A DNA stretch of 64,000 bases, from positions 279,001-343,000 of the forward strand of contig NC_087384.1 in NCBI RefSeq assembly GCF_963675165.1. The letters run 5' to 3'. The position numbers and the translations under genes were made by a program. Numbering within the stretch: the stretch's first letter is position 1; each line of letters begins with the position of its first letter. The notes beneath the pieces are model-generated. The model had not been told where the DNA came from. It searched no databases and saw only the letters and a program-made list of their open reading frames with translations. Below, in pieces: positions 1-64,000 of the stretch. This stretch comes from Halichondria panicea (Eukaryota > Porifera > Demospongiae > Suberitida > Halichondriidae).

Positions 1-1164
1 CCACTCCTCTACAACTCGAACCAGAATTAGTCTGACGGTTTTTGCGCCACAATCGATCTCCTGCCCAGGTGTACTACGTACATGTGTGTGCATGTTTTAA
101 AGAATAAAGCCTGAAGAAATATTACTGTACTGTGTACATACCGCATATCCATCAGGGTTCACAAATGGCACGAATATGAACTCCACATTATCCAATAGGG
201 AGGTCACCTATACAAAGGAGGTAGGAAAGAGAAGAAATAAAAAAGATAGAAATTACGTGAATAGTGCTTACTTTCTCATCTTTCCCTTTGTTTTCGACTA
301 AGTAGTTGGCAATGTACATACAGGTAGCACCAGAGATCCATTCTCCTGTAAAAATAAACTAAAGATAAGTTAGTGCCTTCTATATAATTATGCAGATACA
401 TTAACATGATTAGACGCACTTACGTACTTGCATGAATCTGACACTGAAAGTAGATCTGCATTGCTCCAGTGCCGATGTGTACAGCAGGAAGGTCTCTTCC
501 CTCCACTGACTTACCAATACTAGCCACATACTTGACAATATCTTTGTAGTTACTTTCAAGCTCTTTATACCAGTTCACAATGTCCTCATATTTATGCTAT
601 AAAGTGCATGGGAGAGAAACAAACCAAAACTCATTAATTATTTATAGCCACATGACAGTCAACTCATATATTCATGATCACATGCTCAAATACTGTCCTC
701 CTAAACACAGTCTATGGATGGTAGCACAACCCCACTCACATATTCTTCAAACCACCCTGCAGCTGTCTTGTTGAACTTGCTGGTCTCCTCCATGTTCTTC
801 TCCCACTGCTGCACTAGTGCCTCCACACTGGCATGCAAGACAGTGCACTCTGGGAGCTGGTCTCTCATACTCTGATACAGACTGTAATGGAGTCTCACAT
901 CAGCATGCTCTCCAGTCATTGCCCACACATCTACCTCATCATGAGACAGGAGATAGCCAATCCTGTCACTCTGCATGTCACTAAAATGAGAGAACAGTGT
1001 GCTTAATGTGATTTAGCTGGTGTATTAGAAAATCTATTAACAGTCCACTTAGCTCACCATCTTATGACCAGTTGGTCATCATAAGAGACAGTTCTGCTGT
1101 AGTTGGAAGCAGAGGACCACCCAGCCAGGAAACACGCCACCAACAAAGACAGAGATAGCTTCAT
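1..1164 (-). CDS. M14A zinc carboxypeptidase, copy 1 (partial at left edge)
   Basis: This is a secreted or lysosomal digestive-type metallocarboxypeptidase that removes C-terminal residues. The first exon (about 1058-1164) starts with [19 protein letters not shown], a signal peptide. The next exon (740-980) is the activation propeptide. Later exons give [19 protein letters not shown] across a splice junction, which supplies the HxxE zinc ligands. Then come the NPDGYA motif and [16 protein letters not shown], typical of the family. The window edge cuts the gene before the second zinc His and the catalytic Glu. It lies head-to-tail downstream of a near-identical copy (1388-3541), with about 220 bp between them. 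Exon boundaries were read from GT/AG sites by eye. Confidence 0.9.
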
Positions 1165-1282
1165 TTAGGTAAGTAGATAGTAGGAGAAATGTGTAAGTAT
1201 AGCCGGAGCTCAGCTATAATTATGTGGCTGATACGAGCCCCTCCCCCACATTGCAAGGTAGATCTACTGCCCACACAATTCA

Positions 1283-1325
1283 TTAGCCTCGAGACCAGGC
1301 TGTTGCTGAGTGGTCTCGAGGCTAA
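1283..1325. repeat. Perfect 15-bp inverted repeat between the two carboxypeptidase genes
   Basis: The arms TTAGCCTCGAGACCA (1283-1297) and TGGTCTCGAGGCTAA (1311-1325) are exact reverse complements around a 13-base loop. The end word TAGCCTCGA also occurs at the ends of the inverted-repeat element near 24.8 kb and in the tandem repeat at 54.3 kb. It may be a collapsed mobile-element remnant. Confidence 0.75.
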
Positions 1326-1387
1326 CAATACTCTTGATAAAATGTAGCATGCAACACACTCAATATATAGACATAGAAACACAGTTT

Positions 1388-3541
1388 TTAGTTCTTAATA
1401 GGGTCAATAGGGTCAGCATACAGCTGGCTTGCAAACAGAAGTATAGCCTGCACATTCTCCTCACCAGTCGGGATTATCTGGATAAAACAAACAGTGAAAT
1501 ATGAGCTCATAAAAAGAATTAGTACCTGGTCCGGAGGTAGTTCAAATCCATACTTTCCAGTGTCTCTTAGCTCAATGGTAATGCCAGCAGCTCTGTGAGG
1601 CTTCCCTGTGTTTGCTTTCATACTGTAGAACCTATAAATTGGAAGCGGTCAAACTGAAACAATATGGCGTTTGTCAAAGCGCCTACCAATCGGACGCTCC
1701 TCCGGTGGCTATATAAAGATCGGCTATCTTCTGTGCAGTATAATTTATTCCATGTACTTTCTTTATTGCCATGCTCATATCCTCACTAAGGCTTTTGAGT
1801 CGAGCATCGTCTGGGCTGTTGTCATAGCTCCAGCCTATAATTATAGTTACAACATAATTATAGTCATAATTTATACGTACGTACATTGCTTTGATGTGGT
1901 ATTCCTTACAAGTAACCTACACTTACCATAAGGCCTGAGAATGAGCTGACTGTAAGAGTGCCAGTCAATAGCACCAATGATGTCACTTTGTGCCCTGTGA
2001 TCACATTACATGTACATGGATGTATGTATAATTATCACTGAGTGTTCAATTGTCCCATTTCCAACAGTACAATAGTAGCTTGTAATTATGGAGCTCACTC
2101 GAAATATGCTACAGTGTGCTGTACTTCTGGCTCAGAGGCCGCACTTGGGCCATGGTATGTTTCACTGCAAGGATTACCGGAACTGCCACCCTGTGGCCAA
2201 GGAGAAGTGACAACATATATCTTGTAAATGGTGTACAATGTGATGGCTTACTCCATTCCAATGGTCGTCATAGTTTCTGTTCAGGTCCACTCCGATACAG
2301 CTCGAACCAGAATTAGTGTGACGGTTTTTGCGCCACAATCGATCTCCTGTCCAGGTGTACTACATGTGTATATGTGTATGCACGGTGTATACTAATTGGT
2401 GGTTTTCAGCATGTGGGTGCCGAGTGCTGGTTCTGCTCTAACTAACAATTATTAATATTATGCACTGAAAGTTCCCATAGCTCTGGACCTGGTCTGGTAT
2501 TGACATCAAAAAAGAAATTCATGCTGCTTGCTTGCATGCTTGTATGTACTGTACCGCATATCCATCCGGGTTCACGATTGGCACAAATATAAACGTCACA
2601 TTCTTCAATAAGTTGATCACCTAGAGTGAAAATAAGACAAATGAAATACATGAATAGATACATGTGTGTGAAGTGTGTGAAGTGCTACCTCTTCATCTTT
2701 GCGTTCTGCAAGGTAGTTGGCTATATACATGCAAGTAGCACCTGAAATCCATTCTCCTATATAAGAAAGAAGAGGTTGTGTACAGTTGTAAATCAATTTG
2801 TGAGATCGTGTATGGACAGGCAAACCAAAGATATTAACATGATTTAGACGCACTTACTTGCGTGAATCTGACACTGAAAGTAGATCTGCATTGCTCCAGT
2901 GCCGATGTGTACAGCAGGAAGGTCTCTTCCCTCCACTGACTTACCAATACTAGCCACAAACTTGACAATACCTGGGTTACTACTAGCAAGCTCTTCATAC
3001 CACTTCACAATGTCCTCATACTTATGCTATGGGAGAGAAAACCATTCAATTTATAGCCCATGATCAACTTATGTTCACAATCACAACAACCCCACTCACA
3101 TATTCTTCAAACCACCCTGCAGCTGTCTTATTGGACTTGCTGGTCTCCTCCATGTTCCTCTCCCACTGCTGCACTAGTGCCTCCACACTGGCATGCAAGA
3201 CAGTGCACTCTGGGAGCTGGTCTCTCATACTTTGATACAGACTGTAATGGAGTCTCACATCAGCATGCTCTCCAGTCATTGCCCACACATCTACCTCATC
3301 ATGAGACAGGAGATAGCCAATCATGTCACTCTGCTTGTCACTAAAATGAGAGAACAGTGTGATTAATATAAAGTTAACTGGTGTATATTAATGAAATTGT
3401 GAATAAGTAAATCATAAGTATATTAACTCACCATCTTATGACCAGTTGGTCATCATAAGAGACAGTTCTGCTGTAGTTGGAAGCAGAGGACCACCCAGCC
3501 AGGAAACACACCACCAACAAACACAGGGATAGCTTCTTCAT
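1388..3541 (-). CDS. M14A zinc carboxypeptidase, copy 2 (complete)
   Basis: This is a full carboxypeptidase A/B-family gene of about ten short exons. Read from 3541 downward it has a signal peptide ([20 protein letters not shown]), a propeptide exon (about 3064-3324), the zinc ligands in [18 protein letters not shown] (substrate-binding Asn-Arg), the third zinc ligand in [15 protein letters not shown], the S1' region ATGGASDW, the catalytic Glu in [16 protein letters not shown], and a C-terminus [20 protein letters not shown]. All catalytic and zinc residues are present, so it should be active. The residue that sets specificity (Ile255 in CPA, Asp255 in CPB) appears to be Ser here. It is divergent from GLOD4, with 223 bp between starts. 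Confidence 0.92.
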
Positions 3542-3764
3542 TACAACTGGTTAACTAAACGTACTTGTGTTGTGTTCTGTTAGATTTGACCTTTGCAACA
3601 GCATGCTGATAATGAGCCCCTCCCCCTAACTGCCCACGCAATTCTAAAAGCCTCACACTAAAACTGTAAAACTGTAGCTGAAGGATTATATATAAAGTCA
3701 AGAGGCTGAGCTGTAAAACTGTAGCTGAAGGATTATATATAAAGTCAAGAGGCTGAGCTGAGGA
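3542..3764. promoter_or_regulatory. Divergent promoter region, carboxypeptidase / GLOD4
   Basis: This 223-bp gap lies between two divergent start codons. It must hold both core promoters unless the 5' untranslated exons overlap. The GLOD4-proximal half is the 47-bp tandem duplication described separately, each copy with a TATATATAAA word. Confidence 0.55.
3664..3757 (+). repeat. 47-bp direct tandem duplication with TATA-like word, just 5' of GLOD4
   Basis: Two back-to-back copies begin CTGTAAAACTGTAGCTGAAG (3664 and 3711) and each contains ATTATATATAAAG. The second copy ends a few bases before the GLOD4 ATG at 3765. Confidence 0.85.
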
Positions 3765-5568
3765 ATGGCTACTAGAAGAGCTCTCCATTTTGTATTTAAA
3801 GTGGCAGACAGGACAAGGACTGCCATGTTTTACAGAGACGTCCTGGGCATGAAGGTACGTTTGCAATTTAGAGTTTACCAGCTGTAAACATGTAGTTGAG
3901 ATTTTGTTTCGTGTTTGGTCATGTCATGCTTATAGATTCATTACTAACTTTGCGTACTCTTGTGTTTTTGTAGGTATTGCGTCATGAAGAGTTTGAGGAA
4001 GGTTGTAAAGCTTCTTGCAATGGGTAAGATACAATTTGGTTGGTAATTATTCATTCCTATTGCCAATTGTTTGCCTCAGGCCGTATGATGGCAAGTGGAG
4101 CAAGACTATGATGGGGTATGGAGCAGAGGATGACCACTTTGTTGTGGAGCTCACTTACAACTATGGAATCAAACACTACGAGAAAGGAAATGAGTTTCAG
4201 GTACTCCTATACTGTACTTTTATTAGAGTAAATTAGCCTATAAATATAGCCTATAAATCTCCACTTTACAAGCTGTCTATTTGTGATAGATATAAGCTCA
4301 GTGTTGCTCCACTGTACAGGAGATGACTATCTGCTCGAAGGCAGCTGTGGACAGAGCTCGGAAGTCTGACTTCCCTCAGGTCCCAGTGAGCGGGACTGGT
4401 CATGTGATAGTCAACGCTCCGGGAGGCTACTCTTTTCATCTTCATGAACTAGGCGTGGCCAGAAATGGTACTTGTAATAATGGAGTCACATGAGCATAGT
4501 TGTATTGTGTGACCACTATTACCAATTCCAAGATCTTGTCAGTGAATTTGTGATAATAATTATTTTAAGTGTGATTCTCTCTCAACAGATCCAGTATTTT
4601 CTGTCACTTTGAGTGTCTCAAACCTCTCCAAGTCAATAGGTATGCGTTTACTAGTTATCCTTGTGTATGTTGTTATAGTGACGTGTACTATATAGTTATC
4701 CTGTGTATGTTGTTAGTGACGTGTAGTTATACAATACACACACAGAGTACTGGCACAAGCTGCTGGGTCTGACACTGTACTCCTTCACCAACACAAGTGC
4801 TGTACTGAGCTATGGAGACAGTCAGGTCAGCTAGCAGAGTAGCTGTATATCAGCAACATAAAGTGTGTGTGCTCCTGCAGGCCAGGTTGGAGCTGGTTCA
4901 GATGACTGAGCCTATAAACAGAGCTGAAGCTTTTGGTAGGATTGCTTTTTCATGCCCAAAAGCTGAGGTATTGTGCTCACATGGACATTCCATAATTATA
5001 GTTTGGGCCATAATTATAATGATTGCCTCTCTTATCCCATTCCCTACATTGTATGCAGTTGCCTGCTATAGAGCAGACTGTGGTAGCTGCTGGACACACT
5101 GTACTCACTCCACTGGTCAGTCTGGACACACCTGGCAAAGCCACTGTACAAGTTGTCATCCTAGCTGACCCTGTAAGTCATGCGCATGTTGTTAGGAGAA
5201 AAATCTTGATGCTTTGTGCTTTGGTAGGTTATACAATCTTCCGTTTATGGGCCAAACAATACTTAAATCTTGTAACTAAAATACGTACAATAGGCATAGT
5301 TTGGGAGCAATTTCAACTAATTAAATAAGAGTATAATTATATTATGTCATGATTCTTGCAGGATGGTCATGAGATTTGCTTTGTCGGTGATGGGGCTTTT
5401 CGAGAGTTGTCTCAATTCGATCCATCCGGAGATAAGCTACTGAGTGATGTAAGTTACCTCATTGTACCACAGTCATGTCACATGATCAACCCCTCCACTA
5501 TATAGGCTATTGCTGCTGACAAGAGTGTCGAATGGTTTGCCAAACACAAAAAGACATGCGATGTATAA
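3765..5568 (+). CDS. GLOD4: Glyoxalase domain-containing protein 4
   Basis: This is a multi-exon gene for a protein of about 300 residues with tandem vicinal-oxygen-chelate (glyoxalase-fold) domains. The N-terminus [20 protein letters not shown] continues into [20 protein letters not shown], then [16 protein letters not shown] and [13 protein letters not shown], which are GLOD4 signatures. The second domain has [39 protein letters not shown] and [17 protein letters not shown]. The end is [16 protein letters not shown], stop at 5566-5568. Exon 1 is 3765-3854 with a GTACGT donor. Vertebrate GLOD4 is mitochondrial and its substrate is not firmly established, so I assign no reaction. It converges on the dynein gene, with 187 bp between stop codons. 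Confidence 0.95.
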
Positions 5569-5755
5569 AACTACAGACTATATAATTATATTATTCGTAC
5601 TGTGTACTTCAATTTGACATGTATTCTTGAAATTTCTTATAGTTATTCGTATAATTTACAAACAAACAATTAAGTCAATTAAGTCAATTATTATTATATT
5701 GAGTGACCGGGTTGCTCATACACACACAGTGTTAGTGATTAAAGGTTAGTCAGTG

Positions 5756-7960
5756 TTGAGGAGCAGACAGACTCCTTGCAGTACCCAGTGAGAAATGTGC
5801 TCTGTTGTGGCCAGATCAGCTTCAAACACCAGCCCCACTCCCATGGCATTACGACGCTCAGAGGTGGTGTACACTGGCGTTTTGAACGTGTTCTATATAC
5901 GTATGAAAAGAGAGAAAAGCAGAGAATAATAATATTGACTTTTGTATGTTAGAATAATTATTAGGGGGAAAAATTTGTATAGCAGAGGCATGTAAGAAAC
6001 AAAATTCTTAGTACATGTACTATTATTCAGTTAAATCCCTAAAGCTGCTTACCACCAGCTTGAGGCGATGAGCTTCAATGGGGATGACTCTGAGGATGGG
6101 TAGCTCCTCCACTAGCACTTTAGGGTTGGGCCTCTCCAGACAAGCCTTGTCTAGATTCCACCGAGCCCCCTCCAGATACAGTCCACTCACGTAGCAACCA
6201 GAGGGGGCCTTCTCCGTCACCTGGTCTGGGTGTGTGAACTGAGTGGGGGGGGAGCGAGTAAATAGTTTCAATTTCAGTTGTAGCAAACAGATTTTTTGTT
6301 ACATATACCGTACAATTAATAAATGGTCAGTATTAAAGATGCATAGGCTTATACGTACAATGCATAATCAATATTCTGCTACCAAACACAGTTAAATTTA
6401 CAGAACAGTTTTTTTAACAGCCGTATATTACACAGCACAATAAGTTAACACACCTCAGTGACGCTGGTGTACAGAGTGGATTTGTCGAGTGGCCATTGAT
6501 TCTTCCTGCAGGTGGCCTGTACTAGAGCAGTGAGGTAGGACTGTGGTATGTGGAGACCTGACACCCACATCACATAGGGCTCCCCATCATTCACCTGTGT
6601 ACACATTGGGATGAAAATTAACCACACTGTTGTTATTAAGCTGATATTGTATAGTGGGTAATTTTTGTTTGCATATGAACTACCCATTTTAAATATTTGT
6701 ACGTAGTTTTTAAATGATGCTATATATATACGAAAATAACCTGCTATACAGTATCGACTTTTGGAATTGGATAATTCAAGAAACTCGAGTTTAGAAAGCA
6801 TGGCTAAAGAAAGAGGATATAGTGGACAAGAAAGAGGAGTAAGAGCTAAACAATTTAATCAGCTTAGATGATTGTCTGTACTCTACTATATTAATGCTCA
6901 CCCATGTTGTGTACTGTTCGTTTCTCTTGAGGAAGTGCAGCATCCAGTTACCCAGGGACTTGAGAGTGGCTGGGGCCAGAGATCTCCAGATGGAGGGTAG
7001 TTGACCGTTGTAGAGTGAGCGAGCTACTTCATCCAACTCAGCACTCATACCTACCTCACCAGCCAAGGCCTAGTAGGAGGAGGGGGAGTGGCTTCAACAA
7101 TTGCATACGTACAAAAAAGTCATGTGTGCTTGCTGTAATTTTAAAACATCATCGTAATATTTACTTTAATTGGGACGCATATATACATATGCAATCAATA
7201 CAGTTTGGTTTATTAATTGTAGTACCTTCTGCAGGCTGCTGAGTGAGACCTCCATTCTCTTGATGAGTTTATTGAATCTCTCCAGCTCTTGTAGCAGGAC
7301 TACTGTAGTGGGTGTGATGACCTCACCAAACTTCTTACGAATCACGTCCAGTTCATACTGCTCTGGCAACTTGGCCTGTGAGCAACAAACAAACCCTCAT
7401 ACATGGATACATATTTTTAGGACTCTTAAAAGCTTCTTTTCAGTTAAGTTGTCTAAATCAAAACACATAGCATAATTATTGTAATAGAGAGTCAGTATCT
7501 CTACACTATAGGAGGAGCTCACCTGTATATCTGAGGCAATGTTCCCAATGAACTCCTCTCTGCTGATACCACTGCCTGACTCTCCAGTCTGGGGTTGCAG
7601 CTCCACCAGCTGAGACCACAAGTCCTTTGCAGCTCTCGTGAAATACCCAATCTCAGCATTTGAATGAAGTCCAAACACCTCAGGCGTGTTTGTGAGTGGC
7701 AACTCATCTATATACTCTAAATAGCTGTCTCTATGACCATCGGGAGGTATATAGTAGTCCACTTCTTTGTTGTGGTAGAAATGGAAAGGCTGAAACGTAT
7801 CAAATATAAAATCTCCCATATATTCGTCCATGTACGTTCTGAGAACTCTTCTGTCGAAATCGTCGATAGCTCTACCCCCGTACATGACCTCCCCCAGGAG
7901 GTACTTCAGAGAGCCCCACGGGATCTTTGTGTCTCCACTATCGTGCGCCTTGTTTAAGTA
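5756..7960 (-). other. DNAH10: DNAH10 C-terminal domain exons
   Basis: Exons here encode the dynein C-terminal domain that caps the AAA ring. It opens with [20 protein letters not shown] just upstream, continues through [20 protein letters not shown] and [20 protein letters not shown], then [20 protein letters not shown], and ends in [14 protein letters not shown]. This matches the canonical family layout. Confidence 0.85.
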
Positions 7961-10900
7961 CGTACACAAAATGTCCATACACACTCTGAAATCAGACTCG
8001 TTGAAATCGTACGACACATTCCATCCAATCTGTGGAAATTATACTTATAACTCATTGCAAACACCATGCAGTAATGCAGCTGATACGTGGGATGAAGTAC
8101 ATACTGTATAGCGAATACTTCAATCACAAACATTCCTGGGTGTTCAATAAGATGTCGCTCTACTTGAAAATTTGACACACAAAATATCCTCAAAAACTAC
8201 GCACCATACAGCATTCTCACTGGCACGTATAATTATTACTAGCATGTACAAATCACTCAGACATTCATGCAGACTATGTCTATTGCTCTCACTCTTCCGT
8301 ATTTCCTCCTCTCCTGCACCACAGCATGAAAGAAGGCCAGAGTGTAGACTAGAGTTTTGAAGGCAGTGTGTTCACAGGCATCCTTCAGAACTGACGAGGG
8401 TATCTTGAAATATGTGTTCCTCAAGTTGAGCTTCAGTCCATTCGGTGGTTCAGTCACAACCTTGAGAGAACGCTGTAGAAGATTGAGAAATGTATAAACC
8501 ATTTAAAATTAAGTTATGGTTGTTGCAAGGTATAGAACCTTTGCAGTGCCTTTATACTGGGAAACTTAGAACGTTCTGCATATTTTGAACGCCCATAACT
8601 TTAGTTCCGATAGTCCAATAACGTTAATTTTATGATTTCCTGAAAGCTTAGAAAGAGACCTTTCAAATGGTACCATCAATGTTCATATCTGAGAGATGAC
8701 AGAATTTCCAATTTCGACCAAATACCATGGATTATATAGCCCATGGTCTAAGGCCGAAAAATGACAAATTATGGCCCTAACAAAATTTTGGATTGAAACA
8801 CATCATTTGAAAGGTATCTTCCTAAGCTTTTAGAAAATCAGCAAATTTTTGAAATTGGATCAATGATACAAAAATTATGAGTGTTGAAAGATATTTAAAC
8901 CCCATTGTGCCATTTTGTTGACTCAGTATACCCATGCAATGCTATTGCAGCATCTATGGCAAGGGTTTGATTGTACCTGGAGAATGCCAATAGGGAACTC
9001 TGGTGTAGGAGCTGTTGTTAGCCAGAGTCTGAAGTCAGGGTGGGGCTTGGTCAGTTGCTCCAGCGCTTTCTCTAACTCCTTGAGCCAACGAATGAGCAGA
9101 TGACAGTTTTGTAGCATGAGCCAGTGACCTCTCGTGGAGGCTGTCTCCAACAGTTGCAGGGCAACCTGGGTAATGGTGACATTGTAATGCAGTGTTATAC
9201 ACATTCATACAATACCTACTGTTTTCTATGGTATACCCACAAAATGGTGTATATGGCAAACCAACAGTGGCTGTACTAAATAAATAATCGGCCTGCTTAC
9301 ATAGGTTGAACTACGAACACGTTGGGGGTCTATTAACCTGGCTGTATTATAGAGGGTAACCTGATAACAGAGTGAGCACAATAGACAGGATTCACTGTAA
9401 TTGTACACCTGTACACATACACACACATTATCACAAATTATTAAAGTATACCTTCTCCTGTCCTTGTCCCATGGCCAGGAACTTGAATCTGTTTCCCCCA
9501 TAGCCCTTACTCTCAGCCAGTTTGCCCAGCTCTCCTGCTGGGTCTGCTCCAGCACTCAGAATGAACACAATAGGAGAATACGGAGTTGACTGATCAAAGA
9601 CCCCCTCTAGACTGACCACTGGTGGCGTTACGTACTCTTCTCCCATACGATTCATGACAAAGAATGTGATGGCACGATAGACTCTGTCCACTCTGAAGCA
9701 ACGCAATAGCATGAGGTTCTGTAGGTCCGACAGTCCCTCCTTGTAGCGGCCGGGAAATGGTGATGACTCAGGAGCATCAAGGTCAAACCACTGAGGGAGG
9801 ACAAACGTGGTAACTATATCAACTGAGAGCATTTGATTTCAACTACTATTACGTAACAGTACGACAATATAATTATAATACTGAAAATTGTAGAACACCA
9901 TTACTTTTGGCTTGCTGTTACGGTGATACTAATCTATCTACGTATGTACACATGCAGTTACAGGCAATTGAAAAGCTAAAAACCGACACAATGTAATTAC
10001 TGTGCTCACCTCTTTCCAAGCTCTCTCATTCTTCTCAATATCGTCAGCCAAGGAGCCAAATATGTCAGGCTGTATAGAGCACAGCTTGATGACATCCTCC
10101 CAGCCCTGATCAGGCAGCCAGTCATACGGCTTCCTGCGGGCACTTTTCTCAAGGGAAATATTACCCTGTGTAAAGTAATGCCAATAAATGGACATTTAAC
10201 ATGCTATACAGTTATGCTAATGCTGTATACATGCATGTAGTATACCAGACCTTGATGAAGAAGTCTAGTTCCTCATGGTTGAGAGAACTCTCCACCTCCT
10301 GGATCTTGGTAGCCATGGCAAATGAGAACAACAGCTTGTGCACTTCAAACAAACCTGTGAGATTGTTACACAGAAAAGTAAAGGTACGTACCGACAAATA
10401 AAGATGAGATATACAAGGTTACATATTGTACGTACATACCAGTGCATGCATAGTTGTAGACATTGAGGGTGAGAGTGTTGATGATGTTGTTGAGCCTCTT
10501 GGGCAAGTGTGTGTCAGGCATACTCTTCTTTAAAGAGACGTTGAACACCTGCACACAGTATTAGTAAAAGAAATAGGAAATTAGATGCATGTGAGTTTGC
10601 TTATGTACATACGTACTGTAGAATGAGTAAGCTTCTTAACAAGATATTAGCTAGTGTTGTACATTCTCTGGTAATGTAGTTACATGAGAGACAGGTTAGC
10701 TATGTCATCCCCCCATCCACTATTCAACTGACTCACATCCAGATAGGAGCTGAGGGAGTACTGATACATGGAGTTAATGGCTGCCATTTCTGAGAGGACA
10801 AAGAAGAGTACAGCTCCTCTCCTAGCTGCTGGTCTGTAGCCATCCCTCACACCCTCAATCTCCTTAGCTGTCGTCTCAGCCAGCTTCAACTTCTCAAATA

Positions 10901-13900
10901 CCTACAATAAAGTAACAGCTTTAAATTAAAATCTACATATGCCTCTTTTAACATGTATGTACCTACACTCCCTGATATTAACATGCAGCTATAGGGCCTC
11001 ACCTCTGAAGCTTTGGACTTAGTCTCCTCTAGTGTAGCTACCAGCTCAGAATTATCCAGCATGTTACCAGTGGAGGTGGCCAGCTCTCTCAGGAGAGTGT
11101 CCTCCAGAGACTTGAGCAGACGCTTGTTCTCACTGCATACCAGGGAGGGAGGAGCTCCATTACACACAAGCCAGACACGGAAAATATGAACTAACTCTAT
11201 GTGCATCTAAGTACTCTAGCATCAATATCAAAGCATTAAAGACCAAAATGCTATAAAAGAAATGGTTCTAATACTGCAAATACTGAGAAATTCAAATACA
11301 GCCTGTGATTCGGAATAGTGATTTGTAAGAAATTACGAACAAAAAGGTGAACAATTCTGATTGAAGGGAAGTATGTATTAATGATTCTATATTGAGTAAG
11401 TATGTACCTAGTTTCCTGGATGAGCCTCTCCCTGGCTTCCTCGAGCTCCTTCTTCTCAAAGCCAACTATGACACTGAGCAGTTGGTCCTCCAGACCCTTG
11501 AGTGTGACCGTGTAGTTGATGATCATTGTACGGCCAAACACAGCAGGCGTGTACTTGGGGTTACCCAGTTTGGAGTTCAGGTACAACCTGCATATATAGC
11601 AGTAAGTAATACTTATGGATAAAGATTTAATGCAATGTAGAAAAACGGTACAACAAAGGATGAAGTGTCCAAAACCATAATGGAAATGGAATATGCTAAC
11701 TGGCTTAAATTCACCAAATATGTGAAAGTTTTCCCCCATTACACATGGAGGAACTCACTTGAAGCTGGGGTCAAAGTCTACCTCCTTGTCTCCTAGAGTG
11801 ATAGTTTGTCTGTTCCCAGAGCCCTTGACATTTTTATCCAACACCGAGTCAATGACAGGGTCGATGTACTCATCAACATCCTTGAACATGAACGGATACC
11901 CAAACTTGATAGCTAGCTCCAACTGTTTGAGGAAATCAGGCGTATTAAAAGTGGAAATTCGCAGATTGTTTTTCTCTTCTTTCTTACGTATCCAGTTATA
12001 AGCTTGTTGTTGAGGGTCCACACACAGAGGGTAACGAGTGGCTTGACTGGTCAGTATACCATTTTGTATAGAGAGCTCATCAGGAGGGAGTGATTCTGAC
12101 GTCCATTTGCTAATCTCGACGTCGTTCGTGAGCATATTCTCCAGTTTAAACGGCTGACTTAGAGGTATACCTTTCATCTTTACATCTTCCTGCCAATCTT
12201 CAACCAGCATACTGTGTCTAAAGTCCCAGGAGAAGGCACCCAGGTAACTCAGGAAAGCGGCAGAGAGTAGACAATCACCCAATAAACGAATTCGTTGCTG
12301 TTTTAAATCCTCCAAGTCCAGTTTCCATCTTTCTTTCTCAGAGCTAAGCCCAGAGATGAGTTTACTAGCAGCCAAGAGACGGCGCTCCATAAGATCAGCC
12401 TCTTCTTGTAGAGCCATCTTCTCAGTCATGGCCTCCTCGTACTGCTTGCTGAGGGCTGATAGCTCTGCCTCAATGCTAGCCAACTCTTTCTGAATCCTTT
12501 CCAGCTCACGTTTGCTCATTTGATAGTTACGTTCCAGCTTAGCCACCTGTGACCAATAAGTGTGAAAAATAATAAATACCACATTTTAGTACAAACATGA
12601 AAGTATAGTGTAGGTGCAATCTTCTAGTTCTATAAACACTATAGTTATCGCTGTATTTATTGAATGACCTTTTCTCTCTTTGGTTTGATCTCTCTGGCCA
12701 CGCTGCAATAGCCGAGCACAGCCTTGACAAACTTGAACAGTCCCCCACCAGCCTTACTGATATCCTTCATTTTAGCATAATCCACGTCCATACCATCCAT
12801 ACGAAACTGAGCGTTCTTGACCTGCAAGGAAATAATAAACTATAAGTTTGTGCTTGATATCAAGCATGTATGTACATAAAATTTAGGCCTTCTACGAATG
12901 AATTTTGATATCAAAGGGCATGTGCAGTATGCATGCAGATTCAACAAGAATTACAATACTGTATGCACTACTTAATACAGCAGTTTACCTGCGCCTGAGT
13001 GATTCCATCGACGTCAAGGTTTTGCAGTGAACTGAGGAAGTTGGTATCTGCCATCATTCCCTTGGCTGTCTTCCAGCTGGGATCCTTGAGTCCCCTCATG
13101 ACTACTATACACTCACACACTGTCTGCACTTGAGGGGGAGGCTTGGCAAAGGATCTGAGCACAGAAGAAGGCACCTTCAGTATAATTATATTAACCAGAA
13201 TTATAGACAATTATGTACTTCCCAACATAGGACTACTCTGTACATACATGTACTATGTACGTATACGTATGAAAGCCTTTGTGTACACTAGGGAATACTG
13301 TCAAAATTATCTTGCTAAACTCATGGTACAATATCACGCGTGCAGGGTTGTTTGTGTGTATACCTGATCTCAGTTACATCGCTCTTGTCCAGGTCACTGA
13401 GAGCTAATCTAGCCTCCTCCAGAGCAGGCAATGCTTCAGCCAGGGAAGCTTCAGCATCAGCCTTCTCAACCGCTATCACCTGTGGCATGGAGAGGGGGGG
13501 GGGCAGTATAAGATTATGCTTAGATACAACTGTCAAGAATCTCCTGGTCATAATTATTACGATATCACCTATATAGACCTCAATGCTACCTTATTCTGCT
13601 CTTCCATCTCGACACTCTTTATCTGAGCCATCTCTTTCTTCTCCTGTCCTAGAGCAGTCTTCTCAGAGATATCCTTGAGCAGTATCTCGCATCCCTCAGA
13701 CTTTTGACTGACGGCAACCTTTTGAACCTTGAGTTGCTCATTCAGTACCTTAATCTGCTCAGTAGCCTCCATCAGCTTTGTGAGACCACCTCCTAAACGC
13801 TGACACTGGTCTAACACAAATTTGTCTTTTTCTGTGAGTAGTTTTGTGTATGTGCTGATGAAATCTAGGTAGTTTTTGGGTGTGACATGATTCACACGAC

Positions 13901-16900
13901 GTAGTCTCTGTAGGAAGTCTTTGCTATACTTGCTGACTGAGAGATGAACGTGAACCACATGGTCTACCACGCACTGCTGCTGTGCACCGGGGATCTGGTC
14001 ATTCTGTGTGTGTGTGTGAGGGGGTACGTGTGTACATGATACTTGACTGTATTGCACTAATAACTTGCAGTTTGCTAAGTTTTGTACATCAACAGAATAA
14101 TAATTATGTCATAAATGTACATAGCAATCAGACAAACACACACAGACACATAATTATAGGTACCTCTGAAAGGAACTGACTGGCCACAGCATGCAGAGCT
14201 TGTTTGGGCCATGCAGTGAACCAGTCAATGGAGACATTATTGACAAGACCAGGGAAGTTACGGCAGCGAGTCTTGAGGATCTCACCCACTGGAGACATAG
14301 CCAGTACGATGTGAAGATTGTTAGTACATTTCTTTATGAAATATGACCATATGCTCTCTTTAGTCGGCGGCAGTCCCAGTTTAGTGGCCTCATCACGAAC
14401 TTGTCCGATTATCATTTCTTTCTCTTCATCCGGGAACAGTGCTGGTACCATACCAGAGGTGAGCATGTTGTTGATGAGCTCTAGGAAGCCTTCCTGAGCC
14501 ACGTGCCCATCAGTGAAGAGGAACACAGTCTACAGCCGAAAGGACAGTACGTTTTAATACCGTGGCTAAATTAACATGGGAATGCTCTTTTTGGTATAAT
14601 TATATACTTTCCTAATCACGAATATTGAAGGGGTATACCCTCAAAAAAGCATGTGTATGCATATCATTCTACTGGTAGTTGCGACTGTGCTTGTAAACCC
14701 CAATATCCATGCCAGGCATCACTCTCTTGTACAAGTGCTATGATAAAATACGTATACAAATACCTTCTTATTCTCGATGCCCAGTTTGTTGTACAGAGCC
14801 TTGAGGTCTTCTCTAAACTCCTCTTCTCCGTATCCTCTACTCAGAGTGATCTCAAATACCTCACAGCCTGCAGCGAATGCTCCCAGCCGAGCCAGACTCT
14901 GTCGTCCGCTACCACCCACCCCCACTAATAGGGCGTGGCCTTGGTCCATACGGATCACACGGTGGATACGTGTCAGGTGCTCTAAGGCATCGTCAAATAA
15001 CACCAAGTTCATGGCTTTGTGCTGCTCATTGTACTCTTCAAGAATCTGGAGAATAAGGAAGTCTTTTAACTTACGCATACTTGCAGTGTAGTAATTTACA
15101 TGTGTATACTGTACAATCTGTAGTCTACTGAAAGAGAAATGCCATTCTTAAACGAAATTTGAAACTATACATGTATGTTGACAGATGAGCTAGGTAAGAT
15201 TGTGCATTTGATTGCATTTAACTGACCTCGTCAAAGAATCCCTTTGCTGCATCATAGTCCTGCACGTCCTCGTACACTCTTGGCTGCTCTGGAGTGAGAG
15301 CTGTTCCATAATCACCATACAACAGAGGGTCTTTCAGGGCCACCTGTGCATGGACAGATAAAGCATTGAGATAGGTGATCATGATCCGTATACATTCAAT
15401 CAGTAATTTATTAAGGAGAGCTTTTGTTGTGGTGCATAACTTGAATTCCGTAGATCCAATTTCAACAATTTTATGATTTTCGGAAAGCTTAGAAAGAGAA
15501 CTTTCAAATGGTACCATCAAAGTTCATATACAAAATATGCCAATTTCGTCAAATACCATGGATAATAGCCCATGGTTAATAGCCCATGGTTAATAGCCCA
15601 TGGTTCAAGGCCGAAAAATGACAAATTATGGCCCCAACCAAATTTTGGATTTAAATACACCACTTGAAGGGCATCTTTCTGAAAATCATGAAAAATCAAT
15701 CAAGATTACATACCTCAGAATGACTGCTGAAATGCTCCTGTATCAGTTCACTAATATGTTCAGTAACCAACTCCTTGTCCTTATCGTTGGTGAGCCTATC
15801 ATAGAAGACACGGAGGCACTCGTTCCTCCAGACCCTCACCATGCTATCAGGTGTCCCGTAATGGTCGGGCAGTGTTTGGGAGAGCCCGTGGTAGATTCGT
15901 GACAAGTCTCGAAGATTGAAAATGTAGTGGAATTTCGACGGAGTAGGTGGGAGGTCACGAACTATGCGCTCGTATAGTTCCATTGTGGCAGTAGTGATGG
16001 GCTTAGACAGCGACTGGATATCTGGTAAATAAAATTATAAAATAATTCAAATTAAGAAAGCGTGCAGTTGGTATGGCATTGCTTCAGTAGTCTAAGGCAG
16101 TAGTCTAACAATGCATCCTCAACATGTACAATTGGGAGGCTGGAATGCAACATTCAATAGAGAGTTCCAATATACAAAAGTTGTTTATTTGAGTTATGAC
16201 CCTTTACCAGTTTCAAGCTTGCCTAATGAGTGGGCGTATGTTTACAGTGGGCGTACTACATGTAGTACACATTGCATGTACAATGTACTAGTTAGTGTAC
16301 CTTTATTGAAGGGCTCGAGGTGTCCTGAGAGGAGAGAGGAGTAGATGTGGAAGAGGGACTCAGACGAGGGGAAGGTCACATTGAACACGCTAAACAGGGA
16401 GATGAAACGAGGGTCCACCATGTTGCGACCACCACCAGCCTACACACAAACACACAGCAAATCATGTTATTATCACATAAGCTACACTGTATACTATAAA
16501 ACATGCCAATGACTACATAATTATATACTGTAATACATACCAGCTACTATAGAGCGTATGAATGACTTACTTTGCCCATAGCTGCAATGAAGAAGACCTC
16601 TTTGAAATTTTTCCAGTTGAGGTCCTTCCCTCTGTCATACATCCCTCCCTTCTCCAGCAGTAGCTTGAGGAGGGCTATGGGTTGCTGTGTGCCGTACGTG
16701 TCCACTTGAGGCATGTTCATATCGTCAACAAACACCAGCAGCTTCTTGCCTGCACATGGAGTGAGAGTACACACACACATGAGGCTAGTATGCAAGTCAC
16801 TGGTATATGCAGGAAATAACTAGATCTGTTCCAACCTTGCCACAGGGTAGAATGGGTATATAAGCAAATTATCAAACAACAACAATAATACATTTAGAGC

Positions 16901-19900
16901 TCTTAGAGAAATACAGATCTAGAATGCATTTAGATTTTTGTGTGCGCACTAAAAGTTAGCTTTCTGAGATCTGGGCCTGCCTTTATATACATGTACTACA
17001 ATAGGTAGAGGACAGTGTGGGCTACCTGGTGGTGGTCCAAAGGTGTCCTTCGTCCTCTTCTCTACGCTGGCCTCCAGGTTACGTTGCACATCCATGGACG
17101 TGGTTCTAGATGAGAAGTTCACATTCAACAGTAACTGCATGGAGAGAGAGAGAGAGAGAGAGAGAATTGGGTACATTGAATGTTCAGAAAACACGAGTAG
17201 AGAACCTAAATAAAGTTTTGAAAAGAAAACTAGTTACGTATATTTTCCTTATCACAATTATAAATTTTCCTGCATGCATGTGTATGTGGCTAGTACTGGT
17301 AGCTATCTATATCTGTCCCAAAACCCTCAAGATTTAGTACGTTCCTTACAAAAATAAAAATAAATTATGCTTCTGTTCTCACTGTTTGTTCAGAGTCAAG
17401 TTGTCTCAAAAAGTTCGCAGTGGTGGCTGTTTTAGAGGTCCCAGTCTCCCCCACAAGCACTACGGGTTTTTGTATGTTGACCATGAGCTCCAGTAGCCAA
17501 GTGTTCCTCACAGTGTCGACAGTAGGCACTAGAATCTCATTGAACTTTGTGTCCATCTTGTGAATGTACTCAGGTACTTTGTCCTGCCAGGGAACCCATC
17601 TACAGAAGAAATCATACTACGTATGAAAAAAAAGCTCTGTGGCGATTTTTATAAAGACTTAAGAGTACACCATAGATGGTTTTGACCACACTACAGCTAT
17701 ACACACTAAAACCTCCATTCACAGGTGGTTGTGTTTTGCATGTACATGTATACAGGAATTTGGAAATTTCATACAATCTCTTATAAGGTACCACTGACTT
17801 GCTTTGCTCCTGATCAAAGTAGTACTCGTACAGAGTTGGATAATGAGTAGGGACATCCCCTGGACCTGCCACAGCACCTTCTCCAGACACCTCATTCAAA
17901 GAGGCAAGCTTCTTCACAAAACTATCAAACTTTGTCCGACTCTCCTCAATGAGAGAAGCTCCCAGTGACCAGTAAACAGCAGCAAGGAAGATGCTCTCCA
18001 GTACAGAGGCGCCAATTCCTAGACTGGGCCCATTGCCATCCTTATCTAGGCTCTCCTCATTACGAGCAGGGAGAAGGGAGTCTAACACTGAGCACAACTG
18101 GGTCACCTAGAGGGCCATTAGACGAATAAGAGGTTGACTCCACACAGAAACAGGCTGCGTATATATACATATATAGTGTAATGCACACTTCAATATTATA
18201 GCTCAACCAATTCCTGTATTAGTGTACGGAGGTTTCATGAATAGCAATAATTGTAATCGTCAAAATTAAAGAGCCAATCGAACAATTTGCTCATCATACA
18301 CAGTCTCACAAAAACGTCAATATTCTTAGTGGGGTTTTAATTCAGAGTAGTACAGTGCTATGGACCCTATAATAATATAAGCAATCCACTGACCAGGTTG
18401 AGATTTGATAGAGGTACAATGGAGCGCAGTTTCTCCCCTTGTCTCCCATCAATGATCCCCTCCAGAATAAGGGAGATGCACGGAGGCACATACTTGTCAA
18501 ATAATTTGATAAACTCTTTCCTGTCTCCTTCGTTGACTAGGTTACTGATCCATCTCTCCCAGAACGGCTTGTAGCCAAGGTTCTTAGGGTCTACATACAC
18601 CATACCACAGCGTGAGACAGTGGCAGGACTGGCATACTGGAGATCACCAACCTGGAGTAAAAGAAAGGTAATACATCACAATAAGAATAGTACCAACCTG
18701 TAATATTTACATAGGGCAAAATTTCTACTATGTCTATACTGTAGATGTTTCAGTATTTGCAATACGCTGATGATACGTATGCAACACCATAACTGAGGGC
18801 ACAAGATACATGGGTTGATGAGTACACTACTATTACGTATGATATATACAAGTTCAATAGTCTATTTTATGGGATGTCACTAAGTATTTCTGCACACACA
18901 CCTCCACCAGGAGAGCACAGTGCTTGAGGAGTCTGATCCTCTCTCCATTAGCCAGGGTCAAGAGTCTGTTATCATCCATCACTGAGTTCATGTTCTCAAC
19001 CCACAGTGCATCCACATCACCATCAAACAAAATGTACTTTCGCTCATTTTTCTCAGTCGGTTTATTAATCTCTCTGAAGATGTTAGAGAGGAGTCCATCA
19101 GTCCAGTCTCTAGTGACAGGGTCTAGTATTCCATACAGCTCCACTACAGTGCAGGCCTTGGGGTTGAGCGTGTACATCTTGGTGCTCATACCTAGCCTGT
19201 ATAAGTATAAAGTGGACGTCTGAAAAGTATTAAACAGCTCAAACTAACGTAGCTGTAGTTGAAATATTAGTTGCATACTGTACAACTGTACCCAAAACCT
19301 AACATGAGTAGGTACTGTCGTATAGAAAGCTCTTTATAAGTGCTAACTAAACTTACATGTACAAACACAGTACAGTTTTCGGAACTTTACATACAAGTGT
19401 TCGTATTCTCTCACCTTGTTTGTGCTTGAGCGAGAGTGTTGATAACGACTGACTTGCCTCCTCCAGTGGGTCCCACCACCATGATGGTGTGACGTGTGAG
19501 CATCGTCTCATACAACTGAACCACCTTGTCAGCCTGCACAAGAAGAGCCATTCACAGAGTTACATACTACACAGCCCAATATAAACCTGTACAGTACACA
19601 TACGTAATTATACAACTGTACATTATATACAAATACGTATAGTACTAGTATAGCCATGTACTCTAGAAACAGAATTAAGACTGTGTACATGTACAATTCT
19701 TGCTGATAGGCTATACAGGTACTGCCAGATAGCAGGCAAAATATTAATTCCTTCTATTTAAGTTTCCTGTGACTAATACCACCAGTACTAACCACTGTGG
19801 GGATTGGGCCACATAAATAAACCACTCTCTACTTTGGCTGAGCCTACCCTCACCTGATGAGGGAGGAGGATGTACTTCTTCTCCACTAGAACACCCTCTA

Positions 19901-22900
19901 CTGCATCGTTGAACTTTGGATAACGGACGCGAGGGCAGTCCAGTCCCGGGAATAGGTCGCCAATTAGCCCCAGAAATAGAGGGACATCCTCAAACACAAA
20001 TTTGGGCAAGTTCATATCACGAAGAGCTCTCATGAGCACCATATCTTCGTTGAGATCAGGTGATCCTCTCTTTAGTTCACCGGCCATAACTAAGACAGCC
20101 TTGAGAGCTCTGAGGCCAAAGTCATAATGGTATTGACGAGACAGCTGGCCCTGGGCTAGCTTGTACAGCACTGTCATCTTCTTGGCAAGGACCTGATGGG
20201 GAGATTACAGGGATAACAAATACGTTAAATAAAGCATCTTTGTAACGACCAGAATTTTAATTCCGATGGTCAAATAACGTGATTTTCTGAAAGCTTAGAG
20301 AGAGGCCTTTCAGATAGTGCATTAAAATCAAAAGTCTATTTTCTACCTGTTTTTGACAAAATATCATAGACCATGCATACACAGAAAAATAGGAAATTCC
20401 AAATTTGGGATTCAAGCATACCATCTGAAATAGCTCCTTTTAAGCTTTCAGAAAATCATTAAATCGTTGAATTTTGACCATCAGAACTCTAGTTACAGAG
20501 CTAACTCCAAAATAAAGGGGACCTACAGGCTACGTATAAGCCATGATAGGAAACGTCCTAATGTACATACACAGGCAATGCTAATATCCTAGTAGTGTGA
20601 ACCACTATAGATACAGTAGCTATGGCATACCTTTGCCATGAGGAACCCCTCCGAGAAGAGCATGATCTCACAGATCTGTTGCAGATCTGGTACAATGACC
20701 ACCACTGGTCTAAAGAGAGCCTTGACACTCTCTGGTAGCTCTGTACGTCCAGCATAGCCAGGATTCATCGTGATGAAGATCCCCACTCTATTGTCCATCG
20801 TGATCTCAACTCCTTCAAACTAGTGGAAGGAGAGGAATGAAATATTTAATATACAGCAGAGTGTACCAATGGATTGGTTATACATACATTTCTAAAAGTT
20901 TATTTTAGATGGTTTTGAGGCCCCTGATCATATTAATTTTTTTACACACGCTACTTACTTGGAACTTGACGTGCTTATGGATGAGTGCGTTCTGAATGGT
21001 CTTGATTTGAGTGGAGATGACAGACAATACAGAGATGTCGATTCTGTTGAACTCATCAAAGCAACCCCATGCTCCACACTGACACAGCCCTGAGAATATC
21101 TTACCAACAGCCTGTGTGTGGGAGTACAGTGTACTTACTGTAATTATACGTACATCTAAAGTAGTAGATAGCTTACCAGCTACACTGTAAGCTGTAAGCT
21201 GTATTACGTACTGTAGTAGGGATTTAACCTCAAAAAAAGTGCAGAGCTAAGCTGTTATTGTATATGTACTGTACTTGTAGCTGGCTTTGAAATCAATGTG
21301 CTAAAAAGACAGCTATAATTATAGTGACCCTACAATATACCCACCTTGAAGTCCATACCTTCACCACAGTTGGTGACCACACAGAGCAGGCCCATAGCCT
21401 TGGCCAAGTCCTTGACAGTCTCTGTTTTGCCTGTACCAGCTGGGCCGGCTGGAGCACCACCAAGATGCATGGACAGTGCTTGTGTAATGGTGAGGTAGAT
21501 CCTATCAGTTAGAGGTGTAATCACAAGACGTCCATTGAGGCCCATGTACTCATATCCAAACCCAAACGATCCTGTGCACTGTCTCACTAAGAGCGTGTCC
21601 CTGTCCTGCTCCCAGTAGAACCTGAGCTGACTCTCCCACTCAAACTCTCTAGCCTCCATTATACTGCACACACACACAAGGGGACACAATCACAAACTGT
21701 ATGTTAACTCTTTGAACGCCCATAACTTTTGCTAATTTTGTAATAAAAAAAGCATCCATTCTGTAGCTCTAATAAAACTCTATTGTTATCTCAAATATCA
21801 ATATCAAACCTATAATACATGTAAAATCAGTAAGTCAATAGCCTTTAGTGTTGGACAAAAATTTAACATGTGCCATGTGATTATGCCTCGGTGTGCATGC
21901 GCAAGCGATGTATACGGTAGTGTGTGTTTGTGTCTGTGTGTGTGTATAAACAGTTACAGCTACTCAAGGATCAATGAAGTGCAAGTAAGAGTTTCTATAG
22001 GCTTCTAGTCATGTTTTCTTGGATTTTAATTCGTGGATTTGCAAAATAATGCTTCGTTCTCAAGTTATGCCTAGTTTTGCTTACTTGGAATGCCATTGCA
22101 GCCTTTTCAGAAGAGTCTGTAGCAAAACTTGTTCACCGAGTGTTGCTACTCTACTTAGTAGTTAGCTCTGCACTAGAATGCTAGCTATTGGTAGCTGCAA
22201 GAGTGCATGAGAAGAGAGCTGCAAGGCTCTGTTGACTTGCAGCCATTAATTTTAGACTTGCACGGTTGGCATCGATCGTTTTTAACAACAATCACGGTCG
22301 ATCATTACCCACTCTCCACTTCTTTTATTTGCAGCTGAAGTGATCCTTTACCGGTCTCTATTAGGTTGTTGCTTCTTTACTCCTTTGGTTTTTATACGTG
22401 TAGATCTATTTATTCATGTCAACAGCCGAGGGTTAGCACTTCAGTGCTCTAGTGTTATGTAGCTTTGGCATCTCCACCGAGGCATCAGCACCCGCGGTGC
22501 TTTCATTACAACTGTGCTTATATAACACACGTTGGGTTAATTAGCATCCGTATAACCCACACACATACAAATGAGTTAAAGTGATACCAGCGTGCTAAAA
22601 TAGCACGCATGTACTTACTAATGTGCCGATTTGACATTTAGTATTTAGCCGACATGTGTGTCACGATAACAGACTTGTTTTTACAGTGTATGGAAGTACC
22701 ATACACATGTGTGTCACGGTAACAGACTTGTTTTTACAATGTATGGAAGTACCACACTACACGTGTGTCACAGTAACAGACTTGTTTTTACAATGTATGG
22801 AAGTACCACACTACACGTGTGTCACAGTAACAGACTTGTTTTTACAGTGTATGGAAGTACCACACTACACGTGTGTCACGGTAACAGACTTGTTTTTACA

Positions 22901-25900
22901 GTGTATGGAAGTACCACACTACACGTGTGTCACAGTAACAGACTTGTTTTTACAATGTATGGAAGTACCACACTACACGTGTGTCACAGTAACAGACTTG
23001 TTTTTACGGTGTATGGAAGTACCACACTACACGTGTGTCACGGTAACAGACTTGTTTTTACGGTGTATGGAAGTACCACACTACACGTGTGTCACGGTAA
23101 CAGACTTGTTTTTACAATGTATGGAAGTACCACACTACACGTGTGTCACAGTAACAGACTTGTTTTTACAGTGTATGGAAGTACCACACTACACGTGTGT
23201 CACGGTAACAGACTTGTTTTTACGGTGTATGGAAGTACCACACTACACATGTGTCACAGTAACAGACTTGTTTTTACATATATACAAGAGTATATATAAT
23301 AATTATAAGAAAGAAACCTTGTTCATTGCAGATACTTTCACGGGGAATATACAATGTGGTTAAAATGCACATGCATGCTGTGCATATATAAGGAAGTCGT
23401 TGGGACATAATTATAGGAAAGATCAATCTGCTTCAAGAGGCCATGGAAATGATTGTGTTTTTTGCTTTACTTGCTTTGAGCTGCTCAGCTGCTGTAGCTG
23501 ACTCTCAGTCTCAACAAGATGACACTATGGATGCAGAATTCATTGCTCTGATGAACGTTTTCGATCAAAAAGCCAAGGAGCAGCATGATACATCCAACTC
23601 TGAAGCTGAGCTGCAAAGCCTCAATCAGAAAGCAATAGAGCAGAGTCACACATCTAACTTTGAAGCTAGGTCGCAAAGCCTCAAAGATTCACTCGCCAAG
23701 GCAATGGCGGACAGTTGCACTGGGCATTGCCGGTCAGCAAACCATGGAGATGGAGTAATAATTGGAACGGCACCATTCTGTGGCGGAAAATGTAGTGTTG
23801 ATTGTCCCCATCGTCAGTGCTACATAGGTACTCTTCACTGGTCTGACTATGGAGCGGGATGCTGGTGGGGCAACAAAGTGTGCTGCTGTGGTGAGGCAAA
23901 AATGATTTATTTCTTAACATAATTATATTATCATTATATACATGTACATGCATACAGCACACTGATAAAGTAAAGGAAAGACGAAGGACACAGTAAACTG
24001 TTACATAATGTGTTGTTTATTAGAAATCAATAAGTACAAAAGCAAACATAAGAGATTTATGTAATGGTTAGATCATGTGCATGAGATATCTATGTGTTAT
24101 AGTGTCCCAAATCCCGAGGGGACACTATAACCATAGATACCGAATGCACATGCTCTAACCCATTTAGATCCTACTTTTCATTGGCTAAACAAAACATTAC
24201 CTAAGGCAAAACATTTTTTTAAATCAAAGCCTTAGTATTATTCGTCAAGTTTTACTCATGCTGAACATGCTGAAAGAGTTCTGAACACTCAAGTTGCCCC
24301 TGTATGGATGAACTATACATGTAGTTAGCCTGAACCTATTAGCTCACCCATACCTAGAGTCTATAAACAAGCTCTCTTGCAAGAAACATTCTGCTACACC
24401 TATACACAAGCCCTACAACTATTTGTTTCTCAGTGTAGCCAAAAAGGAACAGCTTGCAAAAACTCAAGCCAATTTAAGCCAATACTCAAGTTATACAACT
24501 TGAATGCGTATAAGAAAACAAATCCCCAGAAAACCTGCAATACAATGACATTTATACAGACAATTATTATTATTTGTATTTTTTTTTTTATTGCATGCAT
24601 GCTTATAAGTTGTTGTGTACTGCATATTTAATAGCAATCATGTCAGATAGCTGTATTGTATGATCTTCACTAGTATTGTATTCAATAGCCAAAGGCATTT
24701 ATTAGACACTAGTTGATAAGATCTACATGTACATGGGAAGTACATGGGAAGTACATGGGAAAAGTGCCTCAGAGCAGGTATACTATTAGCCTCGATCGCA
24801 GGCCGCTCTTCCTCAAAGAGAGGGCCTGGTATCGACTGTTTGCGCATGCGCCACATAATCCCCAGAAACTGGGGACTCCGGATATTATCGTATAATGCTC
24901 AGTAAAACAATGACGTCACAACGAACAGAAGTGGATTGAAGAAAGTGGATAGAAGTGCGATTGTGAAGGTTTCTAGCTCCTGTGATAGCATTCTAATAGC
25001 TACCCCCTAGCCTGCTATGTTAACAAAGGACTCACAGCCTGCAACTGTGTGGACGACAATCGTCTGAACGGAGGGAAGGCTGACAATAGCCTATATGGAC
25101 AGGCCACGCCCATCTGACACTAACCTAGGTGAAAGTCTACATGTAGACTCTATTAGAAGAAATAGCTGCTGTAACCAAACGTACAGCTCTGTCTCTAGTT
25201 AGCTAGCTAGCTATATAGCTCTGTGTATGTAGTATTCTTTGTGTGTATATGTTATTCAGGATATTTTTCGGGGTTTAATGGGAAACATTACGGGGAAATT
25301 ATCCAATAATTTTGCGCATGCGCAAACAGTCAGTAGCAGGCCTCCTTTTTGAGGCCTTGTGAAGGAGGCTAGTATACTATGGGACTTAGTATACCTAGTA
25401 TTCCGTTGTCAAGTAATTGTATTGTAGTCAAGCGATTTGCGCAAGTGCACTAATATCTAAATGAGTTAGACACTGTGTCTAACTATTATATAGAGCATGT
25501 TGTCAGGTGCTCTATTAGAAATAGAGCACATAGCAACATAAGCAAATACACTCAAGTGGGATCTAAGAGTATAATATTATACAGGTATCATATGATATGG
25601 TACAATCCGACACTTATAGATCTATGGCAAGTATGTCATGCCATGCATGCAGTGTCATGAACAATGTTTGTTGAGAATATTTTAAACAAATTGCAGGTAC
25701 ATGCTCTGCTGCATATATATATCCAACTAGAAAAACATTTGCAATGTGAAAAATTGCTAGGATTGGCCAGGGGAAACAAGCACCCACGTTGGGTCAATTA
25801 GCACCCATATAACCCACACACATACACATGAGTTAAAGTGATACCAGCGTGCTAAAATAGGACGCATGTACTCACTAATGTGCCGATTTGACATTTAGTA

Positions 25901-28900
25901 TTTAGCCGACATGTGTGTCACGGTAACAGACTTGTTTTTACAATGTATGGAAGTACCACACTACACGTGTGTCACGGTAACAGACTTGTTTTTACAATGT
26001 ATGGAAGTATCACACTACACGTGTGTCACGGTAACAGACTTGTTTTTACAGTGTATGGAAGTACCACACTACACGTGTGTCACGGTAACAGACTTGTTTT
26101 TACAGTGTATGGAAGTACCACACTACACGTGTGTCACGGTAACAGACTTGTTTTTACAGTGTATGGAAGTACCACACTACACGTGTGTCACGGTAACAGA
26201 CTTGTTTTTACAGTGTATGGAAGTACCACACTACACGTGTGTCACGGTAACAGACTTGTTTTTACAGTGTATGGAAGTATCACACTACACGTGTGTCACG
26301 GTAACAGACTTGTTTTTACAGTGTATGGAAGTGCCACACTACACGTGTGTCACGGTAACAGACTTGTTTTTACAATGTATGGAAGTACCACACTACACGT
26401 GTGTCACGGTAACAGACTTGTTTTTACAATGTATGGAAGTACCACACTACACGTGTGTCACGGTAACAGACTTGTTTTTACAGTGATATATATATACAAG
26501 AGTATATATAATAATTATAAGAAAGAAACCTTGTTCATTGCAGATACTTTCACGGGGAATATACAATGTGGTTAAAATGCACATGCATGCAGTGCATATA
26601 TAAGGAAGTCGTTGGGACATAATTATAGGAAAGATCAATCTGCTTCAAGAGGCCATGGAAATGATTGTGTTTTTTGCTTTGCTTGCTTTGAGCTGCTCAG
26701 CTGCTGTAGCTGACTCTCAGTCTCAACAAGATGACACTATGGATGCAGAATTCATTGATCTGATGAACGTTTTCGATCAAAAAGCCAAGGAGCAGCATGA
26801 TACATCCAACTCTGAAGCTGAGCTGCAAAGCCTCAATCAGAAAGCAATAGAGCAGAGTCACACATCTAACTTTGAAGCTAGGTCGCAAAGCCTCAAAGAT
26901 TCACTCGCCATGGCAATGGCGGCCAGTTGCAGTGGGCATTGCCAGTCAGCAAACCATGGAAATGGAAGAATAATTGGAACGGCACCATCCTGTAACGGAA
27001 AATGTAGTAGGGATTGTCCCAATCATCAGTGCTACATAGGTACTCTTCACTGGTCTGACTATGGATATGGATGCTGGTGGGGCAACAAAGTGTGCTGCTG
27101 TGGTGAGGCAAAAATGATTTATTTCTTAACATAATTATATACATGCATACATCACAGATGCTGCTGTGGTGAGGCAAAAATGATTTATTTCTTAACATAA
27201 TTATATTATCATTATATACATGTACATGCATACAGCACACTGATAAAGTAAAGGAAAGACGAAGGACACAGTAAACTGTTACATAATGTGTTGTTTATTG
27301 AAATCAATGCTTATTATAAGTACAAAAGCAAACATAAGAGATTTATGCAATGGTTAGATCATGTGCATGAGATATCTATGTGTTATCTAGTGTCCCAAAT
27401 CCCGAGGGGACACTGTAACCATAGATACCGAATGCACATGCTCTAACCCATTTAGATCCTACTTTTCATTGGCTAAACAAAACATTACCTAAGGCAAAAC
27501 ATTTTTTTAAATCAAAGCCTTAGTATTATTCGTCAAGTATTACTCATGCTGAACATGCTGAAAGAGTTCTGAACACTCAAGTTGCCCCTGTATGGATGAA
27601 CTATACATGTAGTTAGCCTGAACCTATTAGCTCACCCATACCTAGAGTCTATAAACAAGCTCTCTTGCAAGAAACATTCTGCTACACCTACCCAAGCCTA
27701 CAACTATTTGTTTCTCAGTGTAGCTAAAAAGGAACAGCTTGCAAAAACTCAAGCCAATTCAAGCCAATACTCAAGTTATACAACTTGAATGCGTATAAGA
27801 AAACAAATCCCCAGAAAACCTGCAATACAATGACATTTATACAGACAATTATTATTATTTGTATTTTTTTTTATTGCATGCATGCTTATAAGTTGTTGTG
27901 TACTGCATATTTGATAGCAATCATGTCAGATAGCTGTATTGTATGATCTTCACTAGTATTGTATTCAATAGCCAAAGGCATTTATTAGATACTAGTTGAT
28001 AAGATCTACATGTACATGGGAAGTACATGGGAAGTACATGGGAAAAGTGCCTCAGAGCAGGTATACTATTAGCCTCGATCCCAGGCCGCTCTTCCTCGAA
28101 GAGAGGGCCTGGTATCGACTGTTTGCGCATGCGCCACATAATCCCCAGAAACTGGGAACTCCGGATATTATCGTATAATGCTCAGTAAAACAATGACGTC
28201 ACAACGAACAGAAGTGGATTGAAGAAAGTGGATAGAAGTGCGATTGTGAAGGTTTTTAGCTCCTGTGATAGCATTCTAATAGCTACCCCCTAGCCTGCTA
28301 TGTTAACAAAGAACTCACAGCCTGCAACCGTGTGGACGACAATCGTCTGAACGGAGGGAAGGCTGACAATAGCCTGTATGGACAGGCCACGCCCATCTGA
28401 CACTAACCTTGGTGAAAGTCTACATGTAGACTCTATTTAGAAGAAATAGCTGCTGTAACCAAACGTACAGCTCTGTCTCTAGCTAGCTAGCTAGCTATAT
28501 AGCTCTGTGTATGTAGTATTCTTTGTGTGTATATGTTATTCAGGATATTTTTCGGGGTTTAATGGGAAACATTACGAGGAAATTATCCAATAATTTTGCG
28601 CATGCGCAAACAGTCAGTAGCAGGCCTCCTTTTTGAGGCCTTGTGAAGGAGGCTAGTATTTATATACTATGGGACTTAGTATACCTAGTATTCCGTTGTC
28701 AAGTAATTGTATTGTAGTCAAGCGATTTGCGCAAGCGCACTAATATCTAAATGAGTTAGACACTGTGTCTATATAGAGCATGTTGTCAGGTGCTCTATTA
28801 GAAATAGAGCACATAGCAACATAAGCAAATACACTCAAGTGGGATCTAAGAGTATAATATTATACAGGTATCATATGATATGGTACAATCTGACACTTAT

Positions 28901-31425
28901 AGATCTATGGCAAGTATGTCATGCATGCATGCAGTGTCATGAACAATGTTTGTTGAGAATATTTTAAACAAATTGCAGGTACATGCTCTGCTGCATATAT
29001 ATATCCGACTAGAAAAACATTTGCAATGTGAAAAATTGCTAGGATTGGCCAGGGGAAACACCAAAAAGCATGGGAACAAGAAATCAGACGAGAACATAAC
29101 TGCAATCTGTTACATGCAGCAAAATTAAAGTTGATCGTGACAATGTGTGTGTAAAAGCTAGGTTATGTAGCTTTTGCACCTCCACCGAAGCATCAGCACT
29201 CGCAGGGTGCTTTCATTATGTAAGTAAGTATAGGAGGAGCTACAGAAAGCAAGTTTTCCTTTTGAAATCAGACCCTGTATGCACACATCCACACACACAC
29301 TCACACACCCACACACTCACACACCCACACCCACACATACACACATCCCCACACATTATAGAGGCTTACCTGTCCCTCACAAATCTATCAATGATGTCTC
29401 TATTGTGCACGTCCACAATGAGCACACTGTTGAACTTCTTACGATCGTTCTTACTCAATTGAGAGCGAACCTGTACACACAAGTACAGAGAATAAGAACA
29501 CAACCACACACAAGCACATGCAGTACTCTTGAATCAAAAGTTTGCAAAATGTACATGCACATGAACGGCACCTATATACATGCGGGTAATTTTTGGGGGG
29601 CAAAATATTCGTGGATGAGCAATATTGAGTCATTTCGTGGATAATATTTTCGTGGTTGCTGCTTGCACTGCAGGTAAAGGTCGGCAAGGTCGCTTCATTT
29701 GTGGGTCATGGTCAGACCTTCAGCCACGAAAACCATGAATATTTTGCCCCATGAAAATTACCCTCTATACAGGTAGTTCATACTATATTTGAAACGATGC
29801 ACGGTAATCATTGAACTAATAGCCTCATTTATACTGCACATAATAAAATTATTATATTATACAATTATACAGCTTGCAGAATCTGAACAGCATGCGTGGG
29901 GTATACATGCATGGGGTATACATGCATGGGGTATACATGCATGGGGTATACATGCATGGGGTATACATGCATGGGGTATACATGCATGGGGTATACATGC
30001 GTGAGGTATACATGCGTGAGGTATACATGCGTGAGGTATACATGCATGGGGTACACATGCATGGGGTACACATGCATGGGGTGTACCTACCTGTACGACA
30101 AGATCATCAATCTGTGTGTGCAGTTTCTTGGCGTAGTTTTTCATGGCCATCTTGTCTCCCTTCTTGACCTTACTGAATACATCTTCTACCTCCCAGGTCC
30201 ACCACACCTGGTTGGTGGCCAGCACCACCATGCCCTGGTAGTCGTACATCCACTCCACTCTGATGGAGGAGGAGGGGCAGTGTACAAATGGTAAAATGGA
30301 AGCAATGTACCTCTTAACTAGAATTTTTACACTACTTGACGTTCTACGAACAACACTGTAGCTACTATAGCTACAGAAACTACAATATACATTTTTATGC
30401 TGTGCTACGTACAGCAAGCATTATAATTGTCAAGTTCATCAGAACACACACACACACACACCCACCCACACACACCTTGATTTCTTGTGAGTATAGGTGA
30501 AGATGGCTTCCTTTGTGATGAGCTGGTTGGTCCGCCTCATCTCATTCAGCACCTACAGTTATACAGTGTTGCAAGACCATCTCCATACGTAACTCAATAA
30601 GTCAGTATTCAATCAACTACCAACCAACCCAGTATTCTTCCTATAATTATATACACTGTATATACATACCTGAGTCATCCAGTCCTCTACCTTGCCCTCT
30701 GCAACCACTCCTTGTCTATACTCCATCATCTCCCCCTCACCAGAGATCATGGCATTGGCCAGTGGTTCACCAGACGAGCCCTGATCAAACCGAAGCTTGG
30801 CTATGTTGTCAAACATCTGTGGAGACAAATAGAACAAAATAAACATAACACACACTAAGCGATTTGCAATACAAATTAATGTTCTTTGATATCTATCGTA
30901 CAACGAGAAAATTTGGCTATTTGGCGAATTTTACACAATGACATTGCCAAAGTAGCCACACACTTGAGACGTCAAATAAAAAAAACAGTTTTAAATGGCT
31001 CATTTACCAACTATAAATACTTGCCAAATTTTCCCATTATACGGTACACACTATTATATAGACTGACCTTGATCATGTGCTCCTGTACACAGGTGCACTC
31101 GTGGCTACCTAGTATAGAGAGCAGCTCTTCATCAGATATGAAGAAGAATCGAGGGAAGGCATTTCTTTTGGAGTCAAGATAATCGTTAAGGCTCTTTTGA
31201 CATTTCTCCAAACCACTGCTGATTGATTCTAAGTCTTGTAGTCTGTTCGGAGCATGGCAAGCATCTAGGACAAGCGGGTTTTTGTTTGTGTCTGACATAA
31301 TTTTCTTGAAAAGTTTGTCGATATTGTCAAATTTCTTTGCTTCCTCTGGTAGCTGGGCCCTGATGTCCCCACCGATGAAGATGGACTCGAGATACATCCA
31401 CTTGCGTTGGACCACCATCCACACC

Positions 31426-31483
<58 letters not shown>

Positions 31484-34400
31484 GGGGGGGGGGTATGAGA
31501 GGTAAATAACATAATTATTGTACAGTAGCTTGCCATGCAAAGTACTCACAACACTGAAACTAAAATATCTATACCAAATCCGTGCTTTTAGAGTACTAGA
31601 GTAGGCTCTATAAACAGAGTTTTGATAGTCCAATTTTAACGATTTTCTGATTTTCTAAAGCTTGAAAATTACATTGTGTGTGTACAATATTGTACACTTC
31701 ATATGATGAGTAATTGCACTAATTAAAACCTACCTCGACTACTTCACTGATGTGGGACAGTGACTTTTCCCATTTTTGCACTTTCTCTAGAAAGGGCCCA
31801 ACAAAACGTGAGGCTGCCATGCTCTGTAGGTTCATGGCATTGTCATCCAGTGTCAGCACGATCTCATCCACTGAACCAAGGATTGACCCACGCTCCTGAG
31901 TGCCCTTCATGTACCTACAGGGAGAGGGGATAGATGTACGTACCTCATACAGCTAGATCAGTGTATACACTGGACTTATGAAACTAATAGCCACTACCAA
32001 AAGGTCGGATGGTGCAATGGTTAGGCGTTCGGCTCTTGAGCAAGAGGTCCTAGATTCAAATAGCCACTACCAAAAGGTCGGATGGTGCAATGGTTAGGCG
32101 TTCGGCTCTTGAGCAAGAGGTCCTAGATTCAATCATATGATATGAATTTTAAAGAAAAACAAGCAAATTCTCAGTTTACAAAGCTGGGCTGACATTTGGT
32201 TTGATACTTGTACACGTATGTTGTACATGTATGTACACTGTAGTAGTGTGCTCACTTGTGGACTGTGAATCTCTGTCCTTGCCACGTGGAGACCACTTCA
32301 GCCAAACTCTTCTCAATACTCAGCTCCTTGTTAGCAGAGCCCACTATATCAGAGATGGTGTCAGCAAAGTTATGTAACTCCATGGCAAACAGGTTGGCCA
32401 GTGTGAATGTCTCTGGGTTCATGTCAAAGTTCTTTCCAGTCATTTCCATCAGTTTCTGCCAGTGCCTAAAGCAGGAGGTACGTGTTGCATGAGACACATG
32501 CATCAATGCAGTACTGTACTGTACATGTGCATATAATACAAAGTCTAACAGACACAGTAGGCATATCATAAAGGCAAGGTATGTTAAAACTTTTAATTAT
32601 TGCATAAAGTAAGTTGTTTGTATAGGAATAAAGAAGTCAAGTGGAACAAGACACAGTACAGTATACTTCTCTTAATTACGTATAGTTGAGAAATCAACTA
32701 ATTTTTTAGAATGGAAATACGTGGAGCATATCTAAGTTGAGACTCACCTTTCTCTGAGACCATCATTCTTGAGGTCAGCAAAGAGAGGGATGGAGTCCTT
32801 GAATCCTCTCATCCTCTCCTCTACCAGCTGACACACGGCGAGGGCTTTGACTTCTTTAGGAAACTTCTTCAAACGACGCACAAACTCTTCAATACCTTCA
32901 GTTAACTGTACTATGTTGAGGTCAGCCCACAGTGTGTCCGACCATTCCTCACGTGCAATCTGAGTGTGTGTATGTACCAGGTAGGCAGATACTGCTTCAC
33001 CATGCATTGCGTATAAGGCTTTCTTTGTTAGCAATACTTCTTTTTTTAGATCCCACTTGAGTGTATTTAGCAGGGAGCTATGTACATGTACATATATATA
33101 TATGAGCTGTAGTTCCTGGTAACAATATATAGATTGCTTGAGGATACAATAATTTTTATAATGTTGCTATCTAATTAGCCAATGAAAAGTAGGATCTACG
33201 TAACTATTTCATAGAGTTTATAAAGAGTACCCAACCAAACACCCACACACACACAGGTCATGTGACTCACCCTCTGTGCCACGTACAGCTCGTACACCTT
33301 GGCCAGATCCCTCAGCTCCTTGTCCACCTCTGCCAGGTCAGAGTACATTGTAATGGGCAAGTCAAACAACTTCTCAGCCATTGTCAGCTCTTGTCTCTGG
33401 CTCTCCTGCTCAGCATAGAGCTCCTGGAACTTCTTCAACAAAACAACTCCTGCACACAGCAAAAACAATAATATAAATAACGAGCTCCTTATCACAACGT
33501 AGCTTGTTTCTGGAGGCTTCACTACCAATATCAAAACTAAAAAAGATCTACATGTATGTACCTTTGTCAAGGTCAGTACCAACAGAAGCTGGTCCTTCCT
33601 CTTTGAACATCTGGTTGAATTTCTGAGCTTCTTGAGAAAAGCCCGACACTTGGTCATTGGTGATCTGTGAGACACAAGCATTGTGCTAAATACTGGGTCC
33701 ATCCATACATTATGAATGTACTATAAGGGTATATTGTACAGCATTGAAACTTCAATACTGTTGTATATTTTGTGTAGGGGGGGATACTTACGACGGTAAA
33801 CTTTTTCTTGACTTTGACGAGGCTCCTATCAATATGCTTGGCCTGAGCAAACAGGTCTAGCCACTTCTGTTCGATGCTCTCCACTCCTGTGAGCTCCTCC
33901 TCGGACACTGCTATCTTGTACATGGCTAGAGTTCGATAGCGCTCCTGTATATCCCTGTATTGTATCTCCACATCCAGGGACATGGACCGGATATTTGCTA
34001 TCACCCCTAGTACAAATTTGAGGTCTTCCAGAGTGTTGGGTTCTCGAGTTAGGTCAACAGAGAGGCCCTAATGATGGGGGTGGAATATGACAAAGACATA
34101 CAACAGTGTACATACATGTACATGCATGTGCGGTGTATAGTACATGTACATGCATGTGCGGTGTATAGTACATGTACATGCATGTGCGGTGTATAGTACA
34201 TGTACACATCACATGCACAGTAACCTAGGAGACAATTAATGTTGCAAAGAGATGGTTTCTATTTTGTTGGGAATATACAAGTCATGCACTGTGTACAATC
34301 ACTGATGTAAATACTGTGCTTGAAATTACAACTTCTATTTATTTTTTCGTATCCCATAGGGTCATTCCATATCAATTCAACGAAAAACGTGACGTCTTCA

Positions 34401-37400
34401 GAATTGCACGAAACTTGGTATATGTATGAGGAATGGTATGAAAACATCAACAAACAGCAGCCAGTTTCTAAAAGTGGGGAATTTCTGCATTTTTTAATTA
34501 ACTCAATCTCAGAAGCCATATTGTTTACAAACCCAACATTTTTCTGAGATGTTTTCATACCATTCCTCATACATATACCAAGTTTCGTGCAATTCTGAAG
34601 ACGTCACGTTTTAAATTTCGTTGAATTGATATGGAATGACCCATATATGTATCTCCCCCCCCCACACACACACATACCTCAATCTTGGTGGCCAGTTGAG
34701 TGAGACTCTCCCTTGCAGAATCGTTGAGTAGTTTACCGAGAGAGGTGACCCAGCAGCGAGCATTCTCCTGCAGAGCCCGGGAGAGGGGGTCCATATCCAG
34801 CAGAGCAAACTCAACCTCTTTGGTGGAGGGGTGACTAGCTACCTCCACTGCCACGCTAGCGTACACATGCATCTTCTCCTCGTATGTTACACACGATGGC
34901 TGTCTCTGAGAGAACTTTTCCAACAGAATATCCTACAGAAACAAGTGTGGTTGCGTGGATAGAATGAAATCGGTACCCTTTAAACATACATATCCTCCAT
35001 CTATTGGAAGCAATACTCGTGCTGATTTTCAAACATTTAACCTCTATATATATACATGTACAGTAGATGTACCAACTACTTCACAAAGATAAGACAAGGA
35101 GGGACTACAGCAAAAAACTTCAACGATAAGTAAAAGACCAGTATGAAAAACAGGTATACATACGTCGCTATTTAAACAAAGTTTCACTGCAGCAATTGAC
35201 ATAACAATAACAAAGTTCAGTTGGTACCACACACGCCCACTCACCCTCTGTAGCTTCCACAGGGAGCGATATTTCTTCCACCAGTTTGCCAGACGTGCTA
35301 GCTCTCCAATACTCGCCCGTACAGTCTCTTGAATTCCCTGAGCTAACTCTAACACTGACGGGTGTCTGCTCACGTCTGTAAAGAAGCTGAACACATACGG
35401 CTCATCTTGACCTGGCACTTGCACAGGCTTGGACTCGACACAAGAGCCTCTCTCCCAACGAGAGAACCGCTTCGTACTGTGGAAAATGATCAGCACATGC
35501 AAGTCTCAAATTAAGTGTACTCCACGCTAAATTAAAGCACAGCTACTGTATTTTTATGAAAATAGTAAGTATAAAAACTCAAAATGGACCTACAATGTAT
35601 GCGTGTACATGTATACACATGCGTACCCTTCTACGATATCCCTGACAACATTGACAATGAGTTTGAAGAGTTCGTTGCCATGAGGATGGAGTACAATCTC
35701 AGGCACAGAGAGGAGAGCCTCAACCTTGAACAACAGCTTCCCACTGAGCAGGAGGGCATTGTAGTACTTGAGATTGTTGGTCATCATCTGCTCACACAAA
35801 GACAGAGTCACATATTACACTGTTGTATAAGCAACTAGTACAGCGAAACAATTTAAGTATTATTTTGAGAAGAAGCTGCACCTTCACAAATGAATTGAAG
35901 AGTCTTTTCTCCCAGTAGGAATAATACTTTGCTAGTCTCAGAGACCTCCCAGTGTTGGTAAAGATGACCAGCCCCTCCACCTTGATCAGCAATGGTGCTA
36001 TACCATGATACTTGCGCACCAGAGAGCCCACCACTCCAGAGCGATAACCTTCTTGAAACTCAAAGTATTCCTGCATACAGTATACCAGAAACAAAAACGG
36101 TTCAATCCTGGGCAGGGTTAATTATTTGATCTTACCTTTGCTTCTGGTAGGTCCCCTCCTTGCTTAGGGGGAAATTGTTTGACTAGCCTCACAGACTCTA
36201 TGAGAACCAGCCTCTCCTCTATGTCCTCTGCATTCTTCTGCACTTGGTTGGCCAGGGACTCAAACTTGGTGATGGCCTGAATAGGGAGGGACACCACATA
36301 TGTATTTATTGTAAGCAATTAAACTAAGGTTGATAAAAGTATAATTGCCTAGTTGTATAATTAACTCACCTGTTCACACTTGGTGACATATTCTTGTATT
36401 CCGAGGGAGTTCCAGTTGAGTCTCTTACTGCCTGGAGTGAGAACACGTCTCAGGTTCTTCACATGATCGTCCAACAGCTCAGACTGAAAAATTGGCAAAA
36501 AAAACATACGTAGTCGGCAGGATTTGAACCTGCGCGGGCAGAGCCCAATAGATTTCTAGTCTATCGCCTTAACCACTCGGCCACGACTACCGGACACTCT
36601 AGCAATGTAATATACCCAATCTGACGTATCAAATCCAATCAATCTAGCACACATTGTATATGAAGACGACAATAACGATGGTAGTCTGAATGATACACCA
36701 TTTATAAAAAAGCACAATATTTTATTATACCTCAGCATCTGTGAGAGAAGCCAGCACATGGTGGTAGCGATGGAGCACGTGGTTAAGGCCATCCTGAAAA
36801 GCAATGAACTTCTCCTCCTGCAGAGCCACACTCCTGGCTAGGTCTGGTATAGGGAAACCCAGCTTCTCAAGGTACTTGGCCTCAGAGATCACTTGGGACA
36901 ACTCAGGGGCAAAGTTCACCACAAACTCACAGTTGTCTGGGAGAGCTACGTACGATGGAAACAAAGCAGCAATGCAACGTGTATTGGAGTAATACGCTAA
37001 TAATGAGAACTACTTTAAAACCATGAATGCCTAACACAGTAGCATTATAAGTACATACGTACATTGAACACACACACACACACACACAATGACACTACAT
37101 ACATGTATAATGCAGTCCTATACCTGATATCGAATGCTCTATTCTGGACACAGGTCTAGAGGCAGAATCAGAGGCTGGAGTCATTATGCTTGAGTGAGAG
37201 ACTGGAGGTGGTGGTTTGGAGAGCACTGTTTTCTTAAGCAGGTCAGGTAGAGTGGCCTCAACACTTTCAATCCAGTCAGTGTATAGCTCATCCTCGTAGC
37301 TTTTAATGGAGCGAGCCACGGTCAAGTACTTCTTACTAGCCTACAGTGAACACACACAAGTACAGTATTAGTTATTTCACCAAAATTGTCCCTGAAAATG

Positions 37401-38423
37401 GTCTTTAAGCTTTTTATTATAGCCATATTACTAATAATTATATACTGTATAGTGGGTTATTTTCGTATGGGGTAAATATTTTAGACCAAAAATTAAAACA
37501 GCGATTATTCTGCAATAGGTTCAACGTCACTATCCTGAGTTGTACGAATATTTAATTGGGTAGTTCACGAAAAGTTGCACCACGTAATACGAATACTCAC
37601 AGCTTTGCCTGCGTCACTGTCAATGAGTTCCTTCATCGTTTGAAATCTGAGAACTGTCTGCTTAATCCTCTGGAACAGTGACCTGGACCAACTGATGGCT
37701 CCAGCTACTCGAGGCTGTGTCTTTGAGCTAGGTGGAAAGTCTTTGTTGGCTTTGAACCTATCATTGATAGTGTCAACCTCTTTCTCAAAAGTGGCCAGAA
37801 TTTCGTTGAATTTTCTCATCATTGTGGCATTGATGGCATCACGGGCAGGGATTCGTTTAAAGTTGTGTAGCATGTCGAATGCCCCTTTGGCCGAGCGTAG
37901 GCTCAGGAAAGACTCATTGATGAAACTGTTGGCCTCTTCCTCTATCAGCTTCACCTCTTGCTGGAACCGGCTCATCAGACTGCGCCAGTCGTGTCTATAT
38001 AGGGGGCATGGTACAGTATTAGGGGTCAATATAACTGAATAGTACTTTAAGGTAAACTGTTGGAAAGAGTGGCGCTACACTGAAATTGCCTCTGTAAAAA
38101 TTGTTGCAAGAATGTACTAGCTCGCATATTGCAACCAGTACAATGTACAATTCAATAGGCAACTGTCACACTGTGTGCTGTACCTGCAGGCAGGGTCGTA
38201 GGGGTCAAAACGTGTGGTCTCCAGGTCTAGTACAAGACTGTTGACTCGCTCCAACACCTTCTCTATCCTCTCAGGGTCACCAGTCACAGACTTCATCTCA
38301 GGACCAAATATATTGTGGAACTCTTCAATTGTCTAGAGCAACAAAATCTCATCAAACATACAGAAACAGAATGCACCAGAGAGAAGTGAGTGTGGTGTGT
38401 GTGGAGTGGGTGTGTGGAGTGTG

Positions 38424-38466
<43 letters not shown>

Positions 38467-38504
38467 TGTGGTGTGTGTGTGGGTGTGTGTGTGTGTGGAG
38501 TGTG

Positions 38505-38546
<42 letters not shown>

Positions 38547-38567
38547 TGGAGTGTGTGTGTGTGTGTG

Positions 38568-38601
<34 letters not shown>

Positions 38602-41600
38602 AGTGTATGTGTGTGTGTGTGTGGAGTGTGTGTGTGTGTGTGTGTGTGTAGTGGGTGTGTGTGTGTGTGTGAACAGAATGCATCCTCATGGCCATGTACT
38701 GACAAAAATTGTATGTCTTACAAAGCACATGTTCCTACAGTATTCGCGTACTGTGTAAAGCGTACCTGAGCAACATTGTAGATATCACTGCAGACTTGAG
38801 CAATGTAGTTGGATCTCTCAAACAACTTCTTCTGATCAAACTCCCAGCGTGTGTCTCTCCCAGACTGCTCTATCTTCTTCCTCACGTCTAGATAAGATGT
38901 CTTCCATGTCTCCAGACACCGACAGCCCTCAGAGGCTCTGGCCTTGATCACAGATAAGGAGTTCCTGCAAGAAGGGATCAATACAGAGCTACTTCACAAC
39001 TGGACTGGGCCAGCAGTATACTGGGGTTTATATGTACAATCCACTTTAATTAATATGACAACACATAATTGAAAGCTTTAAGGACAACTACATTTTCTAC
39101 TTTCATCAACAATAATTATTACAACGTGTAGCAGTAAACTTGACCCTTACTTGAAGATGGTTCTAACATTGACGACTCTAGCAACTCTCTGACACAGCTC
39201 CCAGGAGATCCGTCCCATGAGGGGCACCATACGATCATCAGTATTATAGTGTCGTGAGATGACCCACACCATTCGTAGTGCATTCAGCATAGCAGGCAGA
39301 GTGTCGAGAATAATGGCAAAGTTTGCTCCATGTGCAAGGTTCTTGAAGTGCCTCTCTAGAGTTCCCAAAAACCTGACATTGTCTTTAGCCTCGAGGTAGT
39401 ACTTGTTCAGTTCAGAGCGATGATACTCGAAATTAGAGTAGGAGGGAACCCCTGCAATTTTCAATACGATTAGTGCCGTTTGAATCTCAGTCATTTTGAG
39501 TTGCTCGTAAAGAGCGCTAAGAGCAGAGTTTCTCTCCCTCCAGAAGTCTATCTCAGCTAGTGGTCCTTGTCCTTGCGGCTGCTTGTGTAGCTGCTCATCT
39601 ACCGTGGTTGAGAGTATTCTTGCCCAGCTTTCCAGGGCCGTGTTCAGTTTATTGACGAGGGTTCGATTACGGGCTATAATTGAAGGGTCTTCCTCTCCAA
39701 GGGTCACACCAGGGGGCATCTCTAACTTGACCTCACCCTCTATCTGCTGTATGGTACGATGAACCTGAAAGGAAAAAAATTATAATGAAATTTGTGCCAT
39801 TTTGGAAATATAATTATACATACTAAAGTCTATTTGTGTTGAGTTCGGCCCCAGAAGTTATGTGGTCAATTATGGCTTCATTTATGCTTCTTGTGGTTGT
39901 CAAGTATGCCTAGGACTTCTACATGGAAAATGCCGACTTTTAGCTGGTTGGAGCTTACCTACAGCATACCGTAGAAACTGGATTATTAGCGCTTACTCGA
40001 TTATAAGCGTATCTTTATTTTAAGCGCATGCTCAACTGCAGGCTTTTTATACTCGAATTGAAGCGCTTTTCCAATTATGCGAAGGTTATTAGTGAAATGT
40101 TAGAATTGATTCATATTTATCGTTAGCTAGCTTGTACAGTGCAGGATAGCTATATAGCTGGTGATATCCATCTGTAAGGACTCTCTGGGCATGCTGTTAC
40201 CTTGTCTGATCATGCTGAGAGAATGTGAGACATGGATGAGGTCAAGTTCCTGGTCAATATGACTGTTTTTATAATATGAATTTAAATGATGGAAATGAAC
40301 TGTAAAATGAACTGTAACATAATAGTATGATATAGATTCAGTTAGAATTGCCTGCTGGCACACTTTCTAGCCAGCTCTCATCACAGAGACATCCGGTTGC
40401 TGGGTGGGGCTCAAAATGACTGCATTATAGGCGCATTCTCGAATATAAGCGTATAGAGCTCTGCTATTGACCCTAAAAGCGCATGCGCGAATAATCCAGT
40501 TTCTACAGTATAGATAGAAGCGCTTTTTAACAAGGAATCCAATGGTATATGAAACTTTGAAGTATGACAAAGTTATGACAACTTTATGAAGGTCAAACTC
40601 AACACAAATAGACTTTACAACCAATTATGACGATTCTAAATGATTTCACAGTTTTGCTTACTTGAATTGAAAATTTCTGCACATTGATAAGCAGTTCATC
40701 CCTCATCATGAGACGTGAGTCTGACTTGGCCAGCTCTAGTTCACTGAGGGATTGACTCTCACCCGAGCAGCTAGATGCTTCAATATCATCCTCACAACTC
40801 TGCTGACCTAGGGAAACAACCAACAAAATGATTTCTTTATGTACACATTCTAGCTATTACACGACTTGAGGTATAATATTATGTATACGTAGATGTAGCC
40901 TAAGGCCAGACTGTGACTATAATTACAGTCAAAAATGGTACAGTCAAGTAGGTTTGCAGACATGCTCCATCAAGTATTAGAGACATAACTCCTGCAGTTC
41001 ATAGTACTGTTTAGAATACCACTACGATTGCCTACAGAGGTACTGACCTGCCAGCATGAGCATGGGAATGTAGATCTGATTGAGTAGCTTCTTGAGGGAA
41101 TTGAGAGGCTTGCATGAGATGGTCCCTACCTCAAAGCACAGTGGGAGGGTGGCGTTAGCAGCCTCTAGGCTTGAGGGAATGGGCACTGCTTCTTGCCCCA
41201 TGCGTACAAAGTAGAAGCCCACTGTGGATATGTCCTCAGGTAGGTGCTTGTAGCAGAGAAAGAGCTCTGTCTTCCTCACTACCTTCTTAACCATTTTCTG
41301 TAAGTAAATGAAAAATCGTTTAGTTTTTTGTGATAAACGGCGCTATAAAGCTTACTTAGTACATTGTGTACAGTAGTGTAGCTATTTGTGCTCATGGTCA
41401 GATAAACAATTTAGGTCAAGCAAATGTGTACATGTACAGAACGTAACTACAACTAGACACCATCCAATGTGCTTACTTTCTTCAGAACCTTCTTGGTCTG
41501 GCTACGAGTCTCATCGTCTTTACTCTGCTCCTCTTCTTCGACTGAGCTCTGTTCGCCTCCCTCGAACTGTTCAGCCTGCTCCACAAGTTGCTCTATCAGC

Positions 41601-42073
41601 TCCTCTACAAGTGAAGAACACAGACATACGAGTTGTGGCTTAGCACAATACAAAGGGGAGGGGCTAGCTATCTAAGCTAGCTATCTAAGCTCCACATGGC
41701 ACACTTGGTACTAGTACGTAAGCTTGCTAAAATAATGACAACTTGACACAGCGTATAAATGACTGTGATGATGTACAGAGCCTAGAAACACCTACGTACA
41801 AAGTACAAAGTATGTACGCATGGTACATGTAGAATACCAATGTGACTCCTTACCCTCCAGTTCCTCCATCTCAACTTCTACGTCATGCTCTAGAGGATAC
41901 ACTATCAGAGCAGAAGAGTATTTGCCTTCTACTGGGCTATTCAATTTAGAGACCAACTCCTTCCCATATCTTTCATCTTCTCTGGTCAGCAATGTCTCAA
42001 ACAAAGAGTGATCAGTCAACCCAAGAGCAGCATAGGTGAGCTCCTTCATCCACAGTACACGCTTGTCCTCCAT
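5756..42073 (-). CDS. DNAH10: Axonemal dynein heavy chain, DNAH10 type (inner arm f/I1)
   Basis: This gene spans about 36 kb and has several dozen exons. It encodes one of the two heavy chains of the two-headed inner-arm dynein f/I1, an ATP-driven minus-end motor of motile cilia. The start [20 protein letters not shown] is at 42073. The tail exons closely match animal DNAH10 as I remember it: [40 protein letters not shown] and [20 protein letters not shown]. Then follow the linker, AAA1-AAA4 P-loops (21423, 19450, 17428, 14899), the stalk with microtubule-binding domain (about 14000-12330), AAA5-AAA6, and a C-terminal domain ending [14 protein letters not shown] with the stop at 5756-5758. 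All four nucleotide-binding loops look intact. Introns host mobile elements, a tRNA gene and two opposite-strand genes. I did not trace every exon junction. Assignment to DNAH10 rather than another inner-arm class rests on the tail. Confidence 0.93.
8584..8890. mobile_element. Foldback MITE-like element, family 1, copy a
   Basis: This 0.3-kb non-coding element in a dynein intron has long imperfect terminal inverted repeats of about 80 bp. The left arm runs GAACGCCCATAACTTTAG... to GACCTTTCAAATG, and the right arm reverse-complements to CTTTCAACACTCATAATTT... CCTTTCAAATG. The centre contains CCATGGATTATATAGCCCATGG. Related copies lie at about 15433, 20240 and 53616. Confidence 0.75.
12330..14000 (-). 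other. DNAH10: DNAH10 stalk and microtubule-binding domain exons
   Basis: The first coiled-coil arm is seen as [20 protein letters not shown] and [20 protein letters not shown]. The microtubule-binding domain includes [20 protein letters not shown] and [20 protein letters not shown]. The return coil is [20 protein letters not shown] followed by [20 protein letters not shown]. This is the standard anti-parallel stalk placed between AAA4 and AAA5. Confidence 0.88.
14899..14922 (-). other. DNAH10: DNAH10 AAA4 P-loop
   Basis: The Walker A loop reads GVGGSGRQ in [20 protein letters not shown]. The Arg in place of Lys-Thr is typical of AAA4 in axonemal dyneins. Confidence 0.9.
15433..15700. mobile_element. 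Foldback MITE-like element, family 1, copy b
   Basis: It is a degraded relative of the 8584 element in another dynein intron. Shared words include GAAAGCTTAGAAAGAGA, CTTTCAAATGGTACCATCAA and AAGGCCGAAAAATGACAAAT. The word AATAGCCCATGGTT is locally repeated three times in its centre (about 15560-15605). Confidence 0.65.
17428..17451 (-). other. DNAH10: DNAH10 AAA3 P-loop
   Basis: The Walker A loop is GETGTSKT in [20 protein letters not shown], the usual AAA3 form (GxxGTSKT). Confidence 0.92.
19450..19473 (-). other. DNAH10: DNAH10 AAA2 P-loop
   Basis: The Walker A loop is GPTGGGKS in [20 protein letters not shown], the canonical AAA2 form. Confidence 0.92.
20240..20505. mobile_element. Foldback MITE-like element, family 1, copy c
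   Basis: The arms around GATTTTCTGAAAGCTTAGAG and AAGCTTTCAGAAAATCATTA are inverted repeats, with CCTTTCAGATAG facing CATCTGAAATAGC. It is a diverged member of the family at 8584, in a dynein intron. Confidence 0.6.
21423..21446 (-). other. DNAH10: DNAH10 AAA1 P-loop (main ATPase site)
   Basis: The Walker A loop is GPAGTGKT within [20 protein letters not shown], the invariant dynein AAA1 sequence. It is preceded by [20 protein letters not shown]. The exon's upstream end is at 21663, next to the gene's largest intron. Confidence 0.95.
21664..22524. other. 3' portion of the giant dynein intron, before the tandem units
   Basis: The full intron is 21664-29369: donor GTAAGC after [14 protein letters not shown], acceptor GCAG before the [16 protein letters not shown] exon. 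In this part I see no gene. There is a fragment of foldback family 1 (TTTGAACGCCCATAACTTTT near 21712), a short GT-rich run near 21930-21950, and a 55-bp segment (22455-22510) that reappears at 29161-29217. Confidence 0.6.
22657..23278 (+). repeat. 54-bp minisatellite, about 12 copies, unit 1
   Basis: The unit is 54 bp, beginning CACGGTAACAGACTTGTTTT and ending ACCACACTACACGTGTGT. The repeats are highly homogeneous. Nearly every unit contains the palindrome ACACGTGT, which includes an E-box CACGTG. The array ends about 105 bp before a TATA-like box. Because 54 is a multiple of three and the unit lacks stops, two frames stay open through the array; I do not treat them as genes. Confidence 0.93.
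23385..23392 (+). promoter_or_regulatory. TATA-like box of secreted peptide gene 1
   Basis: TATATAAG lies 50-58 bp before the ATG at 23443 and is conserved at the same spacing in unit 2. Confidence 0.6.
23443..23922 (+). CDS. Secreted cysteine-rich peptide precursor 1
   Basis: This 159-aa precursor reads in one exon. Residues 1-19 are a signal peptide ([19 protein letters not shown]). Residues 20-85 are a hydrophilic pro region with two 20-residue repeats (41-60 and 61-80, each ending QSL). Residues 90-150 hold ten cysteines (92, 96, 113, 117, 121, 126, 140, 147, 148, 149) around [12 protein letters not shown] and [12 protein letters not shown] do not recognise the family with certainty; GTAPxC recurs in secreted invertebrate Cys-rich domains. 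The role could be defence, signalling or toxin-like; nothing here decides. It is nested in a dynein intron on the opposite strand. A possible splice donor (G|GTGAGG) just after CCC means the last ten residues could be intronic. Confidence 0.8.
   Translation: MEMIVFFALLALSCSAAVADSQSQQDDTMDAEFIALMNVFDQKAKEQHDTSNSEAELQSLNQKAIEQSHTSNFEARSQSLKDSLAKAMADSCTGHCRSANHGDGVIIGTAPFCGGKCSVDCPHRQCYIGTLHWSDYGAGCWWGNKVCCCGEAKMIYFLT
24067..24159. repeat. About 42-bp imperfect palindrome (unit 1)
   Basis: The arms are GTTAGATCATGTGCATGAGA... GTTATAGTGTCCC and the reverse complement GTTAGAGCATGTGCATTCGG... GTTATAGTGTCCC. They are separated by about ten bases (AAATCCCGAG). The structure would form a long hairpin and is repeated in unit 2 at 27353-27447. 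Confidence 0.85.
24787..25372. mobile_element. hAT-like MITE with 8-bp target duplication (unit 1)
   Basis: The 586-bp non-coding element is flanked by direct TATACTAT repeats (24779-24786 and 25373-25380). The ends are TAGCCTCGAT and GGAGGCTAG. The sub-terminal inverted repeats extend to GACTGTTTGCGCATGCGC on both sides. An 8-bp duplication fits the hAT superfamily; the assignment is inferred. Confidence 0.75.
25461..25483. repeat. 21-bp near-perfect palindrome
   Basis: AGTTAGACAC-T-GTGTCTAACT is a perfect inverted repeat in unit 1. The second half has been lost in unit 2 (near 28756). Confidence 0.7.
25912..26484 (+). repeat. 54-bp minisatellite, about 11 copies, unit 2
   Basis: It has the same 54-bp unit as array 1, with even higher homogeneity (almost all CACGGTAACAG). 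Each repeat again carries ACACGTGT. Array length differs from unit 1 by about one repeat. Confidence 0.93.
26597..26604 (+). promoter_or_regulatory. TATA-like box of secreted peptide gene 2
   Basis: TATATAAG lies 50-58 bp before the ATG at 26655, the same arrangement as gene 1. Confidence 0.6.
26655..27134 (+). CDS. Secreted cysteine-rich peptide precursor 2
   Basis: This 159-aa paralogue of the gene at 23443 has an identical signal peptide, and its pro region differs only at A35D. The cysteine-rich part differs at K86M, D90A, T93S, R97Q, D103N, V105R, F112S, G114N, V119R, H123N, R124H and A138Y, while all ten cysteines are kept. By direct comparison none of the base changes in codons 86-159 is silent. 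The last part of the gene (TGCTGCTGTGGTGAGGCAAA to the AATTATA after the stop) is repeated immediately downstream at about 27150-27205. Function is unknown. Confidence 0.8.
   Translation: MEMIVFFALLALSCSAAVADSQSQQDDTMDAEFIDLMNVFDQKAKEQHDTSNSEAELQSLNQKAIEQSHTSNFEARSQSLKDSLAMAMAASCSGHCQSANHGNGRIIGTAPSCNGKCSRDCPNHQCYIGTLHWSDYGYGCWWGNKVCCCGEAKMIYFLT
27353..27447. repeat. About 42-bp imperfect palindrome (unit 2)
   Basis: It is the counterpart of 24067-24159, with small differences in the upper stem (TTATCTAGTGTCCC facing GGGACACTGTAA). Confidence 0.8.
28070..28656. mobile_element. hAT-like MITE (unit 2 copy)
   Basis: It was duplicated together with the unit. The left TATACTAT duplication is intact (28062-28069). 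The right one is separated from GGCTAG by a short TATTTA insertion before TATACTAT. Confidence 0.7.
29280..29355. repeat. CA-rich microsatellite
   Basis: Interrupted ACACAC/ACACCC repeats lie immediately before the dynein exon that starts at 29370. Confidence 0.8.
29891..30083. repeat. 15-bp minisatellite, about 13 copies
   Basis: The unit is GTATACATGCATGGG, with GTGAG variants in the middle and GTACAC variants at the end. It sits in a dynein intron directly beside an exon that encodes QIDDLVVQ. Confidence 0.9.
31424..31492. repeat. GT microsatellite followed by poly-G
   Basis: (GT)n runs to a stretch of about 12 G residues. It lies in a dynein intron next to a linker exon. Confidence 0.9.
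31989..32134 (+). repeat. Two tandem copies of a 73-bp tRNA-like repeat
   Basis: Each copy contains GGATGGTGCAATGGTTAGGC, resembling a pol III box A / D-arm, and AGAGGTCCTAGATTCAA, resembling box B. No intact acceptor stem is formed, so this looks like a tRNA-derived repeat or SINE head. It lies in a dynein intron. Confidence 0.6.
34111..34200. repeat. 28-bp minisatellite, 3 copies
   Basis: The unit AGTACATGTACATGCATGTG followed by CGGTGTAT is repeated three times perfectly. Confidence 0.9.
34359..34642. mobile_element. Long-arm palindromic MITE
   Basis: The 284-bp element begins GGGTCATTCCATATCAATTC and ends with the inverted GAATTGATATGGAATGACCC. Arms of about 95 bp include GACGTCTTCAGAATTGCACG and its complement. 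It has no coding potential and lies within a dynein intron. Confidence 0.85.
36509..36590 (-). tRNA. tRNA-Ser(AGA)
   Basis: The 82-nt minus-strand sequence folds as a class II tRNA. The acceptor arms are GTAGTCG and CGACTAC with discriminator G. The D-arm is GGCCGAGTGGTTAAGGC, the anticodon loop CTAGAAA gives AGA (36555-36557), there is a long variable arm, and the T-arm is GCAGGTTCAAATCCTGC. A run of eight T (36497-36504 on the plus strand as A) follows as pol III terminator. It closely matches animal tRNA-Ser(AGA). It is inside a dynein intron, on the same strand as dynein. Confidence 0.96.
38388..38672. repeat. Complex GT/GTGGAGT microsatellite
   Basis: About 280 bp of TG dinucleotides are interrupted by GGAG and GTGG. 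It lies in a dynein tail intron. Long open frames across it are artefacts of low complexity. Confidence 0.93.
39826..40615. mobile_element. Outer MITE with TA target sites, split by a nested element
   Basis: The ends are AAGTCTATTTGTGTTGAGTT (left) and the inverse ending AACACAAATAGACTT (right), flanked by TA (39824-39825 and 40616-40617). Without the nested element it is about 250 bp. It occupies a dynein intron. Confidence 0.75.
39969..40508. mobile_element. Inner Tc1/mariner-like MITE nested in the outer one
   Basis: The 540-bp element starts CCGTAGAAACTGGATTATTAGCG. It ends with the inverted CGCGAATAATCCAGTTTCTACAG, flanked by TA on both sides. It has internal repeats such as TATAAGCGTAT and AAGCGCATGC. 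It has no transposase gene, and the superfamily is inferred from the TA duplication. Confidence 0.78.
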
Positions 42074-42256
42074 AGCCTTGCTTTGCTTTGAGAGCCAGAA
42101 GCAACTTCAGAAGGACATCAAAGCCGCTTGCTCTTGCACATACTTGATCGCTAAGCAACTACATGTAGAGATTGTATTCATTGATAGTGTTGTCTAGGTA
42201 CGCCCACTTCCTTACTTTGGTTTGCGTGGGCGGCTAAGCTTACTTCCTGTATTTAC
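42074..42256. promoter_or_regulatory. Divergent promoter region, DNAH10 / beta-hydroxylase-domain gene
   Basis: Only 183 bp separate the two divergent start codons. I see no clear TATA box. The region is likely a shared bidirectional promoter. Confidence 0.5.
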
Positions 42257-43279
42257 ATGATTAATTTGTACATGTACATGAAATACCCCTTCCTGATGGA
42301 AGACCTATTATCTTCTGAGTGGCCTTTTAGTGGAGTTTCACTGGTCATATCTATCATTGGAGGCTTGATACTGGTAGCACTACTATTCAAACGATCGTAT
42401 TCCACTGTAAAGGATCCATCACTGTGTGATTCACCCAACTGTGTAAGATGCAGGCAAAGCAAAGAAAGCGATCAAGTCATCACCAATACTCTAAAAGAGA
42501 GATGTCTCCAATACATAACAAAGTATCGATGTGCAGCAGCGAATCCCAATCAAGTTCTAGCAGAAGAATATCCACGAATATTGGACGCCATCTCAAGTCT
42601 TGCTGACAAACCAAACATTCTCGCCTCAGTGTACGAGTTCTCTGGCTATAAACTCAGCAATGAAACTCAACATCCACACATCTGGACAGTTCCTGACCTC
42701 ACGAGAAGGCCATTCTGGAATCCACACACAATCGTACAAATTAAGAGTATTTTCACAACAGCTGTCTTCAATCGAGTGCTGGAGGACTATAAAACGGTCA
42801 ACTCAACCGAGCAAGGATGGAAATTGAACAACACACCCACTGGGAAGTGGAGAATTTATCCGATCTTCAATCAAGGAAACAAGGTTGTCGATAATTGTGT
42901 CAATTGCTCGGATACAGTACGAATTGTGGAGTCAATACAAACATTCATGCACGGCTGTGTCTATGGTAACACTATGTTCTCAGTGCTGCACTCCAATAGT
43001 GTGATTGAGCCACACACTGGACCGTGTAACTTCAGACTTAGATGTCACCTTCCGTTAATAGCCCCCTCGGGATTTAAGGTTCGAGTTGCCACGGAGACCA
43101 GAGAATGGACGAGGGGAGAGCTACTGGTATTTGACGATTCGTGTGTGCACAGTGTGTGGTATGAGGGGGCGGGGTCAGGGGTGGAGCCTCGTGTGGTCCT
43201 GATACTCGATATTTGGCATCCAGAATTGAGAACTAATGAAATTGATATGTTAAGACATTGTTATTCTGATTCATTTTAG
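42257..43279 (+). CDS. ASPHD2: Aspartyl/asparaginyl beta-hydroxylase domain protein (ASPHD1/2 type)
   Basis: This is an intact single-exon gene of 340 aa. It encodes a type II membrane protein with a transmembrane segment near residues 27-45 (VSLVISIIGGLILVALLF), a short Cys motif (CDSPNCVRC), and a C-terminal Fe(II)/2-oxoglutarate hydroxylase domain. Domain signatures are GWKLNNTPTGKWRIYPIFNQ, IEPHTGPCNFRLRCHLPL and LLVFDDSCVHSVWYEG, which place both iron-binding histidines. RVVLILDIWHPEL follows near the end. The family has no acid iron ligand. A later Met (42296, MEDLLSSEW) is an alternative start. The choice between ASPHD1 and ASPHD2 is uncertain. Confidence 0.88.
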   Translation: MINLYMYMKYPFLMEDLLSSEWPFSGVSLVISIIGGLILVALLFKRSYSTVKDPSLCDSPNCVRCRQSKESDQVITNTLKERCLQYITKYRCAAANPNQVLAEEYPRILDAISSLADKPNILASVYEFSGYKLSNETQHPHIWTVPDLTRRPFWNPHTIVQIKSIFTTAVFNRVLEDYKTVNSTEQGWKLNNTPTGKWRIYPIFNQGNKVVDNCVNCSDTVRIVESIQTFMHGCVYGNTMFSVLHSNSVIEPHTGPCNFRLRCHLPLIAPSGFKVRVATETREWTRGELLVFDDSCVHSVWYEGAGSGVEPRVVLILDIWHPELRTNEIDMLRHCYSDSF

Positions 43280-43553
43280 TCATAATTACTATATATGCTC
43301 ACGAATAATAATAATAATAATAATTTATATACGATACGTCCAGTCATGCAATTTAATCTGTAGCTATTTATGAATTTGATTAATAATTAAACGATTGCAT
43401 TGCATATGGTATAAAAGCTGACATGTCACATTACTGATGACATAATTATAATAACATAAAACTGCCACGGCACAGAAAATTAAAACACTAAAAAAAAGCA
43501 CACAACACACGGTATACTGAATGGAATAACACAAATGAATAGTTTTGCACAGT
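43280..43553. other. Convergent intergenic spacer with AAT microsatellite
   Basis: This AT-rich gap between two convergent stops includes (AAT)6 near 43304-43324. No gene is visible. Confidence 0.6.
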
Positions 43554-46500
43554 CTAGGGGGACCCAGTGGCACTACGAGCGTACGCCACTTTTCTCTTGA
43601 GCTGCAACGCTAACTGTCGTGCCTCCTCCACATTGCGCTCTGCCTCAGCCGACTCTCTCTCCAGCTCTGCCAAGCTCTTGTTGTCCACCATTATCACGAC
43701 ATCTATACGGGGGAGGGGGGAGGGGTCACACACGATACAATAGCAAGGAGCAATATAGCAGTGCCCAGTTTACTGCATAATATCAGCCATGCACACACAC
43801 ACGTATAGTTTGTTAAATAATTATAGCAAGTGCTTGCATGTACTGCTAGCTCAAGTATTCACAGCTCCTAACAAGGTATGATAATTCTCTAGTGATACAT
43901 AATGAAGCTAGCTCCCTGTGCATGGTACTGTACTGTACACTCACTTGAATGGTTGCTGCTATTGCCGCTGGAATTACTGGTGTCAGTACTGACATTCCGG
44001 TTCAAGCCCTTGGTGGCTGCCTTTAGGTGACTTGGTGGTGGTGAGTCCTGGTGGGAGGGGTTACGTCTCATGGCCCTATGACGACTGAGACTAGGGGAGA
44101 CTGAGATACGTCTAGAGTCTGCATATAATAGGAGCGAGACATTACAAACTATGCAGATATGCAAAAAAGTCTTTGTATTGGGAAAGCCACATTTGAAGCC
44201 CCCCCACCCACATACAGCCTCACACAATCCACCCACACCGCCCCCATACACAGCCTCACACCTCATAGAAGCCCCCACCCACACACCGCCCCCACACCGC
44301 CTCACAGAAGCCCCCACCCACACACAGCCCCCACACCGCCCCCATACACTGCCTCATAGCCTCACACACCTTCCTCTGACTCATCACTGGACACAGGGTT
44401 GGAGCTGAGCTGAGAGCCAGGAGTAGTGTCTCCTGACACAGGCAGATCATCGTCTGCGTACTCTTTAAGAATGTCTGCAGGGACCCATCCTTCCTTGCCA
44501 TCACAGTTCACATACCACACATCTGGAAACCAACCAACAGAGGAGGATATGACAACTTGTACACACTTACTATCAGTTGTACGGTTGTACGTACAATGTA
44601 CAGTATACAAAGAATGATGTTGAATACATTGTGGAAAAGCAGGGTCAGATACATGCAGTGCTCAGTGCTCTTATAATAATAATAATATACTCTTAATGCA
44701 TAGTTATATATATGTAGTCTGTTTGTTAGTCATAATTAATTAGTTCTATAAGCCGTATAGATCGTTATCTCACCGTCATCAGAATCGTCGATGACACACA
44801 CAATTTGTCCCTCGTACAGATCAAGCTCGTCCACGTCTTGTTTAAGGTAGTCCTCAGTTGCCATATAACATCCCTCCAGGTCCATCTCCTCACCAGCCTC
44901 ATCTAGATCCTCTAGTGAGCCAGACTCTGGGGTTGGGAGGAGCAGTGTTAGTATTTATAGGGTACCACTGACACAGTTATTTATGGGGTACCACTGACAC
45001 AGGTCAATACTGTTTAGATTACAACACCCCAACGTTATGTGTATGACAACTAGTGTCAAAGTGAACTGTAGCTAGCCTTAAGACATGTATTAAGTGCTTT
45101 CGTTTCGTTTACAAATTGTGGTAAGCGCATGAGTTGCTTCATTGCTATACATGGCAGACAGAAAGTGCTTGAGTCTTTGAGGAAGTAGACAGGTAGGCAT
45201 TTCAAACCATATTCATAGCTAGCTCTTACAATAACAGGTAGTGAATAATGCTACCACTTTTGCACTAGCACTTTTGCACTAGCACTGCACACACAACAAT
45301 CCTGCTATGAGCAGTCCATGCTCATTTGACAAATGTACACACTCATATTATAATTATACTGTTACTGAATTTCTCACCGTCCTTCCATTTCTCGAGTCCA
45401 ATAGTGCTCTGAGATGAGGAGTCAGCAACTGCAAAGGCGTCGTCACTCTCACTCATACCCAGTAGTGGTTCAGAGCGTGACTCCAGGGGTTCAGGGGATT
45501 CCCCTTCCTCTGTGAGATCATCAAGCCCCTCCTCTTGAGTGAGGCACAGGGAGGGGATTAAACCTTGACCTCTAGTATCGTTGTTCCTGTAGAGAACGAG
45601 TTATTTATCATACACACGTTTAAACTTTAGAAACAATGTATTTACCAGACATAATTATAACTGTACACGTAGACACACTATAATGTCATTATGTGATATA
45701 GTTGTACCGCTATAATAAGTGTATTGTGTGCGTGAGATCATTTGTACCCTCCTGCAGTTCTATGTAAGCTAGTACATACAACTGCACGGCTTAAGCCACA
45801 TACACACTAAGATAGCCAATTAAGGTAATTAAGGTTCAGAGGAGGTACCACATCTGTGAGGAGCAGGATAATAGGTCATATGTAAAACCTTCCACCACAC
45901 ACAATGTAAGGTAGTACTCACTCCATCTAAACATGTACTTGTTGCCCTAGCTCTCACCTGACCATCCACCACCCATCACAGCTGACACTGAGCAGCTCGA
46001 CTGTCTCCCCTCTCCTCACACTGAGCTCGTCTTTTTGCCCTGCCCTGTGTCCTCGAACCACCGCCATCTGGGTCCCAACAACCTTGTCAATCCCGCAATT
46101 AGACCCTGCCCTATCGTCCAGTATGGGTCGTAGGAATGTAGCAGGAACCCAGCCAGAGCGACCGTGTTGGTCCTCACCATACCACCAGCCTAGAGGGAGG
46201 GAGGGAGGGAGGACTGTGATTAGGATTGGTTTTGAATGTATGTATGTTAACACGCTAAGTCAGGTAATTGCTAAACACTACATGTATATGCAATGAAGGC
46301 GTGATGTCACCTAGCCCTCAAATTAAATACCATAGTTGGAAATAATGTTGAAGATTATGCACGCACACAGTGTCAATGCAGCAGTGTATCACTCAGGCTT
46401 GTAATACACAATGAATGCATGCATACATCATACATCATACATGTACATACCGTGATCTTTCTTGTCCACGACCTTGACTGAGTCATTCTTGCTGAGTGTC

Positions 46501-49500
46501 AGCTCAAATCTCTCAGCAGATCCCTCAAACGCAGCCATGGCTTGGTAAAGTGTGAGAGATTGCTTCTCCGGGTCCTTTGCTTGTCCATATCTACGAGTGG
46601 TACGATCACCAGACCCCAACCTGTGTACCACGAGAAGACAGAGAAGTTGAACAATGCAGTACATTCTGGGTAAAACTATTAGCTAAAAATGTTTGGTATA
46701 AAGAGTACAAATATTATGTGTGGGCCTATAAAAACAATGTAATCGAGCTTACCACTTCGGCTTAATTGTAGGAACAATTCTCGTACTCTTTCTGCTGACG
46801 AAATTCCTGCGAATCTGCCCACAAAAATATCATTATTTGAAATACAAGCAGCGTGCTGTATGTGTGTGTGTACTCATACAAGCAAGGTGTTGTATCTGTG
46901 TGTGTGTACTCACCTTCTTGACGTAGACAGTGGCCTGCCTCTTGTCAAACCTCTTGAACATAGCCCCAGGCACATATCCCTCACCACCATTATACCTGCA
47001 TGCACACAGACATACAAGTACAGTCATGTGCAGTTTTGCTATAGTTATAACCTTAAATGTACACATGTACATCAAATTGTAAGTTTTCTCACAAAACCAT
47101 TTTGGGAATGACTTCCAAGAACGTTTTGCCATGTTCATGCAGTTACATATCTCACTAATTGCTTAACTTCCTTAATTCATACAAGTGTGGGTTTCCATGG
47201 CACGGCTGTGTGTGTGGTGTGTGGTCAAGTTTCATTTGGCAAAGGAGGTGGTTTGATCATGCACACACATTGTTGAGAATGGGATGTTTTTGGCTGAAGC
47301 CTGTCAATGTGTGTACTCCTACAAGGCCACCTGTTGCATGAACTTTGACAGGGGGAGGGGGTTTGAGAGCTAGGACACGCAGCCATGCATGCAGCATTAT
47401 ACTTACTTCCTTTAGATAGGAAGGAGATTTTTTTTAATAGGATATGACCTTTGCTGTGTGTACGTAGACCGTGAGAGAACATCACTTGGACAGGGAGAGT
47501 ATAAACTCTTGGGTTTAAAAATATACCCCCTTACAGCACATGTCGGCTCAAATCTCATACACAATATTAATTCTTGGTTTTTAACGGGCGAGCATAAATT
47601 ATTAGCTTACTTAGTTATCAAAAGTATGCAAGTCAGTTTGTCATTATTGTCACTATTTCCTCACCTGACTAACCACCACCCGTCCACGTGTTTCTTAATC
47701 ACCTTCACGACAGCCCCTCGAACAAAACTGAGCTCATCTTCTCGAGAGGATTGGTATTTGGAGATACTAATGTACCGTGCCCCCTCTGCAATGGAGTATA
47801 ATAATGACGGACGGAAGTCACATGACATACAATATATCATCGTTGTTGTTATTTTATGCACATGCATTATTGAAGCTAGTCCCTTCCATATTGTCATGAT
47901 CATATCTTACAGACAAAGTCCAGGAAGGTAGTACTCACTACGGAGCAAACTCATTTGCTAAGAGTAAAGTCACCATTTGCTCCAGTAGGAAATTATTATA
48001 GTCATATGATATAGACCCTGTAGCAATTATGCCCCATCCCCCCCACACCACACACCCACACACTCCACACCACACTCACGTCTTTCTGGGGCTATAAGTC
48101 TCTCGTTCTCCTGTGCCTCGCTCTGAAGGTCCTCCGGGTCAACTGGCACAAGGAAAGAGGCAGGAGCCCACCCAATGGACCCGCCATTGTCCACCATCCA
48201 CCAACCTGTGAGGGGTGTGACAAGTGTGTAAAGTGTGTGAGGCTCGTATATATTAGGGCATGTTATTATTAGCTAGCAAATGAGATCAGAACCAGTAGCA
48301 ATGAGATAATATTGATAGTATGCACCAGTCAACCATTCCTCTAGAACACACAGTAGGCTGGTATCAAAGCCAACAGTGTTTACTAGCAAGGCACCTGAGA
48401 GGCTTCTGTGGGGAAGCAGCTGCATTTGTAAATTTTGCAATGCAAAAAGTCTTTGCTCAACCACATTCATTTACAGTTCTTAGCAGAGTACTCTGACATG
48501 TAGCTAATTCAATTGAGAATAATAAGATTATGGTCACGGTCTATCGACACCTCCCCCATAGCTAATTGGATAAGAATTCAAGTGTGTCTGCGAGCGAGAG
48601 TGGTATGTGTGTGTGGTGGGTGTACTCTTACCGCCGGGATCTTTCTTCATGACCTGAACTATTGCTCCCTCGGGGAAGCTGAACTTTGTCTTCTTGTCCG
48701 AGTAGTTGGCCACAGAGAGATAGGAGCGGAGAGACACGGGACCACTGATGGTTGAGTCCTCATCTGAAGGTGTGGTGTGATATTGAAATGCTATACCTTT
48801 GTTACTATACCTTTGTTATCATTATATGAAGTCTCACATGTGGCTACATATAGAACTTCTTTACTATAATGAAAACTCACTTGCAATAACACGGTTGCTT
48901 TTTTTGCCTTTACTCTTGTGCCTGCATTGACAAATTAACAGGTACATAATAATATTATATACTCATAATTCATCTTACAGCCAGCTGCAAGCAATGGAGC
49001 ATTCAACAAACACACGACTGTATAAGGTTTGATGCATCTACAGTAGTTAGCACTCCTTAATTGTGCCAAGCCAGCAGATGTTTGGCAATGAGATAGCCTT
49101 ATAAAGTAGATATTGAATAGTGTTATGAACTGTATCAAAGGTATGTGTGTGTATACACCACTGAATTGGTATGGTGAAGCAACCCAGTCAATTTGCAAAA
49201 CTTTGGGAGAGTTTTCCGGTATTCAATATTTACTAAGCAACAAATTTGCTATTATTATAATTACTTTGATTTAGGTGATCCTGGTACAGAGATGTCTGAT
49301 GCTTTCAAGGAGAAGAACTCGCTGACAAGATCACACTTGACAATGGAGGCAGGCAGTCCGGGAATCTCTTTGATATACGAACTGAGTAGCTTCTCGAACG
49401 ATCGATCATCGCTAATGGCTCTCTGTATACCAAATATAGTTTGCTTGAGGGGACAGTCTGGAATCACCCTCTCACTCTTCTTGAAATAGCCGGCCTCGAC

Positions 49501-50197
49501 AGGAAATCGAGCAATGATCTTTGACTGCAAAATGATAATAATCGTGTTAAGTGCAATTAGCAATCACTAAAAGTAATTGTTTGTCTTGCTAATAGCTTGT
49601 TTCCCACATGTCTAGATAAAGACTAAGCAAACAGTGATGGGAACCATTGTAACTTTATTCTAATGTCAATTTTATAGAACTTACTTGTAAGACAGCCATG
49701 TCCTTGAGTGTCCTGAACATCGTGTACTGGCTCTCGTCTGACAATGTCACCTCAATTGCATATTCCTTCTCCTGCAAACCAAAGAACACTAAAATATTAA
49801 TAGTTCTCCACCTACACACATGCTATAATAGAGTACCAGTAGGCGTATAGCAACAAGCTAGTGTTTTCCATAATACTATATGATACAGGATATCTATGTA
49901 TGGAAACCCCAGCTACCTAGACTATACAATAAGCTATATACTGTCTAGTGCAGCTTCACCCACAAACACAAATAAAGCAGGCAGCAGGCAAAAATGAAAC
50001 ATCCGAGAAACCTATGCAAACTAGAGCTACAAATGTTACAGTTATAGTCAACTACAAACAGCATGCAACTAGATCAAGCAGATACAGCACCATGACCATT
50101 TTCCCCTCACCTTTTTATTCTTGCGAGCTTCCTTGTCCTGGCCGAGCAGCTTGGCCTGCACCACGTATCTAACCTTGAGATCATCGACTGTAGACAT
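43554..50197 (-). CDS. SH3PXD2A: TKS5-like scaffold: PX domain plus five SH3 domains
   Basis: This gene has about fifteen exons. The start MSTVDDLKVRYVVQAKLLGQ leads into a phosphoinositide-binding PX domain (FPVEAGYFKKSERVIPDCPL). Five SH3 domains follow: LRSYLSVANYSDKKTKFSF...GWAPASFLVPV; ARYISISKYQSSREDELSFV...GYVPGAMFKRF; TLYQAMAAFEGSAERFELTL...GWVPATFLRPI; TQMAVVRGHRAGQKDELSVR...GQGLIPSLCL; and GCYMATEDYLKQDVDELDLY...GWVPADILKEY. The tail has Ser-rich segments and ends RKVAYARSATGSP. The layout matches vertebrate TKS5 (SH3PXD2A), a Src substrate that organises podosomes and NADPH oxidase; p47phox is a shorter relative with two SH3. The function in this organism is inferred. Part of this gene is copied to 59990-61751. 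Confidence 0.88.
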
Positions 50198-50846
50198 CTT
50201 CTTGCACTTGTTCTTGAGATATTTGCTATGTAAGTATCTTGTAGCTTATCAGTTGATTTGTTGTTTATATTACTAGATTGAGCTTGAGAATTCAGCTTTA
50301 TATACAAATGGCGACATTCCACCGGAAGTGCCTCATTTCCCTTAAAATGGTCAAGGTCATAAAAAATTGTTATCTTGTGACATGACATTTCCCCTGAACC
50401 AAACCTGTCATATGCGGTAACCTTGACGACAAAGAATGAATCGCGCAAATGGACCATGAAAAACAGAACTACTCAAATTACAGTACGCTATAATGAAATT
50501 GGAACATAGAAATAATTAACTAAAAAGCATCACATGATCACATGGTAATAGTTGTAGTTCTTGAGTCTTGACCAGACGATGCAGACGGTCCATTCTGCAG
50601 AGAAGAATGCATTTTGCAAGCAATATAATAACTTTGGTGTTTTCCCAGGGCCCACTTTCAGTCTCAGTTATTACAATGAGAAATGCCACTAATTAAACTA
50701 TCTCACGAACCCTATCAATAATGCACAAATGCACTTTAGATTAATGTACGCACTATTTCCCACCAATTACCCGCCAATTGCCTACAAATGGCAAACACTC
50801 AATAACACATTAACACAATCACACGATAAAAAAGGAACCCATAACA
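50198..50846. other. Intergenic region between scaffold gene start and rhomboid gene end
   Basis: It should contain the scaffold gene promoter and the rhomboid 3' UTR, since both genes run on the minus strand. I see no convincing coding segment or repeat. Confidence 0.5.
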
Positions 50847-52745
50847 TTAGCTCACGGTAATGGTCAGAGAGGTAGATTGCTGTTGAGGTACGTTAGCTCC
50901 CTCTCCTTTAGTAGTGGAGGAGACGCCGTTGGACTGGTTTCCTTTCGCTGGAGGGGGCTCTTTTTTTGCACGAGTTTTAGCCGCCCTGACTTGTCGTGTG
51001 CTTCTCTCCTCCAGTACGAGCCTGTCCCTAGGGTAGGATACAAAGCCAGGGAGAGTGTTGAACATGTGACAGAGCTCAGAGTGCTCAAGGTTGAATATCA
51101 TGTTTGGAGTGAGCTTGACAAAATTAAGCAAATCGTTTTTATCTGAACAGAGGTGAGTCAAGGAGATTGCATTGCACGTAATAGAGTAGCCCAAGGGTTA
51201 AGTGCTCTGATACACATAATAGAGTAGCTCAAGGGTTAAGTGCTCTGATACACACGGCATTGTATGCAACAACAGCAGCCATCAGAAGTGACGCTAACTA
51301 TATTAGATCGAGATTGATTGTGGAAGTGCATAATTTTGCTTTTTAGAATCCAAACAGCAATATACAACTTAATTTAGTATAAAAGTACAACTTTTCACGG
51401 AAAAACATCGGATAAGGACAAAAACCTAGGGCATCTGTGTTCATGAAAATACGATAACGGAAATGTCGACACAGGAATTTATCATTGAACAGCAACACCT
51501 GTATGATGAGACATTCCTTAATGAATCCACTCAAGTGTTTATACTTAGAAATCGTGACAACAGTGAAACAGGTATTAACAACACAACCAGTTCACATACT
51601 GAAAATCAATAAATATAAACAATAAACCATCTACGAGAGGGGGGGGGGGGCAACCGCATGCGTGTACGTAACTAAGGGTATTCATTTTTAATCATTACAA
51701 TAACTATTTTTATGATGAGTTAAGGGTATTAACAGGAGGGTATTAAGATATACTTGATATACTCTTGGTATTAATAAACACATATGCATGTGTACTCAAG
51801 GATACAAGCATAGCCAGTGATGATTCCAGCCAAGTTAGCAATGATTGAGATCTGCTCCGTTGTTACCACCTGAATCACGAGCAATATCACGAGGGGGTAC
51901 AAACCACGGGGTACGTAACCACAGCAATTATGGGATATTTTCTCTTTATTCACGGTCACACTCAGGGCTAATATTAACACACCAAACAGTATACCAGAAT
52001 AACCGCTAATACAGTCGTCCAGGACTGGAGGATAGAAAAAGGAAATAAAGAACTCCAACAGCATTTGAATGACGGCACATGAAGTTCCAAATATCATCAT
52101 TACGTTAAAGAGATAATAACTTCCTAAATTTCTCTCGATGGTTTTGGAGAAAGAGCTCAGGAAGACGATGTTTAATAACATGTGTGGGAGGGAGGAATGG
52201 AAATGGCTGTACGTGAAGAGACGATACACTGGGGGACGAAAAGATTAGTATAATGTAACCAACACCGGAGATTACTTACAAACAAATATCAAATATAGAT
52301 GTCAACAAGTACTGAGGCTAATTAAATTCTATTTCAAAATCAACAGAACCCTCCTGCCGTGTGGGAAATGTTTTGGCATACGAAGTCCCATTAAATGTTT
52401 AATGTAAGTAATACCATTGATCTTGTAGTCTTACGAGTTCGAATACTTAGTTAAACATTGCTGACCTTGCATTTTCTCAGTCACACCCCTAGTGCTCAAG
52501 CACATTGATTTAATGTCCAAGAATGACAGCATGGCAATCATCTGCATTGCTATTAGAAACATCACGGTACAAAATGTAACAAGAGTGAAGGATTGTGCCC
52601 ATTCCACGACTCTTTGGGGGGACAACACGACAAATCTCATGAGCTTTTTGAGAAGCCCCACACATTTTCCTCCAAGTGCCTGGGCCGGTTGTACTGGCCC
52701 GCACTCCAACTGCAGGGCGCTCTGTGTACAGTCGAGATCCTTCAT
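50847..52745 (-). CDS. Rhomboid-family membrane protein, probable pseudoprotease
   Basis: The N-terminal exon (52431-52745) has a hydrophobic helix FTLVTFCTVMFLIAMQMIAM. The main exon (about 51800-52229) has YRLFTYSHFHSSLPHMLLNI, with the HxxxN motif of rhomboid TM2, then IERNLGSYYLFNVMMIF and GYSGILFGV (the GxSG serine codon at 51996-51998). Where active rhomboids have His before LxG in TM6, this protein has IIANLAGIITGY (Asn, codon AAC at 51834-51836). The last exon (to 50847) is a cytosolic, basic, Ser/Gln-rich tail ending TSLTITVS. The splice between the core and tail exons is not clear to me, so a small exon may be missing. It is divergent from GPN3. Confidence 0.78.
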
Positions 52746-52965
52746 AGAGCTTTCAGTGAGTTAGAAGACAGAACAGTACAGAGGTACAAGGTATGTGTAG
52801 AGCTTCTTGGGCTGGTAAAGGGTCGTTCTTGGATAATGATTGGATCAGTAAACGTAAACATAGCCACGTGGCCTAGGCTAGGTTATATGAAATTGACGAC
52901 CCATACCAGTCAAACAAGGAAACGGAAGAGCTGTTGATGTTGTTGTGCAGCATTAGCATTGCAGC
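52746..52965. promoter_or_regulatory. Divergent promoter region, rhomboid / GPN3
   Basis: The gap between divergent starts is 220 bp. It holds a CACGTGG E-box-like word near 52865 and no clear TATA box. Confidence 0.45.
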
Positions 52966-55501
52966 ATGAAGTATGGACAGATAGTAATGGGTCCTGCAGG
53001 GAGTGGAAAGGTGATTACCTGTTGAGCATAAAGAATGGCTATTGAGAGTTTCCCACACCCACACCACACACACACCCACACACACACAGTCCACTTACTG
53101 CAGCACTGTTGTCAAGCACTGTCATGCCTCGAGGAGAGCAGTGTATGTGGTCAACCTGGACCCAGCTGCAGAGCACTTTGATTATCCAGTGCATGTTGGT
53201 GAGAATAGTGCAGAAATATTACCTTAATAGCTAAATTTGGTGAATCATGCACTTTTCAACCATTTATACTAGCACTGTCTTCTGCATACTTATTTACTAC
53301 AATATTGTTTTCAGATGTCCGTGAGCTGATTCATATCGACGATGTGATGGAGGATGAGGATATTAAACTAGGACCAAACGGAGGACTAATTTTCTGTTTA
53401 GAGTGAGCCACAATCTCTTTATTGCCCGTTCTAGATTTGTGTCACTCCATAGCTTAGTGGATTGGCTTCATATTTTACGTGCTTTAGTACCTCACAAGTT
53501 AAAGCAATAGTTGCTCAAAGTGTAAGAACTATGTTTCCTTGCACTTGACAAATGTAGGAAACAGACTTTTTATGGTAGCAGAAAGAGTACCCAAACCATT
53601 GATTAATTGAACATCTTTCAACAGCCATAACTTTAGTACTGTTGATCCAATGTTAAAAATATTAGGATTTTCTGAAAGCTTAGAAAGAGACCTTTCAAAT
53701 GATATCATCAAATTCCATATTTGAGAGATAAAAGTATTTACCAATTTGGCTGTACCATGGATTATAGCCCATGGTCTAAGGCCGAAAAATAACAAATTGG
53801 AGCCCCAATGAATTTTGGATTGAAACACATTATTTGAAAGGTCTCTTTCTAGGCTTTCAGAAAATCAAAAAAGTTTTGACATTGGATTAACGATACCAAA
53901 GTTATGGCTGTTGAAACTGTTTAAATACCTCCCCCCCTGTTTCAATGGTTTGGAGACTGTTTCAACTTGAATTCTATGGATTCAATTTTAAAAATATGAT
54001 TGTTAGCTTCCTACACTTACTTGTCTTTAAATATTCTAACGTGTAAGAAATAGTTACTGTGTTGGTTCCTTTTGTGATGAAAGTGTCCGTTCCAAAATCC
54101 AAATTTAGGTACCTGGTTCAGAATCTGGACTGGTTACAGGAGCAGATAGGTGACGGAGGAGATGATGACTACTATATATTCGACTGCCCAGGTTTGTCAT
54201 GATTTGTCGATAGTTTCCAGTCCAAGACAGTTTCCAGAGAATAAGGTATTATCCACACTCTTCCATTCATTGTGCGTACCAGTCATATCACTAGTCTCGA
54301 TCCCAGGCTGTAAGAAGGCTAATCAAATCACTAGCCTCGATCCCAGGCCGTAAGAAGGCTAATCATATCACTAGCCTCGATCCCAGGCCGTAAGAAGGCT
54401 AATCATATCACTAGCCTCGATCCCAGGCCGTAAGAAGGCTAATCATATCACTAATCCCCCACCCACTCGTACAGGCCAGATTGAACTGTACACTCATCTT
54501 CCTGTGATGAAGCAAATTGTTGACAGACTTCAGAAATGGGATTTCCGACTGTGTGGAGTGTTTCTCCTAGACTCGCAATTTCTCATAGAAGCGAGTAAAT
54601 TCTTTGCTGGATCGATGACAGCTTTGTCGGCCATGGTAACCTTGGAGTTGCCCCATGTCAATGTACTCTCTAAGATGGATCTGCTAGACGAGAACGATCG
54701 CAAAGAAGTGGATAGGTGAGCCTCTTTTTATAGTCATGCTCTGTTTAGCCAGACAATCACTTGATTAGACAAAAATTACTTCCAGTGAAAGGTTAAAAGT
54801 TTAAGTTTTTTGTACTTGTAACACTGCATTCTAAACCAACTTGCAGGTATCTCGACCCAGACCCAACCTCTCTCCTTGCTGACCTCAACACTTCCATGAG
54901 CAAGAAATACCACAAGTTGAACAAGGCCATCGCAACAATAGTAAGCATATGATTGTGTGTGTGTGTGTGCGCGTGTGGTGCATCACTATCACTGAGCTGT
55001 GTGTGTGTGTGGGTGTGTGGTGCATCACTATCGTCAACAGCTACAGTTTAAGATACAATCTTACCCACCCACACACCACCCACACACACACACACACACA
55101 CCCACACAGCTCAGTGACTACGGACTGGTGCAGTTCATGCCTCTGGACATCAACGATGAGGACAACATTGGAAACATCCTCCTCTATGTAGACAGTGCCA
55201 TACAGTACGGAGAAGACCTAGAGGTGCACGTACCAAAGGTAATTAACTGTGGACATATGTACACTAATAGGAAATGTTCCAGTCTGCCTGAATGCTTTAG
55301 TACGTGCACTCAAGGAGTGTACAACTATCACTGCTTTGCTTTTCTATATGTGCATGCTCTTAGTGAAGCTATAGCTTTATATTAGCCTAGTCACCACGCC
55401 CACTTCCTCTCCTTGTAATTAGGTACATGATATAATAATAATGAGTTATTTTTTTCCATCTACTGCAGCTTGAAGCTGACGATGATGGTGATGACACATG
55501 A
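52966..55501 (+). CDS. GPN3: GPN-loop GTPase 3
   Basis: This small GTPase works with GPN1 in RNA polymerase II assembly and nuclear import. The start [20 protein letters not shown] contains the P-loop. Next come [19 protein letters not shown] and [14 protein letters not shown] (the diagnostic Gly-Pro-Asn loop), then [20 protein letters not shown]. They are followed by [19 protein letters not shown] (base recognition), [18 protein letters not shown] and [14 protein letters not shown], with an acidic end and the stop at 55499-55501. Length and motifs fit GPN3 rather than GPN1/2. One intron holds a foldback element and another a 40-bp tandem repeat. Confidence 0.95.
53616..53917. mobile_element. 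Foldback MITE-like element, family 1, copy d
   Basis: It has arms TTTCAACAGCCATAACTTTA and the inverse AAAGTTATGGCTGTTGAAA, and lies within a GPN3 intron. This is the best-preserved pair of termini in the window. The interior matches 8584-8890 (CATGGATTATAGCCCATGGT and AAGGCCGAAAAAT). Confidence 0.8.
54288..54456. repeat. 40-bp tandem repeat, 4 copies
   Basis: The unit is ACTAGCCTCGATCCCAGGCC followed by GTAAGAAGGCTAATCATATC. The first copy differs at a few bases. The TAGCCTCGATCCCAGGCC half equals the left end of the hAT-like MITE in unit 2 (28070). It lies in a GPN3 intron. Confidence 0.88.
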
Positions 55502-55696
55502 ACTAGCTGCATGGTCATCTGAACTGCAAATCATTTTGTTCCTAACAGTACTAATCATAACTTGTATAAAATAATTAATTATTATGAGCAAATAAATACA
55601 AACGCATGTACACAACGATATAATACGATTCATCACTTTCTTGTATACACTTATACGAACAGTTCATTAATTTATCCTGTATAAATTTGTCAATTG

Positions 55697-56830
55697 TTAT
55701 TCCTCAAAATGACTGCAAATTGTATTTTCATTATTGGTAACCCGATGACTTCTCTTTCCATCATCACTCTCAACAATAGTCCTGCAAACATTTTCAATCC
55801 CAGCTTTACCGTATTTCTTGTGAATTCTCTTGAGATCCTTGTAACCTAGTCCACTGGAGGCAATCTTATCAGCCATGTATCTAGTGATCGGCAACTTGGA
55901 GCTCAACCCAGGAAGGTCAGAGTACAAACGACTGTTCATAGTGTTCATTAATACGGCCTTTGCCTCAAAGAATTTCATAACAGCAAAAGCTGAGCCAGCC
56001 GTGCTTGCTTGAGACAGTAATAAATTTGGAGGTAGCTTGGATGGCGAATCAAAGATAATTCTTGATAATGCATCGACATCGTTTACAGCATTATGGGCTT
56101 GAAATGGTTCTCCAAACATTGTTTTGTAGATATTACTTAAACTAGCGCTTCTTGGTGAGTTAGCATCCATTGAACTCGAAGTGAGGCTACCTTTTAAAAA
56201 CGGATAGGAGTCTGCAAAACATATTCCTAATCGGTCCAATTTGTCTCCTGAGATGCCAAATTGTTGGAAGCTATTGCACAAGACAGGAACATCGAACACT
56301 TTTGAGCAGTAGCCAATCAGAACAGTGTGTTTGGCTAGCGTAGACAGTTCACTTAGGTGATGGTAAAATGCTGTAATTCCTTCTCTATATGTGAGGGCCT
56401 TCACACATTTGCCGTAGTGGGTTAGATATCGATCGTTGCCGGCATATTTTACCACAATACCTGTAACTAAACTTGCTCCAGGGTCTATGGAAATGTTTGG
56501 AATGATGTATGTAGACCACAATGATCTCTCATGGTTGCTTATCCTCTTCGCTGCAATCTGACATATTTCAGAGTTCGTTTTCAATCCAGTAGTCTCCAAG
56601 TCAAACACCACAAACTGACAACTGTCTTGGTCAAAGTTTGGCAGAGAAGTAGCCAATATCTCCTTAGGACGCTTCAACACAGGAGGTGCTTCAACGGTGG
56701 ATAGTGTGGGAAGAGTGGGTAAAGGGTCGACATCATCCAGCCGCTGTGAGCTTGGAGCCGTCTTAAGCTTGGTCTTTATTGTAGCTCTAGGAGCCCAAAA
56801 TGAGTAGTTAGCACAGAGGATTCTTTTCAT
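55697..56830 (-). CDS. DEDDh 3'-5' exonuclease-like protein
   Basis: This intact single-exon gene encodes 377 aa. ExoI is VVFDLETTGL (D77, E79), ExoII is GYCSKVFDVPVL (D180), and ExoIII is AHNAVNDVDAL (H246, D251), so all DEDDh metal ligands are present and activity is expected. The C-terminal third (LPITRYMADKIASSGLGYKD) resembles a small helical domain. The overall form recalls the exonuclease domain found in vertebrate PML isoform I and PLEX9-type genes, rather than replicative proofreading subunits. That link is from memory and uncertain. The basic N-terminal residues could be a targeting peptide. Confidence 0.82.
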   Translation of the reverse strand: MKRILCANYSFWAPRATIKTKLKTAPSSQRLDDVDPLPTLPTLSTVEAPPVLKRPKEILATSLPNFDQDSCQFVVFDLETTGLKTNSEICQIAAKRISNHERSLWSTYIIPNISIDPGASLVTGIVVKYAGNDRYLTHYGKCVKALTYREGITAFYHHLSELSTLAKHTVLIGYCSKVFDVPVLCNSFQQFGISGDKLDRLGICFADSYPFLKGSLTSSSMDANSPRSASLSNIYKTMFGEPFQAHNAVNDVDALSRIIFDSPSKLPPNLLLSQASTAGSAFAVMKFFEAKAVLMNTMNSRLYSDLPGLSSKLPITRYMADKIASSGLGYKDLKRIHKKYGKAGIENVCRTIVESDDGKRSHRVTNNENTICSHFEE

Positions 56831-57132
56831 CTTTCAAAATGCCCACATGGCCATGGGACTTTCCCTTATTGCAGCCATACAAGCCAGGGAATTTCCCTAA
56901 TCTCGCAAACCACGCCCCTTAATTCAGCTCTTGGAGCTGCCCCTACCATCATCTACATGTACAGTCTCATTTATAATGTCACTTGTCTTCAAAGCTATGT
57001 GGACTGGTGATAATTGTTGTAGGAAAAAGCTTCGAACAAGCATTAATAATGAATAATATTGTTATGAATAGGAATGCCAGACACAATTAACAATAATATG
57101 AAACACAAAGAATCGTGTGGAGATGTATAAAG
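56831..57132. other. Intergenic spacer with segments shared with the WWP-module cluster
   Basis: CTTCAAAGCTATGTGGACTG (about 56989) matches the 5' flank of the WWP-module genes (58937, 62150, 63630). GGACTTTCCCTTATTGCAGC (56856) recurs at 63714. No gene is visible. Confidence 0.55.
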
Positions 57133-58928
57133 CTATGCAATAGTAGAGTCATTGATCGATCGTTTTGCAATAGAATATATATACTTCATTTCTTCTTTGA
57201 GACGTTTGTTTTCTTCCGTTAACTCCTCAACTTTCCTCTCAGCCTCGAGCCTTCTTTTCCTAGAATCCAGAAGGTGCTGCTCTAGACTATTCAACAGGTC
57301 TTCAGGGTCACTTGGTATGCTAACATTTTCTTCAATATCTTCATCTGTACTATCTTCATTCGTTTCGAAATTTTCGATATCAATGATGGGGACTTCTGGT
57401 TGGTCAGTTTCAACTGACGAGGCAGAGTTTTGCTGATCAACTGGAGGTAATCTGTGAGCAATGATGCAACACACATTAATATCTGTAAATTGATGGGCAT
57501 TACTTACATTGTGTACTGCTCAGGACATTTCTTCAGAAAAGCTGCCAAAATCTTTCTCATATTTACTGCCCTGCGCTCTAAGAAAAATTTATATGACAGA
57601 TTTTGCAAAATCTATATACTAGGCTCATACCAGACGAAGAAAACAGCACATCTTTTGGCCACCAACTTGGACAGTTCTCACTCTTATAGATTTCTTTGCT
57701 GTTGCCACCCTTCACATCTGCATTATTATCTATAGCTAGCTAGATCAGGTAGGAAATAGACTCAGAAGCTTACGGGTAGGGTTCACAATGTGTGAAATGG
57801 TGCTACGAAGAGCTATTCCAGTGTATTCATTAACATCAGAGCTTGGAAGAACTATCTTTGAGTCTGCCATTATCTTGGCTTTCTTTGTACCAATGAGTGA
57901 GTCTTTTAGTAGATTAGTTCTAACGGTCGAGGCAGAGTTTTGCTGATCAACTGGAGGCGATCTGTGAGCAATGATGCAACACACATTAATATGATGGGCA
58001 TTACTTACAATGTGTACTGCTCAGGACATTTCTCCAAGAAAGCTGCCAGTACTTTTGTCCGGTGTACAGCAATGATACCATTCGCGACGGCCTTGGGCCC
58101 TAAATAATAATTTAATGACATGTATGATAATATGCGTATATATATATATATACAACTACCTGTGTGCTTTTGACCACATACCTTTCAAAGGAGAAAATGC
58201 CACATCATTTGGCCACCAACTTGGACGATTGTCACTCGTGTAGACGGCATTGGCCTTCCGACGACCTACGACAAAACTTAAAAAATATTTTCAGCTTATG
58301 CAAAATAGAATCATACCTTCAGGGTTTACAATATGTGAAATAACTCTACAAACAGTGCTCATATAGTATTCCCTAGCATCAGAACTTGGAAGAACTATCT
58401 TTGCACCAACTGCAGGGTCTTCTGGTTGGTCAGTTTCAACTGTCGAGACAGAGTTTTGCTGATCAACTGGAGGTGATCTGTGAGCAATGATGCAACACAC
58501 ATTAATATCTGTAAGAGCGTGACTTTCCACACTTACATTATGTACTGGTCAGGACATTTCTCCAAAAAAGCTGCTAATACTTTTCTCCGTTTTATAGCAG
58601 TGATACCATTCGCGATAGCCTTGGGTCCTAAAACACAACAAAATATACGAACTACAATTCAAATTCTATTATAGACTGAGTGCTTCTGACCATACCATTC
58701 AATGGGGAAAACACCACATCTTTCGGCCACCAATTTGGACGATTGTCACTTGTGTAAAAGTATCTTGTTGTCTGACCTACACAGAAAACTTAAAAAGTCA
58801 ACATTTGGGTTGTAGATCAGAATCATACTTTTAGGGTTCACAATACGCGAAATTGTTGTCTGAAGAATGTTTGCAGAATATTCCTCAACATCAGAACTTG
58901 GAAGAACTATCTTTGAGCCTTGCATCAT
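57133..58928 (-). CDS. WWP-module coiled-coil protein A (intact, three modules)
   Basis: I read ten exons forming three tandem modules. Module 1: GSKIVLPSSDVEEYSANILQ, then TSDNRPNWWPKDVVFSP, then AIKRRKVLAAFLEKCPDQYI. Module 2 starts at KIVLPSSDAREYY, with NRPSWWPNDVAFSPL and HRTKVLAAFLEKCPEQYTL. Module 3 starts at KIVLPSSDVNEYTG, with CPSWWPKDVLFS and MRKILAAFLKKCPEQYTM. Linkers share SPPVDQQNS. The last exon (57133-57452) is an acidic stretch plus a coiled coil (LEAERKVEELTEENKRLKEE) ending NDSTIA. All frames and splice sites checked are open. The PxWWPxDV signature recalls the WWPEDIPW region of NRF1-type DNA-binding proteins, so a nuclear role is possible; this is a weak inference. Confidence 0.75.
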
Positions 58929-59989
58929 CTTATCTTCTACTTTTCAAAGCCATATGGATTTGGTACTAATCGTTACAGGGAAAAGCTTTGAATAGGCAAC
59001 AGCAAGCCTCACTTGATAGCTATAGCCACGGCAGTTAAAGTACTGCACAATTCAGCCCAGACCACCCTAGTGGCAGCAAATAAGCATACACACCAAGTTG
59101 AATACTGTAAAGAAATACTATACACAAAAGAAAGTGAACAAACTATCAAGTTCAATTTGTTGGTATGAGGGACTAAACTAGTGATGGAGTTGTGATCGTT
59201 TCACAATAGAACCTATACTCTTCATTTCTTCTTTGAGACGTTTGTTTTCTTCCGTCAGCTCCTCAACTTTCCTCTCAGCCTCGAGCCTTCTCTTCCTAGA
59301 ATCCAAAAGGTGCTGCTCTAGACTATTCAACAGGTCTTCAGGGTCAATTGGTATGCTAACATTTCCTTCAATATCTTCGTCTGTACTATCTTCATTCGTT
59401 TCGACATCAACAATGGTGTCTTCTGGTTGGTCAGTTTCAACGGTCGAGGGAGAGTTTCACTGATCAACTGGAGGTGATCTGTGAGCAACATACATTAATA
59501 TCTTTAAACAGATGGGCATTACTTACATTGTGTACTGGTCAGAACATTTCTTCAGAAAAGCTGTCAGTACTTTTCTCCTGCCTTTAGCTTTCATATCTGT
59601 AAAATAGAAAATGAACTTGAGGCAGTTCTATAGACCTCCCAGAGTCTCTATCTTGAGTCAATGTAGAATATTGTTTCTTCAGTAAAACAGTGATGTTTAA
59701 AAATGATATAAATACTCTACGTATAATTATACTGAATGCTGTGTATACCTTCCGCCCTAATGAATGGTACATCAGTCGGCCACCAGCTGGGACAATTAGC
59801 GTTGGAGTATATGAAGTTTCACCCTGCAAAAACATTCATGTTAGTGGTTTATAAGACAATACAAACGACTTGCTTTGGGGATTTAAATTCTTTCGAATTA
59901 GCCAAATGAGACTAGATTGAGAGTAGTCATTTGCACAAGAGCTGGGTAGGATAAGCTTTGGGCTTGCATGTTGTGCAGCAGTGCTGATT

Positions 59990-61751
<1,762 letters not shown>

Positions 61752-62383
61752 TATGTACTGGTCAGGACATTTCTCCAAAAAAATTGCTAATACTTTTCTC
61801 CGTTTTATAGCAGTGATACCATTCGCGATAGCCTTGGGCCCTAAAACACACAACAAAATACACCTTACATGTGAACTACAATTCTATTATAGACTGAGTG
61901 CTTCTGACCATATCATTCAATGGGGCACATCTTTCGGCCACCAATTTGGACGATTGTCACTTGTGTAAAAGTATCTTGTTGTCTGACCTACAAAAAACTT
62001 AAAAAGTCAACATTTGGGTTGTAGATCAGAATCATACTTTTAGGGTTCACAATACGCGAAATTGTTGTCTGAAGAATGTTTGCAGAGTATTCCTCAACAT
62101 CAGAACTTGGAAGAACTATCTTTGAGCCTTGTATCATCTTATCTTCTACTTTTCAAAGCCATATGGACTTGGTACTAATCGTTACAGGGAAAAGCTTTGA
62201 ATAGGCAACAGCAAGCCTCACTTGATAGCTAGCCATGGCAGTTAAAGACTGCACAATTCAGCCCAGACCACCCTAGTGGCAGCAAATAAGCATACACACC
62301 AAGTTGAATACTGTAAAGGAATACTATACACAAAAGAAAGTGAACAAACTATCAAGTTCAATTTGTTGGTATGAGGGACTAAA

Positions 62384-63617
62384 CTAGTGATGGAGTCGTG
62401 ATCGTTTCACAATAGAACCTATACTCTTCATTTCTTTTCTGAGACGTTTGTTTTCCGGCTTCCGTCAGCTCCTCAATTTCCTCTCAGCCTCGAGCCTTCT
62501 TTTCCTAGAATCCAGAAGGTGCTGCTCTAGACTATTTAACAGTCTTCAGGGTCAATTGGTATGCTAGCATTTTCTTCAATATCTTCATTTGGACTATCTT
62601 CATTCGTTTCGACGTCAACGATGGTGTCTTCTGGTTGGTCAGTTTCAACCGTCGAGGCAGAGTTTCAGGGTCTCTATCTTGAGTCAGTGTAGAATATTTG
62701 TACTCTTTAAGTAAAACAGTGTGACATTTTAACACATCAGTTATGTTATACTGTACCTACAAACAAACTGTACATTCCGCCCTAATGAATGTCCCATCAG
62801 TCGGTCACCAGCTGGGACAATTAGCACTGGAGTATATGAAGAAGTGTCGTCCTGCAAAAGAATTCTGTCAGTGGTTATAGGACAACACAAACAACTTAAG
62901 TTGGGGATTTAAAATTGTTTGAATTAGCAAAATGAGATGATGTTGATAATACAAGAGCTGGGTAGTTGGGCTTGCATGTTGTGCAGCAGTGCTGATTGTG
63001 GCTCCAACTGATTGAGTACGATTAGCTCCAGTAGGTGGTGTTTGGTTCATTCCTACAGGCTCTTCTTGATCACTTTCAGAGGAACTTTGTGGGCTGACTT
63101 CTCTTACTGGTTGCTTATCACCAACAAGTGGGGAAGAGGTGGGATTGAGTAGCCGTTTCCTGGGAGATCTGTGAGGAAAAGGGTATAATCAAATACATCA
63201 ATTTGCATAAAACTTACATTGTGTACTGCTCAGGACATTTCTCCAAGAAAGTTGCCAATACCTTTCTCTGTTGTACAGCAGTGATACCATTCATGACAGC
63301 CTTGGGTCCTAAAGAAAACAACAACACAATGTAATGACACGCGTGATAATGCATGCGTATCTACTGTTAGCCTTTGTGCTTCTGACCATATACCTTGCAA
63401 AGGGGAAAACACCACATCATTTGGCCATCAATTTTCTCACTCCTGTAGGCCGTCCTAGCTACCTACTAAAAATGTTCAGCTTATATCTGCAAAATATAAT
63501 CATACCTTTAGGGTTCACAATAAAAATTATGTGAAAATTAATGATGGTATAAACAGTGCTTATAATTATAATATTCCTCAACATCAGAGCTTGGAACTAT
63601 CTTTGAGCCTGGCATCA
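62384..63617 (-). pseudogene. WWP-module gene C, broken
   Basis: Exon 1 starts MMPGSKIVPSSDVEEYY (63617) but loses frame soon after. The second exon has a disrupted motif (TTGATGGCC in place of TGGTGGCCx). The third exon is good (RKVLATFLEKCPEQYTM, about 63220-63310). A linker exon (62870-63165) reads SPRKRLLNPTSSPLVGD. The next WWP exon reads SANCPSW then TGA where the second Trp is expected (about 62812). The AAFLKKC exon is deleted, and the coiled-coil exon has an insertion (CCGGC, about 62456) and small deletions. Confidence 0.7.
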
Positions 63618-63930
63618 TCTTGTTCAAGCCATGTGGACTTGGTATTAATTGTTATAGGGAAAAGATTTGACAACAAGAGAGGAGGATTCTCATTATTATG
63701 CCATATGGCCATAGGACTTTCCCTTATTGCAGCCATACTTCTTGTACCAGCCACACAATTTACATTGCACAAGTTGAATCATGAGTGAACGTACATGTAA
63801 CATAAGAATGACAGAAAAGATGAACACAATGAGAGATATAATTATAAATGAGATTATGAATACAATGACATCATACGAATCATAAACACAAATAACAATG
63901 GGGAGATAGCTACACATTAGTATAGAGTCA

Positions 63931-64000
63931 TTATTCATTGTTTCCCTTCATTTCTTTTCTGAGACGTTCGTTTTCTTTCGTCAGCTCCTCAACTTTCCTC
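63931..64000 (-). CDS. WWP-module gene D, C-terminal coiled-coil tail (partial at right edge)
   Basis: RKVEELTKENERLRKEMKGN then NE and a stop (63931-63933) match the last exon of gene A. The cluster therefore continues beyond the window. Confidence 0.75.
   Translation of the reverse strand, partial: RKVEELTKENERLRKEMKGNNE

Follow-up and report, generated by a model that had tools for sequence, protein, structure and literature searches.

Two tandemly duplicated genes of the sponge Halichondria panicea, here called A and B, encode putatively secreted cysteine-rich peptides whose mature parts have diverged from each other by amino acid replacements only. This local excess of replacements is real and statistically supported, and it is a known kind of evolution. 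The best explanation, which is held with moderate confidence, is that A and B are secreted disulfide-rich effectors in which the residues between the cysteines were changed by positive selection after duplication, mainly in B. In the proposed model, a segment of 3.3 kb that carried a single gene was copied in tandem within an intron of a dynein gene, after which positive selection would have acted on the residues between the cysteines in one copy, mainly B, leaving the leader, the linker and the disulfide scaffold intact. The likeliest role would be that of an extracellular defence or recognition effector directed against a changing partner, be it a microbe, a fouler or a competitor.

The gene pair and its surroundings

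The window analysed here is a stretch of 64,000 nucleotides, and it contains, as the preliminary description had it, two plus-strand ORFs of 159 aa each, A at 23443-23922 and B at 26655-27134. Both share one layout, i.e. a leader (residues 1-19/20, delimited by eye), a linker to about residue 85 and a ten-cysteine domain from about residue 86, and their products would be putatively secreted proteins with a helical linker and a GTAPFC-type domain. The N-terminus has a hydrophobic start and an AVA-DS site, both recognised by eye, and the linker of A contains a two-fold 20-residue repeat (41-60 and 61-80, 13 of 20 residues identical). All ten domain cysteines (92, 96, 113, 117, 121, 126, 140, 147, 148 and 149), which presumably form disulfides, are conserved between A and B, and the leader has one further conserved cysteine, C14. 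Residues 21-91 of A and B hold no dibasic pair, so "pro region" is only a formal label for this part; other proteases are possible. The net charges of the two domains are similar (+1 and +2), giving no clear shift towards the cationic antimicrobial type.

A Kozak-like start, the ORF, the leader and a TATA-like stretch upstream are all conserved. Retention of the leader, the cysteine frame, the TATA-like stretch and the ORF argues against decay, and both genes are presumably expressed. The TATA-like GCATATATAAGGAAGTC, a putative promoter element, lies approximately 45-60 nt upstream of the ATG within a gene cassette (23305-24023, plus strand; the gene and short flanks) that is common to the copies at 5.07 Mb of contig C8 and ~85% identical there. 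A bacterial promoter scan of the locus was uninformative, because the gene is animal. A 45-base piece of the gene 3' end starts at 23882 in A, where it is single, and at both 27094 and 27160 in B, the exact repeat (27160-27204, plus strand) following the piece in ORF B at a distance of 66 nt.

A lies in a duplicated unit at 22530-25780 (left edge approximate) and B in a unit at 25784-29062 (edges approximate); the units are arranged in tandem, head-to-tail, and are 3.2-3.3 kb long, and the two main BLAST pieces between them show 96-97% identity. Each carries a 54-bp minisatellite upstream of its gene (22652-23278, 11.6 copies, for A and 25909-26485, 10.7 copies, for B), for which a genome search gave only one 45-bp partial match elsewhere among those listed. 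Both units sit inside a single GT-AG intron of 7706 nt (21664-29369, minus strand) that belongs to a DNAH10-like gene for an axonemal dynein heavy chain, to which A and B are antisense. The host was recognised from the minus-strand ORFs flanking the intron, 8 of 10 tested matching dynein heavy chain families, and from two minus-strand ORFs whose best PDB match is DNAH10; the nearest exons to the right of the intron were identified by eye.

Several other repeats were seen in the window. A dispersed, partly palindromic element lies behind each gene (24048-24200 and 27336-27488), with matches on both strands at dozens of places on many contigs, at ~78-99% identity (40 of 331 candidates scored), and is possibly a MITE-like repeat. 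Directly behind a dynein exon, a 15-bp minisatellite (29891-30086, 13.1 copies) is read through in the open frame of the exon. The window's right half holds near-identical ORF pieces that recur ~13 kb apart (47416-47928 and 60207-60494 on the plus strand, 48537-48815 and 61469-61750 on the minus strand), which indicates another duplicated gene there; as judged by eye, it may have SH3-like parts.

Replacement excess in the mature part

Codon comparison of A and B revealed, in codons 1-85, a silent change at codon 9 (TTA/TTG) and the single replacement A35D. Codons 86-159 (23698-23919 in A and 26910-27131 in B, both plus strand) differ by 18 base changes in 12 codons, all of them replacements (K86M, D90A, T93S, R97Q, D103N, V105R, F112S, G114N, V119R, H123N, R124H and A138Y), with no silent codon. 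The counts for both regions, and the conservation of the ten cysteines, are exactly as previously described. Among the changes said to need two or three bases, V105R, G114N, V119R and A138Y do so, whereas R124H needs only one (CGT/CAT). The flanks, described as nearly identical, are indeed alike, but differ at 1/164 positions upstream and 30/1845 (1.6%) in the 3' flank, as well as by indels. The corresponding counts are 2/255 for codons 1-85 and 18/225 for codons 86-160, so that the mature part exceeds both the 3' flank (Fisher p 8.6e-7) and codons 1-85 (Fisher p 5e-5); counted as 12 events, the 12 changed codons still represent an excess over the remaining aligned bases taken together (p 4e-4). 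Nei-Gojobori dN for codons 86-159 is 0.10, approximately six times the 3' flank divergence, while the formal dS of 0.029 is a product of path counting in multi-base codons. The regional dN/dS comparison proposed earlier gives a replacement excess in the mature part and no comparable synonymous divergence between A and B. Under random placement, zero silent codons has P 0.003-0.014 for 18 independent changes and 0.02-0.05 for 12 events; taken alone, the absence of silent changes is modest, and weaker, evidence.

Ten of the 18 mature changes fall into four clusters, each made up of two or three neighbouring bases of a single codon, and transitions account for 8/18 changes in the mature part vs 23/30 in the 3' flank. 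Both features would fit clustered multi-base mutation in a redundant copy under relaxed constraint, with no positive selection involved, and multi-base substitutions can yield false signals of selection, as excerpts of PMC10336034 describe. This explanation is nevertheless unlikely: relaxed constraint cannot raise the rate above that of the flank, one would expect to see silent changes and lost cysteines, and the 3' flank lacks such clusters except at two spots beside indels, which hold 8 of its 30 changes.

Other copies and the direction of change

A whole-genome search with protein A returned eight rows at seven places (two rows on C16 overlap), and the same seven places were recovered with P0007 (seven rows) and P0004 (eight rows) as queries. 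Four copies are full length, i.e. A, B, C (C8:5075032) and D (C8:5065644). The remaining three places, two on C14 and one on C16, hold partial copies that have frame breaks and lack cysteines. The search for further copies that had been recommended yields two more intact and three decayed copies in the genome, besides the relatives P0001-P0004. C and D share 77% identity with A, with homology to the A locus chiefly at 23305-24023, and they stop six codons before A and B, which read on into MIYFLT; A and B are longer by these six residues because of one extra A (23923) before an ancestral-looking stop. P0001 likewise reads on past the stop position of C and D. P0002, encoded on a public contig of 1.3 Mb, lies letter-for-letter within the C locus and so probably comes from the same species as A and B. 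Two other close relatives are P0001 and P0003.

C and D differ at 77/2239 positions in the 3' flank, 21/2163 in a 5' block and 2/465 in the coding region, with 1/210 in the mature part, a silent change. The absence of a mature burst at a flank divergence of the same order indicates that A/B does not merely reflect a hot spot of the gene. Identities in linker and mature part are 57/65 and 45/66 for P0002/P0003, 51/65 and 48/66 for A/C, and 55/61 and 58/66 for A/P0001, in which the mature part is not faster. Thus A/B show the burst clearly and P0002/P0003 possibly, whereas C/D and A/P0001 lack it. The proposal of a diversifying effector family consequently holds for fast change under a conserved leader in A/B (dN 0.10, at sites variable in the family), but not for C/D, which lack the burst, and the other pairs are mixed.

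When C serves as the outgroup, the derived state is in B at codons 103, 105, 114, 123 and 138 and in A at 93 and 97. C shows a third state at codons 86, 90, 112, 119 and 124, where P0001 matches A; B, the copy with the most derived replacements, would therefore be derived at up to 10 of the 12 changed codons, provided that P0001 is orthologous. The one-branch expectation of 1.8 bases compares with nine in the five clear B codons (P 1e-4), and all ten candidate B codons would hold up to 16 bases (P 1e-10); when the five clear codons count as one event each, B by itself shows a weak excess (P 0.04). Against C, dN/dS in the mature part is 0.168/0.094 for A and 0.207/0.119 for B, and in linker plus leader 0.083/0.082 for A and 0.078/0.061 for B.

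Gene conversion would turn the excess into one event: a tract from a more diverged family member would have replaced the mature part in one of the two genes, probably B. The sharp localisation of the excess and the presence of other family copies in the genome accord with this, but such a tract should import silent changes and none is seen, no B-like donor was found among the copies of the genome or the relatives P0001-P0004, and the donor itself would still require replacement-only divergence, which makes conversion improbable. Heterozygosity at the ~1.6% level is conceivable in a marine invertebrate, so the flank divergence could be that of two alleles of one locus set in tandem by the assembler, but this is the least probable alternative, as the window contains no N, the junction is gap-free inside a 7.09 Mb contig and the replacement-only divergence would remain to be explained.

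The GTAPFC family and comparable peptides

By its motifs, the A/B domain is a member of a wide family with the signature GTAPFC...C-x-G-x-K-xx-CC, as both proteins have the GTAPFC core, C-x-G-x-K and the CC(C) end. A profile of six mature regions matched 28 proteins at E up to 10 and a wider profile 187 proteins at E up to 1, ranging over marine protists, lancelet, centipede and bacteria, with named members in Diacronema lutheri (KFE25_004490), Strigamia maritima and Branchiostoma lanceolatum (Hypp3544). Among the 120 matches listed of the 187, five have a precomputed Pfam label (P0081, P0095, P0102, P0106 and P0108); from the accessions, we take that of P0081 to be Kazal and those of P0102 and P0106 to be ricin-type lectin. 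P0095 gave no family in our own Pfam/NCBIfam scan, despite its label. A six-sequence set with repeated domains aligns to the family (E 9.5e-11) and has relatives at 14 bacterial loci, e.g. in Lysobacter, Cupriavidus and Actinoallomurus. In P0032, P0034, P0062, P0075 and P0076 the domain is present twice per protein, as judged partly by eye.

In a 56-row alignment, G108, G143, K145 and seven cysteines are invariant, and the 12 sites changed between A and B have a mean entropy of 2.64 vs 1.82 at other non-cysteine sites (p 0.007). Pfam and NCBIfam scans, covering A twice and B once, found no model above the curated cut-off for the domain in A, B or the other members scanned, and no solved structure in the PDB matched it by sequence or fold. 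Among viral models the best fold match had E 3.1, viral contigs searched with protein A and alignment A6 gave no relative, and neither did a genome-contig collection searched with protein A. An AlphaFold model of the domain from 56 sequences has a short helix and small strands (mean pLDDT 81.7, pTM 0.66); the full-length model was set aside (mean pLDDT 43.8). No paper in open-licence PMC text contains the literal GTAPFC in that one spelling, which is not proof of an unpublished domain, and none of the papers listed on sponge cysteine-rich precursors under positive selection deals with a GTAPFC protein by title and abstract. The family seems uncharacterised. Its presence beside ricin-type lectin repeats in some bacterial-type proteins suggests that the domain may bind surfaces or glycans. 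Tentatively, GTAPFC could be an undescribed disulfide-rich extracellular domain of animals, marine protists and bacteria with such a binding function, perhaps turned here into a fast-diversifying recognition or defence peptide.

Hypp3544, the Strigamia maritima protein, KFE25_004490 and the bacterial two-domain proteins share the core motif and several cysteines with A and B. The unnamed GTAPFC proteins have other lengths and domain partners, whereas A and B have the linker with its repeat and two extra N-terminal cysteines, 92 and 96. Beyond the family, barrettides of the sponge Geodia barretti resemble A and B in leader, variable middle segment and cysteine-rich core, and have anti-fouling activity, according to excerpts of PMC8713285; at 31 residues, with four cysteines in two disulfides as given there, they differ from the ten-cysteine A and B, which fall outside the barrettides. 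Sponge knottins (asteropsins and stryphnines) are likewise animal-encoded, cysteine-rich and equipped with a leader and an intermediate region, but the passages available from PMC13418204 give them six cysteines in the knottin pattern, and the ten of A and B, in another spacing, place these outside the knottins. Conotoxins also keep cysteines while diversifying intervening residues (PMC3823881), and mussel CRP-I is also a duplicated cysteine-rich gene family, with ~50 genes and pseudogenes (PMC10138031) vs four full-length copies here; both are likened to A and B by pattern. A and B differ from conotoxins in having no venom context, and the venom-like role once suggested found no support.

Conserved cysteines with diversified intervening residues are usually found in a setting of defence or recognition. 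Since the GTAPFC domain is widespread, the effector role is argued from the evolutionary pattern alone, and the sponge peptides of comparable precursor layout, as far as the excerpted sources describe them, would suggest defence or recognition by analogy, with size and cysteine number differing. Counting against selection are the carriage of the burst by two sequences only, A and B, the position of F112S on a conserved family site, the mature part of A/P0001 that is not faster and the four multi-base clusters. Positive selection after duplication, mainly on B, remains the preferred reading.

The case points to a widespread cysteine-rich domain without a place in Pfam, NCBIfam and PDB scans. 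A and B offer a compact case of a frozen cysteine scaffold with diversified intervening residues after tandem duplication, in which the flank serves as an internal control and another duplicated pair, C/D, stayed conserved.
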